Notes under the pieces: model-generated
Database searches by the model: none
What the model was told of the DNA's origin: nothing
Seen by the model: the letters and a program-made list of their open reading frames with translations, nothing else
Source of the DNA: a virus
Length of the DNA stretch: 43,255 nucleotides
IMG/VR virus record: IMGVR_UViG_3300036791_001309
Span: 1-43,255 of that record
Strand: one strand, 5' to 3'
Made by a program: the position numbers and the translations under genes
In this document: positions 1 to 43,255 of the stretch, piece by piece
How the letters are laid out: every line of letters starts with the position of its first letter
Position numbering within the stretch: the first letter of the stretch is position 1

Positions 1-9
1 ATACAAACG

Positions 10-447
10 GTGATCAAGCTGCAGATGGAAACCGACGGCTCGACCCGCGAGGAGGCAATCGCCAAGCTAGAAGCCTATGAAGCAAACTGCACCTATTGGG
101 TCAACGAGCTGTATCAGGTGCAAGTACGCCCCTTCTACTGTGAGGAGTGGCACAACGAGATGAGACATCTCAACATCCGCCGCCGCGACGGCGCCGCGAT
201 ATTCGACTGGCGTCACCGCCAGATGATCAAGAACCAGCTACTCGACAATGAATGCGAAGCCATGGAGCTGTACCCAGCCGAAAGCCGGCTCAATGACACC
301 AGCAACAAATATCATTTGTTTGGTTTCATCGATCCAAAAGTACGCTTCCCCTTCGGCATCGACAACGGCAAGCGCGACGTCATCACCGAGGAAGTCAGAT
401 CGCCGCCGGGTATGCGGCAGCGAAGAATCCAAAAGGAGTCACCATGA
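10..447 (+). CDS. Phage hypothetical protein, DUF7694-like
   Basis: A protein of about 145 residues with a conserved-looking core around residues 50-105 (MRHLNIRRRDG, DWRHRQMIKNQLL, ELYPAESRL, YHLFGF). This resembles a small phage/prophage family I know as DUF7694-like; its function is unknown. The GTG at 10 is taken as start because the following MIKLQME resembles the N-terminus of relatives. The frame is open to the window edge, so an upstream start cannot be excluded. Its stop overlaps the next start (ATGA). A protein near 26.1 kb appears to belong to a related family. Confidence 0.75.
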   Translation: MIKLQMETDGSTREEAIAKLEAYEANCTYWVNELYQVQVRPFYCEEWHNEMRHLNIRRRDGAAIFDWRHRQMIKNQLLDNECEAMELYPAESRLNDTSNKYHLFGFIDPKVRFPFGIDNGKRDVITEEVRSPPGMRQRRIQKESP

Positions 448-626
448 AAGTCAACAATTACGAATGCGGCATCTATGACGACGCCGAGGTGTGGGTTCAA
501 ACGGAGCCACGCCAACTCGAAGCAAACGCCGGCAAGGTCTATTTGACCGCCCGCGAACTTCGCCAACTTCTCACACTGATCGAATCAACCCCACGAAAGG
601 AAAAACAAAATGTCCTGGAAACCTGA
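444..626 (+). CDS. Small hypothetical protein
   Basis: A 60-residue protein whose ATG overlaps the stop of the preceding gene and follows an AAGGAG ribosome binding site. Its start fits a beta-rich segment (VNNYECGIYDDAEVWV), followed by a helical stretch (LTARELRQLLTLIES). I do not recognise a family. It overlaps the next start by 17 bases, typical of co-translated phage early genes. Confidence 0.65.
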   Translation: MKVNNYECGIYDDAEVWVQTEPRQLEANAGKVYLTARELRQLLTLIESTPRKEKQNVLET

Positions 627-837
627 AGTCTTCGTGCAAGGCCAATGGCACCGCAACGGTCTCATATTCGCGACCGAGGAGGAGGCGAAGCACAACGCCT
701 ACAATCTTTTCCAACGCTGGACACTGACAAAAGATTACCGCGCCGTCGAAGTCGACGAGCCAGTCAACTACAGCTGGGACCGTGACCTCTGCAAGCTGTG
801 CCCTGTCAACCAACCAACCGGAGCCGACACCAAATGA
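610..837 (+). CDS. Small hypothetical protein
   Basis: A 75-residue protein starting at ATG 610 after an AAAGGAAAAAC ribosome binding site. It contains an aromatic N-terminal segment (MSWKPEVFVQGQWHRNG), an acidic helix (TEEEAKHNAYNLF) and a late CKLC pair. The pattern resembles short phage proteins of unknown function in alphaproteobacterial phages. Its stop overlaps the next ATG (ATGA), so the genes are probably translationally coupled. Confidence 0.65.
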   Translation: MSWKPEVFVQGQWHRNGLIFATEEEAKHNAYNLFQRWTLTKDYRAVEVDEPVNYSWDRDLCKLCPVNQPTGADTK

Positions 838-1181
838 AGCGTTTATCAAAGGATCAAATCGCAAGGCGTGACGATCTTCTCAATCAGCTGCGTGAGACGT
901 CCGAGCAAATCGAACGCGCGGTGGATGAAGCCAACGGCGCCATCCAGCAATACAACACCATCCTGGTCGAGGTGGAAATTTTTCGCGATGACCTCATCAG
1001 CGAAATGGAGACGTATTTCGATGGGCGCAGCGAGAAGTGGCAGGAAACCGATGCCGCGACCAACTACCAAGACTGGAAGGGTCAATTCGAGGCACTCGAC
1101 ACCACCGAGCTTGAACAACTGGATTTCACCGCCGCTGTGATTGTCGAACTCGAAGCGCTACCCGATGAACCAGAAGCATAA
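834..1181 (+). CDS. Coiled-coil hypothetical protein
   Basis: A 115-residue, strongly helical acidic protein. Residues 1-60 have a heptad-like pattern (LSKDQIARRDDLLNQLRET), suggesting a coiled coil. I chose ATG 834 because it overlaps the stop of the upstream gene in an ATGA junction; an in-frame start at 798 would overlap that gene for 40 bases. No family recognised. Likely part of the early small-gene operon. Confidence 0.65.
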   Translation: MKRLSKDQIARRDDLLNQLRETSEQIERAVDEANGAIQQYNTILVEVEIFRDDLISEMETYFDGRSEKWQETDAATNYQDWKGQFEALDTTELEQLDFTAAVIVELEALPDEPEA

Positions 1182-1193
1182 AGGAGCACCCCA

Positions 1194-1535
1194 ATGAATC
1201 CACTCGCCCTGTTCATAGTACTGCTGATGAACCGGCCTCGCCCACCCAGCACCCCGGAGCAACGCCACGAAAAATGGCGCCTGCTACAATTCCTCGGCCT
1301 GTTGCTCGTGCTGGTATTCCTGCTGTCGAGCTTCGCCAAGGCCCAGACCACCAACAGCACCTTTCAGGACCCGATGGGCCGCAACACCGGACGCTCGGCC
1401 ACCGACAGCCACGGCAACACCACGTTCTATGACGACAAAGGCCGCGAGACCGGACGCGCGGTCTCGACCCCCAATGGCACCACGCTCTACGACAACAAAG
1501 GCCGCGAGACCGGCCGCATCCAAAGGAGCAGATAA
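1194..1535 (+). CDS. Membrane-anchored repeat protein
   Basis: A 113-residue protein with a hydrophobic segment at about residues 29-47 (WRLLQFLGLLLVLVFLLSSF) followed by AKA, which could be a signal peptide or membrane anchor. The exported part holds short repeats of the form GRxTGR with NGTTxYDxKGRETGR between them. The DNA behind these repeats is itself duplicated (around 1430-1460 and 1490-1520). Similar repeats occur in small secreted proteins of rhizobial genomes. RBS AAAGGAG lies just before the ATG. It may act in the envelope of the infected cell; the role is unknown. Confidence 0.65.
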   Translation: MNPLALFIVLLMNRPRPPSTPEQRHEKWRLLQFLGLLLVLVFLLSSFAKAQTTNSTFQDPMGRNTGRSATDSHGNTTFYDDKGRETGRAVSTPNGTTLYDNKGRETGRIQRSR

Positions 1536-1536
1536 A

Positions 1537-1848
1537 ATGATCGAGATAAGAATACTGCGCCGTAACGTGACCATGGATCACATCGGCATGATCCCACACT
1601 GGCTGGATGAGAAAAATCCACAATCGGCCGCAAAGCAGCTGAATGACTGCTACGGACACGGCGGCGGCTGGAATCCATTCTCCGGCTTCAAGCTACGCGA
1701 CGACAACAGCCTGAAGTATCCCGGCGATCCTCCGCTCTGGCCGCTCGCCGAGATGAACATGAGGGATGAACTGATCATGATCTATGAACACTCGTGGGTC
1801 GTGATCGTGCAACCGGACAGATCGTTCGAAGCGTGTAGGATGGATTGA
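1537..1848 (+). CDS. Hypothetical protein
   Basis: A 103-residue protein from ATG 1537, preceded by an AAAGGAG ribosome binding site inside the end of the upstream gene. Aromatic and glycine-rich middle (CYGHGGGWNPFSGF) and a short acidic stretch; no transmembrane segment or known motif. It starts one base after the upstream stop, so it is probably in the same transcript. I do not recognise a family. Confidence 0.6.
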   Translation: MIEIRILRRNVTMDHIGMIPHWLDEKNPQSAAKQLNDCYGHGGGWNPFSGFKLRDDNSLKYPGDPPLWPLAEMNMRDELIMIYEHSWVVIVQPDRSFEACRMD

Positions 1849-1862
1849 ACATGCGCGTCACT

Positions 1863-1910
1863 AAGCAACCAAAGTCAGATGGGATTTCAGTACCTAAATC
1901 CCAAAAAGGA
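1863..1910 (+). repeat. 48-bp palindromic element, copy 1
   Basis: A 48-bp sequence repeated at 19110-19157 with only two differences. Its centre is a perfect hairpin: TGGGATTT (1880-1887), 8-base loop, AAATCCCA (1896-1903). In frame with the downstream HTH gene it would read KQPKSDGISVPKSQKG, so it may be a translated leader or an untranslated element just before the gene's AAAGGAG. See the second copy inside the methyltransferase gene. Confidence 0.85.
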
Positions 1911-1940
1911 AACACACCCGGCAAAAAGGAGAACCAACAA

Positions 1941-2165
1941 ATGACAGGAGATCAATACCGTGACGCTCTCGAACAGCTCGACCTGCGACGCACCGAGGCC
2001 GCAGATTTTCTCGATGTCAACGCCACCACGTCACTGCGCTGGATCAAGGACACCTACGCAATCCCGAAGCCCATCGTCATGCTGCTTCGGATCATGATCA
2101 AGTACAATCTGAAACCGCACAACGTGACCTCGCTGCTGCAGCGAAATGGCGACCTGATATCGTGA
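1941..2165 (+). CDS. Small HTH DNA-binding protein
   Basis: A 74-residue protein. Residues 8-35 (LEQLDLRRTEAADFLDVNATTSLRWI) fit a helix-turn-helix of the kind found in small phage transcriptional regulators. ATG 1941 is chosen because AAAAAGGAG precedes it; an in-frame ATG at 1851 would add 30 residues encoded mainly by the palindromic repeat. The gene ends before a convergent terminator. It probably regulates early or neighbouring genes; the target is unknown. Confidence 0.65.
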   Translation: MTGDQYRDALEQLDLRRTEAADFLDVNATTSLRWIKDTYAIPKPIVMLLRIMIKYNLKPHNVTSLLQRNGDLIS

Positions 2166-2171
2166 ACACAC

Positions 2172-2205
2172 AAAAGGGACGACGACTTTTTCAAGCCGTC
2201 GTCCC
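2172..2205 (-). terminator. Rho-independent terminator for the - strand gene
   Basis: Perfect 9-bp stem GGGACGACG (2176-2184) / CGTCGTCCC (2197-2205) with a 12-base loop. Read on the - strand it is followed by TTTTG, so it probably ends transcription of the - strand gene that stops at 2264. It sits between convergent genes and may also slow + strand polymerase, although the + side lacks a T-run. Confidence 0.65.
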
Positions 2206-2263
2206 CTCGGTTCCGATGCGCTCAAGGTCAGACAAAGGAGCTAAACTTTACCGGAGCTGAGAC

Positions 2264-2557
2264 TTACCGGAAACGCGATCCAGCATAGGGCCGCTCGTCC
2301 CTGTCGTCAATCTTCCGGATCGAGATCGCCAGCGTATCCCCTGGCTTGATCGTCGGCTTCTCATCACCGACCCGCAGCGCCACCCCAAGGCTCTTGATCA
2401 CCAACCACCACCCCGCCGAAACCGACTTGTACCTCACCTCGTTCGCATACTTCGCGGCGCAGAGACTCTCGGCATCATACACCCGGACGAATCTCTCCTC
2501 GACGACGGTCACCACCTCTTCGAGTTCAAACCGCTCCCATCTATTTTGCTTGCTCAA
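2264..2557 (-). CDS. Hypothetical protein
   Basis: A 97-residue protein starting at TTG 2557, placed after a GGAGGGG ribosome binding site. It is rich in charged residues with a beta-like centre (VRYKSVSAGWWLVIKSLGVALRVG) and ends IRKIDDRDERPYAGSRFR. No family recognised. It is read away from the origin-like region and is followed by a good terminator, so it may be a short separate transcript. Confidence 0.6.
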   Translation of the reverse strand: MSKQNRWERFELEEVVTVVEERFVRVYDAESLCAAKYANEVRYKSVSAGWWLVIKSLGVALRVGDEKPTIKPGDTLAISIRKIDDRDERPYAGSRFR

Positions 2558-3074
2558 ATGCCCCTCCCCCTCGCCTCACCGCCTGACCCAGGCCGGCCGC
2601 GATCTACCAACACGCTGACGCATCTCGATCCCTTTCCAGGCGCCATGCCCGATCTGGCTCTACAGGTAACCCATGGCGGCGTCAACCGCAGGGCGTCCCT
2701 GGCGCGCGAGCGCTCGCCCCGCTAGGGGTGTACCGGGCCCCTGGATTTAACCCACCAGCGGGCTGCGCTGGCCCGGGAAACGGCACCCCGAAATCCGCCG
2801 AGGAATTGCCGGCCGGAGAATTGCCGGCCGGGGGTGGCCTGCTCCCGACCCTGCCTGCTCCTGGGGTTTGACCCAGCCCTCCACAAGATACACAGACTCA
2901 TATCTACATACATATATAGTAAAAATTATCTTAAAAGGGTAAAGGTAGGAAAAGTCAGGAGCAGTCAGGAGCAGAAGTAGTATAACATTTTGATTCGCAT
3001 AGATTTTTGTGCCTGCTCCAGAGGGTGCTCCAGAGGGTGCTCCCGGGCTATTCCGATCGGTCGGGAGCACCCTT
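2558..3074. other. Non-coding origin-like region (iterons plus AT-rich tract)
   Basis: No convincing gene lies here. The left half is GC-rich: a perfect 12-bp palindrome GCGAGCGCTCGC (2706-2717) and a tandem pair of GAATTGCCGGCCGG (2803-2816 and 2818-2831). The middle (about 2885-2950) is AT-rich. Around it lie copies of GGAGCA in both orientations: 2839, 2855, 2958, 2968, 3013, 3025, 3037 and 3064, with two more inside the primase gene (3112, 3123). Two are a perfect TCAGGAGCAG tandem. An 11-bp hairpin closes the region (GGGTGCTCCCG 3035-3045, CGGGAGCACCC 3062-3072). Iterons, a meltable tract and the adjacent primase gene suggest a replication origin; this is inferred. Confidence 0.55.
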
Positions 3075-5573
3075 TCATTTGCGGTGATCGTCGAGGTTGG
3101 TCACCTCTGCCATGCTCCCGACCTGCTCCCCACTTCGCTCCAGTCTTTTCTTGCTGGCGGCGACCATGACCTGCGCGACGTCAGGATTGTCCGGAAACGG
3201 GCCTTCATAATCCTGCCAATGCATGATCCGGTGCCGTGCGCCCCCCATCCCGTAGGATGGCGGCATCCGCCACTCGCCTAATCGTGTTGCAGCAGCACGA
3301 ATCCGTCGTTTGACCCAGTAGTGAAACGCGTCGCCGCGCGCGCTTTCGCCGAGTTCTGTTGCCACCGCCTGTATCACCATCTCGCCGGTGAAAATGGCAT
3401 TCGGTCCCAACGTTCGTCGCACCAGCTCGAACGCTTCATCGTTGTCGCTCAGCGCCATTTCTTGCATCATCGCCTTGGCGGCCGTGACCGGCGGTACGTA
3501 GGCGTTGAAACCGGACAGATCACGCTCTTCCAGATATCGTGCCAGCGCAGCGATGTTGCCCGGCTGATCCATCCACGCCTGTAACTGCTCAGCCATTTCA
3601 TTCGGCATCTTGGCGCCGTTCGACAGCCCGGCGACCCGTCGATCGCCTGCCGGAACTTGCAATGCGTCACGGTTGTTCGAGCACACCAGATAGCTGGCGA
3701 ACGCCTTGGCGGTGAACGCTGGCGTGCCCTTTACCGTGAATGTCCGGTCTATCGCGCGCGGGTCCACGATCTCTTTTATCCGTTCGTACACCGCGCGCCG
3801 TTCCGACCAGCGGCCACTCTCCGCCGTGTCTTTGGATTCGTCGACGATCACCAGCACAGAATAAGCACCCCAGTCGGTGTAGACGCCTTGCGATGACCGC
3901 CCGGTGAACACGTCGAACGGCAGCGACCGCACGTATTTGGCGCCCAACAACAATGTCAGGATCGAGCGCAGCATGCCTCTGCCTGTTCCCTGCACGCCGC
4001 CGCTGTCATTGGCTGCCACCATCACCACGGCAACGCTGGGTACGCCGGGATGGCGGTGCTTGTGCGCCAGCCAGTCCAGGAACCACTCGCGTTCATACTC
4101 CTTCGGCAGCAGGTGCGTCATGAACGTCGACCACGTCTCGGTCTCGCCATCGCCTGTGTGCACCGGCCGCAGATAGGTGTTCTTGAACACATCACCGTCT
4201 TCCACATAGGTTGGAAACGGCTTGTCGGGCCGCATCAGCACGCCTTTGATTCTTATCCGGTTGGCGTTGATACTCCACCCTGACGTCGCCAGATCGACCA
4301 GCTTGCCCTCGCGCGGTCCGACCTTTTCTTGCCGCCACGACAGATAGGATTCTTGAAACGCCCGGCGTTCGAGCCGGCAGTTGTTTGATGGCTCATAAAG
4401 CCGGATTACTCGATTTTCCAGATCGCAATAGCCGTAGGTTTGCAACAACCATCCCGTCTTTTCCGCCAGTGAAGCCGTGTTCGCAGGCCGTGGCGGCGCG
4501 GTTTCATTGTTATTGAAACCGGCGCTCCATCTTTTCGGCTGCAGCACCGCTATCCCGAGCTTGTCGGTCAGCTGCTTGATCCGCGCGCCGAAATCCTCCA
4601 TGTCGGTCGGCTTGTATTGAATCGGATAGTGCCGGGCGCTGGTCTTCCAGTCCTTGATCACCACACAATCGAAACGCTTCGACAAGTATACCGAGCAGCG
4701 ATCGAACCGATCCGAGGTCTCTCCCATGAACGAAGGCGACACTCGCAAGCCGGAGTGCGCCGACAGCAGTGAGTCCAATTCGTCGTAGCTGACCTGCTGG
4801 TCGCCTTGATAGACATCGAAGCGGGCGGTCGTGGTGTCGATATCGAAAACGTCATTGCTCTCGCCACTGCCTTCATCGTTTTCTTCCTCGATGACGATCC
4901 AGCCGTTCGCTTCCGCCCAGGCCTCGAACGCGCCGAGCAACGCCAGCGCCTGCTCCTTGGTCATCGCCGGCAGCTCAGCGCGCGGCACCTGCGCCAAGGT
5001 CGGCAGGCTCTCGTCCCACTCGTATGTCGTCTCCACCGAGCCGTCCGCGCTGTAGCTGCGTGGCCCATAGACGGCGAACTGCCGTGAGCACTTGCCTTCT
5101 TTGGTCAGCGCGCCGCCGAACGCCTCGATCTGATGATATTTTTCGGGCGGGTCTTCCGGTCGGTGATACTTGCGACTGCCGATCCGGACGAAGGCTTCGC
5201 CCTCGAATCGCACGAACAGCGCCATCTTGTAATCGCCGCCGCCGAATCGCGTCGGCGCCCTGGCGGAGACATCCGGCACGTGCTGCTTCAACCAGTCGCA
5301 GACGAACTCGATGGCCTTCTGATCGTTGACGTCGAAATCAAGGGCGCCGAAACCGATCAGGTGCGTGCCGGTGCTGATGGCGTAGGGAAATCGCCGGCCC
5401 CAGCTCCTGAGCATCTCGGGCGGCTTGCCCTTGGGGTTCTGCAGGATTTCCTTGTTGGCGTAGCCGGGAAGGTTCCAGCCCTTCAGGACCGGGAATTTCC
5501 CTTTGTTGGGGATCGGCAGGTAGCCGTTCTTCAGCAGTTGCATCCGGACGGAAAAAGGATCATATGTCTTCAT
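3075..5573 (-). CDS. Prim-pol / D5-like primase-helicase
   Basis: An 832-residue replication protein. The N-terminus (about 1-230) fits the bifunctional primase/polymerase (AEP) fold: D79 and D81 in GALDFDVND, and the later KYHQIEAFGG and CSRQFAVYG segments. The C-terminal half resembles phage DUF5906/D5-type superfamily 3 helicases: a P-loop GVQGTGRG near residue 528 and a Walker B VLVIVDES near 576, then LVCSNNRDALQVP. The P-loop has Arg where Lys is usual. It would prime and unwind DNA at the phage origin, which probably lies just downstream. ATG 5573 follows AGGAG located in the loop of a hairpin, suggesting translational control. Confidence 0.88.
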   Translation of the reverse strand: MKTYDPFSVRMQLLKNGYLPIPNKGKFPVLKGWNLPGYANKEILQNPKGKPPEMLRSWGRRFPYAISTGTHLIGFGALDFDVNDQKAIEFVCDWLKQHVPDVSARAPTRFGGGDYKMALFVRFEGEAFVRIGSRKYHRPEDPPEKYHQIEAFGGALTKEGKCSRQFAVYGPRSYSADGSVETTYEWDESLPTLAQVPRAELPAMTKEQALALLGAFEAWAEANGWIVIEEENDEGSGESNDVFDIDTTTARFDVYQGDQQVSYDELDSLLSAHSGLRVSPSFMGETSDRFDRCSVYLSKRFDCVVIKDWKTSARHYPIQYKPTDMEDFGARIKQLTDKLGIAVLQPKRWSAGFNNNETAPPRPANTASLAEKTGWLLQTYGYCDLENRVIRLYEPSNNCRLERRAFQESYLSWRQEKVGPREGKLVDLATSGWSINANRIRIKGVLMRPDKPFPTYVEDGDVFKNTYLRPVHTGDGETETWSTFMTHLLPKEYEREWFLDWLAHKHRHPGVPSVAVVMVAANDSGGVQGTGRGMLRSILTLLLGAKYVRSLPFDVFTGRSSQGVYTDWGAYSVLVIVDESKDTAESGRWSERRAVYERIKEIVDPRAIDRTFTVKGTPAFTAKAFASYLVCSNNRDALQVPAGDRRVAGLSNGAKMPNEMAEQLQAWMDQPGNIAALARYLEERDLSGFNAYVPPVTAAKAMMQEMALSDNDEAFELVRRTLGPNAIFTGEMVIQAVATELGESARGDAFHYWVKRRIRAAATRLGEWRMPPSYGMGGARHRIMHWQDYEGPFPDNPDVAQVMVAASKKRLERSGEQVGSMAEVTNLDDHRK

Positions 5574-5577
5574 GACT

Positions 5578-5667
5578 AAAGGGCTCCTGTCCCTTTGGTT
5601 GGTTAAAACTGAAGGGCCTCCTGTGCCCTTTGGTTAGTTGTTGAACCGAAGGGGCTTCCTACCCTTT
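5578..5667 (-). promoter_or_regulatory. Three tandem hairpins carrying SD-like loops upstream of the primase
   Basis: Three similar inverted repeats lie directly upstream of the primase start: AAAGGG/CCCTTT (5578-5596), AAGGGC/GCCCTT (5612-5630) and AAGGG/CCCTT (5649-5666). Read as - strand RNA, the 7-base loops are ACAGGAG, ACAGGAG and TAGGAAG. The loop nearest the gene supplies the primase ribosome binding site, ten bases before ATG. The other two have no start codon at a suitable distance. The layout suggests tandem translational operators for an RNA-binding regulator; function is inferred. Confidence 0.6.
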
Positions 5668-5683
5668 GGTTCATTTTGACTGA

Positions 5684-5723
5684 ATGAGACCGCCTGGGCG
5701 CCCCCTCGGCGGTCTCATTTTTT
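5684..5723 (+). terminator. Strong + strand hairpin with T-run
   Basis: Perfect 11-bp stem ATGAGACCGCC (5684-5694) / GGCGGTCTCAT (5708-5718) followed by TTTTTT to 5723. It has textbook rho-independent form, but only on the + strand, whereas both flanking genes are on the - strand. The VRR-NUC stop codon lies inside it (5715-5717). It may block antisense transcripts from the primase region. Confidence 0.7.
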
Positions 5724-6035
5724 GTGCGCCGGCCCGAACAGCCGGCGCACAAGCCGCTCAATATCGGCTGAGTCGCGCACAAGCGCAATCGCAACACCTA
5801 GCGCCGTGAGCGCATCGATACACTTGATCTGGTTTTGCGACAGCTTCCCTCCCTTCGGCCGTTTGACCTCGACAAAAACGATTTCGCGCGGCCCGATGCA
5901 CAGCCGGTCCGGGAAGCCCCGGCGGCCGAGCGAGACCACTTTTTCGCAGATTCCGCCCCGCTCCTGCACCCGCCGCCGCAGCTCGGCTTCGACAGGTTTT
6001 TCTTTACCCCCGCGCTTTATCCTATTGACAGTCAA
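5715..6035 (-). CDS. VRR-NUC domain nuclease
   Basis: A 106-residue stand-alone VRR-NUC protein (PD-(D/E)XK fold). The family pattern is visible: E-rich start (EKPVEAELRRRVQERGG), GFPDRLCI with the catalytic Asp, and VFVEVKRPKGGKLS with the E-x-K pair and a following QNQ helix. These proteins are commonly part of phage replication/recombination modules and are expected to act on branched or flapped DNA. Start is TTG 6035, six bases after GGAGGTGAC; no ATG fits. It is upstream of the primase on the same strand. Confidence 0.85.
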   Translation of the reverse strand: MTVNRIKRGGKEKPVEAELRRRVQERGGICEKVVSLGRRGFPDRLCIGPREIVFVEVKRPKGGKLSQNQIKCIDALTALGVAIALVRDSADIERLVRRLFGPAHKK

Positions 6036-6057
6036 TAGTCACCTCCTAAGTATGCAG
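6022..6057. promoter_or_regulatory. Operator-like palindrome and divergent promoter region
   Basis: A perfect inverted repeat CTATTGACAGTCAATAG (6022-6038, arms of 8) covers the VRR-NUC start codon and contains TTGACA (6025-6030), a good -35 for the + strand gene at 6100; the -10 would be near 6048, with a weak match. A repressor here could control both divergent operons. Positions are from sequence; function is inferred. Confidence 0.5.
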
Positions 6058-6099
6058 ATGGATGATACTGTCTGACCGCTAAAAAACAAAGGAGCAAGC

Positions 6100-6828
6100 A
6101 TGACCTGCGAACAGGCCGCGCTATTGCGCGGCGCTGAGCCAATGATCCAATCGCGAGGATTGCCGCCAGAGCGGCACGCCGATCGGCTCGTGGCCGAGAT
6201 GATGCGGCATCTCGCCGTTACGCGCGCCCGTCTGTCGCAACAGATCGCCGAAGCAATACTGAGTTCCTCGGACGGTTCGCCGAAAGCCCAGAGAAAGATG
6301 CTGGCCCGGATACAGAAAGTTGGCGCCGTCGGTGCGTTTCTCAAGCCAGGAAAGCGCGGCCAGTACTCTTTGGGCTTTTTCGATTGGACTGGCTGGGATC
6401 GGACACGAAACGAGGAAATCAAGCTCGATGATTCGCTCCCGCCAAAACCGCAGATCGTCTGCTGGTTGAACAGGATCAAGAGCGAGGGGCGCGGTCGCAA
6501 CAAAACCAATTTCCAGCCGGTCCCGTTTCTCTTCATCACCCATCATGCTCTCAGCCGTGCCGCCCAGCGGCTCGGGATTCGCACCATTGATGACCTCTCG
6601 ACTGTCATCATGGGGCTCTCGGGTACGGCCATGGACCTTCTCCTTGAGAACTTTCACGACAGTGAGTGGTGGGCAAAGGTGCCGCCGATGGGTTTGCGTG
6701 TTCCGTTGGCTGACAACAGCAGTATCGTCGTCGTGCTGAAAAAGCACCCTGCTCGTAAAGCCTTTTTAGCCGCTACTATCCTCATTGAGAACGAGCATCA
6801 GACAGCAGGGGAGGAAGCGCTGGAATGA
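6100..6828 (+). CDS. Hypothetical protein at the head of the replication operon
   Basis: A 242-residue protein with an AAAGGAG ribosome binding site. Residues 140-165 (FLFITHHALSRAAQRLGIRTIDDL) are a recognisable phage pattern ('H-A-L-x-R-x-x-x-R' helix) seen in uncharacterised proteins. The N-terminal 60 residues are helical and basic, so nucleic-acid binding is possible. First gene of the + strand replication operon; no catalytic motif identified. Confidence 0.65.
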   Translation: MTCEQAALLRGAEPMIQSRGLPPERHADRLVAEMMRHLAVTRARLSQQIAEAILSSSDGSPKAQRKMLARIQKVGAVGAFLKPGKRGQYSLGFFDWTGWDRTRNEEIKLDDSLPPKPQIVCWLNRIKSEGRGRNKTNFQPVPFLFITHHALSRAAQRLGIRTIDDLSTVIMGLSGTAMDLLLENFHDSEWWAKVPPMGLRVPLADNSSIVVVLKKHPARKAFLAATILIENEHQTAGEEALE

Positions 6829-6951
6829 TCGCGCAACTTTTTTGTTGACAATTCTATTTGGCATCGCCATCTTGCTCCTCTTGAACAGCAGACCGCTAGA
6901 CCGCAGACCGCCGACTCGTAATCGCAGATCGCAGAAACGGAGTTTTAGAAA
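6829..6951 (+). promoter_or_regulatory. Intergenic promoter region
   Basis: A 123-bp gap with TTGACA at 6845-6850 and a weak -10 (CATCTT at 6868). It then holds imperfect repeats built on CAGACCGC / CAGATCGCAG (about 6889-6938) just before the GGAG ribosome binding site of the DUF2800 gene. Could be a promoter with an operator; weak evidence. Confidence 0.35.
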
Positions 6952-8205
6952 GTGAAACATTCCAGCATGGTCGGCGGTAGCACCGCTGGCCGCATTCTCG
7001 CATGCCCGGCCAGCTGGCAGAGCACCATCTCGCTACCGCCGAGTGTCGAGATCACCAGCGAGTACGCTGAAGAGGGCACGCACCTCCACCACATCATGAA
7101 TGAGTTGATGGAGGTCCGTCAGATCAGACCGGAATCTGATCTGCGGGCGCTGGCTGCCAGCTATATCGGCCGGCATTTCTACGATCGCGTTTTCACCAAG
7201 GCTTATCTCGATGAGGCCGTTGAGCCGGCGCTCGACGCGCTCGCTGAACTCGAACAGGCATACGGTGGCGGCTTCGCCGTTCTGGATGTCGAGCGGCAGG
7301 TCAGGTTTCCCGGCATCCCCGGTGCTTTCGGCACCTGTGATCTGTTGCTCGGATCGGCATCACATCGGATGCTGGTGGATTGGAAATTTGGTGCCGGCGT
7401 TCCGGTTGCCGCGATCCATCATGATGCTGACGGTGGCGAGTACATCAACCCGCAGCTGGCGTTCTATCTCACCGCCGCGCGCGCCAGTCTGCCGCAGCTG
7501 TTCAAACCCAAGTGCAAGCTGGTCGGCGCCATCATCCAGCCTCGCGCCGATACCGGTCTCAGCCACACCGAGATCGATCAAAAGGAGCTTAAGTTCTTTG
7601 CTCAGGACCTTGAGACAGCAGTGATCGAGGCGCTCGGCCACGATCCGCGTCGCACCAAGGGTGAGCATTGCAGGTTCGCACCCTGCAAGGTGACTTGTCC
7701 ATTATGGACCGGACCTTTGCTCGATCTGTCGCTGCTCGCCAAGGCCACCAAGGTTGTCGGCGAGATCGGCACCAGCAAGGAGCCGACGGCTTATGGCAAA
7801 TATCTGGCGACGGCCAAGACTCTGGTCGACGCCGTCACCGTGTTCAAGACGACCCTGGACGAGCAGCTGCACGCCTATCTGGAAGAAGGCGGCATTGTCC
7901 CCGGCTGGAGATTGAAAGCCAAGATCAAGAACCGGCTTTGGGTGGACGATGCCGTCGTGGTTCCGGCGCTAAAGAGCATCGGCTTCACCGATGACGAAAT
8001 CTGGCAGACCAAGCTGCAAACCTTCAGCTCGGTCGACGCCACCGCCAAGCGCCGTAGAGTCAACATCCCTGATCATCTGCGCGTCGCGCCACCCAGCAAC
8101 GAGACCACCATCGCGTCAACGAGTGACCCGGCTCCCGTGGTCGATCGCGCTCACGCGGTGAGTAATTTTGTTGCAGCGTTGAAGCAGCTTCGCCAATCGT
8201 CGTGA
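6952..8205 (+). CDS. DUF2800 RecB-like nuclease family protein
   Basis: A 417-residue protein of the phage DUF2800 family, related to Cas4/RecB PD-(D/E)XK nucleases. Seen: N-terminal GGSTAGRILACPASW and EGTHLHHIMNEL (motif with H), the nuclease strand MLVDWKFG near residue 142, the YINPQLAFYLTAAR helix, and a Cys cluster CRFAPCKVTCPLW near 238-250 that could hold an Fe-S cluster or zinc. Start is GTG 6952 after GGAG. DUF2800 usually sits with the phage DNA polymerase and helicase, as here, and probably takes part in recombination or DNA-end processing. Confidence 0.85.
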   Translation: MKHSSMVGGSTAGRILACPASWQSTISLPPSVEITSEYAEEGTHLHHIMNELMEVRQIRPESDLRALAASYIGRHFYDRVFTKAYLDEAVEPALDALAELEQAYGGGFAVLDVERQVRFPGIPGAFGTCDLLLGSASHRMLVDWKFGAGVPVAAIHHDADGGEYINPQLAFYLTAARASLPQLFKPKCKLVGAIIQPRADTGLSHTEIDQKELKFFAQDLETAVIEALGHDPRRTKGEHCRFAPCKVTCPLWTGPLLDLSLLAKATKVVGEIGTSKEPTAYGKYLATAKTLVDAVTVFKTTLDEQLHAYLEEGGIVPGWRLKAKIKNRLWVDDAVVVPALKSIGFTDDEIWQTKLQTFSSVDATAKRRRVNIPDHLRVAPPSNETTIASTSDPAPVVDRAHAVSNFVAALKQLRQSS

Positions 8206-8216
8206 AAGGATTCTAG

Positions 8217-8585
8217 ATGTATTTCCCGAATGGCTCGAATGTCTCCATCACTCCTGCCACTCCGAACTGGTATGTGGCGCGACTATGGGAAGAACACGGA
8301 ACCCGAGGCGTCTCACTCGAATCCGTTGTCGCCTGGATGATTGTTCACGCTGTGACTGATTACGATCCTTGCGTTCAAGTACCGAAATACGAGAAATGTT
8401 GTTTCGTTAACTGCTATCCGATCACTGTAGATGGTGTGGTCGACAATATCGAAGAACATTTTCTCAAGGACCCGGATGGCCGGTTCACTCAAACTAATGT
8501 GCGCAGCTACGACAACGAGGAAGAACTGTTCGCTGATTGGGATTCGATATTAGAGCGCTCAAGAAAAGAAGAACCGGTAACCTAG
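8217..8585 (+). CDS. Hypothetical protein
   Basis: A 122-residue acidic protein with AAAGGA before its ATG. It has a CCFVNCY cysteine patch in the middle and an acidic C-terminus (DNEEELFADWDSILERS). No family recognised. Its place between DUF2800 and the next replication gene suggests an accessory role only by position. Confidence 0.6.
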   Translation: MYFPNGSNVSITPATPNWYVARLWEEHGTRGVSLESVVAWMIVHAVTDYDPCVQVPKYEKCCFVNCYPITVDGVVDNIEEHFLKDPDGRFTQTNVRSYDNEEELFADWDSILERSRKEEPVT

Positions 8586-8628
8586 CCTGACCGGTACCAA
8601 CAGGCAACGCAAACAGGAGACCAAACAA

Positions 8629-9432
8629 ATGACTGATAACGTTGTACCGCATAAAGCGCAGATGCCAATCGACATGAAGGACTTTGCCAACAAGCTGATC
8701 ACCGGCATCGCCGAAAGCCGGGCAGCGACCATAACACCCGGAGGCAAGCCGATCCTGCGCTTGCTGAAGTCGGGCGAGTGGGCGTTTGGCCCCGCCAATG
8801 AGGAGGTGCAGGAAGGATCGCACTGGTTCCTGAACCTCGCGACGCTGGGTCATGGCTGGGTTTGCTGGTCGGATTATGAAGGCAACCAGAAGAACCAGAT
8901 TCTGGGCGAGATTCTCGTCTCGATCACTCAGCCCAAGCCGGCGCGTCCGCCTGCGATCGACGGTTTCGAGTTTAATGAGCTGCGATCGTTTGAGTTGACA
9001 TGCATGGATGGCAGTGATGCTGGCACTGAGACGGTGACCAAGATCAGCAGCATCGGCGGCATGCGCGCCTTTGCTGATCTGGTGGATGCGATCCAAGCCC
9101 GGCTGCGGGAGAACCCGGAGTATTCGTTTCCGATCCTGACCTTGGAGACGGACTCCTACAAGCATAGCAAATGGGGGCAGATTTTCACCCCTGTTTTTAG
9201 CATCACCGGCTACGCTGACATGAACGGCAAGTCATACCCGGCAGAGGAACAACTCGCCGAGGGCGGCGCTGACGCTGCTGCTCTTGGTGAGGCGGAGCCG
9301 GAGAACAAGCCGGCCGCCAGGAGTAGAAAACCTCGCCTTGTCGCTACGGAGGAACCGGCATCGGCACCGGTATCGGCACCAGCGCCGACGGCCGCCAATC
9401 GTGTCGGACAGCGTCGTCGTCCGGGTCGTTGA
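8629..9432 (+). CDS. Putative replication accessory protein
   Basis: A 267-residue protein with AGGAG eight bases before ATG. Residues 1-210 look like a compact domain with many aromatic strand segments (HWFLNLATLGHGWVCWSD, GQIFTPVFSITGY). The last 50 residues are low-complexity, Pro/Ala-rich and end in basic VGQRRRPGR. In comparable phage modules a ssDNA-binding or annealing protein (DUF2815) sits between DUF2800 and the polymerase; this protein occupies that slot but I do not see DUF2815 motifs. A ssDNA-binding role is a guess. Confidence 0.65.
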   Translation: MTDNVVPHKAQMPIDMKDFANKLITGIAESRAATITPGGKPILRLLKSGEWAFGPANEEVQEGSHWFLNLATLGHGWVCWSDYEGNQKNQILGEILVSITQPKPARPPAIDGFEFNELRSFELTCMDGSDAGTETVTKISSIGGMRAFADLVDAIQARLRENPEYSFPILTLETDSYKHSKWGQIFTPVFSITGYADMNGKSYPAEEQLAEGGADAAALGEAEPENKPAARSRKPRLVATEEPASAPVSAPAPTAANRVGQRRRPGR

Positions 9433-9506
9433 TGATCTCTCGTGTGGCGGCTTCATTGTTTTGTGAGGCTGCCACATCAAGTTTTCTAGCGCAAACGGAA
9501 ACGAAA

Positions 9507-9791
9507 ATGAAAAACTATAAGGACATGGAAACTGCCGCTATCTATCAACACCTGAGCACGCTGCGCTACAGCGCCCGCCGTGTTGAAGTCCTTATCGAGC
9601 TTTTCCATAACTCCGCAGTGTTCCTCATAAGCAAGATGAAGAACGATGAATGGAAATGGGAAACCAACTATCTGCGCGAGCACGCCAGATGTGCGTTTGG
9701 AGCATCGTTCACCAATCCAATTTCTCCATGCATCTATGAATTGCTGTTCCGGAAGTACCCTGCTTTGCGGGTTTACAAGACCAGAAGTTGA
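9507..9791 (+). CDS. Small hypothetical protein
   Basis: A 94-residue protein from ATG 9507. Longer in-frame starts at 9429 exist but would overlap the preceding stop. Helical N-terminus (TAAIYQHLSTLRYSARRVEVLIELFHNS) and a C-terminal AFGASFTNPISPCIYELLF. Lies 13 bases before the polymerase start, probably co-transcribed. No family recognised. Confidence 0.55.
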   Translation: MKNYKDMETAAIYQHLSTLRYSARRVEVLIELFHNSAVFLISKMKNDEWKWETNYLREHARCAFGASFTNPISPCIYELLFRKYPALRVYKTRS

Positions 9792-9804
9792 CAAGGAGCT
9801 TATC

Positions 9805-11985
9805 ATGCTGCGGCAGAGCGAAACCGGTCCAACGTTTGCGATCGATGAGATAGGATTTCTGGATTTTGAATCCCGGTCAGCGACGCAGGACCTCGCCCGT
9901 GTCGGCTCTTACCGTTACGCCGTGGAAGCTGACGCCATCATTGCCGCCTACGCTCTCGGCACCGGCCCGGTGCATGTGATTGCGGTAGCGGATTTTCCCG
10001 ATGGGCTGCGCTGGGCCGACATGCCGAAAGAGTTTCAAGCTCACCACGCGCGCGTGCAGTGTGGCGAAGCGATCTGGGTGGCGTGGAACGCTGGCTTCGA
10101 CCGGGCGATCTGGAATTACGCCACCGATTTTCCCCGGCTCGAACCGTATCACATCATCGACGCGATGGCGCAAGCTGTCGCCAGCGGTCTCGGCGGTGCT
10201 CTGGACCTCGCCGCCAAGCAGTCCAACAGCTCACACAAGGCTGCCGCCGGCAAGGACCTGATCAAGCTGTTTTGTGAACCGCCGGATGCGACGCGGAAGA
10301 TACCAAGAGGGATCGGCACGCCGGTCAAGGACCCGGTGAAATGGAAGCAATTCTGCGAGTATGCGGGTCAGGATATCGTCGCCATGCGCAGCGTGTTTGC
10401 GCGCACCCGACAGCTGCCCTGGCGGGAGTGGGGCCAATACTGGGCGAGCGAGCGCATCAACGAGCGCGGTGCCGCCATAGATTTGAAAATGGTCGCGCAC
10501 GCGGCCAAGCTGGCCGAGGAGGACAAGCGCCGCTCGCGGCAGGAAATCCCGCAGCTGACCATGGAAGAAGTCTGGACCGTCGATCAAGTCAAGTGCATTA
10601 CCGCGTGGTTGCTAAAGCAATTGCCGCCGGCAGGCCGCGATATCCTGACCAAGCGCGCGGAGGAGATCGACGAAGAGACCGGTGATGTCACGCGTCCAGC
10701 CAAGCACAGCCTGACCCGCAAGCGGGTCGAAAAGCTGATCGCGCTGCTGCAGGCGCAGCCGGACCAGTCGACCGCAAACATGTTGCGACTGCTGCAGATC
10801 AGACTGTACGGCGGCAGCAAGACTCCGGCCAAGTTCAGCCGCATGCTCGAACAGCATGTCGATGGCGTATTGTTCGGTCAATACGTGTTCAACGGCGCTG
10901 GGCACACCGGACGCTACTCGTCTAAGGGTACGCAATTGCACAACCTTAGCCGGGATGCGCTGGACAACGAGCCCGACTTGATAGACGCGCTGCTGCAGGA
11001 GTGCGATTACGATACGCTGGCAAAGCTCGGCACCGACGACCCGGTGGCGCGCAAGTTGGCGCTGTTGATCCGTCCAACCTTCGTTCCTTCGTCCAGCAGC
11101 AATGTGTTTGTTTGGAGCGACTGGTCGCAGATAGAAGCTCGGGTATTGCCGTGGCTAGCAGGCGACGATGCGCGCGCTCAGGCGCGGCTCAAGATTTTCA
11201 GTGATGTCGACGCCGATCCCAGTCTGCCCGATCTCTACACGCGAACCGCCAGCGATATTTCCGGTGTGCCGATCGAAGCCGTCACTCCGCCGATTCGTCA
11301 ACGCGGCAAGGTCGCTGAGCTGGCGCTGGGGTTCGGCGGTGGAGTCAATGCCTTGCAAAACATGGGCGCCAACTACGGCCTGCATATCGACGTCGATGAA
11401 GCCAAGGACATCGTCAGCAGATGGCGCGCGGCCAACCTGTGGGCGGCCGATTTTTCCTCGACGCTCTGGAGCGCGATGCACGAGGCGCACAATTTTCCCA
11501 CCAACTTCATCCCCGCCGGCCGCGTCGGTTTTGTTTTCATCAACAACTATCTGGGCGGCTCGATGATGATGCGGCTGCCGTCGGGACGAGTACTGACCTA
11601 TCGCGCGTTGCGCTGGGAAGCGCTCGATGTGCTCGACGACGATGGCGAGCCAACCGGCGAGAAGACTATGGAATTGACCTATGCGCGTGGCTACGGCCGT
11701 ACCAAACTTTGGGCCGGCGTGCTGGTGGAGAACGCGACCCAGGCCTGCGCGGCGGATTTTCTGCGTGAGACGTTGGTGCGTTTGGTCGAGCGCGAGTTCG
11801 ATGTCCGGCTTCATGTCCATGATGAGATACTTGTCGAATGCGCGATCAAGGACGCCGAGAAGGTCAAGGCTAAATTGCGCGCCATCATGCTACAAGGGTT
11901 TGACTGGTCGAAAGGCCTGCCGCTGATGAGCGAGGAAACGACTTCGTATCAGTATACAAAGCACGAACTATCGTACGGTCTATGA
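9805..11985 (+). CDS. Family A DNA polymerase with 3'-5' exonuclease domain
   Basis: A 726-residue phage DNA polymerase. N-terminal DnaQ-like exonuclease motifs: D20 and E22 in FLDFES, WVAWNAGFDRAIW near 95-105, and a late YAGQDIVAMRSVF. Polymerase motifs: motif A SDWSQIEAR near 437-446 (Trp replaces the usual Tyr), motif B RGKVAELALGFG near 500, and motif C VHDEILVE near 671. It would copy the phage genome with proofreading. ATG 9805 follows AAGGAG; an upstream ORF extension is not used because it overlaps the previous gene. Stop overlaps the next ATG. Confidence 0.93.
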   Translation: MLRQSETGPTFAIDEIGFLDFESRSATQDLARVGSYRYAVEADAIIAAYALGTGPVHVIAVADFPDGLRWADMPKEFQAHHARVQCGEAIWVAWNAGFDRAIWNYATDFPRLEPYHIIDAMAQAVASGLGGALDLAAKQSNSSHKAAAGKDLIKLFCEPPDATRKIPRGIGTPVKDPVKWKQFCEYAGQDIVAMRSVFARTRQLPWREWGQYWASERINERGAAIDLKMVAHAAKLAEEDKRRSRQEIPQLTMEEVWTVDQVKCITAWLLKQLPPAGRDILTKRAEEIDEETGDVTRPAKHSLTRKRVEKLIALLQAQPDQSTANMLRLLQIRLYGGSKTPAKFSRMLEQHVDGVLFGQYVFNGAGHTGRYSSKGTQLHNLSRDALDNEPDLIDALLQECDYDTLAKLGTDDPVARKLALLIRPTFVPSSSSNVFVWSDWSQIEARVLPWLAGDDARAQARLKIFSDVDADPSLPDLYTRTASDISGVPIEAVTPPIRQRGKVAELALGFGGGVNALQNMGANYGLHIDVDEAKDIVSRWRAANLWAADFSSTLWSAMHEAHNFPTNFIPAGRVGFVFINNYLGGSMMMRLPSGRVLTYRALRWEALDVLDDDGEPTGEKTMELTYARGYGRTKLWAGVLVENATQACAADFLRETLVRLVEREFDVRLHVHDEILVECAIKDAEKVKAKLRAIMLQGFDWSKGLPLMSEETTSYQYTKHELSYGL

Positions 11986-12197
11986 TGAAAACGAAAACAA
12001 AAACGCATACCGACCGCCTCTGGCAAGAATTGAGTCGTATCAGCGCAGTAGCGGCGATCGCCGAAACATTCATTGAAACGTTGCCCAATGGTGTGGCGAA
12101 AACCAAGCTTACCGTACTCAACAACGAGACCATGAATGCCGTGAACGAGGCGATGAATCGTACGACCGATATCAAGGAGGCGGCGGCCTCGATATGA
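11982..12197 (+). CDS. Small hypothetical protein
   Basis: A 71-residue protein whose ATG overlaps the polymerase stop (ATGA). Basic, KT-rich first 10 residues (KTKTKTH), then two amphipathic helices. No family recognised. Overlaps suggest translation with the polymerase. Confidence 0.55.
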   Translation: MMKTKTKTHTDRLWQELSRISAVAAIAETFIETLPNGVAKTKLTVLNNETMNAVNEAMNRTTDIKEAAASI

Positions 12198-12217
12198 TCA
12201 ACGAGCTGGAGGATCAC

Positions 12218-12586
12218 ATGACGGATAAGATTATGAATACTTTGAACACGTACGCGTCGCTCTGTCACGAAGCAAATCAGAAGTGGTGGACCGATCCTGT
12301 GACTGGCACGCGCCTCTACAGGAACAAGGGCGAGCTTCTGATGCTGATCGTATCAGAAGTCGCCGAGGCGATGGAGGGCGAGCGCAAGGATCAGATGGAC
12401 ACTCATCTGCCGCATCGGAAGATGGCCGAGGTGGAGCTGGCCGACATCTTGATTCGCGTGTTCGATTATGCTGGCGCCTTTGGCTATGACCTCGACGGGG
12501 CTTTCGAGGAGAAGATGCGTTACAACGCGGAACGCATGGACCACGATGCCGAGGCTCGTTTGCGTGCCGGCGGCAAGAAGTGGTGA
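12218..12586 (+). CDS. MazG-like NTP pyrophosphohydrolase
   Basis: A 122-residue protein resembling the all-alpha MazG/dUTPase-like NTP pyrophosphatase superfamily: KGELLMLIVSEVAEAMEGERK gives the ExxE metal-binding helix, and MAEVELADILIRVFDYA gives the second E-x-x-D helix. These enzymes hydrolyse NTPs to NMP and pyrophosphate; in phages they may tune nucleotide pools or blunt the host stress response. ATG 12218 is preferred over 12194 because GGAGG lies five bases before it. Confidence 0.8.
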   Translation: MTDKIMNTLNTYASLCHEANQKWWTDPVTGTRLYRNKGELLMLIVSEVAEAMEGERKDQMDTHLPHRKMAEVELADILIRVFDYAGAFGYDLDGAFEEKMRYNAERMDHDAEARLRAGGKKW

Positions 12587-12590
12587 TCAC

Positions 12591-12866
12591 ATGGCAAGCA
12601 ACTTCAAAATCAAATGGATTGACGGCAAGAAGGAGCCGCAGGTCCCGGCGGATGCCAACTATCCGCGCGGGATCACGATCGATCTGCGGTCAACTCATAA
12701 GCCGCCGTTCTGCGAGACTGATCTGCCTTATCCGGCGCGACGCATCGGTTTTTACGCTATCGAATGCACCAAGTGCGGCCTGAGTGTCATGGTCACCACT
12801 GCCGGCCGCGCCGACGACCCGCGCGCGGTTATCGTGACATGCAAAACGCGAGAAGAGCTTCACTGA
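12591..12866 (+). CDS. Small hypothetical protein with CxxC
   Basis: A 91-residue protein starting four bases after the MazG-like stop. It has a single CTKCG pair near residue 62 and a preceding C at about 43 (PPFCETDLPYPARRIGFYAIECTKCG), which might bind zinc. Its TGA overlaps the helicase ATG (TGATG). Function unknown; probably coupled to the helicase. Confidence 0.65.
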   Translation: MASNFKIKWIDGKKEPQVPADANYPRGITIDLRSTHKPPFCETDLPYPARRIGFYAIECTKCGLSVMVTTAGRADDPRAVIVTCKTREELH

Positions 12867-14257
12867 TGCACGATCAAGCAGACCTGCGCGCTGGACAGCA
12901 GGATATCATCAATGCGCTGTACGAGAACGACGAGAAGATTGTCACTCTCCGGCCCGGTGGCGGCAAGACCGTGTGCGCGCTGACCGCGATCGAGGAGCTG
13001 ATTCGCCACGGCGTGATCCGGCATGCGCTGGTGACTGCGCCGAAGCGGGTCGCTTACGTGGTGTGGCCGGATGAAATACAAAACTGGAATCACACTCGCC
13101 AGCTGCGCTGGGACGTGCTTAACGAGGGCCCGATCGAGCGTCGTACCAGATTGACCCTCGTTAAGAACCGTGATCTCACCCTTTTCGGTCACGACATCAT
13201 CGGCTCAGTGCTCAACAACCTCGATGAATTTCCGCCTGATCATCCGTTGTTTGATCTACTGATAGTCGACGAGATATCGCGTTTTCGCAATCCCCAAGGA
13301 GCGTGGTACAAGCAGTTGGCCAAGCACATCCATCGCTGGAAAATGGTCTGGGGCCTGTCTGGTACGCTGCGCCCGTCCGGCCCGCTGGATTTGTTTGCTC
13401 CGATTCGACTGGTCTCCCGTGGCAAGCTCTGGGGTCGCTCGTTCTACCAATGGCAGAAGGAGCGCTTCTATCCGACCGATTACAACGGTTACGACTGGGC
13501 GCCGAAGCCCGGCGCCGAGGAGCAGATCAACATCGAGATCGCGCCGCTGCTGGTGACCTGCGAGGTACCGGTGTTGCCGGCGCCGACGATCGTGCTCGAC
13601 CGGGTCGAGCTGCCAATAAAAGCACGCGCCAAGTATCGTACGATGGAGCGTAAATTATTCTCCAGCATCGATAATGGTGACAAGGTGGTTGCTGATAGTC
13701 GCGCCATCGCGGTCGGCAAGCTGGGTCAGATCGCCAATGGGTTTGTTTACGATGGCGATAGCACGTTTCGAATACACGATGAAAAATTTTATTGGTTGAT
13801 CGACCTTATCAAGAATTCAATCGCTCCGACGTTGCTAGTCTACGAATTTCAGGAAGACTTCCAGATGCTGCTTCAAGTATTTCACGTACTCAGTATGGGT
13901 GACCTGCCGTTTCTTGGCGCTGGTGTTTCCGATCAAAAGGCTGATGCCAACATCAAGGCCTGGAATGCCGGTAAGTTGCCGTTCATGGCACTGCATCCTG
14001 CGTCCGGCGGTCACGGCCTCAACCTGCAGCACGGGGGCGCCGACATGGCGTGGATTGCCCCGACATGGAATCCCGAGCTATGGGACCAGACCATCGCCCG
14101 GCTGCATCGCCCTGGTCAGCTCAAGCAGGTGATAGTTCGCGTCTGTGTCGCCAACAACACCATTGACGACATGAAGCTCGATCGCGTGCACGGCAAGTTG
14201 TCGGCGCAGCAGGCGTTCGAGCGTTATCTTCAGTCAATTGGAGAGCTGTCCAAATGA
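12866..14257 (+). CDS. SNF2/SF2-type DNA helicase
   Basis: A 463-residue superfamily 2 helicase of the phage SNF2-like type. Motif I LRPGGGKT (about residues 28-35), motif II VDEISRF (about 134), motif III LSGT (about 164), and the C-terminal SNF2 signature ASGGHGLNLQHGG followed by WNPELWDQTIARLHRPGQ (about 378-418). It would use ATP to move on duplex DNA in replication or recombination. The length is short for SNF2 proteins but normal for the phage group found next to PolA and DUF2800. The start overlaps the upstream stop. Confidence 0.9.
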   Translation: MHDQADLRAGQQDIINALYENDEKIVTLRPGGGKTVCALTAIEELIRHGVIRHALVTAPKRVAYVVWPDEIQNWNHTRQLRWDVLNEGPIERRTRLTLVKNRDLTLFGHDIIGSVLNNLDEFPPDHPLFDLLIVDEISRFRNPQGAWYKQLAKHIHRWKMVWGLSGTLRPSGPLDLFAPIRLVSRGKLWGRSFYQWQKERFYPTDYNGYDWAPKPGAEEQINIEIAPLLVTCEVPVLPAPTIVLDRVELPIKARAKYRTMERKLFSSIDNGDKVVADSRAIAVGKLGQIANGFVYDGDSTFRIHDEKFYWLIDLIKNSIAPTLLVYEFQEDFQMLLQVFHVLSMGDLPFLGAGVSDQKADANIKAWNAGKLPFMALHPASGGHGLNLQHGGADMAWIAPTWNPELWDQTIARLHRPGQLKQVIVRVCVANNTIDDMKLDRVHGKLSAQQAFERYLQSIGELSK

Positions 14258-14892
14258 AAAGGAAAGGATTTATTGGTTGGATTGTCGTTAACGACGATAC
14301 TTATGATTGTAGAAACCACTGCCAGTACGTGCTTGATCATCCGCTTGGTCAAGGCGAATCGATCAGGGGACACAGAGAAGATGGACGCAATTCCATTTAT
14401 CCAAGCTGCTCGTGGCCGAAAAAATTTCGTTGGGTTATTAGTTCACAGTACAGCGAGTTCAAACACGACAGCTATAGTACTTACACTCTTCGTGGCGAAA
14501 AAGCCTACGACAAATGGTGCGCCGTAATCGGATACAGGGAATACGACAACAGTGACGATGACAAGGAAACCAATCACATCTTTCCGTGCAGCCAGTTCGT
14601 ATACTGTTACTTTTGCGGCAAGACTGCGGAGAAGAACGCAGTCAGCAAGATATTTTTTGTTGCACAAGAATGGGGATGGGGTGAGCTGCAACCAGATGAG
14701 AAGATGGACTATCTTGACCTTAATGATTCAGATAGAAAATTTCTGTGTTGTAAGACATGTCAGCAACAGCTTGCTGATTTGAATAAAACGTTCAATGAAT
14801 GCAGTGATCTTATCAACGATATCGAAAAGGAGTGTACAGAGAAATGGCACGAACGCCGAAGAAGCAGCAGCAGCAAAAACACGAACTGCTGA
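14254..14892 (+). CDS. Zinc-finger-like hypothetical protein
   Basis: A 212-residue protein coupled by ATGA to the helicase. Three cysteine pairs can be seen: C/H near residues 19-23 (CRNHC), CYFCG near 117 and CCKTC near 168, consistent with one or two zinc-binding knuckles (the CYFCG...CCKTC spacing looks like an HNH/recombination-endonuclease-type zinc frame). No HNH catalytic histidines are clear. The region is less GC-rich than its neighbours, a possible sign of separate origin. Function unknown. Confidence 0.65.
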   Translation: MKRKGFIGWIVVNDDTYDCRNHCQYVLDHPLGQGESIRGHREDGRNSIYPSCSWPKKFRWVISSQYSEFKHDSYSTYTLRGEKAYDKWCAVIGYREYDNSDDDKETNHIFPCSQFVYCYFCGKTAEKNAVSKIFFVAQEWGWGELQPDEKMDYLDLNDSDRKFLCCKTCQQQLADLNKTFNECSDLINDIEKECTEKWHERRRSSSSKNTNC

Positions 14893-15122
14893 TGCCCGTG
14901 ATCAAGACGACGCGAGATTTACGCATCGCGCTGATACAATCTTTTGAGGACTTGATGGTAAACCGTATCACACCACAGGATGCAAGAGCGCGATCTATTG
15001 TGGCAAGAGCGATTCTTGACACGGTACGCGTCGAACTCGTTCTAGCCCGCGCTAATCTTTCAATCTATCGCACCATCGATCTGATCGCGAATCAAGAAAC
15101 CAATGCCGATGTGAAAGGGTAG
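14844..15122 (+). CDS. Small basic hypothetical protein
   Basis: A 92-residue protein with basic MARTPKKQQQQKH start, then an all-helical body. ATG 14844 lies 11 bases after AAAGGAG; GTG 14832 is too close to that site. It overlaps the end of the upstream gene by 49 bases in another frame. No family recognised. Confidence 0.55.
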   Translation: MARTPKKQQQQKHELLMPVIKTTRDLRIALIQSFEDLMVNRITPQDARARSIVARAILDTVRVELVLARANLSIYRTIDLIANQETNADVKG

Positions 15123-15133
15123 GGAGAGCTACC

Positions 15134-15670
15134 ATGGACGACGACGATGATGACGACGATGACGACGATCCTTTCTGCGATAGCGGTCTTATTGACGAAA
15201 GCAGGACTCTCGGTGATGCCAGACAATGGCTGCGCGCGCGAATGGAAGACGGTGCGCACTGTCCCTGCTGCACACAGCTCGCCAAGGTCTATACGCGCAA
15301 GCTCAATTCAGCCATGGCGCGCGATTTGATTTGGCTGGTGCGCATGTCGGCTGTATCCACTGATGGCTGGGTCGATATCGCCATTGCACCAAAATGCTTT
15401 CATGAGTCGCGCGCGTTGCCAAAGCTCGTGTACTGGGAAATGATTGAAATGTTGAACGGACAGCCGGCCGGAGGCGCCCGCACGACGGGAATCTGGCGGC
15501 CAACCGCTAGCGGCATCAAGTTTGCGAGAGGCGAGATCGCGGTGCCGTCACATGTCCGGGTTTATGACGGCAGAAGGCTGAGTTTCGACAATACCCGGAT
15601 AACCACGATCCAGCAGGCACTGGGCGAGCATTTTGATTTCAACGAACTGTGGACTGCGCGTCAGACATGA
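15134..15670 (+). CDS. Hypothetical phage protein with poly-Asp start
   Basis: A 178-residue protein with twelve or so consecutive Asp residues directly after Met, then CPCCTQLAKVYTRKLNSAMA, a zinc-ribbon-like CxxC in a pattern widespread among uncharacterised phage proteins, and a middle that looks winged-helix-like (LVYWEMIEMLNG ... TGIWRPTASGIKFARGE). GGAG lies seven bases before ATG. The poly-Asp run is encoded by a GAC/GAT microsatellite. DNA-related role possible, unproven. Confidence 0.7.
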   Translation: MDDDDDDDDDDDPFCDSGLIDESRTLGDARQWLRARMEDGAHCPCCTQLAKVYTRKLNSAMARDLIWLVRMSAVSTDGWVDIAIAPKCFHESRALPKLVYWEMIEMLNGQPAGGARTTGIWRPTASGIKFARGEIAVPSHVRVYDGRRLSFDNTRITTIQQALGEHFDFNELWTARQT

Positions 15671-15999
15671 GACGGGTCATTGTTGAGTCACCTTATGCCG
15701 GCGATGTCAATCGCAACATCGAATACGCACGCCAATGCATTCGCGATTGCGTGTTGCGCGACGAAGCCCCGATCGCATCGCATTTGTTGTTCACGCAGCC
15801 CGGCATCCTGCGCGACGAGATAGCGGAAGAACGCCAGCTCGGCATTGCGGCAGGATTGGCTTGGCTTGCTGTGGCCGATGCCGTCGTGTTTTATGTCGAC
15901 CATGGCATGAGCGCTGGAATGCGTGACGCAATGCATGCTGCAGAACGCGCACGAGTGACAATCGAAATTCGCACTCTCAAGCGTGCAAAAACCACATGA
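15667..15999 (+). CDS. DUF7768-like / nucleoside deoxyribosyltransferase-fold protein
   Basis: A 110-residue protein: N-terminal VIVESPYAGDVNRNIEYARQCIRDCVLRDEAPIASHLL and LAWLAVADAVVFYVDHGMSAGMRDAMHAAERA. These match a small Rossmann-like phage family (DUF7768), distantly related to nucleoside 2-deoxyribosyltransferases. A role in nucleotide metabolism is plausible. ATG overlaps the preceding stop (ATGA). Confidence 0.75.
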   Translation: MRRVIVESPYAGDVNRNIEYARQCIRDCVLRDEAPIASHLLFTQPGILRDEIAEERQLGIAAGLAWLAVADAVVFYVDHGMSAGMRDAMHAAERARVTIEIRTLKRAKTT

Positions 16000-16037
16000 G
16001 TTGCGCCCCCCGCCCAGGTCCCCCTGGGGCAGCACGG

Positions 16038-16099
16038 TGGGGAGCAAGAGGGCCGGTGGCTGTGACCGATGCTGCCGCGAGCCACTGGCCCTCGCCCCA
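16038..16099 (+). other. Long leader hairpin before the winged-helix gene
   Basis: A 14-bp stem with one G-U pair, GAGGGCCGGTGGCT (16048-16061) and AGCCACTGGCCCTC (16080-16093), with an 18-base loop. An outer TGGGG (16038-16042) / CCCCA (16095-16099) extends it. It ends on the ATG at 16099 and has no T-run, so it looks like a leader structure rather than a terminator. Confidence 0.6.
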
Positions 16100-16413
16100 T
16101 GCGTAGACAAAGTGTTGCTGCGGTGTGTCCGTGCTGTGGTCAGCGTATGCTGGTGCGACACGGTGTGCAGCTGTCGCCGCTGTTAGCCGATCTGTTCGAC
16201 ATGATCGAGCGCTCGGGCTCGAATGGCATTCTGTGTGAGGTGCTGATCGGCGTATTCTATCCTGGCCGACCGCGAGAGCAGGCTCGTAATTGCATTGTGG
16301 TCAATATCCATCATCTGAATGATAAGCTGCTGGAGACCGATCTGGAGATTCGTGCGCCTGTAAAATCAGGGCCCTATCGTGTACGGCGGCGGCAACGAGG
16401 GTGGTGGAAGTAA
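16099..16413 (+). CDS. Zinc-knuckle winged-helix protein
   Basis: A 104-residue protein. Residues 9-15 contain CPCCGQR, a small zinc knuckle. The rest (LLADLFDMIERSGSNGILCEVLIGVFYPGR...NIHHLNDKLLETDLEIRAPVKSGPYRVRR) resembles the OmpR-type winged helix: two helices, a long recognition helix and a beta wing ending in YRVRR. A transcription factor is likely. Start uncertain: ATG 16099 is directly after a strong hairpin; ATG 16069 sits in its loop. Confidence 0.65.
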   Translation: MRRQSVAAVCPCCGQRMLVRHGVQLSPLLADLFDMIERSGSNGILCEVLIGVFYPGRPREQARNCIVVNIHHLNDKLLETDLEIRAPVKSGPYRVRRRQRGWWK

Positions 16414-16428
16414 CAATGTCATAATATA

Positions 16429-16468
16429 TTGACAGTTAGCAGGCAAGAGGCTTAGGATTCGAATTCGA
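16429..16468 (+). promoter_or_regulatory. Candidate promoter
   Basis: TTGACA at 16429-16434, then 18 bases and TAGGAT at 16453-16458 (four of six -10 bases), just upstream of the gene starting at 16492. A 10-bp palindrome TCGAATTCGA (16459-16468) follows and might be an operator. Confidence 0.45.
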
Positions 16469-16491
16469 TCAAAATCAGCCGGGGAAATCAC

Positions 16492-16896
16492 ATGACTATC
16501 TTGCGAGTAACGTCAAACGGCGGCAATAAGACCATGTCGGATTGCTGGTATCCAATTTTCCTTGATCAAAATCTTGCTTTGCTGCGGTCGGGCGAGGAGC
16601 AGGCCGCGCGTGATTGGATCAACAAATATGTTTTCGATGAGACGCTGCGACGGCGCAATCGCTCCGTCAATGTCACCGAGGCGCTGCGGGATAGCATTCC
16701 AAACCATCCGAACTGGAGTGGCACCCCGATGGAACCTTTGTGGGAACGCACCGGGCAGGATGAACAGCATGCGGCGTTCGTTTATGGTAATCTGGTTTGC
16801 CGTGTTGGCGTCCAGCGTCCCGAGACGTGGTGGGTTTACAAAATCACCATCGGGTTCGAGCGATCATCTTCGCTTTACGTTTACGATCACGAGTAG
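16492..16896 (+). CDS. Hypothetical protein
   Basis: A 134-residue protein. Start uncertain: ATG 16492 (weak GGGGA) or ATG 16534. Mixed helix and aromatic strands; no motif recognised. It precedes the secreted PEP-CTERM-like gene and may share its transcript from the promoter near 16.43 kb. Confidence 0.6.
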   Translation: MTILRVTSNGGNKTMSDCWYPIFLDQNLALLRSGEEQAARDWINKYVFDETLRRRNRSVNVTEALRDSIPNHPNWSGTPMEPLWERTGQDEQHAAFVYGNLVCRVGVQRPETWWVYKITIGFERSSSLYVYDHE

Positions 16897-16942
16897 ACCG
16901 GGGAGCGGCGGCACCGCCAATCAAACCAGAAGGGTGAATAAC

Positions 16943-17674
16943 ATGAAGAGACTGTTGCTATCGGCCGTCGCCGTCTTTGGCGTCGGACTGGCTAGTGCGG
17001 CATCCGCCGATACTCTGGACCCGCTGCACGGCTACATATGGAACTCGACCAACACGGCCACGACCGCGACGGAGTCCGGAGGAGTCACACCTCTGGGCAG
17101 CGCCGTGGATTTCGGGTTCGACATCAGCCCCAGTGCACTGACTGGGACCCAGTACCTCGCCATCGTGCTCCCTGGCACGCTGACGGGCAGCTTCTCGGTC
17201 TCGACGGTTGGGCCAAGTCCGACCTCGTTCAGCGTGACCCAGGAGGGCGCCGCCGGGGCCTTTGCCGGCGTCAACGCCACCCTGGAAGGTTATCTGAGCA
17301 CGTTCGTGTCGCGGATCGGCACCGCGAGCCCGAACAATCCGATCGGAAGCCTGGAGGCGGTAGACACCGGGACCACCTCTTTCACGGTTTATCTGGCCAA
17401 CCTCGGAAGCAAGACCTTGGTGGCCAATAGCTGCGTTGGAGCCTCGACGGCTTGCGGCGAAGACCTCACTATCGGCGGCCTGCCATTGGGTGCTTTCATC
17501 GTATCCTACTTGGACACCGGAACCGGCAATGTCATCGGGACCGCCAACAGCGGGGACCTGTCTGTCAACCAGTTGGCTGCCACTCCACTGCCAGCGGCTT
17601 TGCCGATGTTCCTCGGTGGTCTCGCCGGGTTCTACGGATTGCTTCGTCGCAGGCGCAAGACCACGTCTGCGTGA
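16943..17674 (+). CDS. Secreted PEP-CTERM/VPLPA-like protein (moron)
   Basis: A 243-residue exported protein. N-terminus MKRLLLSAVAVFGVGLASAASA is a signal peptide with an ASA-A cleavage pattern near residue 22. The body is beta-rich with Thr/Ser/Gly, like an adhesin or surface-layer component. The C-terminus is LPAALPMFLGGLAGFYGLL then RRRRK: Pro-rich motif, hydrophobic helix and basic tail, the layout of exosortase/PEP-CTERM or VPLPA sorting signals. An exosortase in the host would sort it; none is in this window. No structural phage role is obvious, so it looks like a lysogenic-conversion or accessory gene. An AGGGTG ribosome binding site precedes ATG. Confidence 0.75.
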   Translation: MKRLLLSAVAVFGVGLASAASADTLDPLHGYIWNSTNTATTATESGGVTPLGSAVDFGFDISPSALTGTQYLAIVLPGTLTGSFSVSTVGPSPTSFSVTQEGAAGAFAGVNATLEGYLSTFVSRIGTASPNNPIGSLEAVDTGTTSFTVYLANLGSKTLVANSCVGASTACGEDLTIGGLPLGAFIVSYLDTGTGNVIGTANSGDLSVNQLAATPLPAALPMFLGGLAGFYGLLRRRRKTTSA

Positions 17675-17795
17675 AGACCCTCTGAACAAATAACGGGGCC
17701 ATCGTCCACAAGATGATGACTCCCTCTTGTCAACATCCAATTTCTATGCAACAGATACATTTGTAGCGGCAGATACAACGGGACCTGCTGGGCAC

Positions 17796-17842
17796 TTGTC
17801 CACTCCGGACAATTGGCATGGCCGTGCCAACGCCTGTAGCAT
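17796..17842 (+). promoter_or_regulatory. Nested inverted repeats and candidate promoter
   Basis: Two back-to-back inverted repeats, TTGTCC-N5-GGACAA (17796-17812) and TTGGCA-N6-TGCCAA (17813-17830). The second contains TTGGCA that can serve as -35, with TAGCAT at 17837-17842 as a -10 (18-base spacer). Located before the gene at 17881; a repressor or activator site is plausible. The rest of the 206-bp gap (17675-17795) shows nothing clear. Confidence 0.45.
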
Positions 17843-17880
17843 AAAATCGTTAGCCGCTTCAAAACGGAAGGAACATCCCA

Positions 17881-18393
17881 ATGGATGATCCAAAGGCTGT
17901 GCTTGCACAGCTTCCAGCCCCTTCAATCAAACACGGGGCAAAGCTGAAGGAAATCCGCGCCCAATGGGACCACGGGTGTTCGCGAATCCTTCAGAAGGCG
18001 CATCTCTCTCGGGAACACCGCATCAAGGTTTCAATGGACTGGCTCGACAAGGCCAAGGTCCGAGACTTCGTGCTCGGCGAATTGATCTTGTCGTTCTCCA
18101 GACCATTGCCGGTGCCCCCGACCGAGGAGCAGCGCAAGGAGCGCGCGCAGAAGGCGTTTGTTCGTCTGGCTTACATTGACGAGCTGCCGCATCTGCGGGC
18201 GGTCAACAAGGTTGTTACCGACCGCCTAAGCGGTTTGGCGGATGCCGCATCCGGAACTCTCAAGACCTTCGATGACCTCGATGATCGCGAGAAGACATCT
18301 CCTGGTGTGATGTTTGCCGAATTTGCGAAAAGCATTGATGAGCAGATAGCTCTTCAGGCTCCGGCAAGCCCGTTCGCTGATGCGGCTGAGTAG
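17881..18393 (+). CDS. Hypothetical protein
   Basis: A 170-residue, helix-rich protein with AAGGA ribosome binding site. It has a basic middle (EQRKERAQKAF) and a C-terminal acidic region. No family recognised. Starts after the candidate promoter at 17.8 kb and overlaps the next gene by 14 bases, so it probably heads a short operon with the DUF2786 and methyltransferase genes. Confidence 0.6.
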   Translation: MDDPKAVLAQLPAPSIKHGAKLKEIRAQWDHGCSRILQKAHLSREHRIKVSMDWLDKAKVRDFVLGELILSFSRPLPVPPTEEQRKERAQKAFVRLAYIDELPHLRAVNKVVTDRLSGLADAASGTLKTFDDLDDREKTSPGVMFAEFAKSIDEQIALQAPASPFADAAE

Positions 18394-18958
18394 CTGCATA
18401 AAATTCCAAAAAACACTGGCTCTCGCCGCTTCCGCTTCGAACCCATTCGAGGCAGAGGCGGCAGAGCTGGCGGCGCGTCGTGTAATGGAACAACAGCAGA
18501 TCGACCCGACACGCATTCCGAATACGTCATTATACAGCCAGATGAATTTTGCTGAAAATGTCTTGCTGCAAAAACTGCGCGCCGAATGGCTCGAACTGCA
18601 TCCGCTTCCTGTGAAGATTGCCAAATCAAAGACTTGGGAACAATCCCCGTCCATTCCGTTCAACTTAAATAGGTTCAGCAAGCATACACAGAAACGACGG
18701 CGGCATCCGCAGATGGTCGCCAATAAAGTAATTGTAACGCCTGAGATGCTGGAAAAGATTCACACGATGCTGCAACAAGGTACCTTGCCATCCAATGTCC
18801 GCCGCGCGTTCGGTTTGACGAAAGGACAGATTGCCGGGATCAAAGGCCGCTATGATGAACGACGCAGGATGAATCGAGATGTCCAAGATTCTAACTATTC
18901 AGCATCGCCAGTCGCTGCTGCCGGGGATGCCGGCGACGGCGGCGAAAGACAAGCTTGA
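18380..18958 (+). CDS. DUF2786-like protein with C-terminal HTH
   Basis: A 192-residue protein. Residues 10-42 (KTLALAASASNPFEAEAAELAARRVMEQQQI) match the DUF2786 pattern of phage/plasmid proteins. Residues 115-150 (VTPEMLEKIHTMLQQGTLPSNVRRAFGLTKGQIAGIKGRY) look like a helix-turn-helix, so the protein may bind DNA. Its 3' end overlaps the methyltransferase start by 80 bases in another frame, unusually long. Function unknown. Confidence 0.65.
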   Translation: MRLSSCIKFQKTLALAASASNPFEAEAAELAARRVMEQQQIDPTRIPNTSLYSQMNFAENVLLQKLRAEWLELHPLPVKIAKSKTWEQSPSIPFNLNRFSKHTQKRRRHPQMVANKVIVTPEMLEKIHTMLQQGTLPSNVRRAFGLTKGQIAGIKGRYDERRRMNRDVQDSNYSASPVAAAGDAGDGGERQA

Positions 18959-19811
18959 CGAGCTGGTGGCCTTGCAGGTGTTTGTTGATGCCTTCATCGC
19001 CTGCCAGGATCGCGATCGCGCGCACGAAGCTGTGGAGTACAAGCTTCGCTGCCAGCGCGAGTACGTGATCTGGCGGGATGGTGTTGTTGTCCCGTCGCGA
19101 CAGCTTGGCAAGCAACCAAAGCCAGATGGGATTTCAGCACCTAAATCCCAAAAAGGAGAATTACCTGTCAACGATCCCGGCGATCTTACCGCTCACCGCT
19201 GGCGCAAAAATCTCAAGGACCCCGTTGCCTATGACCGGACTGTCGCCAACAGCCAGATCAAAGTCGTCTCCATGCTCGAACGCGGCTCCATTCGTCAGAA
19301 GGACCTTGCCGAGTTCTACACCCCAGGCCCGATCATCGAGCTGGCTCGCACGGCGCTCGGCGGCATCGATCTCGACCCGGCATCTTGCGCCCAGGCTCAG
19401 CGAATCGTCAAGGCTGCAAGGTTCTTCCGCAAAGAGGACGGCGCCCTTGAGCAAGAATGGCGCGGCCGTGTTTGGCTCAATCCCCCTTTCGGGCGCGACA
19501 TTGTTCCAAAATTTGTCGAGAAGCTTCTGCAGGAAATCGAGCGTAAGCACGTCAAGGCCGCGATCCTGCTCGTGAACAATTGCACCGAGACAAAATGGTT
19601 TGCCAGCGCGGCTTCCTGCGCTGATGCAATCTGTTTTCATACCGGCCGCGTGACCTTCAACACCCCTGCTGGGGTTCATGAGGTTACCCAAGGTCAAGCC
19701 CTGCTGTACTGGGGCAAGGCTATTAAACGCTTTATAAAGGAATTTTCCGTTGTTGGTTGGATTGCGGTACCACCCATTATTGGTTGGATTAGTCCCGGCG
19801 CCCGCATCTAA
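18879..19811 (+). CDS. Phage DNA N6-adenine methyltransferase
   Basis: A 310-residue protein. Its C-terminal 180 residues match the phage Dam-type (DNA N-6-adenine-methyltransferase) family: FYTPGPIIELAR near residue 146, GIDLDPAS near 165, and the catalytic WLNPPFGRD near 200. It would methylate adenines to protect phage DNA or time replication. The first 110 residues are a separate helical domain, joined to the enzyme through the 48-bp palindromic element (residues about 78-93). Translation may start at 18879 or later. Ends with a duplicated TTGGTTGGATT segment (19754 and 19783). Confidence 0.82.
   Translation: MSKILTIQHRQSLLPGMPATAAKDKLDELVALQVFVDAFIACQDRDRAHEAVEYKLRCQREYVIWRDGVVVPSRQLGKQPKPDGISAPKSQKGELPVNDPGDLTAHRWRKNLKDPVAYDRTVANSQIKVVSMLERGSIRQKDLAEFYTPGPIIELARTALGGIDLDPASCAQAQRIVKAARFFRKEDGALEQEWRGRVWLNPPFGRDIVPKFVEKLLQEIERKHVKAAILLVNNCTETKWFASAASCADAICFHTGRVTFNTPAGVHEVTQGQALLYWGKAIKRFIKEFSVVGWIAVPPIIGWISPGARI
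19110..19157 (+). repeat. 48-bp palindromic element, copy 2, inside a coding sequence
   Basis: 46 of 48 bases identical to 1863-1910. Hairpin arms TGGGATTT (19127-19134) and AAATCCCA (19143-19150) are fully conserved; the two differences are both T-to-C changes outside the arms. The copy lies in frame in the methyltransferase gene (KQPKPDGISAPKSQKG). Confidence 0.88.
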
Positions 19812-19823
19812 ACGGAGAGCGAC

Positions 19824-20093
19824 ATGGCAGAACGACTTGGCGATAAGCCGATTGACGCGAAGTACCGCGAGCAAATGAATGCAGTAGCCGTTACGCTGGA
19901 TGAAGTCTTCAATGGTGACGCGCGCGGCGGCGATCGCAAGGTGGGCTTTGTGCTGCTGACTTTCGAATACGGCGAGAAGCAAGGCAGGTGTAACTACATA
20001 TCAAATGGCGCCGATCGCCGCGACATCATCACGCTGTTCAAGGAACAGATAAAACGCTTTGAAGGCCAACCGGATATGACGGGGCACGCATGA
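19824..20093 (+). CDS. Small phage protein, paralogue of 25693-26121
   Basis: An 89-residue protein. The core LDEVFNG...VGFVLLTFEYGEKQGRCNYISNGADRRDIITLFKEQIKRFEG is shared with the first 80 residues of the gene at 25693 (LDQILNG...NGFALLLFPFGGKDARCNCIVNGAARADVIKLLRTQADQLE). GGAG lies seven bases before ATG. Short beta-rich fold, unknown function; the paralogue is extended at its C-terminus. Confidence 0.7.
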   Translation: MAERLGDKPIDAKYREQMNAVAVTLDEVFNGDARGGDRKVGFVLLTFEYGEKQGRCNYISNGADRRDIITLFKEQIKRFEGQPDMTGHA

Positions 20094-20458
20094 AGATAAT
20101 ATTCACGCCGCAGGTCTTTGCGCAGATTTTGAGTTTGGTCGAGCAAGGGCTCAGCGCGGCGGAGATCGCCGCGCAGGTCGGCTGTACGCTCAACAGCTTG
20201 CGGGTGCGATGCTCACAGCAGGGCATACGCCTTCGACGTGCGAAAGCCAGTCCGAAGATCGCGCATCCAACGCGTTTGACGGTCAGGCTTTCCAGAAACG
20301 TCGGGATTCGTCTCGAACAGCAAGCCAGCAAGCAGGGGCTTTCCGCCACGAGGTTTGCCACCAATCTGCTTGAGGCGATCGTGCGCGACGATCTTTACAA
20401 CGCCGTCATCGACCAGAATGTTGACATCAATTCGCGTCTCTTGCGTCGCGTCAACTAA
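20090..20458 (+). CDS. HTH plus ribbon-helix-helix DNA-binding protein
   Basis: A 122-residue protein with two DNA-binding modules. Residues 10-48 (ILSLVEQGLSAAEIAAQVGCTLNSLRVRCSQQ) fit an HTH like the N-terminus of GcrA-type proteins. Residues 62-105 (RLTVRLSRNVGIRLEQQASKQGLSATRFATNLLEAIV) fit a ribbon-helix-helix (strand, two helices). RHH proteins often bind short direct repeats, and this gene lies 0.6 kb from the repeat array. ATGA overlap with the gene before it; the tail overlaps the convergent - strand gene by 8 bases. Confidence 0.7.
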   Translation: MKIIFTPQVFAQILSLVEQGLSAAEIAAQVGCTLNSLRVRCSQQGIRLRRAKASPKIAHPTRLTVRLSRNVGIRLEQQASKQGLSATRFATNLLEAIVRDDLYNAVIDQNVDINSRLLRRVN

Positions 20459-20657
20459 AGTACATCAGATAATGCGCTGAACAGTAGGATGAGATACCGC
20501 CGTTGCAAGTAAAGCCTCGCGGCCGGCCGCAGACCCTGTGCAGCTTCCATGGACCGCTGCGGGCATCGAGAACGGCCCTGCAGCCGTTTGACGGGAGATC
20601 AAAATATTCGACTCCTTCCCAGTGCATGAGAGTTTCAAGGGCGGTCTCGTAGTCCAT
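20451..20657 (-). CDS. Small zinc-binding protein, GcrA-like C-terminus
   Basis: A 68-residue protein starting MDYETALETLMHWEGVEYF. Its C-terminus VCGRPRG...YCSAHYLMYF has the Cys/His layout of the GcrA zinc-binding tail. I use ATG 20657, after CAGGAG; ATG 20699 would overlap the repressor stop in ATGA and give 82 residues. It is cotranscribed behind the repressor. A regulatory role is likely but unproven. Confidence 0.6.
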   Translation of the reverse strand: MDYETALETLMHWEGVEYFDLPSNGCRAVLDARSGPWKLHRVCGRPRGFTCNGGISSYCSAHYLMYFS

Positions 20658-20695
20658 CTGTGATTTGCTCCTGATCCTTGCTGCTGGTGCCAACA

Positions 20696-20995
20696 TCATG
20701 ACTTGCGTCGTCGCGTCTTTGGCGACCCGAAGATGTCCGGACGAATCTGCTGCGGCGTCTTCTCCAGCATCGGCGCCAGCTTGAGCACGTAGTGCGCCGG
20801 CACCCGCTTCCAGGCCGAGACATACTGCCGGGTCACCCCGAGGTGCCGGGCGATCACGGCGGAATATCCCGCCCTGGAAAAGATGTCTCGCATCACCTTG
20901 TCCCGCGTGGTCTTTTTGATGCGTGGCAGATACTTGCTGATCATAAGATCGGGGCTATCCTTGCGGGCCGTAGCCCCGTTTGTCTGTGGACGCAT
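20696..20995 (-). CDS. Cro/YdaS-like repressor
   Basis: A 99-residue protein. Residues 50-75 (AVIARHLGVTRQYVSAWKRVPAHYV) and the ending IRPDIFG are typical of YdaS/Cro-type phage regulators (HTH that recognises half-sites as a dimer). ATG 20995 follows AAAGGA with good spacing; ATG 21040 has no ribosome binding site. Located at the edge of the array and transcribed towards 20.7 kb. A repressor acting on sites nearby is likely; which sites is unknown. Confidence 0.72.
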   Translation of the reverse strand: MRPQTNGATARKDSPDLMISKYLPRIKKTTRDKVMRDIFSRAGYSAVIARHLGVTRQYVSAWKRVPAHYVLKLAPMLEKTPQQIRPDIFGSPKTRRRKS

Positions 20996-21036
20996 TGTCA
21001 ATTTCCTTTGTCTTAACCGGGGTTTTTCCTTGCCGG

Positions 21037-21048
21037 ACATATATATGT
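21037..21048. promoter_or_regulatory. Operator-like palindrome upstream of the repressor
   Basis: ACATATATATGT is a perfect 12-bp palindrome 42 bases upstream of the repressor start. A - strand promoter can be drawn over it (TTGCCT as -35, TATATG as -10). It could be an autoregulatory operator; inferred. Confidence 0.45.
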
Positions 21049-21095
21049 TTACATTCGCGCAGGCAACTGGCAATAAAGGCTGAGCCACGTATGTC

Positions 21096-21303
21096 GAGTG
21101 AACCAATGCGTGAGAGCGAGCCATCGTCCCTGAGTGAACCATAAGGCTTGAGCGAGCCAAATGGCCCGAGTGAACCGAGGGATAGGAGCGAGCCGAACGA
21201 ACTGAGTGAATCAAAACGACCGAGCGAGCCACATCTCGCGAGTGAACCAAAATCTTAGAGCGAGCCATTGTCCCAGAGTGAACCAAAAGACGCGAGCGAG
21301 CCA
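21096..21303. repeat. Alternating 18-bp array, block 1 (12 units)
   Basis: Units of a 10-bp core plus 8 variable bases. The core alternates between GAGTGAACCA and GAGCGAGCCA. The period is exactly 18 bp for 12 units, with a degenerate unit (GGCTGAGCCA) at 21078. A cluster of non-repeat sequence carrying a mini-gene follows. No protein-coding or RNA gene explains it; see findings. Confidence 0.93.
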
Positions 21304-21327
21304 ACTCCACCAGACAGGAGCTATTAC

Positions 21328-21471
21328 GTGATCATGGACAATTCTGACAACTATCCAATTGCGGTGTATCTAACGATGCAAGAAGCTGGGGAGAATTTTC
21401 TGTCGAACACTAGGATAGTGCCAGTCCATATGTGGAATAGGAGCGAACCATCAAGGAGGAGTGAACCATAA
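21328..21471 (+). CDS. Mini-gene embedded in the array
   Basis: A 47-residue protein from GTG 21328, seven bases after GGAG (or ATG 21334). Non-repeat sequence encodes NYPIAVYLTMQEAGENFLSN, then the frame runs into array units (RSEPSRRSEP) and stops in the first TAA of a spacer. The end is thus made of array sequence. A real small gene seems likely because the non-repeat insert matches its length closely; function unknown. Confidence 0.5.
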   Translation: MIMDNSDNYPIAVYLTMQEAGENFLSNTRIVPVHMWNRSEPSRRSEP

Positions 21472-22896
21472 GCGGAGAGCGAGCCAGTCGCAGAGAGTGA
21501 ACCAAAACCAAGGAGCAAGCCATACTACTTGAGTGAACCAGTACGTCAGAGCGAGCCATTGGATCAGAGTGAACCAGGACACGAAAGCGAGCCAATGATG
21601 GTTGAGAGAACCAGAGCATAAGAGCGAGCCATCTAAGGTGAGTGAACCAAGGTTAACGAGCGAGCCAACCGTCCGGAGTGAACCAAACCGACAGAGCGGG
21701 CCATCCGATTAGAGTGAACCAAACCGACAGAGCGAGCCATAACTACCAGAGTGAACCATGATCCGTGAGCGAGCCATCCACATCGAGTGAACCAGACCTG
21801 AAGAGCGAGCCAAAAACCCCGAGTGAACCATGTGGCGGGAGCGAGCCGTTCCGCCGGAGTGAACCATGGAGTGTGAGCGAGCCAACTCATCGGAGTGAAC
21901 CAAGATGCCGGAGCGAGCCAAACTCATCGAGTGAACCTTAACAGTAGAGCGAGCCAAGTTCTGAGAGTGAACCATATTATGAGAGCGAGCCATCGTCTGT
22001 GAGTGAGCCATACAAAGAGAGCGAGCCATGGGTCCTGAGTGAACCAGACAAATTGAGCGAGCCAAGCTGTGTGAGTGAACCACTTTGTGGGAGCGAGCCA
22101 ACGCCTGCGAGTGAACCAACTGAGAAGAGCGAGCCAGAATATTTGAGTGAACCAACACATCGGAGCGAGCCAGTATCGGTAAGTGAACCACACGTTCGGA
22201 GCGAGCCATTTCACCCGAGTGAACCAAAGGACCCGAGCGAGCCACCGCATGAGAGTGAACCAATGAGTGATGAGCGAGCCATGCGATGTGAGTGAACCAC
22301 GTTGATAGAGCGAGCCTAGACTGTTGAGAGAACCACAATAATAGAGCGAGCCATTCGTCGTGAGCGAACCAAAATCAACGAGCGAGCCACCAGATTGGAG
22401 TGAACCACACAGCTAGAGCGAGCCATAGATTAGGAGTGAACCAAAGAGTTTGAGCGAGTCATCGTGTTTGAGTGAACCAGATCATCCGAGCGAGCCTGGG
22501 TAACGGAGTGAACCAGACTTGAGGAGCGAGCCAGCTGCGACGAGTGAACCAAAGATTGCGAGCGAGCCATATCTCTGGAGCGAGCCAAAATCAGAGAGCG
22601 AGCCAGTTAGTCAGAGTGAACCAAAAGAAAGGAGCGAGCCATCATCCCTGAGTGAACCATGGAGTACGAGCGAGCCAATCTCTATGAGTGAACCAATCTC
22701 TTTGAGCGAGCCATGCGATGTGAGTGAACCAAATGAATTGAGCGAGCCATGTACCGTGAGTGAACCAAGAGTAGAGAGCGAGCCACGGTCAAGAAGTGAA
22801 CCACACTAAGCGAGCAAGCCATACCCAAAGAGTGAGCCAAAACTACTGAGCGAGCCATAGGACAGGAGTGAACCATCATATGGGAGCGAGTGAACC
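21441..22896. repeat. Alternating 18-bp array, block 2 (about 81 units)
   Basis: The main block. The first unit is GAGCGAACCA, the last is a shortened fusion GAGCGAGTGAACCA that runs into an ATG. Period 18 bp except two 9-base spacers (near 21595 and 22261). Alternation is broken only in a few places (for example three GAGCGAGCCA in a row near 22560-22605), and hybrid cores such as GAGTGAGCCA occur. Spacers look random in sequence. About one in six spacers has an in-frame stop for the SEP reading, so it is unlikely to be coding. Confidence 0.93.
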
Positions 22897-23064
22897 ATGG
22901 ACCGAACGGATGAACAGTCACGTATCAGAGCTGCACGGGAACGCGCGGTGATAGCCGAAGCACAAAAACAAGATCGTTGCGTAACCTACATTGACGATGA
23001 CGGGTGTGAAATCACTGTCACGCCAAGCGGGCATACGTTCTACAACGCAGCTGATTGGTGGTGA
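22897..23064 (+). CDS. Mini-gene embedded in the array
   Basis: A 55-residue protein read from ATG 22897, which sits directly on the end of a repeat unit (GAGTGAACC then ATG). Sequence MDRTDEQSRIRAARERAVIA then CVTYIDDDGCEITVTPSGHTFY. The helical start with repeated R/A/E and the compact strand region resemble small phage regulatory proteins; no family recognised. The stop TGA is followed at once by the next array block (AAGCGAGCCA). Confidence 0.6.
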   Translation: MDRTDEQSRIRAARERAVIAEAQKQDRCVTYIDDDGCEITVTPSGHTFYNAADWW

Positions 23065-23066
23065 TG

Positions 23067-23618
23067 AAGCGAGCCAGATTGCCCGAGTGAACCAATAGAT
23101 GCGAGCGAGCCACCACCATTGAGTGAACTAGAGATAACGAGCGAGCCGTGAGATGTGAGTGAACCACCTGAATAGAGCGAGCCACGCCTATCGAGTGAAC
23201 CAGACACGAAGAGCGAGCCATAGGACGCGAGTGAACCAAAAGAGTGAGAGCGAGTCATTTGACGGCGAGTGAACCAAAGATCGCGAACGAGCCAAAACCA
23301 AGGAGTGAACCAGACAGTAGGAGCTAGCCAAATCAGCCGAGTGAACCGTTACGTCAGAGCGAGCCAAATGATCAGAGTGAACCATATGGAACGAGCGAGC
23401 CATAAGCTGAGAGTGAACCAGATGAATTGAGCGAGCCGCTGTCAATGAGTGAGCCATGCCATTGGAGCGAGCCAACTCAATTGAGAGAACCAAAGTTGGT
23501 GAGCGAGCCGTTGTCCCAGAGTGAACCATGGAACGAGAGCGAGCCATCTCGTATGTGTGAGCCAAACTGCGGGAGCGAGCCACCCGATCCGAGTGAACCA
23601 AACCAAACGAGCGGAGAA
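23067..23618. repeat. Alternating 18-bp array, block 3 (about 31 units)
   Basis: Third block, same units and period as the others, with two 9-base spacers (around 23240-23265). The final unit is GAGCGGAGAA, one change from the core that creates GGAG; six bases later comes the ATG of the next gene. The array therefore ends as that gene's ribosome binding site. Some 8-mers (TTGTCCCA, AAACCAAG) recur in blocks 1 and 2. Confidence 0.93.
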
Positions 23619-23623
23619 CTGCA

Positions 23624-24508
23624 ATGAGTGCGTCAGTCAATCCACCAATCAATCCAATCGAGCAGTTACAGAAGCTGCACAAGGATTTACGCGCAGCGGC
23701 GGTAACCTTGACCGAGACCGAAGCTCGGTTCCTTGTAGATCACTACTACATCATGCAGGATGATCGTAAGCGAGCACACAACCAAGTCCTCGCCCTCGAT
23801 GCGGACAAGGAGCCGCACGAGGTCGTGGGCTGGCTGGCCGGCAACAGCCGTGTGCTTGAGAATGAAATCAAGAAGGTTCTGGAAACTTATGCATCCTCCA
23901 AACGCATCGGTGTGTGGATGCAGAGCATCGTCGGCATCGGACCGGTGATTTCTGCCGGCATGTTGGCTCACATCGACATCGATATATGTCGGACTGCCGG
24001 GCAAATCTGGCGCTTTGCCGGCTATGACCCGACAGTAAAATGGGAGGCTAAGACCAAGCGCCCTTGGAATGCCAAGCTCAAGACGCTGTGCTGGAAGACC
24101 GGACAATCGTTCATGAAATTCTCCGGCAATCCGGACTGCTTGTACGGGCACCTGTACAAGGACCGTAAAGTCTACGAGGTGGCGCGCAATGACAGAGGAG
24201 ATAATGCTGAAAGGGCGGCCCGTATTCTCAAAGAAAAGAACTTTGATAAGACTACCGAAGCCTACAAGCATCTGACCGCAGGACACTTGCCGCCTGCGCA
24301 AGTTGATGCTCAAGCAAGACGATGGGCGGTCAAGATGTTTCTGTCGCATCTGCAGATTTGCTGGTGGTACGACACCAAGGGTGAGCCACCTCCTGCTCCC
24401 TATGTCATCGGGATTAAGGGACACATTGATTTCGTACCGCCGCCAAACCTGGAGATGTTTCCTGGTTTGTCAGAAGCACTGAACCAGCAAAGGAACACCA
24501 ACTCATGA
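23624..24508 (+). CDS. IS110-like (Transposase_20) domain protein, stand-alone
   Basis: A 294-residue protein. Residues 95-150 (MQSIVGIGPVISAGMLAHIDI ... WRFAGYDPTVKW) fit the C-terminal Transposase_20 helix-hairpin-helix domain of IS110/IS116/IS902 recombinases. The N-terminal DEDD nuclease domain is missing, and the Gln-Ser-Gly catalytic Ser motif expected after the helix-hairpin-helix is not seen. No IS ends are visible. Similar phage proteins of this length exist, so it is probably a domesticated DNA-binding relative, not an active transposase. Its ribosome binding site is the last array unit. Confidence 0.75.
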   Translation: MSASVNPPINPIEQLQKLHKDLRAAAVTLTETEARFLVDHYYIMQDDRKRAHNQVLALDADKEPHEVVGWLAGNSRVLENEIKKVLETYASSKRIGVWMQSIVGIGPVISAGMLAHIDIDICRTAGQIWRFAGYDPTVKWEAKTKRPWNAKLKTLCWKTGQSFMKFSGNPDCLYGHLYKDRKVYEVARNDRGDNAERAARILKEKNFDKTTEAYKHLTAGHLPPAQVDAQARRWAVKMFLSHLQICWWYDTKGEPPPAPYVIGIKGHIDFVPPPNLEMFPGLSEALNQQRNTNS

Positions 24509-24870
24509 ACGAGCACAGTCGCGGCCGCACGGCGCATGACGAACTGAAAGCTCTCACCGGTGACGGTGACATCGAGCGTCAGATAGAGCAGATCGTAAAT
24601 CCGAAGGCGTTATCCGACATCAGTCGGATGTCAGCCGACGCGATGCTGGCGCAGTACGAGGCTGCCGCCAAGGCGCTTGAGGAGATGGGGGTGTCCGCTG
24701 GTCGGAACATCGCCAGGATCGGAGAGAAACTGGCGGCGGAAATTGCCGAGGCTGCGGCGGTGATTCGCGACAAGGGCAGGCTGGCGCAGTCATTAGTCGA
24801 AGAGGCAGGCGCGCTGACCAGGGATATTCGTGACACCTGCAGCAACATCAAACGCAAGGTGGGCGGCTGA
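24505..24870 (+). CDS. Coiled-coil hypothetical protein
   Basis: A 121-residue, almost wholly helical protein, rich in A/E/K/R with heptad patterning from residue 40 to the end (ADAMLAQYEAAAKALEEMG ... AAAVIRDKG). ATGA overlap with the IS110-like gene, so translation is coupled. No family recognised; a structural or scaffold-like partner is possible. Confidence 0.6.
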   Translation: MNEHSRGRTAHDELKALTGDGDIERQIEQIVNPKALSDISRMSADAMLAQYEAAAKALEEMGVSAGRNIARIGEKLAAEIAEAAAVIRDKGRLAQSLVEEAGALTRDIRDTCSNIKRKVGG

Positions 24871-24871
24871 A

Positions 24872-25378
24872 ATGAATGCATTGCTGACTATGACGCCAGA
24901 GAGCTTGCAGATGCGCCATGGTCATGCTGGACGATCCAAAGAACCGCGTCGATACGCTGTACGTGAATTTGTACGGCGTGCCGGCGGAGCTGAACTAACA
25001 AGGATGATGGTAGCGGCGGCGGCGCTCGCATTGCTGGTGACGTTGGCGGTTCCGCGCGCGCCTGCCGAGGTTCCGATCTCCGACAAGGATTCGATCCGGC
25101 TGGATCGAATCAAGATCGGCAAGAACGATAGCCTCCGGGTTGTCACGGCAATGCCGGGCCCGAGCCCAAGCCCGATGTTAGTATGGCCGCCGGTGGAGAG
25201 CGCTAAGCCGTCATCGCTGCCGCCGAGCGTGTCGCCGCCACTGCCGAGTGTTAGACTGCCGCCACCAGCTACGTTGGTTCAAGAAGCGGACGAGCGATCG
25301 GATATTTGCACCCGGCATGGCCTGCGCAAAGTGATCACGCAGGGCGGAAGGTCCTGGCGTTGCAGGAAGCCTGAGTGA
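24872..25378 (+). CDS. Membrane-anchored Pro-rich protein
   Basis: A 168-residue protein with a hydrophobic segment at residues 45-65 (MVAAAALALLVTLAVPRAPA), then a Pro-rich exported stretch (PPSVSPPLPSVRLPPP), and C-terminal CTRHGLRKVITQGGRSWRC, a motif seen in rhizobial small secreted proteins. ATG 24872 is two bases after the upstream stop; a shorter start at 25003 would make the hydrophobic part a signal peptide. It would sit in the inner membrane or periplasm. Confidence 0.6.
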   Translation: MNALLTMTPESLQMRHGHAGRSKEPRRYAVREFVRRAGGAELTRMMVAAAALALLVTLAVPRAPAEVPISDKDSIRLDRIKIGKNDSLRVVTAMPGPSPSPMLVWPPVESAKPSSLPPSVSPPLPSVRLPPPATLVQEADERSDICTRHGLRKVITQGGRSWRCRKPE

Positions 25379-25390
25379 GGAGTGTCAGCT

Positions 25391-25690
25391 ATGGATGAAG
25401 AAGAGCAGACTATCCAATGGGCGGCGCAGGAGCTGGAGAAGCTGGAGCTAATTTCCAAGCATGTCCATAACGCTCTGCGTATGCTGCGCGTCGGTGAAAC
25501 CGGAATCATCAGTTGCGGCAAGAAATTTCCGGTGATCGAGGTCAGGCAGTATGTGACCGCCTATGCGTTGCACAAGCGTAAATGGTTTGATTTGAAGCAT
25601 GATGCGATCAGCAATGCGCTGCAGGCCACGCGGGTAAAAATGCCGTCGTTTTTGCCGACGACTCCACCGGATGAGCCGGAGGAACCGTAA
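25391..25690 (+). CDS. Small hypothetical protein
   Basis: A 99-residue, acidic N-terminus then mixed fold. ATG 25391 is eight bases after GGAG, better than GTG 25382. The last residues are Pro/Glu-rich (PDEPEEP). No family recognised. Next gene starts two bases after the stop. Confidence 0.6.
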   Translation: MDEEEQTIQWAAQELEKLELISKHVHNALRMLRVGETGIISCGKKFPVIEVRQYVTAYALHKRKWFDLKHDAISNALQATRVKMPSFLPTTPPDEPEEP

Positions 25691-25692
25691 AA

Positions 25693-26121
25693 ATGCCCGA
25701 TGAAAAACTCGAGTTGTCGATCCCAGAGGCGATGGCGAACATCGCCGAAGCGTTGGATCAGATATTGAACGGCACCGAAGGCGGCGCGCCCAGGAACGGT
25801 TTTGCGCTGCTGCTGTTTCCGTTCGGCGGCAAGGATGCAAGATGCAATTGCATCGTCAACGGCGCCGCCCGCGCCGACGTGATCAAGCTGCTCAGGACGC
25901 AAGCCGATCAGCTGGAACGGGACATGAAGAAGGAGAAGTTGGGGAGGGTGGATGATGAGGTGGGACAAGGCCTGAGCAAAACCAGCCTGTTCCTGCACGA
26001 GCTTGCTCAGCGCAAGATAACGCGCGAGCAATGCAAGCATAAAATCATCAACGAATGCAATGTCGCTGATTTCAATCTCGATCAGCTGCTTGATATTTAC
26101 GATCCGGACAAGATGCAATGA
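25693..26121 (+). CDS. Extended paralogue of 19824-20093
   Basis: A 142-residue protein. Residues 20-75 share GFxLLxFxxG...RCNxIxNGA...D with the small protein at 19.8 kb. The last 60 residues are a new helical extension (ELAQRKITREQCKHKIINECN). Duplication within one phage genome suggests a useful but unknown role. GAGGA precedes ATG by eight bases. Confidence 0.68.
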   Translation: MPDEKLELSIPEAMANIAEALDQILNGTEGGAPRNGFALLLFPFGGKDARCNCIVNGAARADVIKLLRTQADQLERDMKKEKLGRVDDEVGQGLSKTSLFLHELAQRKITREQCKHKIINECNVADFNLDQLLDIYDPDKMQ

Positions 26122-26510
26122 AGCGTCACGTTCCGTTGTCGCTGAAGGAAAACCGAATTCGCTATGGTCAGTGGGGCAGCACCGACAACGCCGGCATGGC
26201 CGGCGGCTTTCGTTTGATCAGTCCTAACGGCGCGCTGATGCTGGTGCTCTCGTCAGGTCCCAAACAAGACCCTGCTGAATGGGAGCACGTCAGCGTCAGC
26301 TGCGAGCACCGCACCCCGGAATGGAAGGAGATGTGCTTCGTCAAGGACATGTTCTGGGCCGAGGATGAATGCGTGGTGCAGTATCATCCACCGAAAAGCC
26401 AATACGTGAACTTCCATCCCTACGTGCTGCATCTATGGAAACTGGCCAGCGGCGCCTTTCCGATGCCATCGATGCTGTTGGTAGGTCCAACTGCTGGAGC
26501 CAGATCGTGA
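26118..26510 (+). CDS. DUF7694-like hypothetical protein
   Basis: A 130-residue protein with the core WEHVSVSCEHRTPEWKEMCFVKDMFWAEDECVVQYHPP then YVNFHPYVLHLW, a pattern of the phage DUF7694-like family. The protein at the left edge has a related-looking ending (ELYPAES...YHLF). ATGA overlap with the preceding gene and GTGA overlap with the next. Function unknown. Confidence 0.75.
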   Translation: MKRHVPLSLKENRIRYGQWGSTDNAGMAGGFRLISPNGALMLVLSSGPKQDPAEWEHVSVSCEHRTPEWKEMCFVKDMFWAEDECVVQYHPPKSQYVNFHPYVLHLWKLASGAFPMPSMLLVGPTAGARS

Positions 26511-27619
26511 GACTCGCTGATCACATGCTCGCCGCCGCCGGGACGCTCTACGATCTCGGCGGGTTCGCAACATTCATGCGCCCGTTCCTCAAGAAAGCCG
26601 AGCGCTTCGAAGTCTCCGACGATGTCGCGCGCGCGGCGGGTGATCTGGTCTATTCGCGTCCCTCTTGCCTCGCAGCGGCGCTGCCACTCTGCCGCCTGCC
26701 TTATGATTCGATGTGGATCGAATATCGTGGTGGGCTCGGGCCGAAGGCCGGCCGCCGGACATTCGACCACGCGCCGGTACCTTGTAAGCAAGGCGTGCTG
26801 ATTGAATCAATGCCGGGAGGCCAGACCGGGTTCATGACCGTGGCCTGGATGCACAAGGCTGAGGACGAGGACTTAGACCTCGACCTCGAATACGCGATCA
26901 ACATCTCGCCAATTGCGATCTATTTTGATTGGCGTGAGAACGGTGACGTGCGCGAGGTCGTCCGCTGGGCGCATGACAGCCTCATCAATAACGTTCCCGA
27001 GCACGCCCGTGATCTTGTTGAATGCTATCGCGAGGCGATCGAAAAGAAGTGGTTGCAATACGTTAGTACCGACGCAGTCCAGCATCTTTTCACCGGCAGC
27101 CGCGCTTGGGACAAGTTCACCGGCAACGCGCGCGAGATCGAAGCCATGAAGGTGTTGGATCGGCATGCGATGCCGGGCATCTCGCCACATGGCATCGGGC
27201 TGATCGCGTTCATCATGTCGCGCTGCACGCCGGAAGAAATTCTCAAGTTCATGCTGCAGTGGGAAGCCGATGTGCAGGGCGAAGGCGCTTGGGTGCAATG
27301 CTTCCTGGCGATGCTCAACACCAAGAACCCTTGCGTCGAGCACGAAGCCGTCGACCTGACACGCTTGAATAAATCGCGTCGCAAGCTCGGACGTACAGAA
27401 TTCCTGCCGTACCGGCGCACGCGGCTGGCGCTGTCGCGCTCACAGGCGCGCATCGCCGCCGCGCGCGGGCTCGACCGCGAGGCGGCGCGCGCGCATATGG
27501 TGCGCGGTCACTTCAAGATTCGAAGAACTGGAGTTTTCTGGTGGAGTAGTTTTTTGCGCGGAGACGTCTCGACCAGCGCCACGCCGAGGGCGGAATACAA
27601 GGTCAACCAGGGAGGTTGA
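26507..27619 (+). CDS. Hypothetical phage protein
   Basis: A 370-residue protein starting at GTG 26507, overlapping the previous stop (GTGA). The C-terminal segment AHMVRGHFKIRRTGVFWWSSFLRGD and final YKVNQGG match a widely seen but unnamed phage family ending in a strand-rich domain. The N-terminal part is helical (LADHMLAAAGTLYDLGGFATFMRPF). No enzyme motif recognised. GGAGG lies near its end for the next gene. Confidence 0.7.
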   Translation: MRLADHMLAAAGTLYDLGGFATFMRPFLKKAERFEVSDDVARAAGDLVYSRPSCLAAALPLCRLPYDSMWIEYRGGLGPKAGRRTFDHAPVPCKQGVLIESMPGGQTGFMTVAWMHKAEDEDLDLDLEYAINISPIAIYFDWRENGDVREVVRWAHDSLINNVPEHARDLVECYREAIEKKWLQYVSTDAVQHLFTGSRAWDKFTGNAREIEAMKVLDRHAMPGISPHGIGLIAFIMSRCTPEEILKFMLQWEADVQGEGAWVQCFLAMLNTKNPCVEHEAVDLTRLNKSRRKLGRTEFLPYRRTRLALSRSQARIAAARGLDREAARAHMVRGHFKIRRTGVFWWSSFLRGDVSTSATPRAEYKVNQGG

Positions 27620-27622
27620 AGC

Positions 27623-28009
27623 ATGAGCGAAATAGTGGAACAGCAGCGATCGATGCTCGCTGCCTTGAACGCCAGCAGACCTCAGTTGCGCCGCGATGAA
27701 TGCGGTGATTGGCGCATCAACGGCAGTAGTGGTTACATTTACGCCGACGGGTCTGAATTTCTACTGGGCGTGCAATGCCAGTCACCGCGTGCGTGGACCT
27801 TCGCTAAACGACAGCTGGCGTTCTGCCGGGTGACGCAGGACGGCGATGACGAGGGCTGCCTGCACCTCGACCACCTGCCGGACATCGCCGAGGCCCAGAC
27901 CATCCGGACCGTGCTCGGTATCCGCAAGCGACGGGATATGACACCGGAATCTCTTGCCAAGCTAGCCTCAGTAAGACGCCCGTTCGGGCGCCAGGATCGC
28001 GTAAACTGA
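27623..28009 (+). CDS. Hypothetical protein
   Basis: A 128-residue protein with GGAGG seven bases before ATG. N-terminal helix then a strand region (WRINGSSGYIYADGSEFLLGVQC) and a basic tail (IRKRRDMTPESLAKLASVRRP). Similar proteins are common in alphaproteobacterial prophages; function unknown. Last + strand gene before the strand switch at 28.0 kb. Confidence 0.6.
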   Translation: MSEIVEQQRSMLAALNASRPQLRRDECGDWRINGSSGYIYADGSEFLLGVQCQSPRAWTFAKRQLAFCRVTQDGDDEGCLHLDHLPDIAEAQTIRTVLGIRKRRDMTPESLAKLASVRRPFGRQDRVN

Positions 28010-28049
28010 AGGGGTCGCTACCCCCCATAGGGTCAAGGCGCACGACGTT

Positions 28050-28241
28050 CTACGGCTTCGGCTCCGGGTCTGTCCCTGGCGGGTGGAACGGCTGCCCGAC
28101 CGAGGCGTACCACGTCAGGGTCGCGCCGCCCTGGCGCCAAGGCTCCGGCGGCGCCATAACGGGCTCCAAGGCATAGGGCATGCTGTCCACCGCCTTCTGG
28201 CGATCCTTGCCCTCGGGTACGGGGCCGCGTTGCAGGTTCAT
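28050..28241 (-). CDS. Small Pro-rich hypothetical protein
   Basis: A 63-residue protein from ATG 28241 after a GGTGACG ribosome binding site. Composition: APPEPWRQGGATLTWYASVGQPFHPPG. A reading in the neighbouring frame (28033-28248) is less likely. It lies after a terminator and the parS-like site, so it would need its own promoter. No family recognised. Confidence 0.45.
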   Translation of the reverse strand: MNLQRGPVPEGKDRQKAVDSMPYALEPVMAPPEPWRQGGATLTWYASVGQPFHPPGTDPEPKP

Positions 28242-28251
28242 TCGTCACCGT

Positions 28252-28267
28252 GTTTTCACGTGAAACA
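28252..28267. promoter_or_regulatory. parS-like palindrome
   Basis: GTTTTCACGTGAAACA matches the bacterial chromosomal parS consensus TGTTTCACGTGAAACA at 14 of 16 positions, including all of the right half and the TTTCACGTGAAA core. It lies between the small gene and the terminator, in the strand-switch region. A host ParB/Spo0J homologue might bind it. Only one clear copy seen in the window. Confidence 0.6.
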
Positions 28268-28296
28268 AAAAAGTGGAGGCTGATCGCTCAGCCTCC
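28267..28296 (-). terminator. Rho-independent terminator of the late transcript
   Basis: Perfect 9-bp stem GGAGGCTGA (28275-28283) / TCAGCCTCC (28288-28296) with a four-base loop. Read on the - strand it is followed by ACTTTTTTG. It lies just after the stop of the Pro/Gly-rich gene and probably ends the late operon transcribed from the right. Confidence 0.85.
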
Positions 28297-28314
28297 GAGT
28301 AAGGAGGAATTAGG

Positions 28315-29046
28315 TTACGCCTTGGGTCCACCCTCTGCCGGTGGCACAGCAATCGGATGCTCAGGCTGAGGCTGTCCAGTTGTCGGTACGTCCACAAGGA
28401 ACCAAACATAACCGATTCCAGGGACCACGACACAGACTAGATACTTGACCCCGCCAGGACCAGACACGCCAGGAATGTAGATTGGATGCGACGGAGTCAG
28501 TCCATTTCCAGCCTCGGGAGGCTGTTCACCAGGAGGAATCGGAATATAGATCGGCGGCATCGCGACCGGAGGCCAACCCGGGCTCGGTTGCGGTCCTGGA
28601 GGAGTGGCGTCAACCCATGGCGGAGCAACACCTCCCCAGAAGCCTGGAGGATTGCCTGGACCCTGACCAGGAGGATTCGGCCAGACGCTTGGAGGAATCG
28701 GATGCGATGGATATGGCGGTGGACCACCCGGTGCGATCGGTGGCATCACCCACGGCGGCAATGAGCCAGGACCACCAGAGATGCTTCCTGGAGGCTGACC
28801 CGGATAGTAGATCGGTGGCATCGGCCAACCACCCACGCCATACCCTGGATCGACTGGTCGATTGGGACCTCCCGGAGCAATCGGATGCGTAGGCCATCCC
28901 GGCACGCCGTACCCTGGATCGACTGGTCGATTGGGGCCTCCCGGAGCGATCGGATGCGCAGGCCACCCAGGCACTCCGAATCCTGGATCGACTGGACCAC
29001 CACCTGGACCATCGAGCATGATGATATAAGCGAGAGAGCCTCTCAT
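28315..29046 (-). CDS. Pro/Gly-repeat structural-like protein
   Basis: A 243-residue protein dominated by Pro and Gly, with a repeat of about 24 residues (RPVDPGYGVPGWPTHPIAPGGPN), at least two near-perfect copies and a third, weaker one, at residues 15-75. The C-terminal 45 residues (KYLVCVVVPGIGYVWFLVDV) form a small non-repeat domain. GGAGG lies eight bases before ATG. It could be a fibre-like or envelope-interacting protein; no family recognised. Last gene before the late terminator. Confidence 0.6.
   Translation of the reverse strand: MRGSLAYIIMLDGPGGGPVDPGFGVPGWPAHPIAPGGPNRPVDPGYGVPGWPTHPIAPGGPNRPVDPGYGVGGWPMPPIYYPGQPPGSISGGPGSLPPWVMPPIAPGGPPPYPSHPIPPSVWPNPPGQGPGNPPGFWGGVAPPWVDATPPGPQPSPGWPPVAMPPIYIPIPPGEQPPEAGNGLTPSHPIYIPGVSGPGGVKYLVCVVVPGIGYVWFLVDVPTTGQPQPEHPIAVPPAEGGPKA
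28850..29000 (-). repeat. 72-bp tandem repeat in the Pro/Gly gene
   Basis: The block GGATCGACTGGTCGATTGGG plus following bases (CCTCCCGGAGCAATCGGATGCG) occurs twice with few changes (about 28850-28920 and 28915-28985). A third partial copy of the GGATCGACTGG segment is near 28985. In-frame unit length keeps the protein repeat intact. Confidence 0.75.
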
Positions 29047-29080
29047 ATTTGTTTACCTCCTGAGATGCCGAGGTTATGGA

Positions 29081-29109
29081 TCAAGTCGCTAGGCATCTTA
29101 ACGACTTGA
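29081..29109. other. Hairpin between the 26-residue gene and the Pro/Gly gene
   Basis: Perfect 8-bp inverted repeat TCAAGTCG (29081-29088) / CGACTTGA (29102-29109) with a 13-base loop, in a 113-bp gap that holds no gene. No T-run on either side, so it may be an operator or mRNA structure rather than a terminator. Confidence 0.4.
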
Positions 29110-29159
29110 GATCGAATTTTAGTTTTGTTTCGCGACAGATAGATGGCGCTCGATCGCCG

Positions 29160-29240
29160 TCACTTGAAGATCGCCATGATGGTGGCGCCGATGCAACCGC
29201 CAATGAAGAAACCGATGAGAATCCCAGCCCAGAAAGTCAT
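29160..29240 (-). CDS. 26-residue membrane peptide
   Basis: A tiny ORF from ATG 29240 read as MTFWAGILIGFFIGGCIGAT then IMAIFK. It is one hydrophobic glycine-rich helix with a final Lys, similar in size to DUF3789-type small membrane proteins. The stop of the upstream membrane gene overlaps the GAGGA ribosome binding site for this start. Probably part of the lysis cassette, perhaps a holin accessory. Its size means confidence rests on ribosome binding site and composition. Confidence 0.6.
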   Translation of the reverse strand: MTFWAGILIGFFIGGCIGATIMAIFK

Positions 29241-29249
29241 TCCGATTCC

Positions 29250-29483
29250 TCATCCGTAGCGCCAGAAGTGCGGCAGACCAACGCCGCCGCCGAGCAATCC
29301 GGACAACCATAGCACAACGGCGATGGCGCAGATCAGGATAACGACGACGCGTCCCCATTTTTCCACGTTGGCGTCGATCGACCAACCCAGCAGGCCGGTG
29401 ATCAGCCAGCGAATGAGGAAGGCGATCAGGACGACGATGGCGATATAGAGCAGCAGATTCAGAAAGCTGACTAGAATGGCCAT
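29250..29483 (-). CDS. Two-helix membrane protein, holin candidate
   Basis: A 77-residue protein with two transmembrane segments, about residues 4-31 (LVSFLNLLLYIAIVVLIAFL) and 47-70 (GRVVVILICAIAVVLWLSGL). Start ATG 29483 has GGAG seven bases upstream; a longer in-frame start exists upstream but lacks a site. It lies downstream of the amidase on the same strand, so a holin role is plausible. No sequence family is recognised. Confidence 0.6.
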   Translation of the reverse strand: MAILVSFLNLLLYIAIVVLIAFLIRWLITGLLGWSIDANVEKWGRVVVILICAIAVVLWLSGLLGGGVGLPHFWRYG

Positions 29484-29539
29484 GGTGAATCTCCGCATGA
29501 GGTAGTGAAACTTTAGCCAGACACACAGAAAGTAGATAA

Positions 29540-29722
29540 ATGAGCACATCAACTGAGCTGCGCGACTTGGCCAACAGAATCGAAAGCTGCTGCAGGGAGT
29601 CGCGCTCGCACTCGATCGCTTGGCCGATCGTCAGGATTGCGTGTGATCACCTGATGGCGATCGCCAAGATTCATGAAATCCCTGTAGGTGATCCGCCGCT
29701 CAAGTCACAAACCGCCAGCTGA
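29540..29722 (+). CDS. Possible small + strand gene
   Basis: A 60-residue ORF from ATG 29540 on the strand opposite its neighbours (LRDLANRIESCCRESR ... AWPIVRIACDHLMAIAKIHE). It fills the gap between the membrane gene and the amidase and overlaps the amidase end by 23 bases. The composition looks protein-like but no ribosome binding site is obvious. Reported because the gap has no - strand ORF that explains it. Confidence 0.35.
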   Translation: MSTSTELRDLANRIESCCRESRSHSIAWPIVRIACDHLMAIAKIHEIPVGDPPLKSQTAS

Positions 29723-30638
29723 CGGTGCCCAGGCCGTCGATGTTCAAGGTCTTCGCCAGCGCCGGGCTGAGATCGATGCCGGCGTTGTTGGTCGTGCGCC
29801 CGCTCATGTCGGTGCCACTCTCGGCCTGTGGACGCTCTCCGGTCAGCCAATACGGGTCATCGATATTCCACGGTCCGACGTCCCAGATTTCCGCGATCGC
29901 CTTGATGTTATTCACGTTGATCACTTCAACTTTAGGACGGACGCCTTCAAAACGATCCGGCAAGGCGATGTACAGATCGCTGTCGTTCAGCATCTTGTCT
30001 TCGTCATAGGCCGAGCAATTCGGATCGCTGCTGCCGCCGAACACACTGGCGGTGATATCCTTCTGGTTAGAAGGAATGCTTCGCGGGTTTAGGCTTAGGT
30101 CCACCATCACGTGACCGTCGATCGCCTGCACCAGCGAGGCCGCGATCATCCGGCAGATCGCGGTGAATCGTTGATGATAGATGTCGGTATCGACCACGCT
30201 GTCGACGAACAGAACTTCGATCAGTATCGCCGGCATCTCGGTTGAGTTCAAGAATTTCAAATCCGATCGATACTTGGCCCCGCGATTTATCAGTCCGACT
30301 TTCGCGATGGCGTTGACCACATGCGCCGCGACGTCGGACGCGGTGACATACAGCACCTCCGTTCCCATCGGTTTTGTGGTTTCGGTGTAGCAGTTGAAGT
30401 GGATGCTGACGTCGAGGTCGCGCGTCTGTGAGTTATGGTAGTCGACGATGGCCTGTAGGTTCGCGCTCTGATTGGTGGAACTGTCATCGTGGAAAGTGTG
30501 CACCGCTGTGTAGCCGTGCGCGTACAGGATATCGGCCACGGCATCCACGACCTTACGCGCTTCATTGACCTCGTCGATGAACGCGCGAGCGCCAGGAACA
30601 TCGGCGGCGTGGCCGGATGAAATTACGACACTGACCAT
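29700..30638 (-). CDS. N-acetylmuramoyl-L-alanine amidase endolysin (Amidase_3)
   Basis: A 312-residue lysin. Zinc-binding and catalytic residues of the Amidase_3 fold are seen: H10 in SSGHA, E26 in NEARK, H80 in DVSIHFNC and E141 in AILIEVLFVDS. Cleaves the bond between N-acetylmuramic acid and L-alanine in peptidoglycan. The catalytic domain ends near residue 185; the remaining 125 residues may bind cell wall or be a second domain (YIALPDRFEGVRPKVEVIN). It precedes the holin-like gene in a lysis cassette. Confidence 0.88.
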   Translation of the reverse strand: MVSVVISSGHAADVPGARAFIDEVNEARKVVDAVADILYAHGYTAVHTFHDDSSTNQSANLQAIVDYHNSQTRDLDVSIHFNCYTETTKPMGTEVLYVTASDVAAHVVNAIAKVGLINRGAKYRSDLKFLNSTEMPAILIEVLFVDSVVDTDIYHQRFTAICRMIAASLVQAIDGHVMVDLSLNPRSIPSNQKDITASVFGGSSDPNCSAYDEDKMLNDSDLYIALPDRFEGVRPKVEVINVNNIKAIAEIWDVGPWNIDDPYWLTGERPQAESGTDMSGRTTNNAGIDLSPALAKTLNIDGLGTVSWRFVT

Positions 30639-30652
30639 GACATTGATCTCCT

Positions 30653-30937
30653 TTAGGGTAATGGTCTTTTCTTCAGCATTATCGTGCGCAGCTGCATGAC
30701 AGCGAGAATTTTTTCATCCGCTTCGATATCGCGCGTCTCGGCATCGGTGAGATCGCGCAGCTGCAGATCATCGGTATAGGCCATGACGTGCCCGCAGTAG
30801 ATACAGACGGTGACGTCGCCAGGGTCTGGTGTCGCCGTCTCGTCGTCGATCGGTGTCGCGCCATCGACACGCTTGCCGCAACCGGTGCACCTCGACCATG
30901 GCACCCGGCACGCTTGTCCGGTGAAATGCTTCTTCAT
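30653..30937 (-). CDS. Zinc-ribbon small protein
   Basis: A 94-residue protein with two CxxC pairs, CTGCGKRVDG near residue 18 and CIYCGHVM near 46, spaced like a zinc ribbon. C-terminal half is helical (DLTDAETRDIEADEKILAVMQLRTIM). Start overlaps the stop of the gpD-like gene (ATGA). A DNA- or RNA-binding accessory or a virion component; unknown. Confidence 0.65.
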   Translation of the reverse strand: MKKHFTGQACRVPWSRCTGCGKRVDGATPIDDETATPDPGDVTVCIYCGHVMAYTDDLQLRDLTDAETRDIEADEKILAVMQLRTIMLKKRPLP

Positions 30938-32355
30938 GTGTTGGTACGCGGCGATAGATCAACATAGTTGGGTGCCGACGGATCGGTGGATTGTGCCGGG
31001 AAATATCCCGGGGCTCTTGGATTATCAAACTGCGGCTGGACGTAGCCCGGCTTGGTTGGATCGGTATACTGTGTCGGTGGTGGCGCGATGCCCGCTGGCG
31101 CGCCCTTCGGCACTGTCTGCCATGTGAAGCCGCCGATTTCTGGAATCGGATATTCCACATTGGCGCGCGTGGTGTAGCCGCCCTGTCTTGTGTAATTATG
31201 TTCTGCTTCCATGATCAGATATTTGCCGTCGACACCAGGGCGGGCGCCCTTGATCAGCACGTGACCGCCGGCAATGCAGCGTGGCTCACCATTCAGCAGA
31301 ATCCAACCGTGACCGCGCTTGCTGGTGCTGGTCTGCTCGTCGCCGCTGTTCTCCTGCTCGCCGGTGGTGCTGTTGGCCACTGGATGAACCGCGTTGGAAA
31401 TAGCCGAGGAGCCACCGAACGGCGTGCTACCACCAACCGATGACTTGACGGTATCCCACGCCGCCTCGCCGATCTTGAAGAATCGCTTCTGCGCTTCGCC
31501 CCATTGCGCGCGTCCGGTGTACGGCTTGATGCGCCAACCGATCAGGTTGATGCCCCAGATTGCCTCGATGATTGGCATCGACTGTCCCATGCCGTTGACG
31601 CCTTCACCGCGTCCGATCATGATTGCGGTGTTGTTAGAAATCTTGAACAGGCCGCCGGTTTCCTGCGCCATGCGCGCACCGAAATTGGCCGGACTGTCAT
31701 TGACGTGCCAGTAGTTGCGCGCGACCTCCATCATCTTCGGCGACATCTGCACGCCCATTCCGGCCTTACCAAACATGTCGGTCATCACCGTATGCATAGG
31801 AATATTGCCGCCACCGCCACCACCGCCACTACCGCCAGCACCACCACCGCCGCCACCCCCGCCGCTGTCACCACCTCCACTGTCATCCTTGTCCCCCTCG
31901 CCCCAGTTATTGCGCGCGATCTGCTTGCCGAGCTGCTTGACGTCGCCGCCGGTGCCCTCGATCCACAGCCGCCGGCCGCCACCGCGCCGGCCGAAACCGC
32001 TTTCCACCGATGTCACCACGCCGGAGAAGATGTTGCACATCCCGGGGCCGCCGAACGGCAGCTCATTCTTACCTAACGCCACCATCTGAAGAGCACTGAC
32101 GCTTTTGCCTGTATCGGGCACCCGTGGACCTTCGCCGGCCCAGCCGAGATAGACTTCCAGACTCACGCCATCCGGCGGAATCGCCAGCATGCCATTGCTG
32201 TCATCCAGCTCAAGATTGCACTGGTCGTTTCCCTTCTGGAATGAATCGATCACCTGCAGCGAGATCAGAAACGGATCGATCACGGGAGTGATATCCATCC
32301 CGCCAACCTTGATCATGTAATCAGCGCGACGGCGTGGGCCCTGATGTTCAACCAT
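30934..32355 (-). CDS. Baseplate hub / gpD-like late control protein
   Basis: A 473-residue protein of the P2 gpD (phage late control D, T4 gp27-like hub) family. N-terminal pattern: a repeated beta module (ITPVIDPFLISLQVIDSFQKG, VSLEVYLGW, IFSGVVTSVESGFGRR). It is placed directly after gpX, as in P2. Unusual is a Gly-rich insert near residues 148-180 (DSGGGDSGGGG...). The protein would form the tube-tip hub above the spike. C-terminal part (NVEYPIPEIGGFTWQT) is Pro-rich. Confidence 0.8.
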   Translation of the reverse strand: MVEHQGPRRRADYMIKVGGMDITPVIDPFLISLQVIDSFQKGNDQCNLELDDSNGMLAIPPDGVSLEVYLGWAGEGPRVPDTGKSVSALQMVALGKNELPFGGPGMCNIFSGVVTSVESGFGRRGGGRRLWIEGTGGDVKQLGKQIARNNWGEGDKDDSGGGDSGGGGGGGGAGGSGGGGGGGNIPMHTVMTDMFGKAGMGVQMSPKMMEVARNYWHVNDSPANFGARMAQETGGLFKISNNTAIMIGRGEGVNGMGQSMPIIEAIWGINLIGWRIKPYTGRAQWGEAQKRFFKIGEAAWDTVKSSVGGSTPFGGSSAISNAVHPVANSTTGEQENSGDEQTSTSKRGHGWILLNGEPRCIAGGHVLIKGARPGVDGKYLIMEAEHNYTRQGGYTTRANVEYPIPEIGGFTWQTVPKGAPAGIAPPPTQYTDPTKPGYVQPQFDNPRAPGYFPAQSTDPSAPNYVDLSPRTNT

Positions 32356-32643
32356 TCATTTGATCCCTTGTGTCATGTTGCCTTCCGGTGTGGTGCCCCA
32401 CAGCACCACCGTATTGGCCACCTGCGCTCCTCCGGCAAGGATCACATAGTCGATCGGAATCCTGACCTGCGTGCCGACCGGCAGGAACGGTGAATAGCGA
32501 TGCGCCTTGGCGAGATGCGGATTGTCATCCAGCAACCGCTCGATCATCTTGGGCGCGCGGTTGCGATAGCGCCGCCACAGGATCAGATCGGCGGAAATGA
32601 AATCGGACCCGACGGTCACCAGATCATAGGAGGAAACACCCAT
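32356..32643 (-). CDS. gpX-like tail protein (LysM-type)
   Basis: A 95-residue protein with DFISADLILWRRYRNRAPKMIERLLDDNPHLA and LPVGTQVRIPI, which fits P2 gpX (LysM-like fold of baseplate proteins). ATG 32643 is preferred because GGAG lies eight bases before it; the ATG two codons upstream (32649) is too near that site. Lies between gpU and gpD as in P2. Confidence 0.8.
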   Translation of the reverse strand: MGVSSYDLVTVGSDFISADLILWRRYRNRAPKMIERLLDDNPHLAKAHRYSPFLPVGTQVRIPIDYVILAGGAQVANTVVLWGTTPEGNMTQGIK

Positions 32644-32676
32644 CAGCATGACTCCAAGCTGGTTCTTACGAGAGCA

Positions 32677-33183
32677 TCAGGCGAGGGCTTCAGGAGTTCC
32701 CCCGCTTGGGCCGCCTGTAGCAGACCACAGCTGGGTGAAATTCTGCGCCCCGTCATTCGGGATCGGCACACGTTGAAATGCTGCCTCGAATTCGATCTGC
32801 TGTCCGATGCCGTCGACCGCCAGCAGCGAGTGACCGCGTTGCAGGCTCTCGATGATGAACCAGCCGAAATGCCAGCCGTCACCGCGAATCAGAACGTGAG
32901 CCTGACCAAGTCGGCGCATGTTGTCGAGCACGTCGAGATGCAGCAGGCCGCCTGCCGACTGAACGCCGCGATTGCGCTCGTGGCGGGCAAAGTAATGCGG
33001 AAACACCTTGCCCTTCAGCGTGATCATCTCGTCGTTCTCACCGACCCATTCACGATACATCGCCGCGCCAGCGATCTCCTTCTTGGCCCAGTCGGCGGCG
33101 GTATGATGCGAATAGTTGTCGACGTTGAACGGGTAGACCTGAAACTGCATCGGCCCCCATTGAAACAGCACCCAGTTAGCCAT
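32677..33183 (-). CDS. gpU-like tail terminator protein
   Basis: A 168-residue protein with the P2 gpU pattern: FQWGPMQFQVYPFNVDNY near the start, KKEIAGAAMYREWVGENDEMITLKGKVFPHYF, and VLIRGDGWHFGWFIIESL with a later LAVDGIGQQIEFEAAFQRV. GGAG is six bases before ATG. It caps or ends the tail tube at the baseplate side. The order gpU, gpX, gpD confirms the P2-like tail. Confidence 0.88.
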   Translation of the reverse strand: MANWVLFQWGPMQFQVYPFNVDNYSHHTAADWAKKEIAGAAMYREWVGENDEMITLKGKVFPHYFARHERNRGVQSAGGLLHLDVLDNMRRLGQAHVLIRGDGWHFGWFIIESLQRGHSLLAVDGIGQQIEFEAAFQRVPIPNDGAQNFTQLWSATGGPSGGTPEALA

Positions 33184-33186
33184 TGT

Positions 33187-33393
33187 TCACTCCGCGCGAT
33201 GCAAAAATTCATCCCATTCCTCGGCCGGGCCGATGACCACCTGCCAGAACGCGGTTCTGTTGCGATCGTCGGAGCCTCTGCTGCAGTGGGCGCGAATACG
33301 CTGACACTCGCGCTTGTCGCCGCGATAGAATTCCGTCAGCACGAAGCCGCCCTGCGGCCGATCGATCTTGTAGGTGACAACCCAGTCGTCCAT
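33187..33393 (-). CDS. Small tail-region protein
   Basis: A 68-residue protein from ATG 33393 after GGAGG (spacing 6). Reading MDDWVVTYKIDRPQGGFVLTEFYRGDKRECQRIRAH. Overlaps nothing and sits between the tape measure and gpU. No family recognised; it may be a tail assembly partner. Confidence 0.62.
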   Translation of the reverse strand: MDDWVVTYKIDRPQGGFVLTEFYRGDKRECQRIRAHCSRGSDDRNRTAFWQVVIGPAEEWDEFLHRAE

Positions 33394-33409
33394 GCGAAAC
33401 CTCCACGAA

Positions 33410-37128
<3,719 letters not shown>

Positions 37129-37129
<1 letters not shown>

Positions 37130-37554
37130 CAGGGCTCTTCGCTCAGATCAAAAGCGCTTTCGTGAGTTTCGAGTGGCGGCGGCATCGGCGGCTCTGATGC
37201 GATCGGCTGTCCACTGCCATTGGTAGCCTTGATCTCAACCTCGATCCTCGGTTCTTCCGGAAGAGGAATGCGTCCTTCCGCAATAGCGCTGCGGACTTCC
37301 GGCGTGATCACCGAGAAGAAGGCTTCCATCACCCGGTCCGCATCCGGGTAGCGAATTTGACGCATCACCGCTTCATCGACACCGGCCAGCTCCACCATCA
37401 GCTCGAACTGACTGGCCCAATGACCTTCAGCCCACAGCAATACGTGTCCAAGCATGAACGGGCCGAACGTGATGCTTTCAATCTTCTTGCCCGCGTGCTC
37501 GAACGGGATGAAAAGCTCGACGGTGCGTCCGCCCAACTTGTTCGCGGTGATCAT
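37129..37554 (-). CDS. Tail assembly chaperone (gp41/TAC-like)
   Basis: A 141-residue protein between tube and tape measure genes, the usual place for tail assembly chaperones. Pattern VELFIPFEHAGKKIESITFGPFMLGHVLLWAEG and VMRQIRYPDADRVMEAFF fits the Mu gp41 / TAC type group. Acidic Pro-rich C-terminus (EEPRIEVEIKATNGSGQP). No clear slippery site for a programmed frameshift. ATGA with the upstream 53-residue gene and TGATG with the tape measure. Confidence 0.75.
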
Positions 37555-37712
37555 ACGTGTATCCAGATCGTGATGACGTTCTCGCCGGCCTCGTTGCGCT
37601 GATCGACAAACTGAATATCAGCGGCGGGGCCGGCGCCATCGGTGTCGGCCACCACTACGCGTTTGTCCTGGTCTTGCACCAGCAGCTGTTCTATCAACTC
37701 GTTGACGGTCAT
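37551..37712 (-). CDS. Small hypothetical tail-region protein
   Basis: A 53-residue protein from ATG 37712 to a TGA that overlaps the ATG of the chaperone gene. Reading MTVNELIEQLLVQDQDKRVV then DIQFVDQRNEAGENVITIWIHV. Short but well placed with ATGA coupling. No family recognised; a small scaffold or toxin-like protein is possible. Confidence 0.62.
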   Translation of the reverse strand: MTVNELIEQLLVQDQDKRVVVADTDGAGPAADIQFVDQRNEAGENVITIWIHV

Positions 37713-37715
37713 GTT

Positions 37716-38345
37716 TTAAAAACCACCAGCACCAGCACCACCCGTTGTTGCGTCGGTCGGGTTGCCCGGGATCGCCAGCAGACGCACCATCTCTCTGTTG
37801 ACGTCGATACCGCCTATGCGTTTCTCCGAGGTGAAAAAATCCCAGAAGTAGATTTCAGACAAGTTGGCGTTATCGCCGGCCTGCTCTTGCATGCGCAGCT
37901 CATAATGCACAATCGATTTGATGCTGTACTCATGATGCATCAAATTGCCCTTGGAGAACGCGGTCGGGTTTACGCGTCCAAGACGACCCCACATGACGGC
38001 GATACACTGATGTGCCAGACTTGAGCGGCGATCGCGGATCAGGCCATAGGCTGTGAAGCGTTGATGCTGGGTAGTCTCTCGCGACAGGTAGGCCATCACA
38101 TCTGACGACCAGCCAGCGAGATTGAAAGTAGCTTCGAGCTTGTTCGTGTGTGATGGAATCTCAATGCCGACTGAGGTGCCGCCCGGCGTGTGATCGACAT
38201 AATTTTCTTCCAATGTCGGCAGCTTCAATTCCTGCAACACCAGATGGGTAGAGATGCCGGGCGCGCCCTTGTTCGAATCTTTGGTCGAGGTATCGCCACA
38301 GATCAAGTTGGCGCTTTCCAATGCGTAGACGGTTTGGTTTGACAT
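37716..38345 (-). CDS. Major tail tube protein (gpFII-like)
   Basis: A 209-residue protein matching P2 FII tube proteins: N-terminal VYALESANLICGD, middle LKLPTLEENYVDHTPGGTSVGIEIPSHTNKLEATFNLAGWSSDVMA, later SIKSIVHYELRM. It stacks as hexamers to form the tail tube inside the sheath. It lies after the sheath gene with a hairpin in the gap between them. Confidence 0.85.
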   Translation of the reverse strand: MSNQTVYALESANLICGDTSTKDSNKGAPGISTHLVLQELKLPTLEENYVDHTPGGTSVGIEIPSHTNKLEATFNLAGWSSDVMAYLSRETTQHQRFTAYGLIRDRRSSLAHQCIAVMWGRLGRVNPTAFSKGNLMHHEYSIKSIVHYELRMQEQAGDNANLSEIYFWDFFTSEKRIGGIDVNREMVRLLAIPGNPTDATTGGAGAGGF

Positions 38346-38374
38346 CTATCAATCCTTTTCGATGGTTGAGGAGA

Positions 38375-38395
38375 CGAGCGGGCGCTGCCCGCTCG
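38375..38395. other. Hairpin between sheath and tube genes
   Basis: Perfect 9-bp stem CGAGCGGGC (38375-38383) / GCCCGCTCG (38387-38395), 3-base loop, in the 57-bp gap between the sheath stop (38403) and the tube start (38345). No T-run on the - strand. Could protect or attenuate mRNA between two highly expressed structural genes. Confidence 0.5.
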
Positions 38396-38402
38396 CAGGC
38401 GA

Positions 38403-40166
38403 TCAGGCAGCAAGGTTCATTTGATCTGCCAGATCGGCAACCATGGCATCGATCGCCGCGCGATAGCGCGATGACTCGATGGTCAGATGCTTGAGCACCG
38501 GCGGCTCTTCCGCAGCGAAGCCTACCGTCAGATGTCCGAGCCGTATCTGTTCAGGCGAGTTGCCCTCGGTGCGGAAGTTGACCTTGTAGCCGAGGATATG
38601 CTGATCGGCATAGAGATCGCGCAGGAAGTAAGTCATGGTGTTGAGAATCGCCTGCACGGTATGGCCGATGATGTTGTAGCGGCCAAGGAAGTAGCGCAGC
38701 GCACGCAGCATGCCGAGGTGAATGTAATCGCGCCCTCGCATCACGTTGTACATCTGCCACAAAGGGTCTTCACCGGCATTGTCGGTCGAGATCAGCACGA
38801 AGCCGCCGGATGCGATCGCGAAATCATCACCGATCTCACCGCGCACCAGCACTCCGATGTTGGCGCCGAGCAGCTCCTGTGCTTCGTTGGCGCTGTCGGT
38901 CAGGTTGAAGCCGATGTTGCGATTGGGCGAGATGATGCCCTGCACCGGTTGATTCGCCGCGCTGTGGAATGGCGCGCCGGTTTCATGATCACGTCGCACC
39001 ATGATGCCTGCCATGCGTGGCGCCAGCGGCCGGATCATGATGTAGGACGTCGCCGGGTCCATCACCCGGCAGCCACCGGACAACGGGATCAGCCGATGAC
39101 TCTGCATCGTCTCGCGCCAATCAAGGTCGTTCTGCATCGATGAGCCAGCGCTTTCCACCAACATTTGGCCCATCAGCTGATTGCAGATCGAGGTCGCGCC
39201 GGCCACCACCGGATTGGCGCCCGCGACGATCTCGCAGGTATAGGTGGCGGTGGTGCCAGTCTCGATCCATGTCAGGTCGAAGGTCGCATTGACGCCTTGG
39301 CCGGTCGTCGACACCGGAGCCTCGGGAACGATCGACGGCGTCTCGGTGCCGATCAGATAGCCGGGATAGTCGACAGTCACCGTCAACACTGCGCCGCCAA
39401 CATCATCGATAGTGGCGACGCGCAGGATCACGTTGTTTTTCATCATCAGCTGCTCGCCGACCTGATACGCCATGCCGCCGACCGCGACCGCAGCTGCCGA
39501 AACTTCGCGCCCTGGCGGCGGCGCGGTGATGGTTGGCGGCGTCGCATACCACGCGCCGGGCAGCTCCAGCTCGACGGGGCCCAGCGTCGTATCGGACATG
39601 CCATAGGCGTGTCCGGTCGCCTGCACCGCGTCGGGCCCGCCACCGGTGAACTCCACCGGATAGAGATGATCCGTGACATAGCCGATGCCTGGATTGGTGC
39701 GCTCAATGTAGCCGACGCCATTGGCCATCTGCGAGGTGTAGCCCGGCGCGGTGAGGATGCGCGGCGTAAAGCCGAGCTTCGGCGCGGATTTGAGGAAGGC
39801 CCACATGCCGGTGCCGTTGAGGCTGTCGCCTGCGATCTTGGAGATGGTCTGCTGCAGCTTGATCGCCGGATCAGGATCGGTGCCTTCCGGTGTTCGTACT
39901 ATGACGATACGAGCAGCGAACTGAGTTACGCCGAGCTGATCATTGATGCCGCGAACCGCGTCGGACAGATAGCCGGCCTCGCCGATCTTCTTGGTCAGGC
40001 GTGTATCGTTCGAGTTGAGAAAAACCGGAGTGTCATACGGAAACAGCGTCGGGTCGGCCAGCGGCGCTGGCCCTATCAGACCGATGGTGGAAAGATCAGC
40101 GGCCAGAACCGGACGTGCGCCTTCGTCAACTACGCGTATACTAATGCCGAATACTGGATCGCCCAT
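38403..40166 (-). CDS. Tail sheath protein (gpFI-like)
   Basis: A 587-residue protein. Starts GDPVFGISIRVVDEGARPVLAADLSTIGLIGPAPLAD, the typical sheath start, and ends with the classic C-terminal sheath pattern (RYFLGRYNIIGHTVQAILNTMTYFLRDLYADQHILGYKVNF, then LTVGFAAEEPPVLKHLTIES). Size is above the P2 sheath (about 400) with extra inserted domain near residues 230-330. It contracts to drive the tube through the envelope. CAGGAG precedes its ATG. Confidence 0.9.
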   Translation of the reverse strand: MGDPVFGISIRVVDEGARPVLAADLSTIGLIGPAPLADPTLFPYDTPVFLNSNDTRLTKKIGEAGYLSDAVRGINDQLGVTQFAARIVIVRTPEGTDPDPAIKLQQTISKIAGDSLNGTGMWAFLKSAPKLGFTPRILTAPGYTSQMANGVGYIERTNPGIGYVTDHLYPVEFTGGGPDAVQATGHAYGMSDTTLGPVELELPGAWYATPPTITAPPPGREVSAAAVAVGGMAYQVGEQLMMKNNVILRVATIDDVGGAVLTVTVDYPGYLIGTETPSIVPEAPVSTTGQGVNATFDLTWIETGTTATYTCEIVAGANPVVAGATSICNQLMGQMLVESAGSSMQNDLDWRETMQSHRLIPLSGGCRVMDPATSYIMIRPLAPRMAGIMVRRDHETGAPFHSAANQPVQGIISPNRNIGFNLTDSANEAQELLGANIGVLVRGEIGDDFAIASGGFVLISTDNAGEDPLWQMYNVMRGRDYIHLGMLRALRYFLGRYNIIGHTVQAILNTMTYFLRDLYADQHILGYKVNFRTEGNSPEQIRLGHLTVGFAAEEPPVLKHLTIESSRYRAAIDAMVADLADQMNLAA

Positions 40167-40199
40167 TGTGTCTTCTCCTGTTTGAAAGTTGAAAGAGAG

Positions 40200-40493
40200 T
40201 TAGAACGCAGCTGGCGGTATCGTGATTTCCAGCTGCTTGACCGTCAACGCGTGCAACCGCACCGACAGCAGCAGCTCCGGCTCCGCGCCTGCAACCGGAA
40301 GCGAGAAGATACGTAGTTCGCGGATGTAATCGCCGATATTCGGGTCCTGAATGATCGGCGTGACCAAAACCGATCCGACTGGATTGCACTCCATCTTCAT
40401 CGCTGTCATGCGCAGGTTTGCCTGCGGCGTCACCTCATGCGCTGGCGGAATCTGCGTAGTCTGCCGTCCTTCGAAGAATGCTATGTCAGCCAT
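40200..40493 (-). CDS. Small hypothetical tail-region protein
   Basis: A 97-residue protein with mixed strands (LRMTAMKMECNPVGSVLVTPIIQDPNIGDYIRELRIFSLP). Sits between the sheath and a fibre-assembly candidate; start ATG 40493 lies near AAGGTAG. No family recognised; possibly a baseplate or fibre accessory. Confidence 0.6.
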   Translation of the reverse strand: MADIAFFEGRQTTQIPPAHEVTPQANLRMTAMKMECNPVGSVLVTPIIQDPNIGDYIRELRIFSLPVAGAEPELLLSVRLHALTVKQLEITIPPAAF

Positions 40494-40498
40494 ATTGG

Positions 40499-41059
40499 CT
40501 ACCTTGTCCGTTTGCGTGCGTCATCGAACAGCTTTTTCAATTGCTCGCGGTTCCAGCCCAGCTTATCGGCTACCATCTTGACCTGCGCGTCATCCTCGGT
40601 CATTGACCGCTCGGCGCCAAGCGACAGCTGGGTGACGACATCGCTGTCTTGTACCTGCTTCTGCCAAGACTCAAGCAGGCCAGCGTAATGCATCTCGATC
40701 AGCATGTCAGAGCGCATGACCGGTGCAGGCGCCGGCGCATAAAACTCGCGATGATCGATGTTGAAGCGTCGACGACGATACACTTCATGGTCGCCGTCGA
40801 TATCCAGCTCGATCAGCTTGTTGTTGAGCGGCCAGATCATCGAGCCGTCGCGCTGAGTGGCCTGCACGGTCCATTCACCATTAATTTCAAGCAGCGTCAT
40901 CTTAACGGTGGTGGAGGTGAGAAAGTCATCCTGGCGCTGGAATTTGTACCAGTCAATGCCGTCGGAGACGCGTTTGCAGAACAGCACGTTGTGGCGCAGC
41001 AATGGATGACTCTCGGGCCGGTACGACACCCAGTCGCCGTGATCAATGATATCCATCAT
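40499..41059 (-). CDS. Tail-fibre-associated protein, possible fibre assembly
   Basis: A 186-residue protein from ATG 41059 that overlaps the fibre stop (ATGA). Beta-rich first half (WVSYRPESHPLLRHNVLFCKRV), C-terminal helical region (SMTEDDAQVKMVADKLGWNREQLKKLFDDARK). Its position just after the fibre gene and general size fit P2 gpG-like tail fibre assembly proteins, but I see no diagnostic motif. Confidence 0.62.
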   Translation of the reverse strand: MMDIIDHGDWVSYRPESHPLLRHNVLFCKRVSDGIDWYKFQRQDDFLTSTTVKMTLLEINGEWTVQATQRDGSMIWPLNNKLIELDIDGDHEVYRRRRFNIDHREFYAPAPAPVMRSDMLIEMHYAGLLESWQKQVQDSDVVTQLSLGAERSMTEDDAQVKMVADKLGWNREQLKKLFDDARKRTR

Positions 41060-42912
41060 GCGTACCCCGATGCGTACCAACCGCCGCCAATCATGATCTG
41101 AAACTGACGAAAGCGAAAAGCATCGAGGTATCCCCCTCGGGAGCTGGCCCAGCCGGTTACTGCCGAACCACCATAAGGTTCGGTTATGTTAGGAGAAGCA
41201 CCGATACCTATGTCGCCGACATAGACCCAGCGCACAGTCGAGACTACTTGGTTATAGCGATAGTTGGCGGCATCCCACGCGTAGTTGCTGGCAGTGTTGT
41301 TGACATAGTCATGAATCCATCCATATTGCGGCGTCCAGACATGACCAGCATTGGTGGTGTACATCACCCAGCCGCCGCCGTTGGAAAGAAATCCGATCAG
41401 GTCGTTGTTGTGGTGGATGTACATCGGACCCCAGTCTTGGTCCGTAAGCTGTATTTGATTTGATCCAGCTCCCACAAGCGTCAGGCCTTGTGTGGTGATC
41501 GTGCCGTCGACCGACACGTTGCCGTGACTGGTCAGGTCTCCAACCGTGGCCGGATAACCGTTGGTGTTGAGGCTATAGCTGCTGATATGCTGGCCGTTGA
41601 TGTTGCCGCTGACATTGAGCCCACCGCCGGCAAGCGAATGATTGCTGCCGTCGAACTGATGATAGGCGCTCTTCGCCTGATTGAGAAACAACGCTCCGGT
41701 GCTCGGGTTCGCGACACGATAGATCGAGATGTCGCCGATCAGGTTGGCGTCGCCGGTGCCGGAGAAGGCGCCATTGTAGGTCAGCGCTTTCACCGCCATC
41801 GCACCGCTGGCACGCGCAATCGTCAAGGGCGCGTCGAGCAGAACGCCGCTGTCGGCATAGCGCAGTAGTATGAAGTTCGATCCGGCATCGCCACCGCTTT
41901 CAGCGCTGGCATCAGCGAGATCGAGCGCCCATTTGCGCAGCCCTTGCGGTCCGAGAGCTTCGATTGCCCGATGCTGCGCCGTATCGGTCGATTGCAGCTG
42001 CAAGGTCGGATTGACGGTCTTGATGGTGACAATGCCGCCGGCTCCTCCCAATATAGAGTCGACGTAGGCTTTGGAGGCGGCATGCAACGGCGCGGCTGGC
42101 GGCCCCGACAGCGTCAACGCGCCCGTCATGCTGTCACCTGCGCGTTTGACCGACGCACCGGTGTACTCGATGATGCGCGCGCGCGTCCACGCCGTCGTCG
42201 GCAAGGTCAGATCGTTTGAGTTGGTAGGAGGCGCCAAGGCTTTCTGCGGACCTGTGAAGTCCGTGGTGCCGTCGCGGCGGATATAGGCGTAAAGATCGAG
42301 CCCGGCATCTTCCAACGCCTGTGCCGCGTCGAGAATTTCCTGATGCAAAACCCGTACTTCGCTGGTGTTCGCCGCCACCTCGTCGCGCCACGGCCCAACT
42401 TCGTCGTGATACAGCTTGGTGGAATCCGCCATGCCCGGTGTCGATGACACCATCCAGTCATCCCACGGTCCGGCATTGCCGTGCAGCGCCGTGATCGTTA
42501 CCGCCAGAATACCGAGCTTCTGTTCATATGAGATCAGTCGCGCGATGGCGTAATCATCCGGTGAGTGCTCGATGATCAGATAAGGCGACGGCGTAAAAGT
42601 CACTTGCTGCGCGCCCATCTCAATTTGGAAAGACATATCACCGGGCGCCAGCGTCACCAGACCTTCAATCGGCGCCAGCAGAAATCCGAGCTTGGTGACC
42701 GCGATGATGTCAGCAGTTGCCGGGATCAGAATCTCGTTCATCCGCATCAGCGCGACAGCGCGAATGTCTCCCAGGAAGCCTTCAAGACTTTTGGCGGTGG
42801 ATTCCAAATCTTGAAACCGTCCTTCCAGCGACGGCAGCAATCGCTTCATGTAAGGCAGCAGCTGGGTGCCTGCCTTGAGTTCAAATTCCTCATCGAGTCG
42901 TTTCAGCGCCAT
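41056..42912 (-). CDS. Tail fibre protein
   Basis: A 618-residue fibre. Contains the collar-type signature GASVKRAGDSMTGALTLSGPPAAP followed by HAASKAYVDS near residue 250 and repetitive beta segments (LTLVGAGSNQIQLTDQDWG). The end GWASSRGGYLDAFRFRQFQIM resembles phage fibre tips. It likely mediates host receptor recognition. AGGGTG precedes ATG. Confidence 0.85.
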   Translation of the reverse strand: MALKRLDEEFELKAGTQLLPYMKRLLPSLEGRFQDLESTAKSLEGFLGDIRAVALMRMNEILIPATADIIAVTKLGFLLAPIEGLVTLAPGDMSFQIEMGAQQVTFTPSPYLIIEHSPDDYAIARLISYEQKLGILAVTITALHGNAGPWDDWMVSSTPGMADSTKLYHDEVGPWRDEVAANTSEVRVLHQEILDAAQALEDAGLDLYAYIRRDGTTDFTGPQKALAPPTNSNDLTLPTTAWTRARIIEYTGASVKRAGDSMTGALTLSGPPAAPLHAASKAYVDSILGGAGGIVTIKTVNPTLQLQSTDTAQHRAIEALGPQGLRKWALDLADASAESGGDAGSNFILLRYADSGVLLDAPLTIARASGAMAVKALTYNGAFSGTGDANLIGDISIYRVANPSTGALFLNQAKSAYHQFDGSNHSLAGGGLNVSGNINGQHISSYSLNTNGYPATVGDLTSHGNVSVDGTITTQGLTLVGAGSNQIQLTDQDWGPMYIHHNNDLIGFLSNGGGWVMYTTNAGHVWTPQYGWIHDYVNNTASNYAWDAANYRYNQVVSTVRWVYVGDIGIGASPNITEPYGGSAVTGWASSRGGYLDAFRFRQFQIMIGGGWYASGYA

Positions 42913-42915
42913 GGA

Positions 42916-43255
42916 TCACCCTTTGCTGGGCGGCGCATCAGCAGCGACAGGTCCGCTGTCGACTTCAACCGCTGACAGGATACTGGCTGAAATTTTTTCG
43001 GCGACATGACCGGCCATCTTGTAGTTGAACGCCGGGGACAGATTGCGTCCGGCATAGGACACCGACTTGAACAGCTTGATGTCATAGACCTTGTGCGCAT
43101 CATAGGACGATGGCACCTGCCCTTGCTTAACAAGCGGTGGTGGCGAGTCCTTGGACGGCGATGCTGGTCCGCCAAGCTTGAGGCTGCGGTCATCAATCCA
43201 CTCGCCGGGTCGCACCACGCGCTTGCTACCGTATTTGTTGTCTGCCGGAGCCGGA
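42916..43255 (-). CDS. Partial tail-region protein (truncated at window edge)
   Basis: The open frame continues past the right edge (PAPADNKYGSKRVV...), so only the last 113 or so residues are visible: WIDDRSLKLGGPASPSKDSPP then SYDAHKVYDIKLFKSVSYAGRN ... ISASILSAVEV. It ends six bases before the fibre start. Position suggests a baseplate or gpI-like protein but the visible part has no diagnostic motif. Confidence 0.6.
   Translation of the reverse strand, partial: PAPADNKYGSKRVVRPGEWIDDRSLKLGGPASPSKDSPPPLVKQGQVPSSYDAHKVYDIKLFKSVSYAGRNLSPAFNYKMAGHVAEKISASILSAVEVDSGPVAADAPPSKG

Follow-up and report, generated by a model that had tools for sequence, protein, structure and literature searches.

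We find that a long array of short alternating repeats in a phage genome, together with the adjoining gene, is almost certainly a TIGR array with its Tas protein, TasA. The layout itself is already known: TIGR-Tas systems, with their dual-repeat arrays, were first described in 2025 by Faure et al. (PMC12045711), and the present locus is a new, unusually long TIGR-TasA member. The first-pass annotation of this DNA had seen the array as highly ordered and probably functional, and we judge this to be right; it knew of no described family with such a layout, which is that of the TIGR arrays. The anatomy of the array, the homology and fold of the Tas protein and the pairwise inheritance of spacers are established here. 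Phage-borne TIGR-TasA arrays, this one included, are probably guide banks for phage-against-phage interference, exchanged between arrays as 36-bp cassettes of paired 8-nt spacers and silencing early genes of rival phages without cutting.

The array comprises 61 units of two alternating repeats

The window is the whole stretch of DNA analysed, 43,255 nucleotides of IMG/VR record IMGVR_UViG_3300036791_001309. Scanning it for the 10-mers GAGCGAGCCA and GAGTGAACCA with at most two mismatches, we found 125 repeats at 21078-23613. They fall into three blocks of 13, 81 and 31 repeats by position (Table 1); this count includes the degenerate repeat at the start and the truncated ones at the end, and it bears out the earlier description of about 125 alternating 18-bp units in three blocks. 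The end of the array had been set at 23618, while the last repeat ends at 23613, with ten bases between it and the start codon of the gene that follows. The strongest periodicity lag in the array is 36, and the unit is laid out as 10+8+10+8 bp, that is, two alternating 10-bp repeats with spacers of mostly 8 bp, giving 6, 40 and 15 units in the successive blocks. The repeats follow one another at 18 bp throughout except for five steps of 19, and we counted five 9-base spacers (three in block 2 and two in block 3) instead of the four reported before. The rest of the window holds a single stray exact core, at 36146, and a chance origin of the array is thereby excluded.

Table 1 Features of the array region, in window coordinates
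Feature	Position	Strand	Remarks
Divergent YdaS/Cro-like repressor gene	20696..20995	-	HTH part of the listed reading frame 20696-21310
TIGR array block 1	21078..21303	+	13 repeats, 6 units; from the repeat scan
Short reading frame, 45 aa	21334..21471	+	Between blocks 1 and 2; overlaps the first block 2 repeats
TIGR array block 2	21441..22890	+	40 units; truncated edge repeat at its end (22884)
Short reading frame, 55 aa	22897..23064	+	Between blocks 2 and 3; ATG inside the last GAGTGAACCATGG
TIGR array block 3	23067..23613	+	15 units; truncated edge repeat GAGCG at 23609-23613 ends the block
tasA, 294-aa Nop-domain Tas protein	23624..24508	+	Annotated 'transposase' phrog_4285, IS110 C-terminal-like

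A repeat of the GAGCGAGCCA type stands both first and last in all three blocks, the outer ones being truncated (at 21078, 22884 and 23609). We therefore call GAGCGAGCCA the edge repeat and GAGTGAACCA the loop repeat. Both have GAG...CCA ends resembling box D and box C, with AG instead of UG in box D. The spacers are almost all distinct: 59 of the 61 in the A position (after the edge repeat) and 60 of the 61 in the B position (after the loop repeat). The first-pass annotation was correct about two alternating 10-mers, whereas the alternation is less free of error than it had claimed, being broken at 22578, where the loop repeat reads as an edge repeat, and blurred by a few repeats intermediate between the two types. 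Each plus-strand frame of block 2 contains 25-39 stops, and this excludes a translated gene, a possibility that had been raised earlier.

About a quarter of the repeats are off consensus (18/61 edges, 16/61 loops). This, together with the loop repeat turned into an edge repeat, might suggest a decayed or passive array that no longer works. However, the deviations are mostly single substitutions, the spacing is constant over 125 repeats, and the adjoining tasA is intact with the invariant residues of its family; we consider decay very improbable.

The gap of about 80 bp between the repressor gene and the array is likely a shared promoter region; a promoter scan of the plus strand found nothing. 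The two short reading frames beside block 2 are not conserved and have no homologue among the fetched loci. The window phage is of the contractile-tail kind, with genes for tail sheath, tape measure, endolysin, DNA polymerase, helicase, primase and exonuclease; the closest named tail sheath is that of Microcystis phage Mae-JY30 (46%). Elsewhere in the window, a 69-bp tandem repeat (2.5 copies, 87% matches) lies at 28823-28995, and GGCGCA occurs about 11 times at 34149-34212, within a 1239-aa tape-measure-like gene.

The adjoining gene encodes a nuclease-free Tas protein

Searching the sequences of solved structures with the window protein, we recovered TasR (9mty, E 7.4e-11) and TasH (1.5e-5). 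A profile of nine relatives strengthened these matches to 1.8e-21 and 6.3e-11, and added IS621 at 3.5e-4. We found no structure of TasA itself among the solved ones. A predicted model (mean pLDDT 82.9) matched the folds of TasH (Z 19.4 over 218 residues), TasR (Z 17.6) and IS621 (8wt6, Z 12.8), and more weakly that of Nop5 of the box C/D RNPs (Z 7.2). The Nop fold starts at about residue 28, the homology to TasR begins past the RuvC part of TasR, and the 294 residues contain no HNH or RuvC nuclease domain. A fold that begins so early, with no nuclease before it, identifies the protein as TasA. The first-pass annotation had spoken of two adjacent DNA-binding proteins; one of them is indeed the divergent repressor-like protein, while the other is the RNA-guided TasA.

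We also considered an IS110 transposase, in keeping with the automatic annotation, and rejected it, since neither the sequence nor the model has the N-terminal DEDD RuvC-like domain. The match to Transposase_20 is weak (E 0.00097, below the Pfam cut-off, residues 100-146). IS110/IS621 elements with their bridge RNA do resemble the window locus in having a Nop-like RNA-binding domain and two short guides that pair with both strands. Unlike them, the window has no DEDD domain and no sign of a recombinase, and a long array takes the place of the single bridge RNA.

The locus shares its features with published TIGR-Tas systems

TIGR arrays have alternating repeats of 8-12 nt, spacers of about 9 nt (8 nt in SpTIGR) and 36-nt units, with truncated edge repeats at both ends, and they accompany Nop-domain Tas proteins that are mostly phage-borne (PMC12045711). 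The tigRNA is processed to 36 nt, and a Tas dimer sits on one tigRNA (PMC12045711). The window array has the alternating short repeats, the 36-nt unit, the truncated ends and the adjacent Nop-domain Tas protein, as well as the box C/box D-like pairing ends in both repeats. It differs from a typical TIGR locus in lying upstream of tasA and in showing, in a scan of the plus strand, no terminator-like site behind the array; a rho-independent terminator is typical there, though never stated as a requirement (PMC12045711). At 61 units it is also far longer than the most frequent reported size of 5-15 units (PMC12045711), and the other arrays that we examined are long as well.

The TIGR system of Salicola phage CGphi29 (SpTIGR-TasH), which has been shown experimentally (PMC12045711), is similar to the window locus in its 36-bp units, 10-bp repeats and 8-bp spacers, its Nop-domain Tas protein and its carriage by a tailed phage. 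In record HQ634153 (L401) its 36-bp array has the edge AAGCGAGCCA and the loop AAGACAACCA, and this edge is nearly the same as the window edge. In contrast to the window protein, TasH carries an HNH nuclease, and in CGphi29 a short array sits on the downstream side of the gene. Nuclease-free TasA systems such as FpTIGR-TasA share with the window the Nop domain alone beside a dual-repeat array, although the FpTIGR spacers are 9 nt long (PMC12045711).

The earlier annotation had set the array apart from CRISPR, and we concur: a CRISPR array has a single repeat of about 25-36 nt and similarly long spacers, whereas this one has two 10-bp repeats and 8-bp spacers. CRISPR-Cas likewise uses a spacer array as guides, and its non-cutting effectors, especially those of type IV and V-M, have been proposed to silence rival elements, as we propose here. 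The window, unlike CRISPR-Cas, has paired 8-bp spacers, two repeats and no Cas protein. A literature search for the same layout under other names found nothing.

Spacers are inherited as pairs

TasA homologues taken from IMG/VR gave 83 loci, the window and its 82 nearest. Automatic extraction recovered an alternating 18/36-bp array in 74 of them, and most of the others also have a 36-bp periodic array next to them; about nine in ten related genes in IMG/VR have such arrays. Repeat pairs vary by clade (GAACGAGTCA/GAGAGAACCA, GAGCGAGCCA/GAGAGCACCA, GATTGAAACA/GAGAGCACCA and others), yet 22 of the 26 distinct repeat consensuses are pair-compatible at positions 3 and 8, in G-C, A-T and T-A versions. 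That this pairing is kept across clades is expected from the box D-box C pair in the TasR structure. Two loci, L119 and L157, have consensus repeats of 11-12 bp, compared with 10 bp in most other related arrays. The window and L075 have no spacer in common, their TasA proteins being 83% identical.

Further pattern scans brought the set to 357 non-redundant repeat chains with 5,745 spacers. Related arrays gain and lose spacers internally in twos. An edge spacer that recurs retains its downstream loop spacer and differs in its upstream neighbour in 245 comparisons, against 3 of the reverse, and a recurring loop spacer shows the same pairing asymmetry (244 versus 2), the comparisons not being mutually independent. 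The overwhelming asymmetry is consistent with the 36-nt tigRNA being the functional unit; from the sequence comparisons, the unit that moves between arrays is the edge-A-loop-B pair. Some pairs recur swapped in other arrays, with four unordered pairs at one mismatch and four at two (controls 0 and at most 1), as in AGAAGCCC/TATCACGA and TATCACGA/GGAAGCCC. An exchange of this kind can be neutral only when the two spacers read a single site head to head.

The regular 18-bp spacing, and the ParB-like genes sometimes linked to TasA loci (PMC12045711), would suit an array that acts as DNA: a partition (centromere), repressor-titration or packaging site bound by TasA or the repressor, as the first-pass annotation had guessed. 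However, the adjoining gene encodes a Tas protein and not ParB. Spacers that a DNA-site model would leave free to vary are kept as specific pairs, these pairs recur swapped, and the spacers of relatives match foreign phage genes; such a site is therefore extremely improbable. Variable spacers that are kept and moved as pairs, next to a Tas protein, point to guide RNAs instead.

In loci L166, L167, L171 and L184, the guide family TACCAACC/GTGTATGC and its variants differ solely at every third base, and on the opposite strand three of these four variants code for VYAVG, which looks as though the guides tracked silent changes in a coding target. Over all guide families, codon-wobble is not claimed, as there was no clear excess (two differences, 19/58 against 29% expected; three differences, 9/64 against 7%).

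Related arrays carry guides that match another phage family in its early region

According to its discoverers, genuine targets of TIGR spacers are difficult to identify, the role of the nuclease-free TasA is unclear and the growth of arrays is an enigma (PMC12045711). From their cleavage rule we derived a target that reads spacer A and then the reverse complement of spacer B. For the recurrent pair AGAAGCCC/TATCACGA this site is TAYCACGAGGGCTTCY, and scanning IMG/VR for it we found 32 loci, 11 of them from one phage family. The early region of this family of Sak4/DUF669/PrimPol phages encodes a serine recombinase, a sigma-like protein, an AAA_24/Sak4-like ATPase, DUF669, a PD-(D/E)XK nuclease, a helicase and a primase. 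More members were fetched via the ATPase protein, independently of the guides.

Guides outside the scan match this family exactly (TAAGAACC/TTCTTGAA and GCCAGGCT/AAGTACAC), and others do so with one mismatch. In the GAACGAGTCA clade, with the scan guides excluded, 6 of 459 units match at least five family loci at no more than one mismatch, whereas 30 shuffles produced 0.13 such units on average and never more than 1. The excess is seen only for A plus the reverse complement of B with gap 0; with other geometries and gaps the number was 0-1. On 125 kb of target-family contigs, the clade, here with the scan guides taken in, has 10 exact and 25 one-mismatch matches compared with 0 and 1 when shuffled, most of them in the 1 kb or so that precedes the Sak4-like gene on its upstream side. 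Against 381 kb of Tas phages, units of the same clade match no more often than shuffled pairs.

Array phages and target phages occur together in four metagenomes. One of these, 3300037508, has a guide with a full 16/16 match at L333:7196, a variant outside the scan pattern; the best matches in the others have one mismatch (two metagenomes) or two (the fourth), and the control for this comparison gave one 2-mismatch match. Matches of related guides to this early region were noted for the array loci L165, L174, L188 and L106 and the target loci L333, L329, L339 and L351. The target ATPase gene is missing from fifteen Tas-phage records, as is TasA from fifteen target records, though records may be fragments. 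For related arrays, whose TasA proteins are about 57-62% identical over the matched part, the target geometry and the targeting of foreign phages are supported by these matches, which concern one target family. These matches hint that phages may use such arrays against each other. The evidence on pair inheritance and on natural targets appears to go beyond published TIGR-Tas accounts.

In L524, the guides GGAAGCCT/TACCACGA and AGTACCAC/AAGCCTTT match, in opposite orientations, sites that almost coincide, being offset by two bases (9785 and 9787). Such a doubly targeted site is possibly a hot spot for guide capture.

The guides of the window and their proposed action

None of the 61 window units has a target in the window genome at up to one mismatch, and the 2-mismatch matches are at control level. 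The flanks of tas loci contain no target for these units; in the target family of the related arrays one unit matches at one mismatch, which is the chance level, and 3.5 Mb of fetched loci gave 4 one-mismatch matches against about 3 per control rotation.

Faure et al. suggested regulation or aid to integrases as roles of TIGR systems (PMC12045711), and the guides might accordingly be directed at the genome of the phage that carries them, or at the host, in regulation or in integration and lysogeny, and not on rival phages. The array does lie in a regulatory position between a repressor-like gene and tasA, and with no target found for the window guides a host target is compatible. Against this reading, the window units lack self targets as given above, 146 units of eight related phages have no match at up to two mismatches in the examined parts of their own contigs (control 6), and guides of relatives match another phage family. 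We consider it unlikely, though less so than a DNA site or a decayed array.

For the window array, we lean towards a role against rival phages. The array would be transcribed rightward, divergently from the repressor and probably together with tasA, and its transcript would be cut into about 61 tigRNAs of 36 nt, each consisting of half an edge GAGCGAGCCA, spacer A (8 nt), the loop GAGTGAACCA, spacer B (8 nt) and half an edge. A TasA dimer may bind each tigRNA via the box D/box C-like ends of both repeats and be led to a 16-bp DNA site made up of spacer A and, immediately after it, the reverse complement of B, with the two spacers pairing to opposite DNA strands. TasR bends DNA by nearly 180 degrees, and TasA binds 36-nt RNA (PMC12045711). 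The nuclease-free window TasA would bind and bend DNA, blocking transcription or replication without cutting. Its likely use is to silence the early genes of phages competing with it inside one cell, an aim that we extend to the window array from its relatives.

If true, the phage-against-phage reading answers the discoverers' question of what natural TIGR spacers target, and the natural-target evidence in the relatives is the valuable part of the present findings. The comparison offers three testable facts, namely that the A-B pair moves, that the site is A plus the reverse complement of B without a gap, and that guides in related arrays are directed against the early region of a co-sampled phage family; it also names concrete phage pairs for experiment.

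The site of window unit 22272 was scanned as well and occurs in 102 loci in many unrelated genes, with no second guide above control. A pair of matches in a Sak4 gene was set aside, as it belongs to an actinobacterial phage group and is probably due to chance. Unit 22272 resembles units 22704 and 23139: these three window guides, noted together with L228, have a near-identical spacer A and a related spacer B, and the three look like variants of one coding site.
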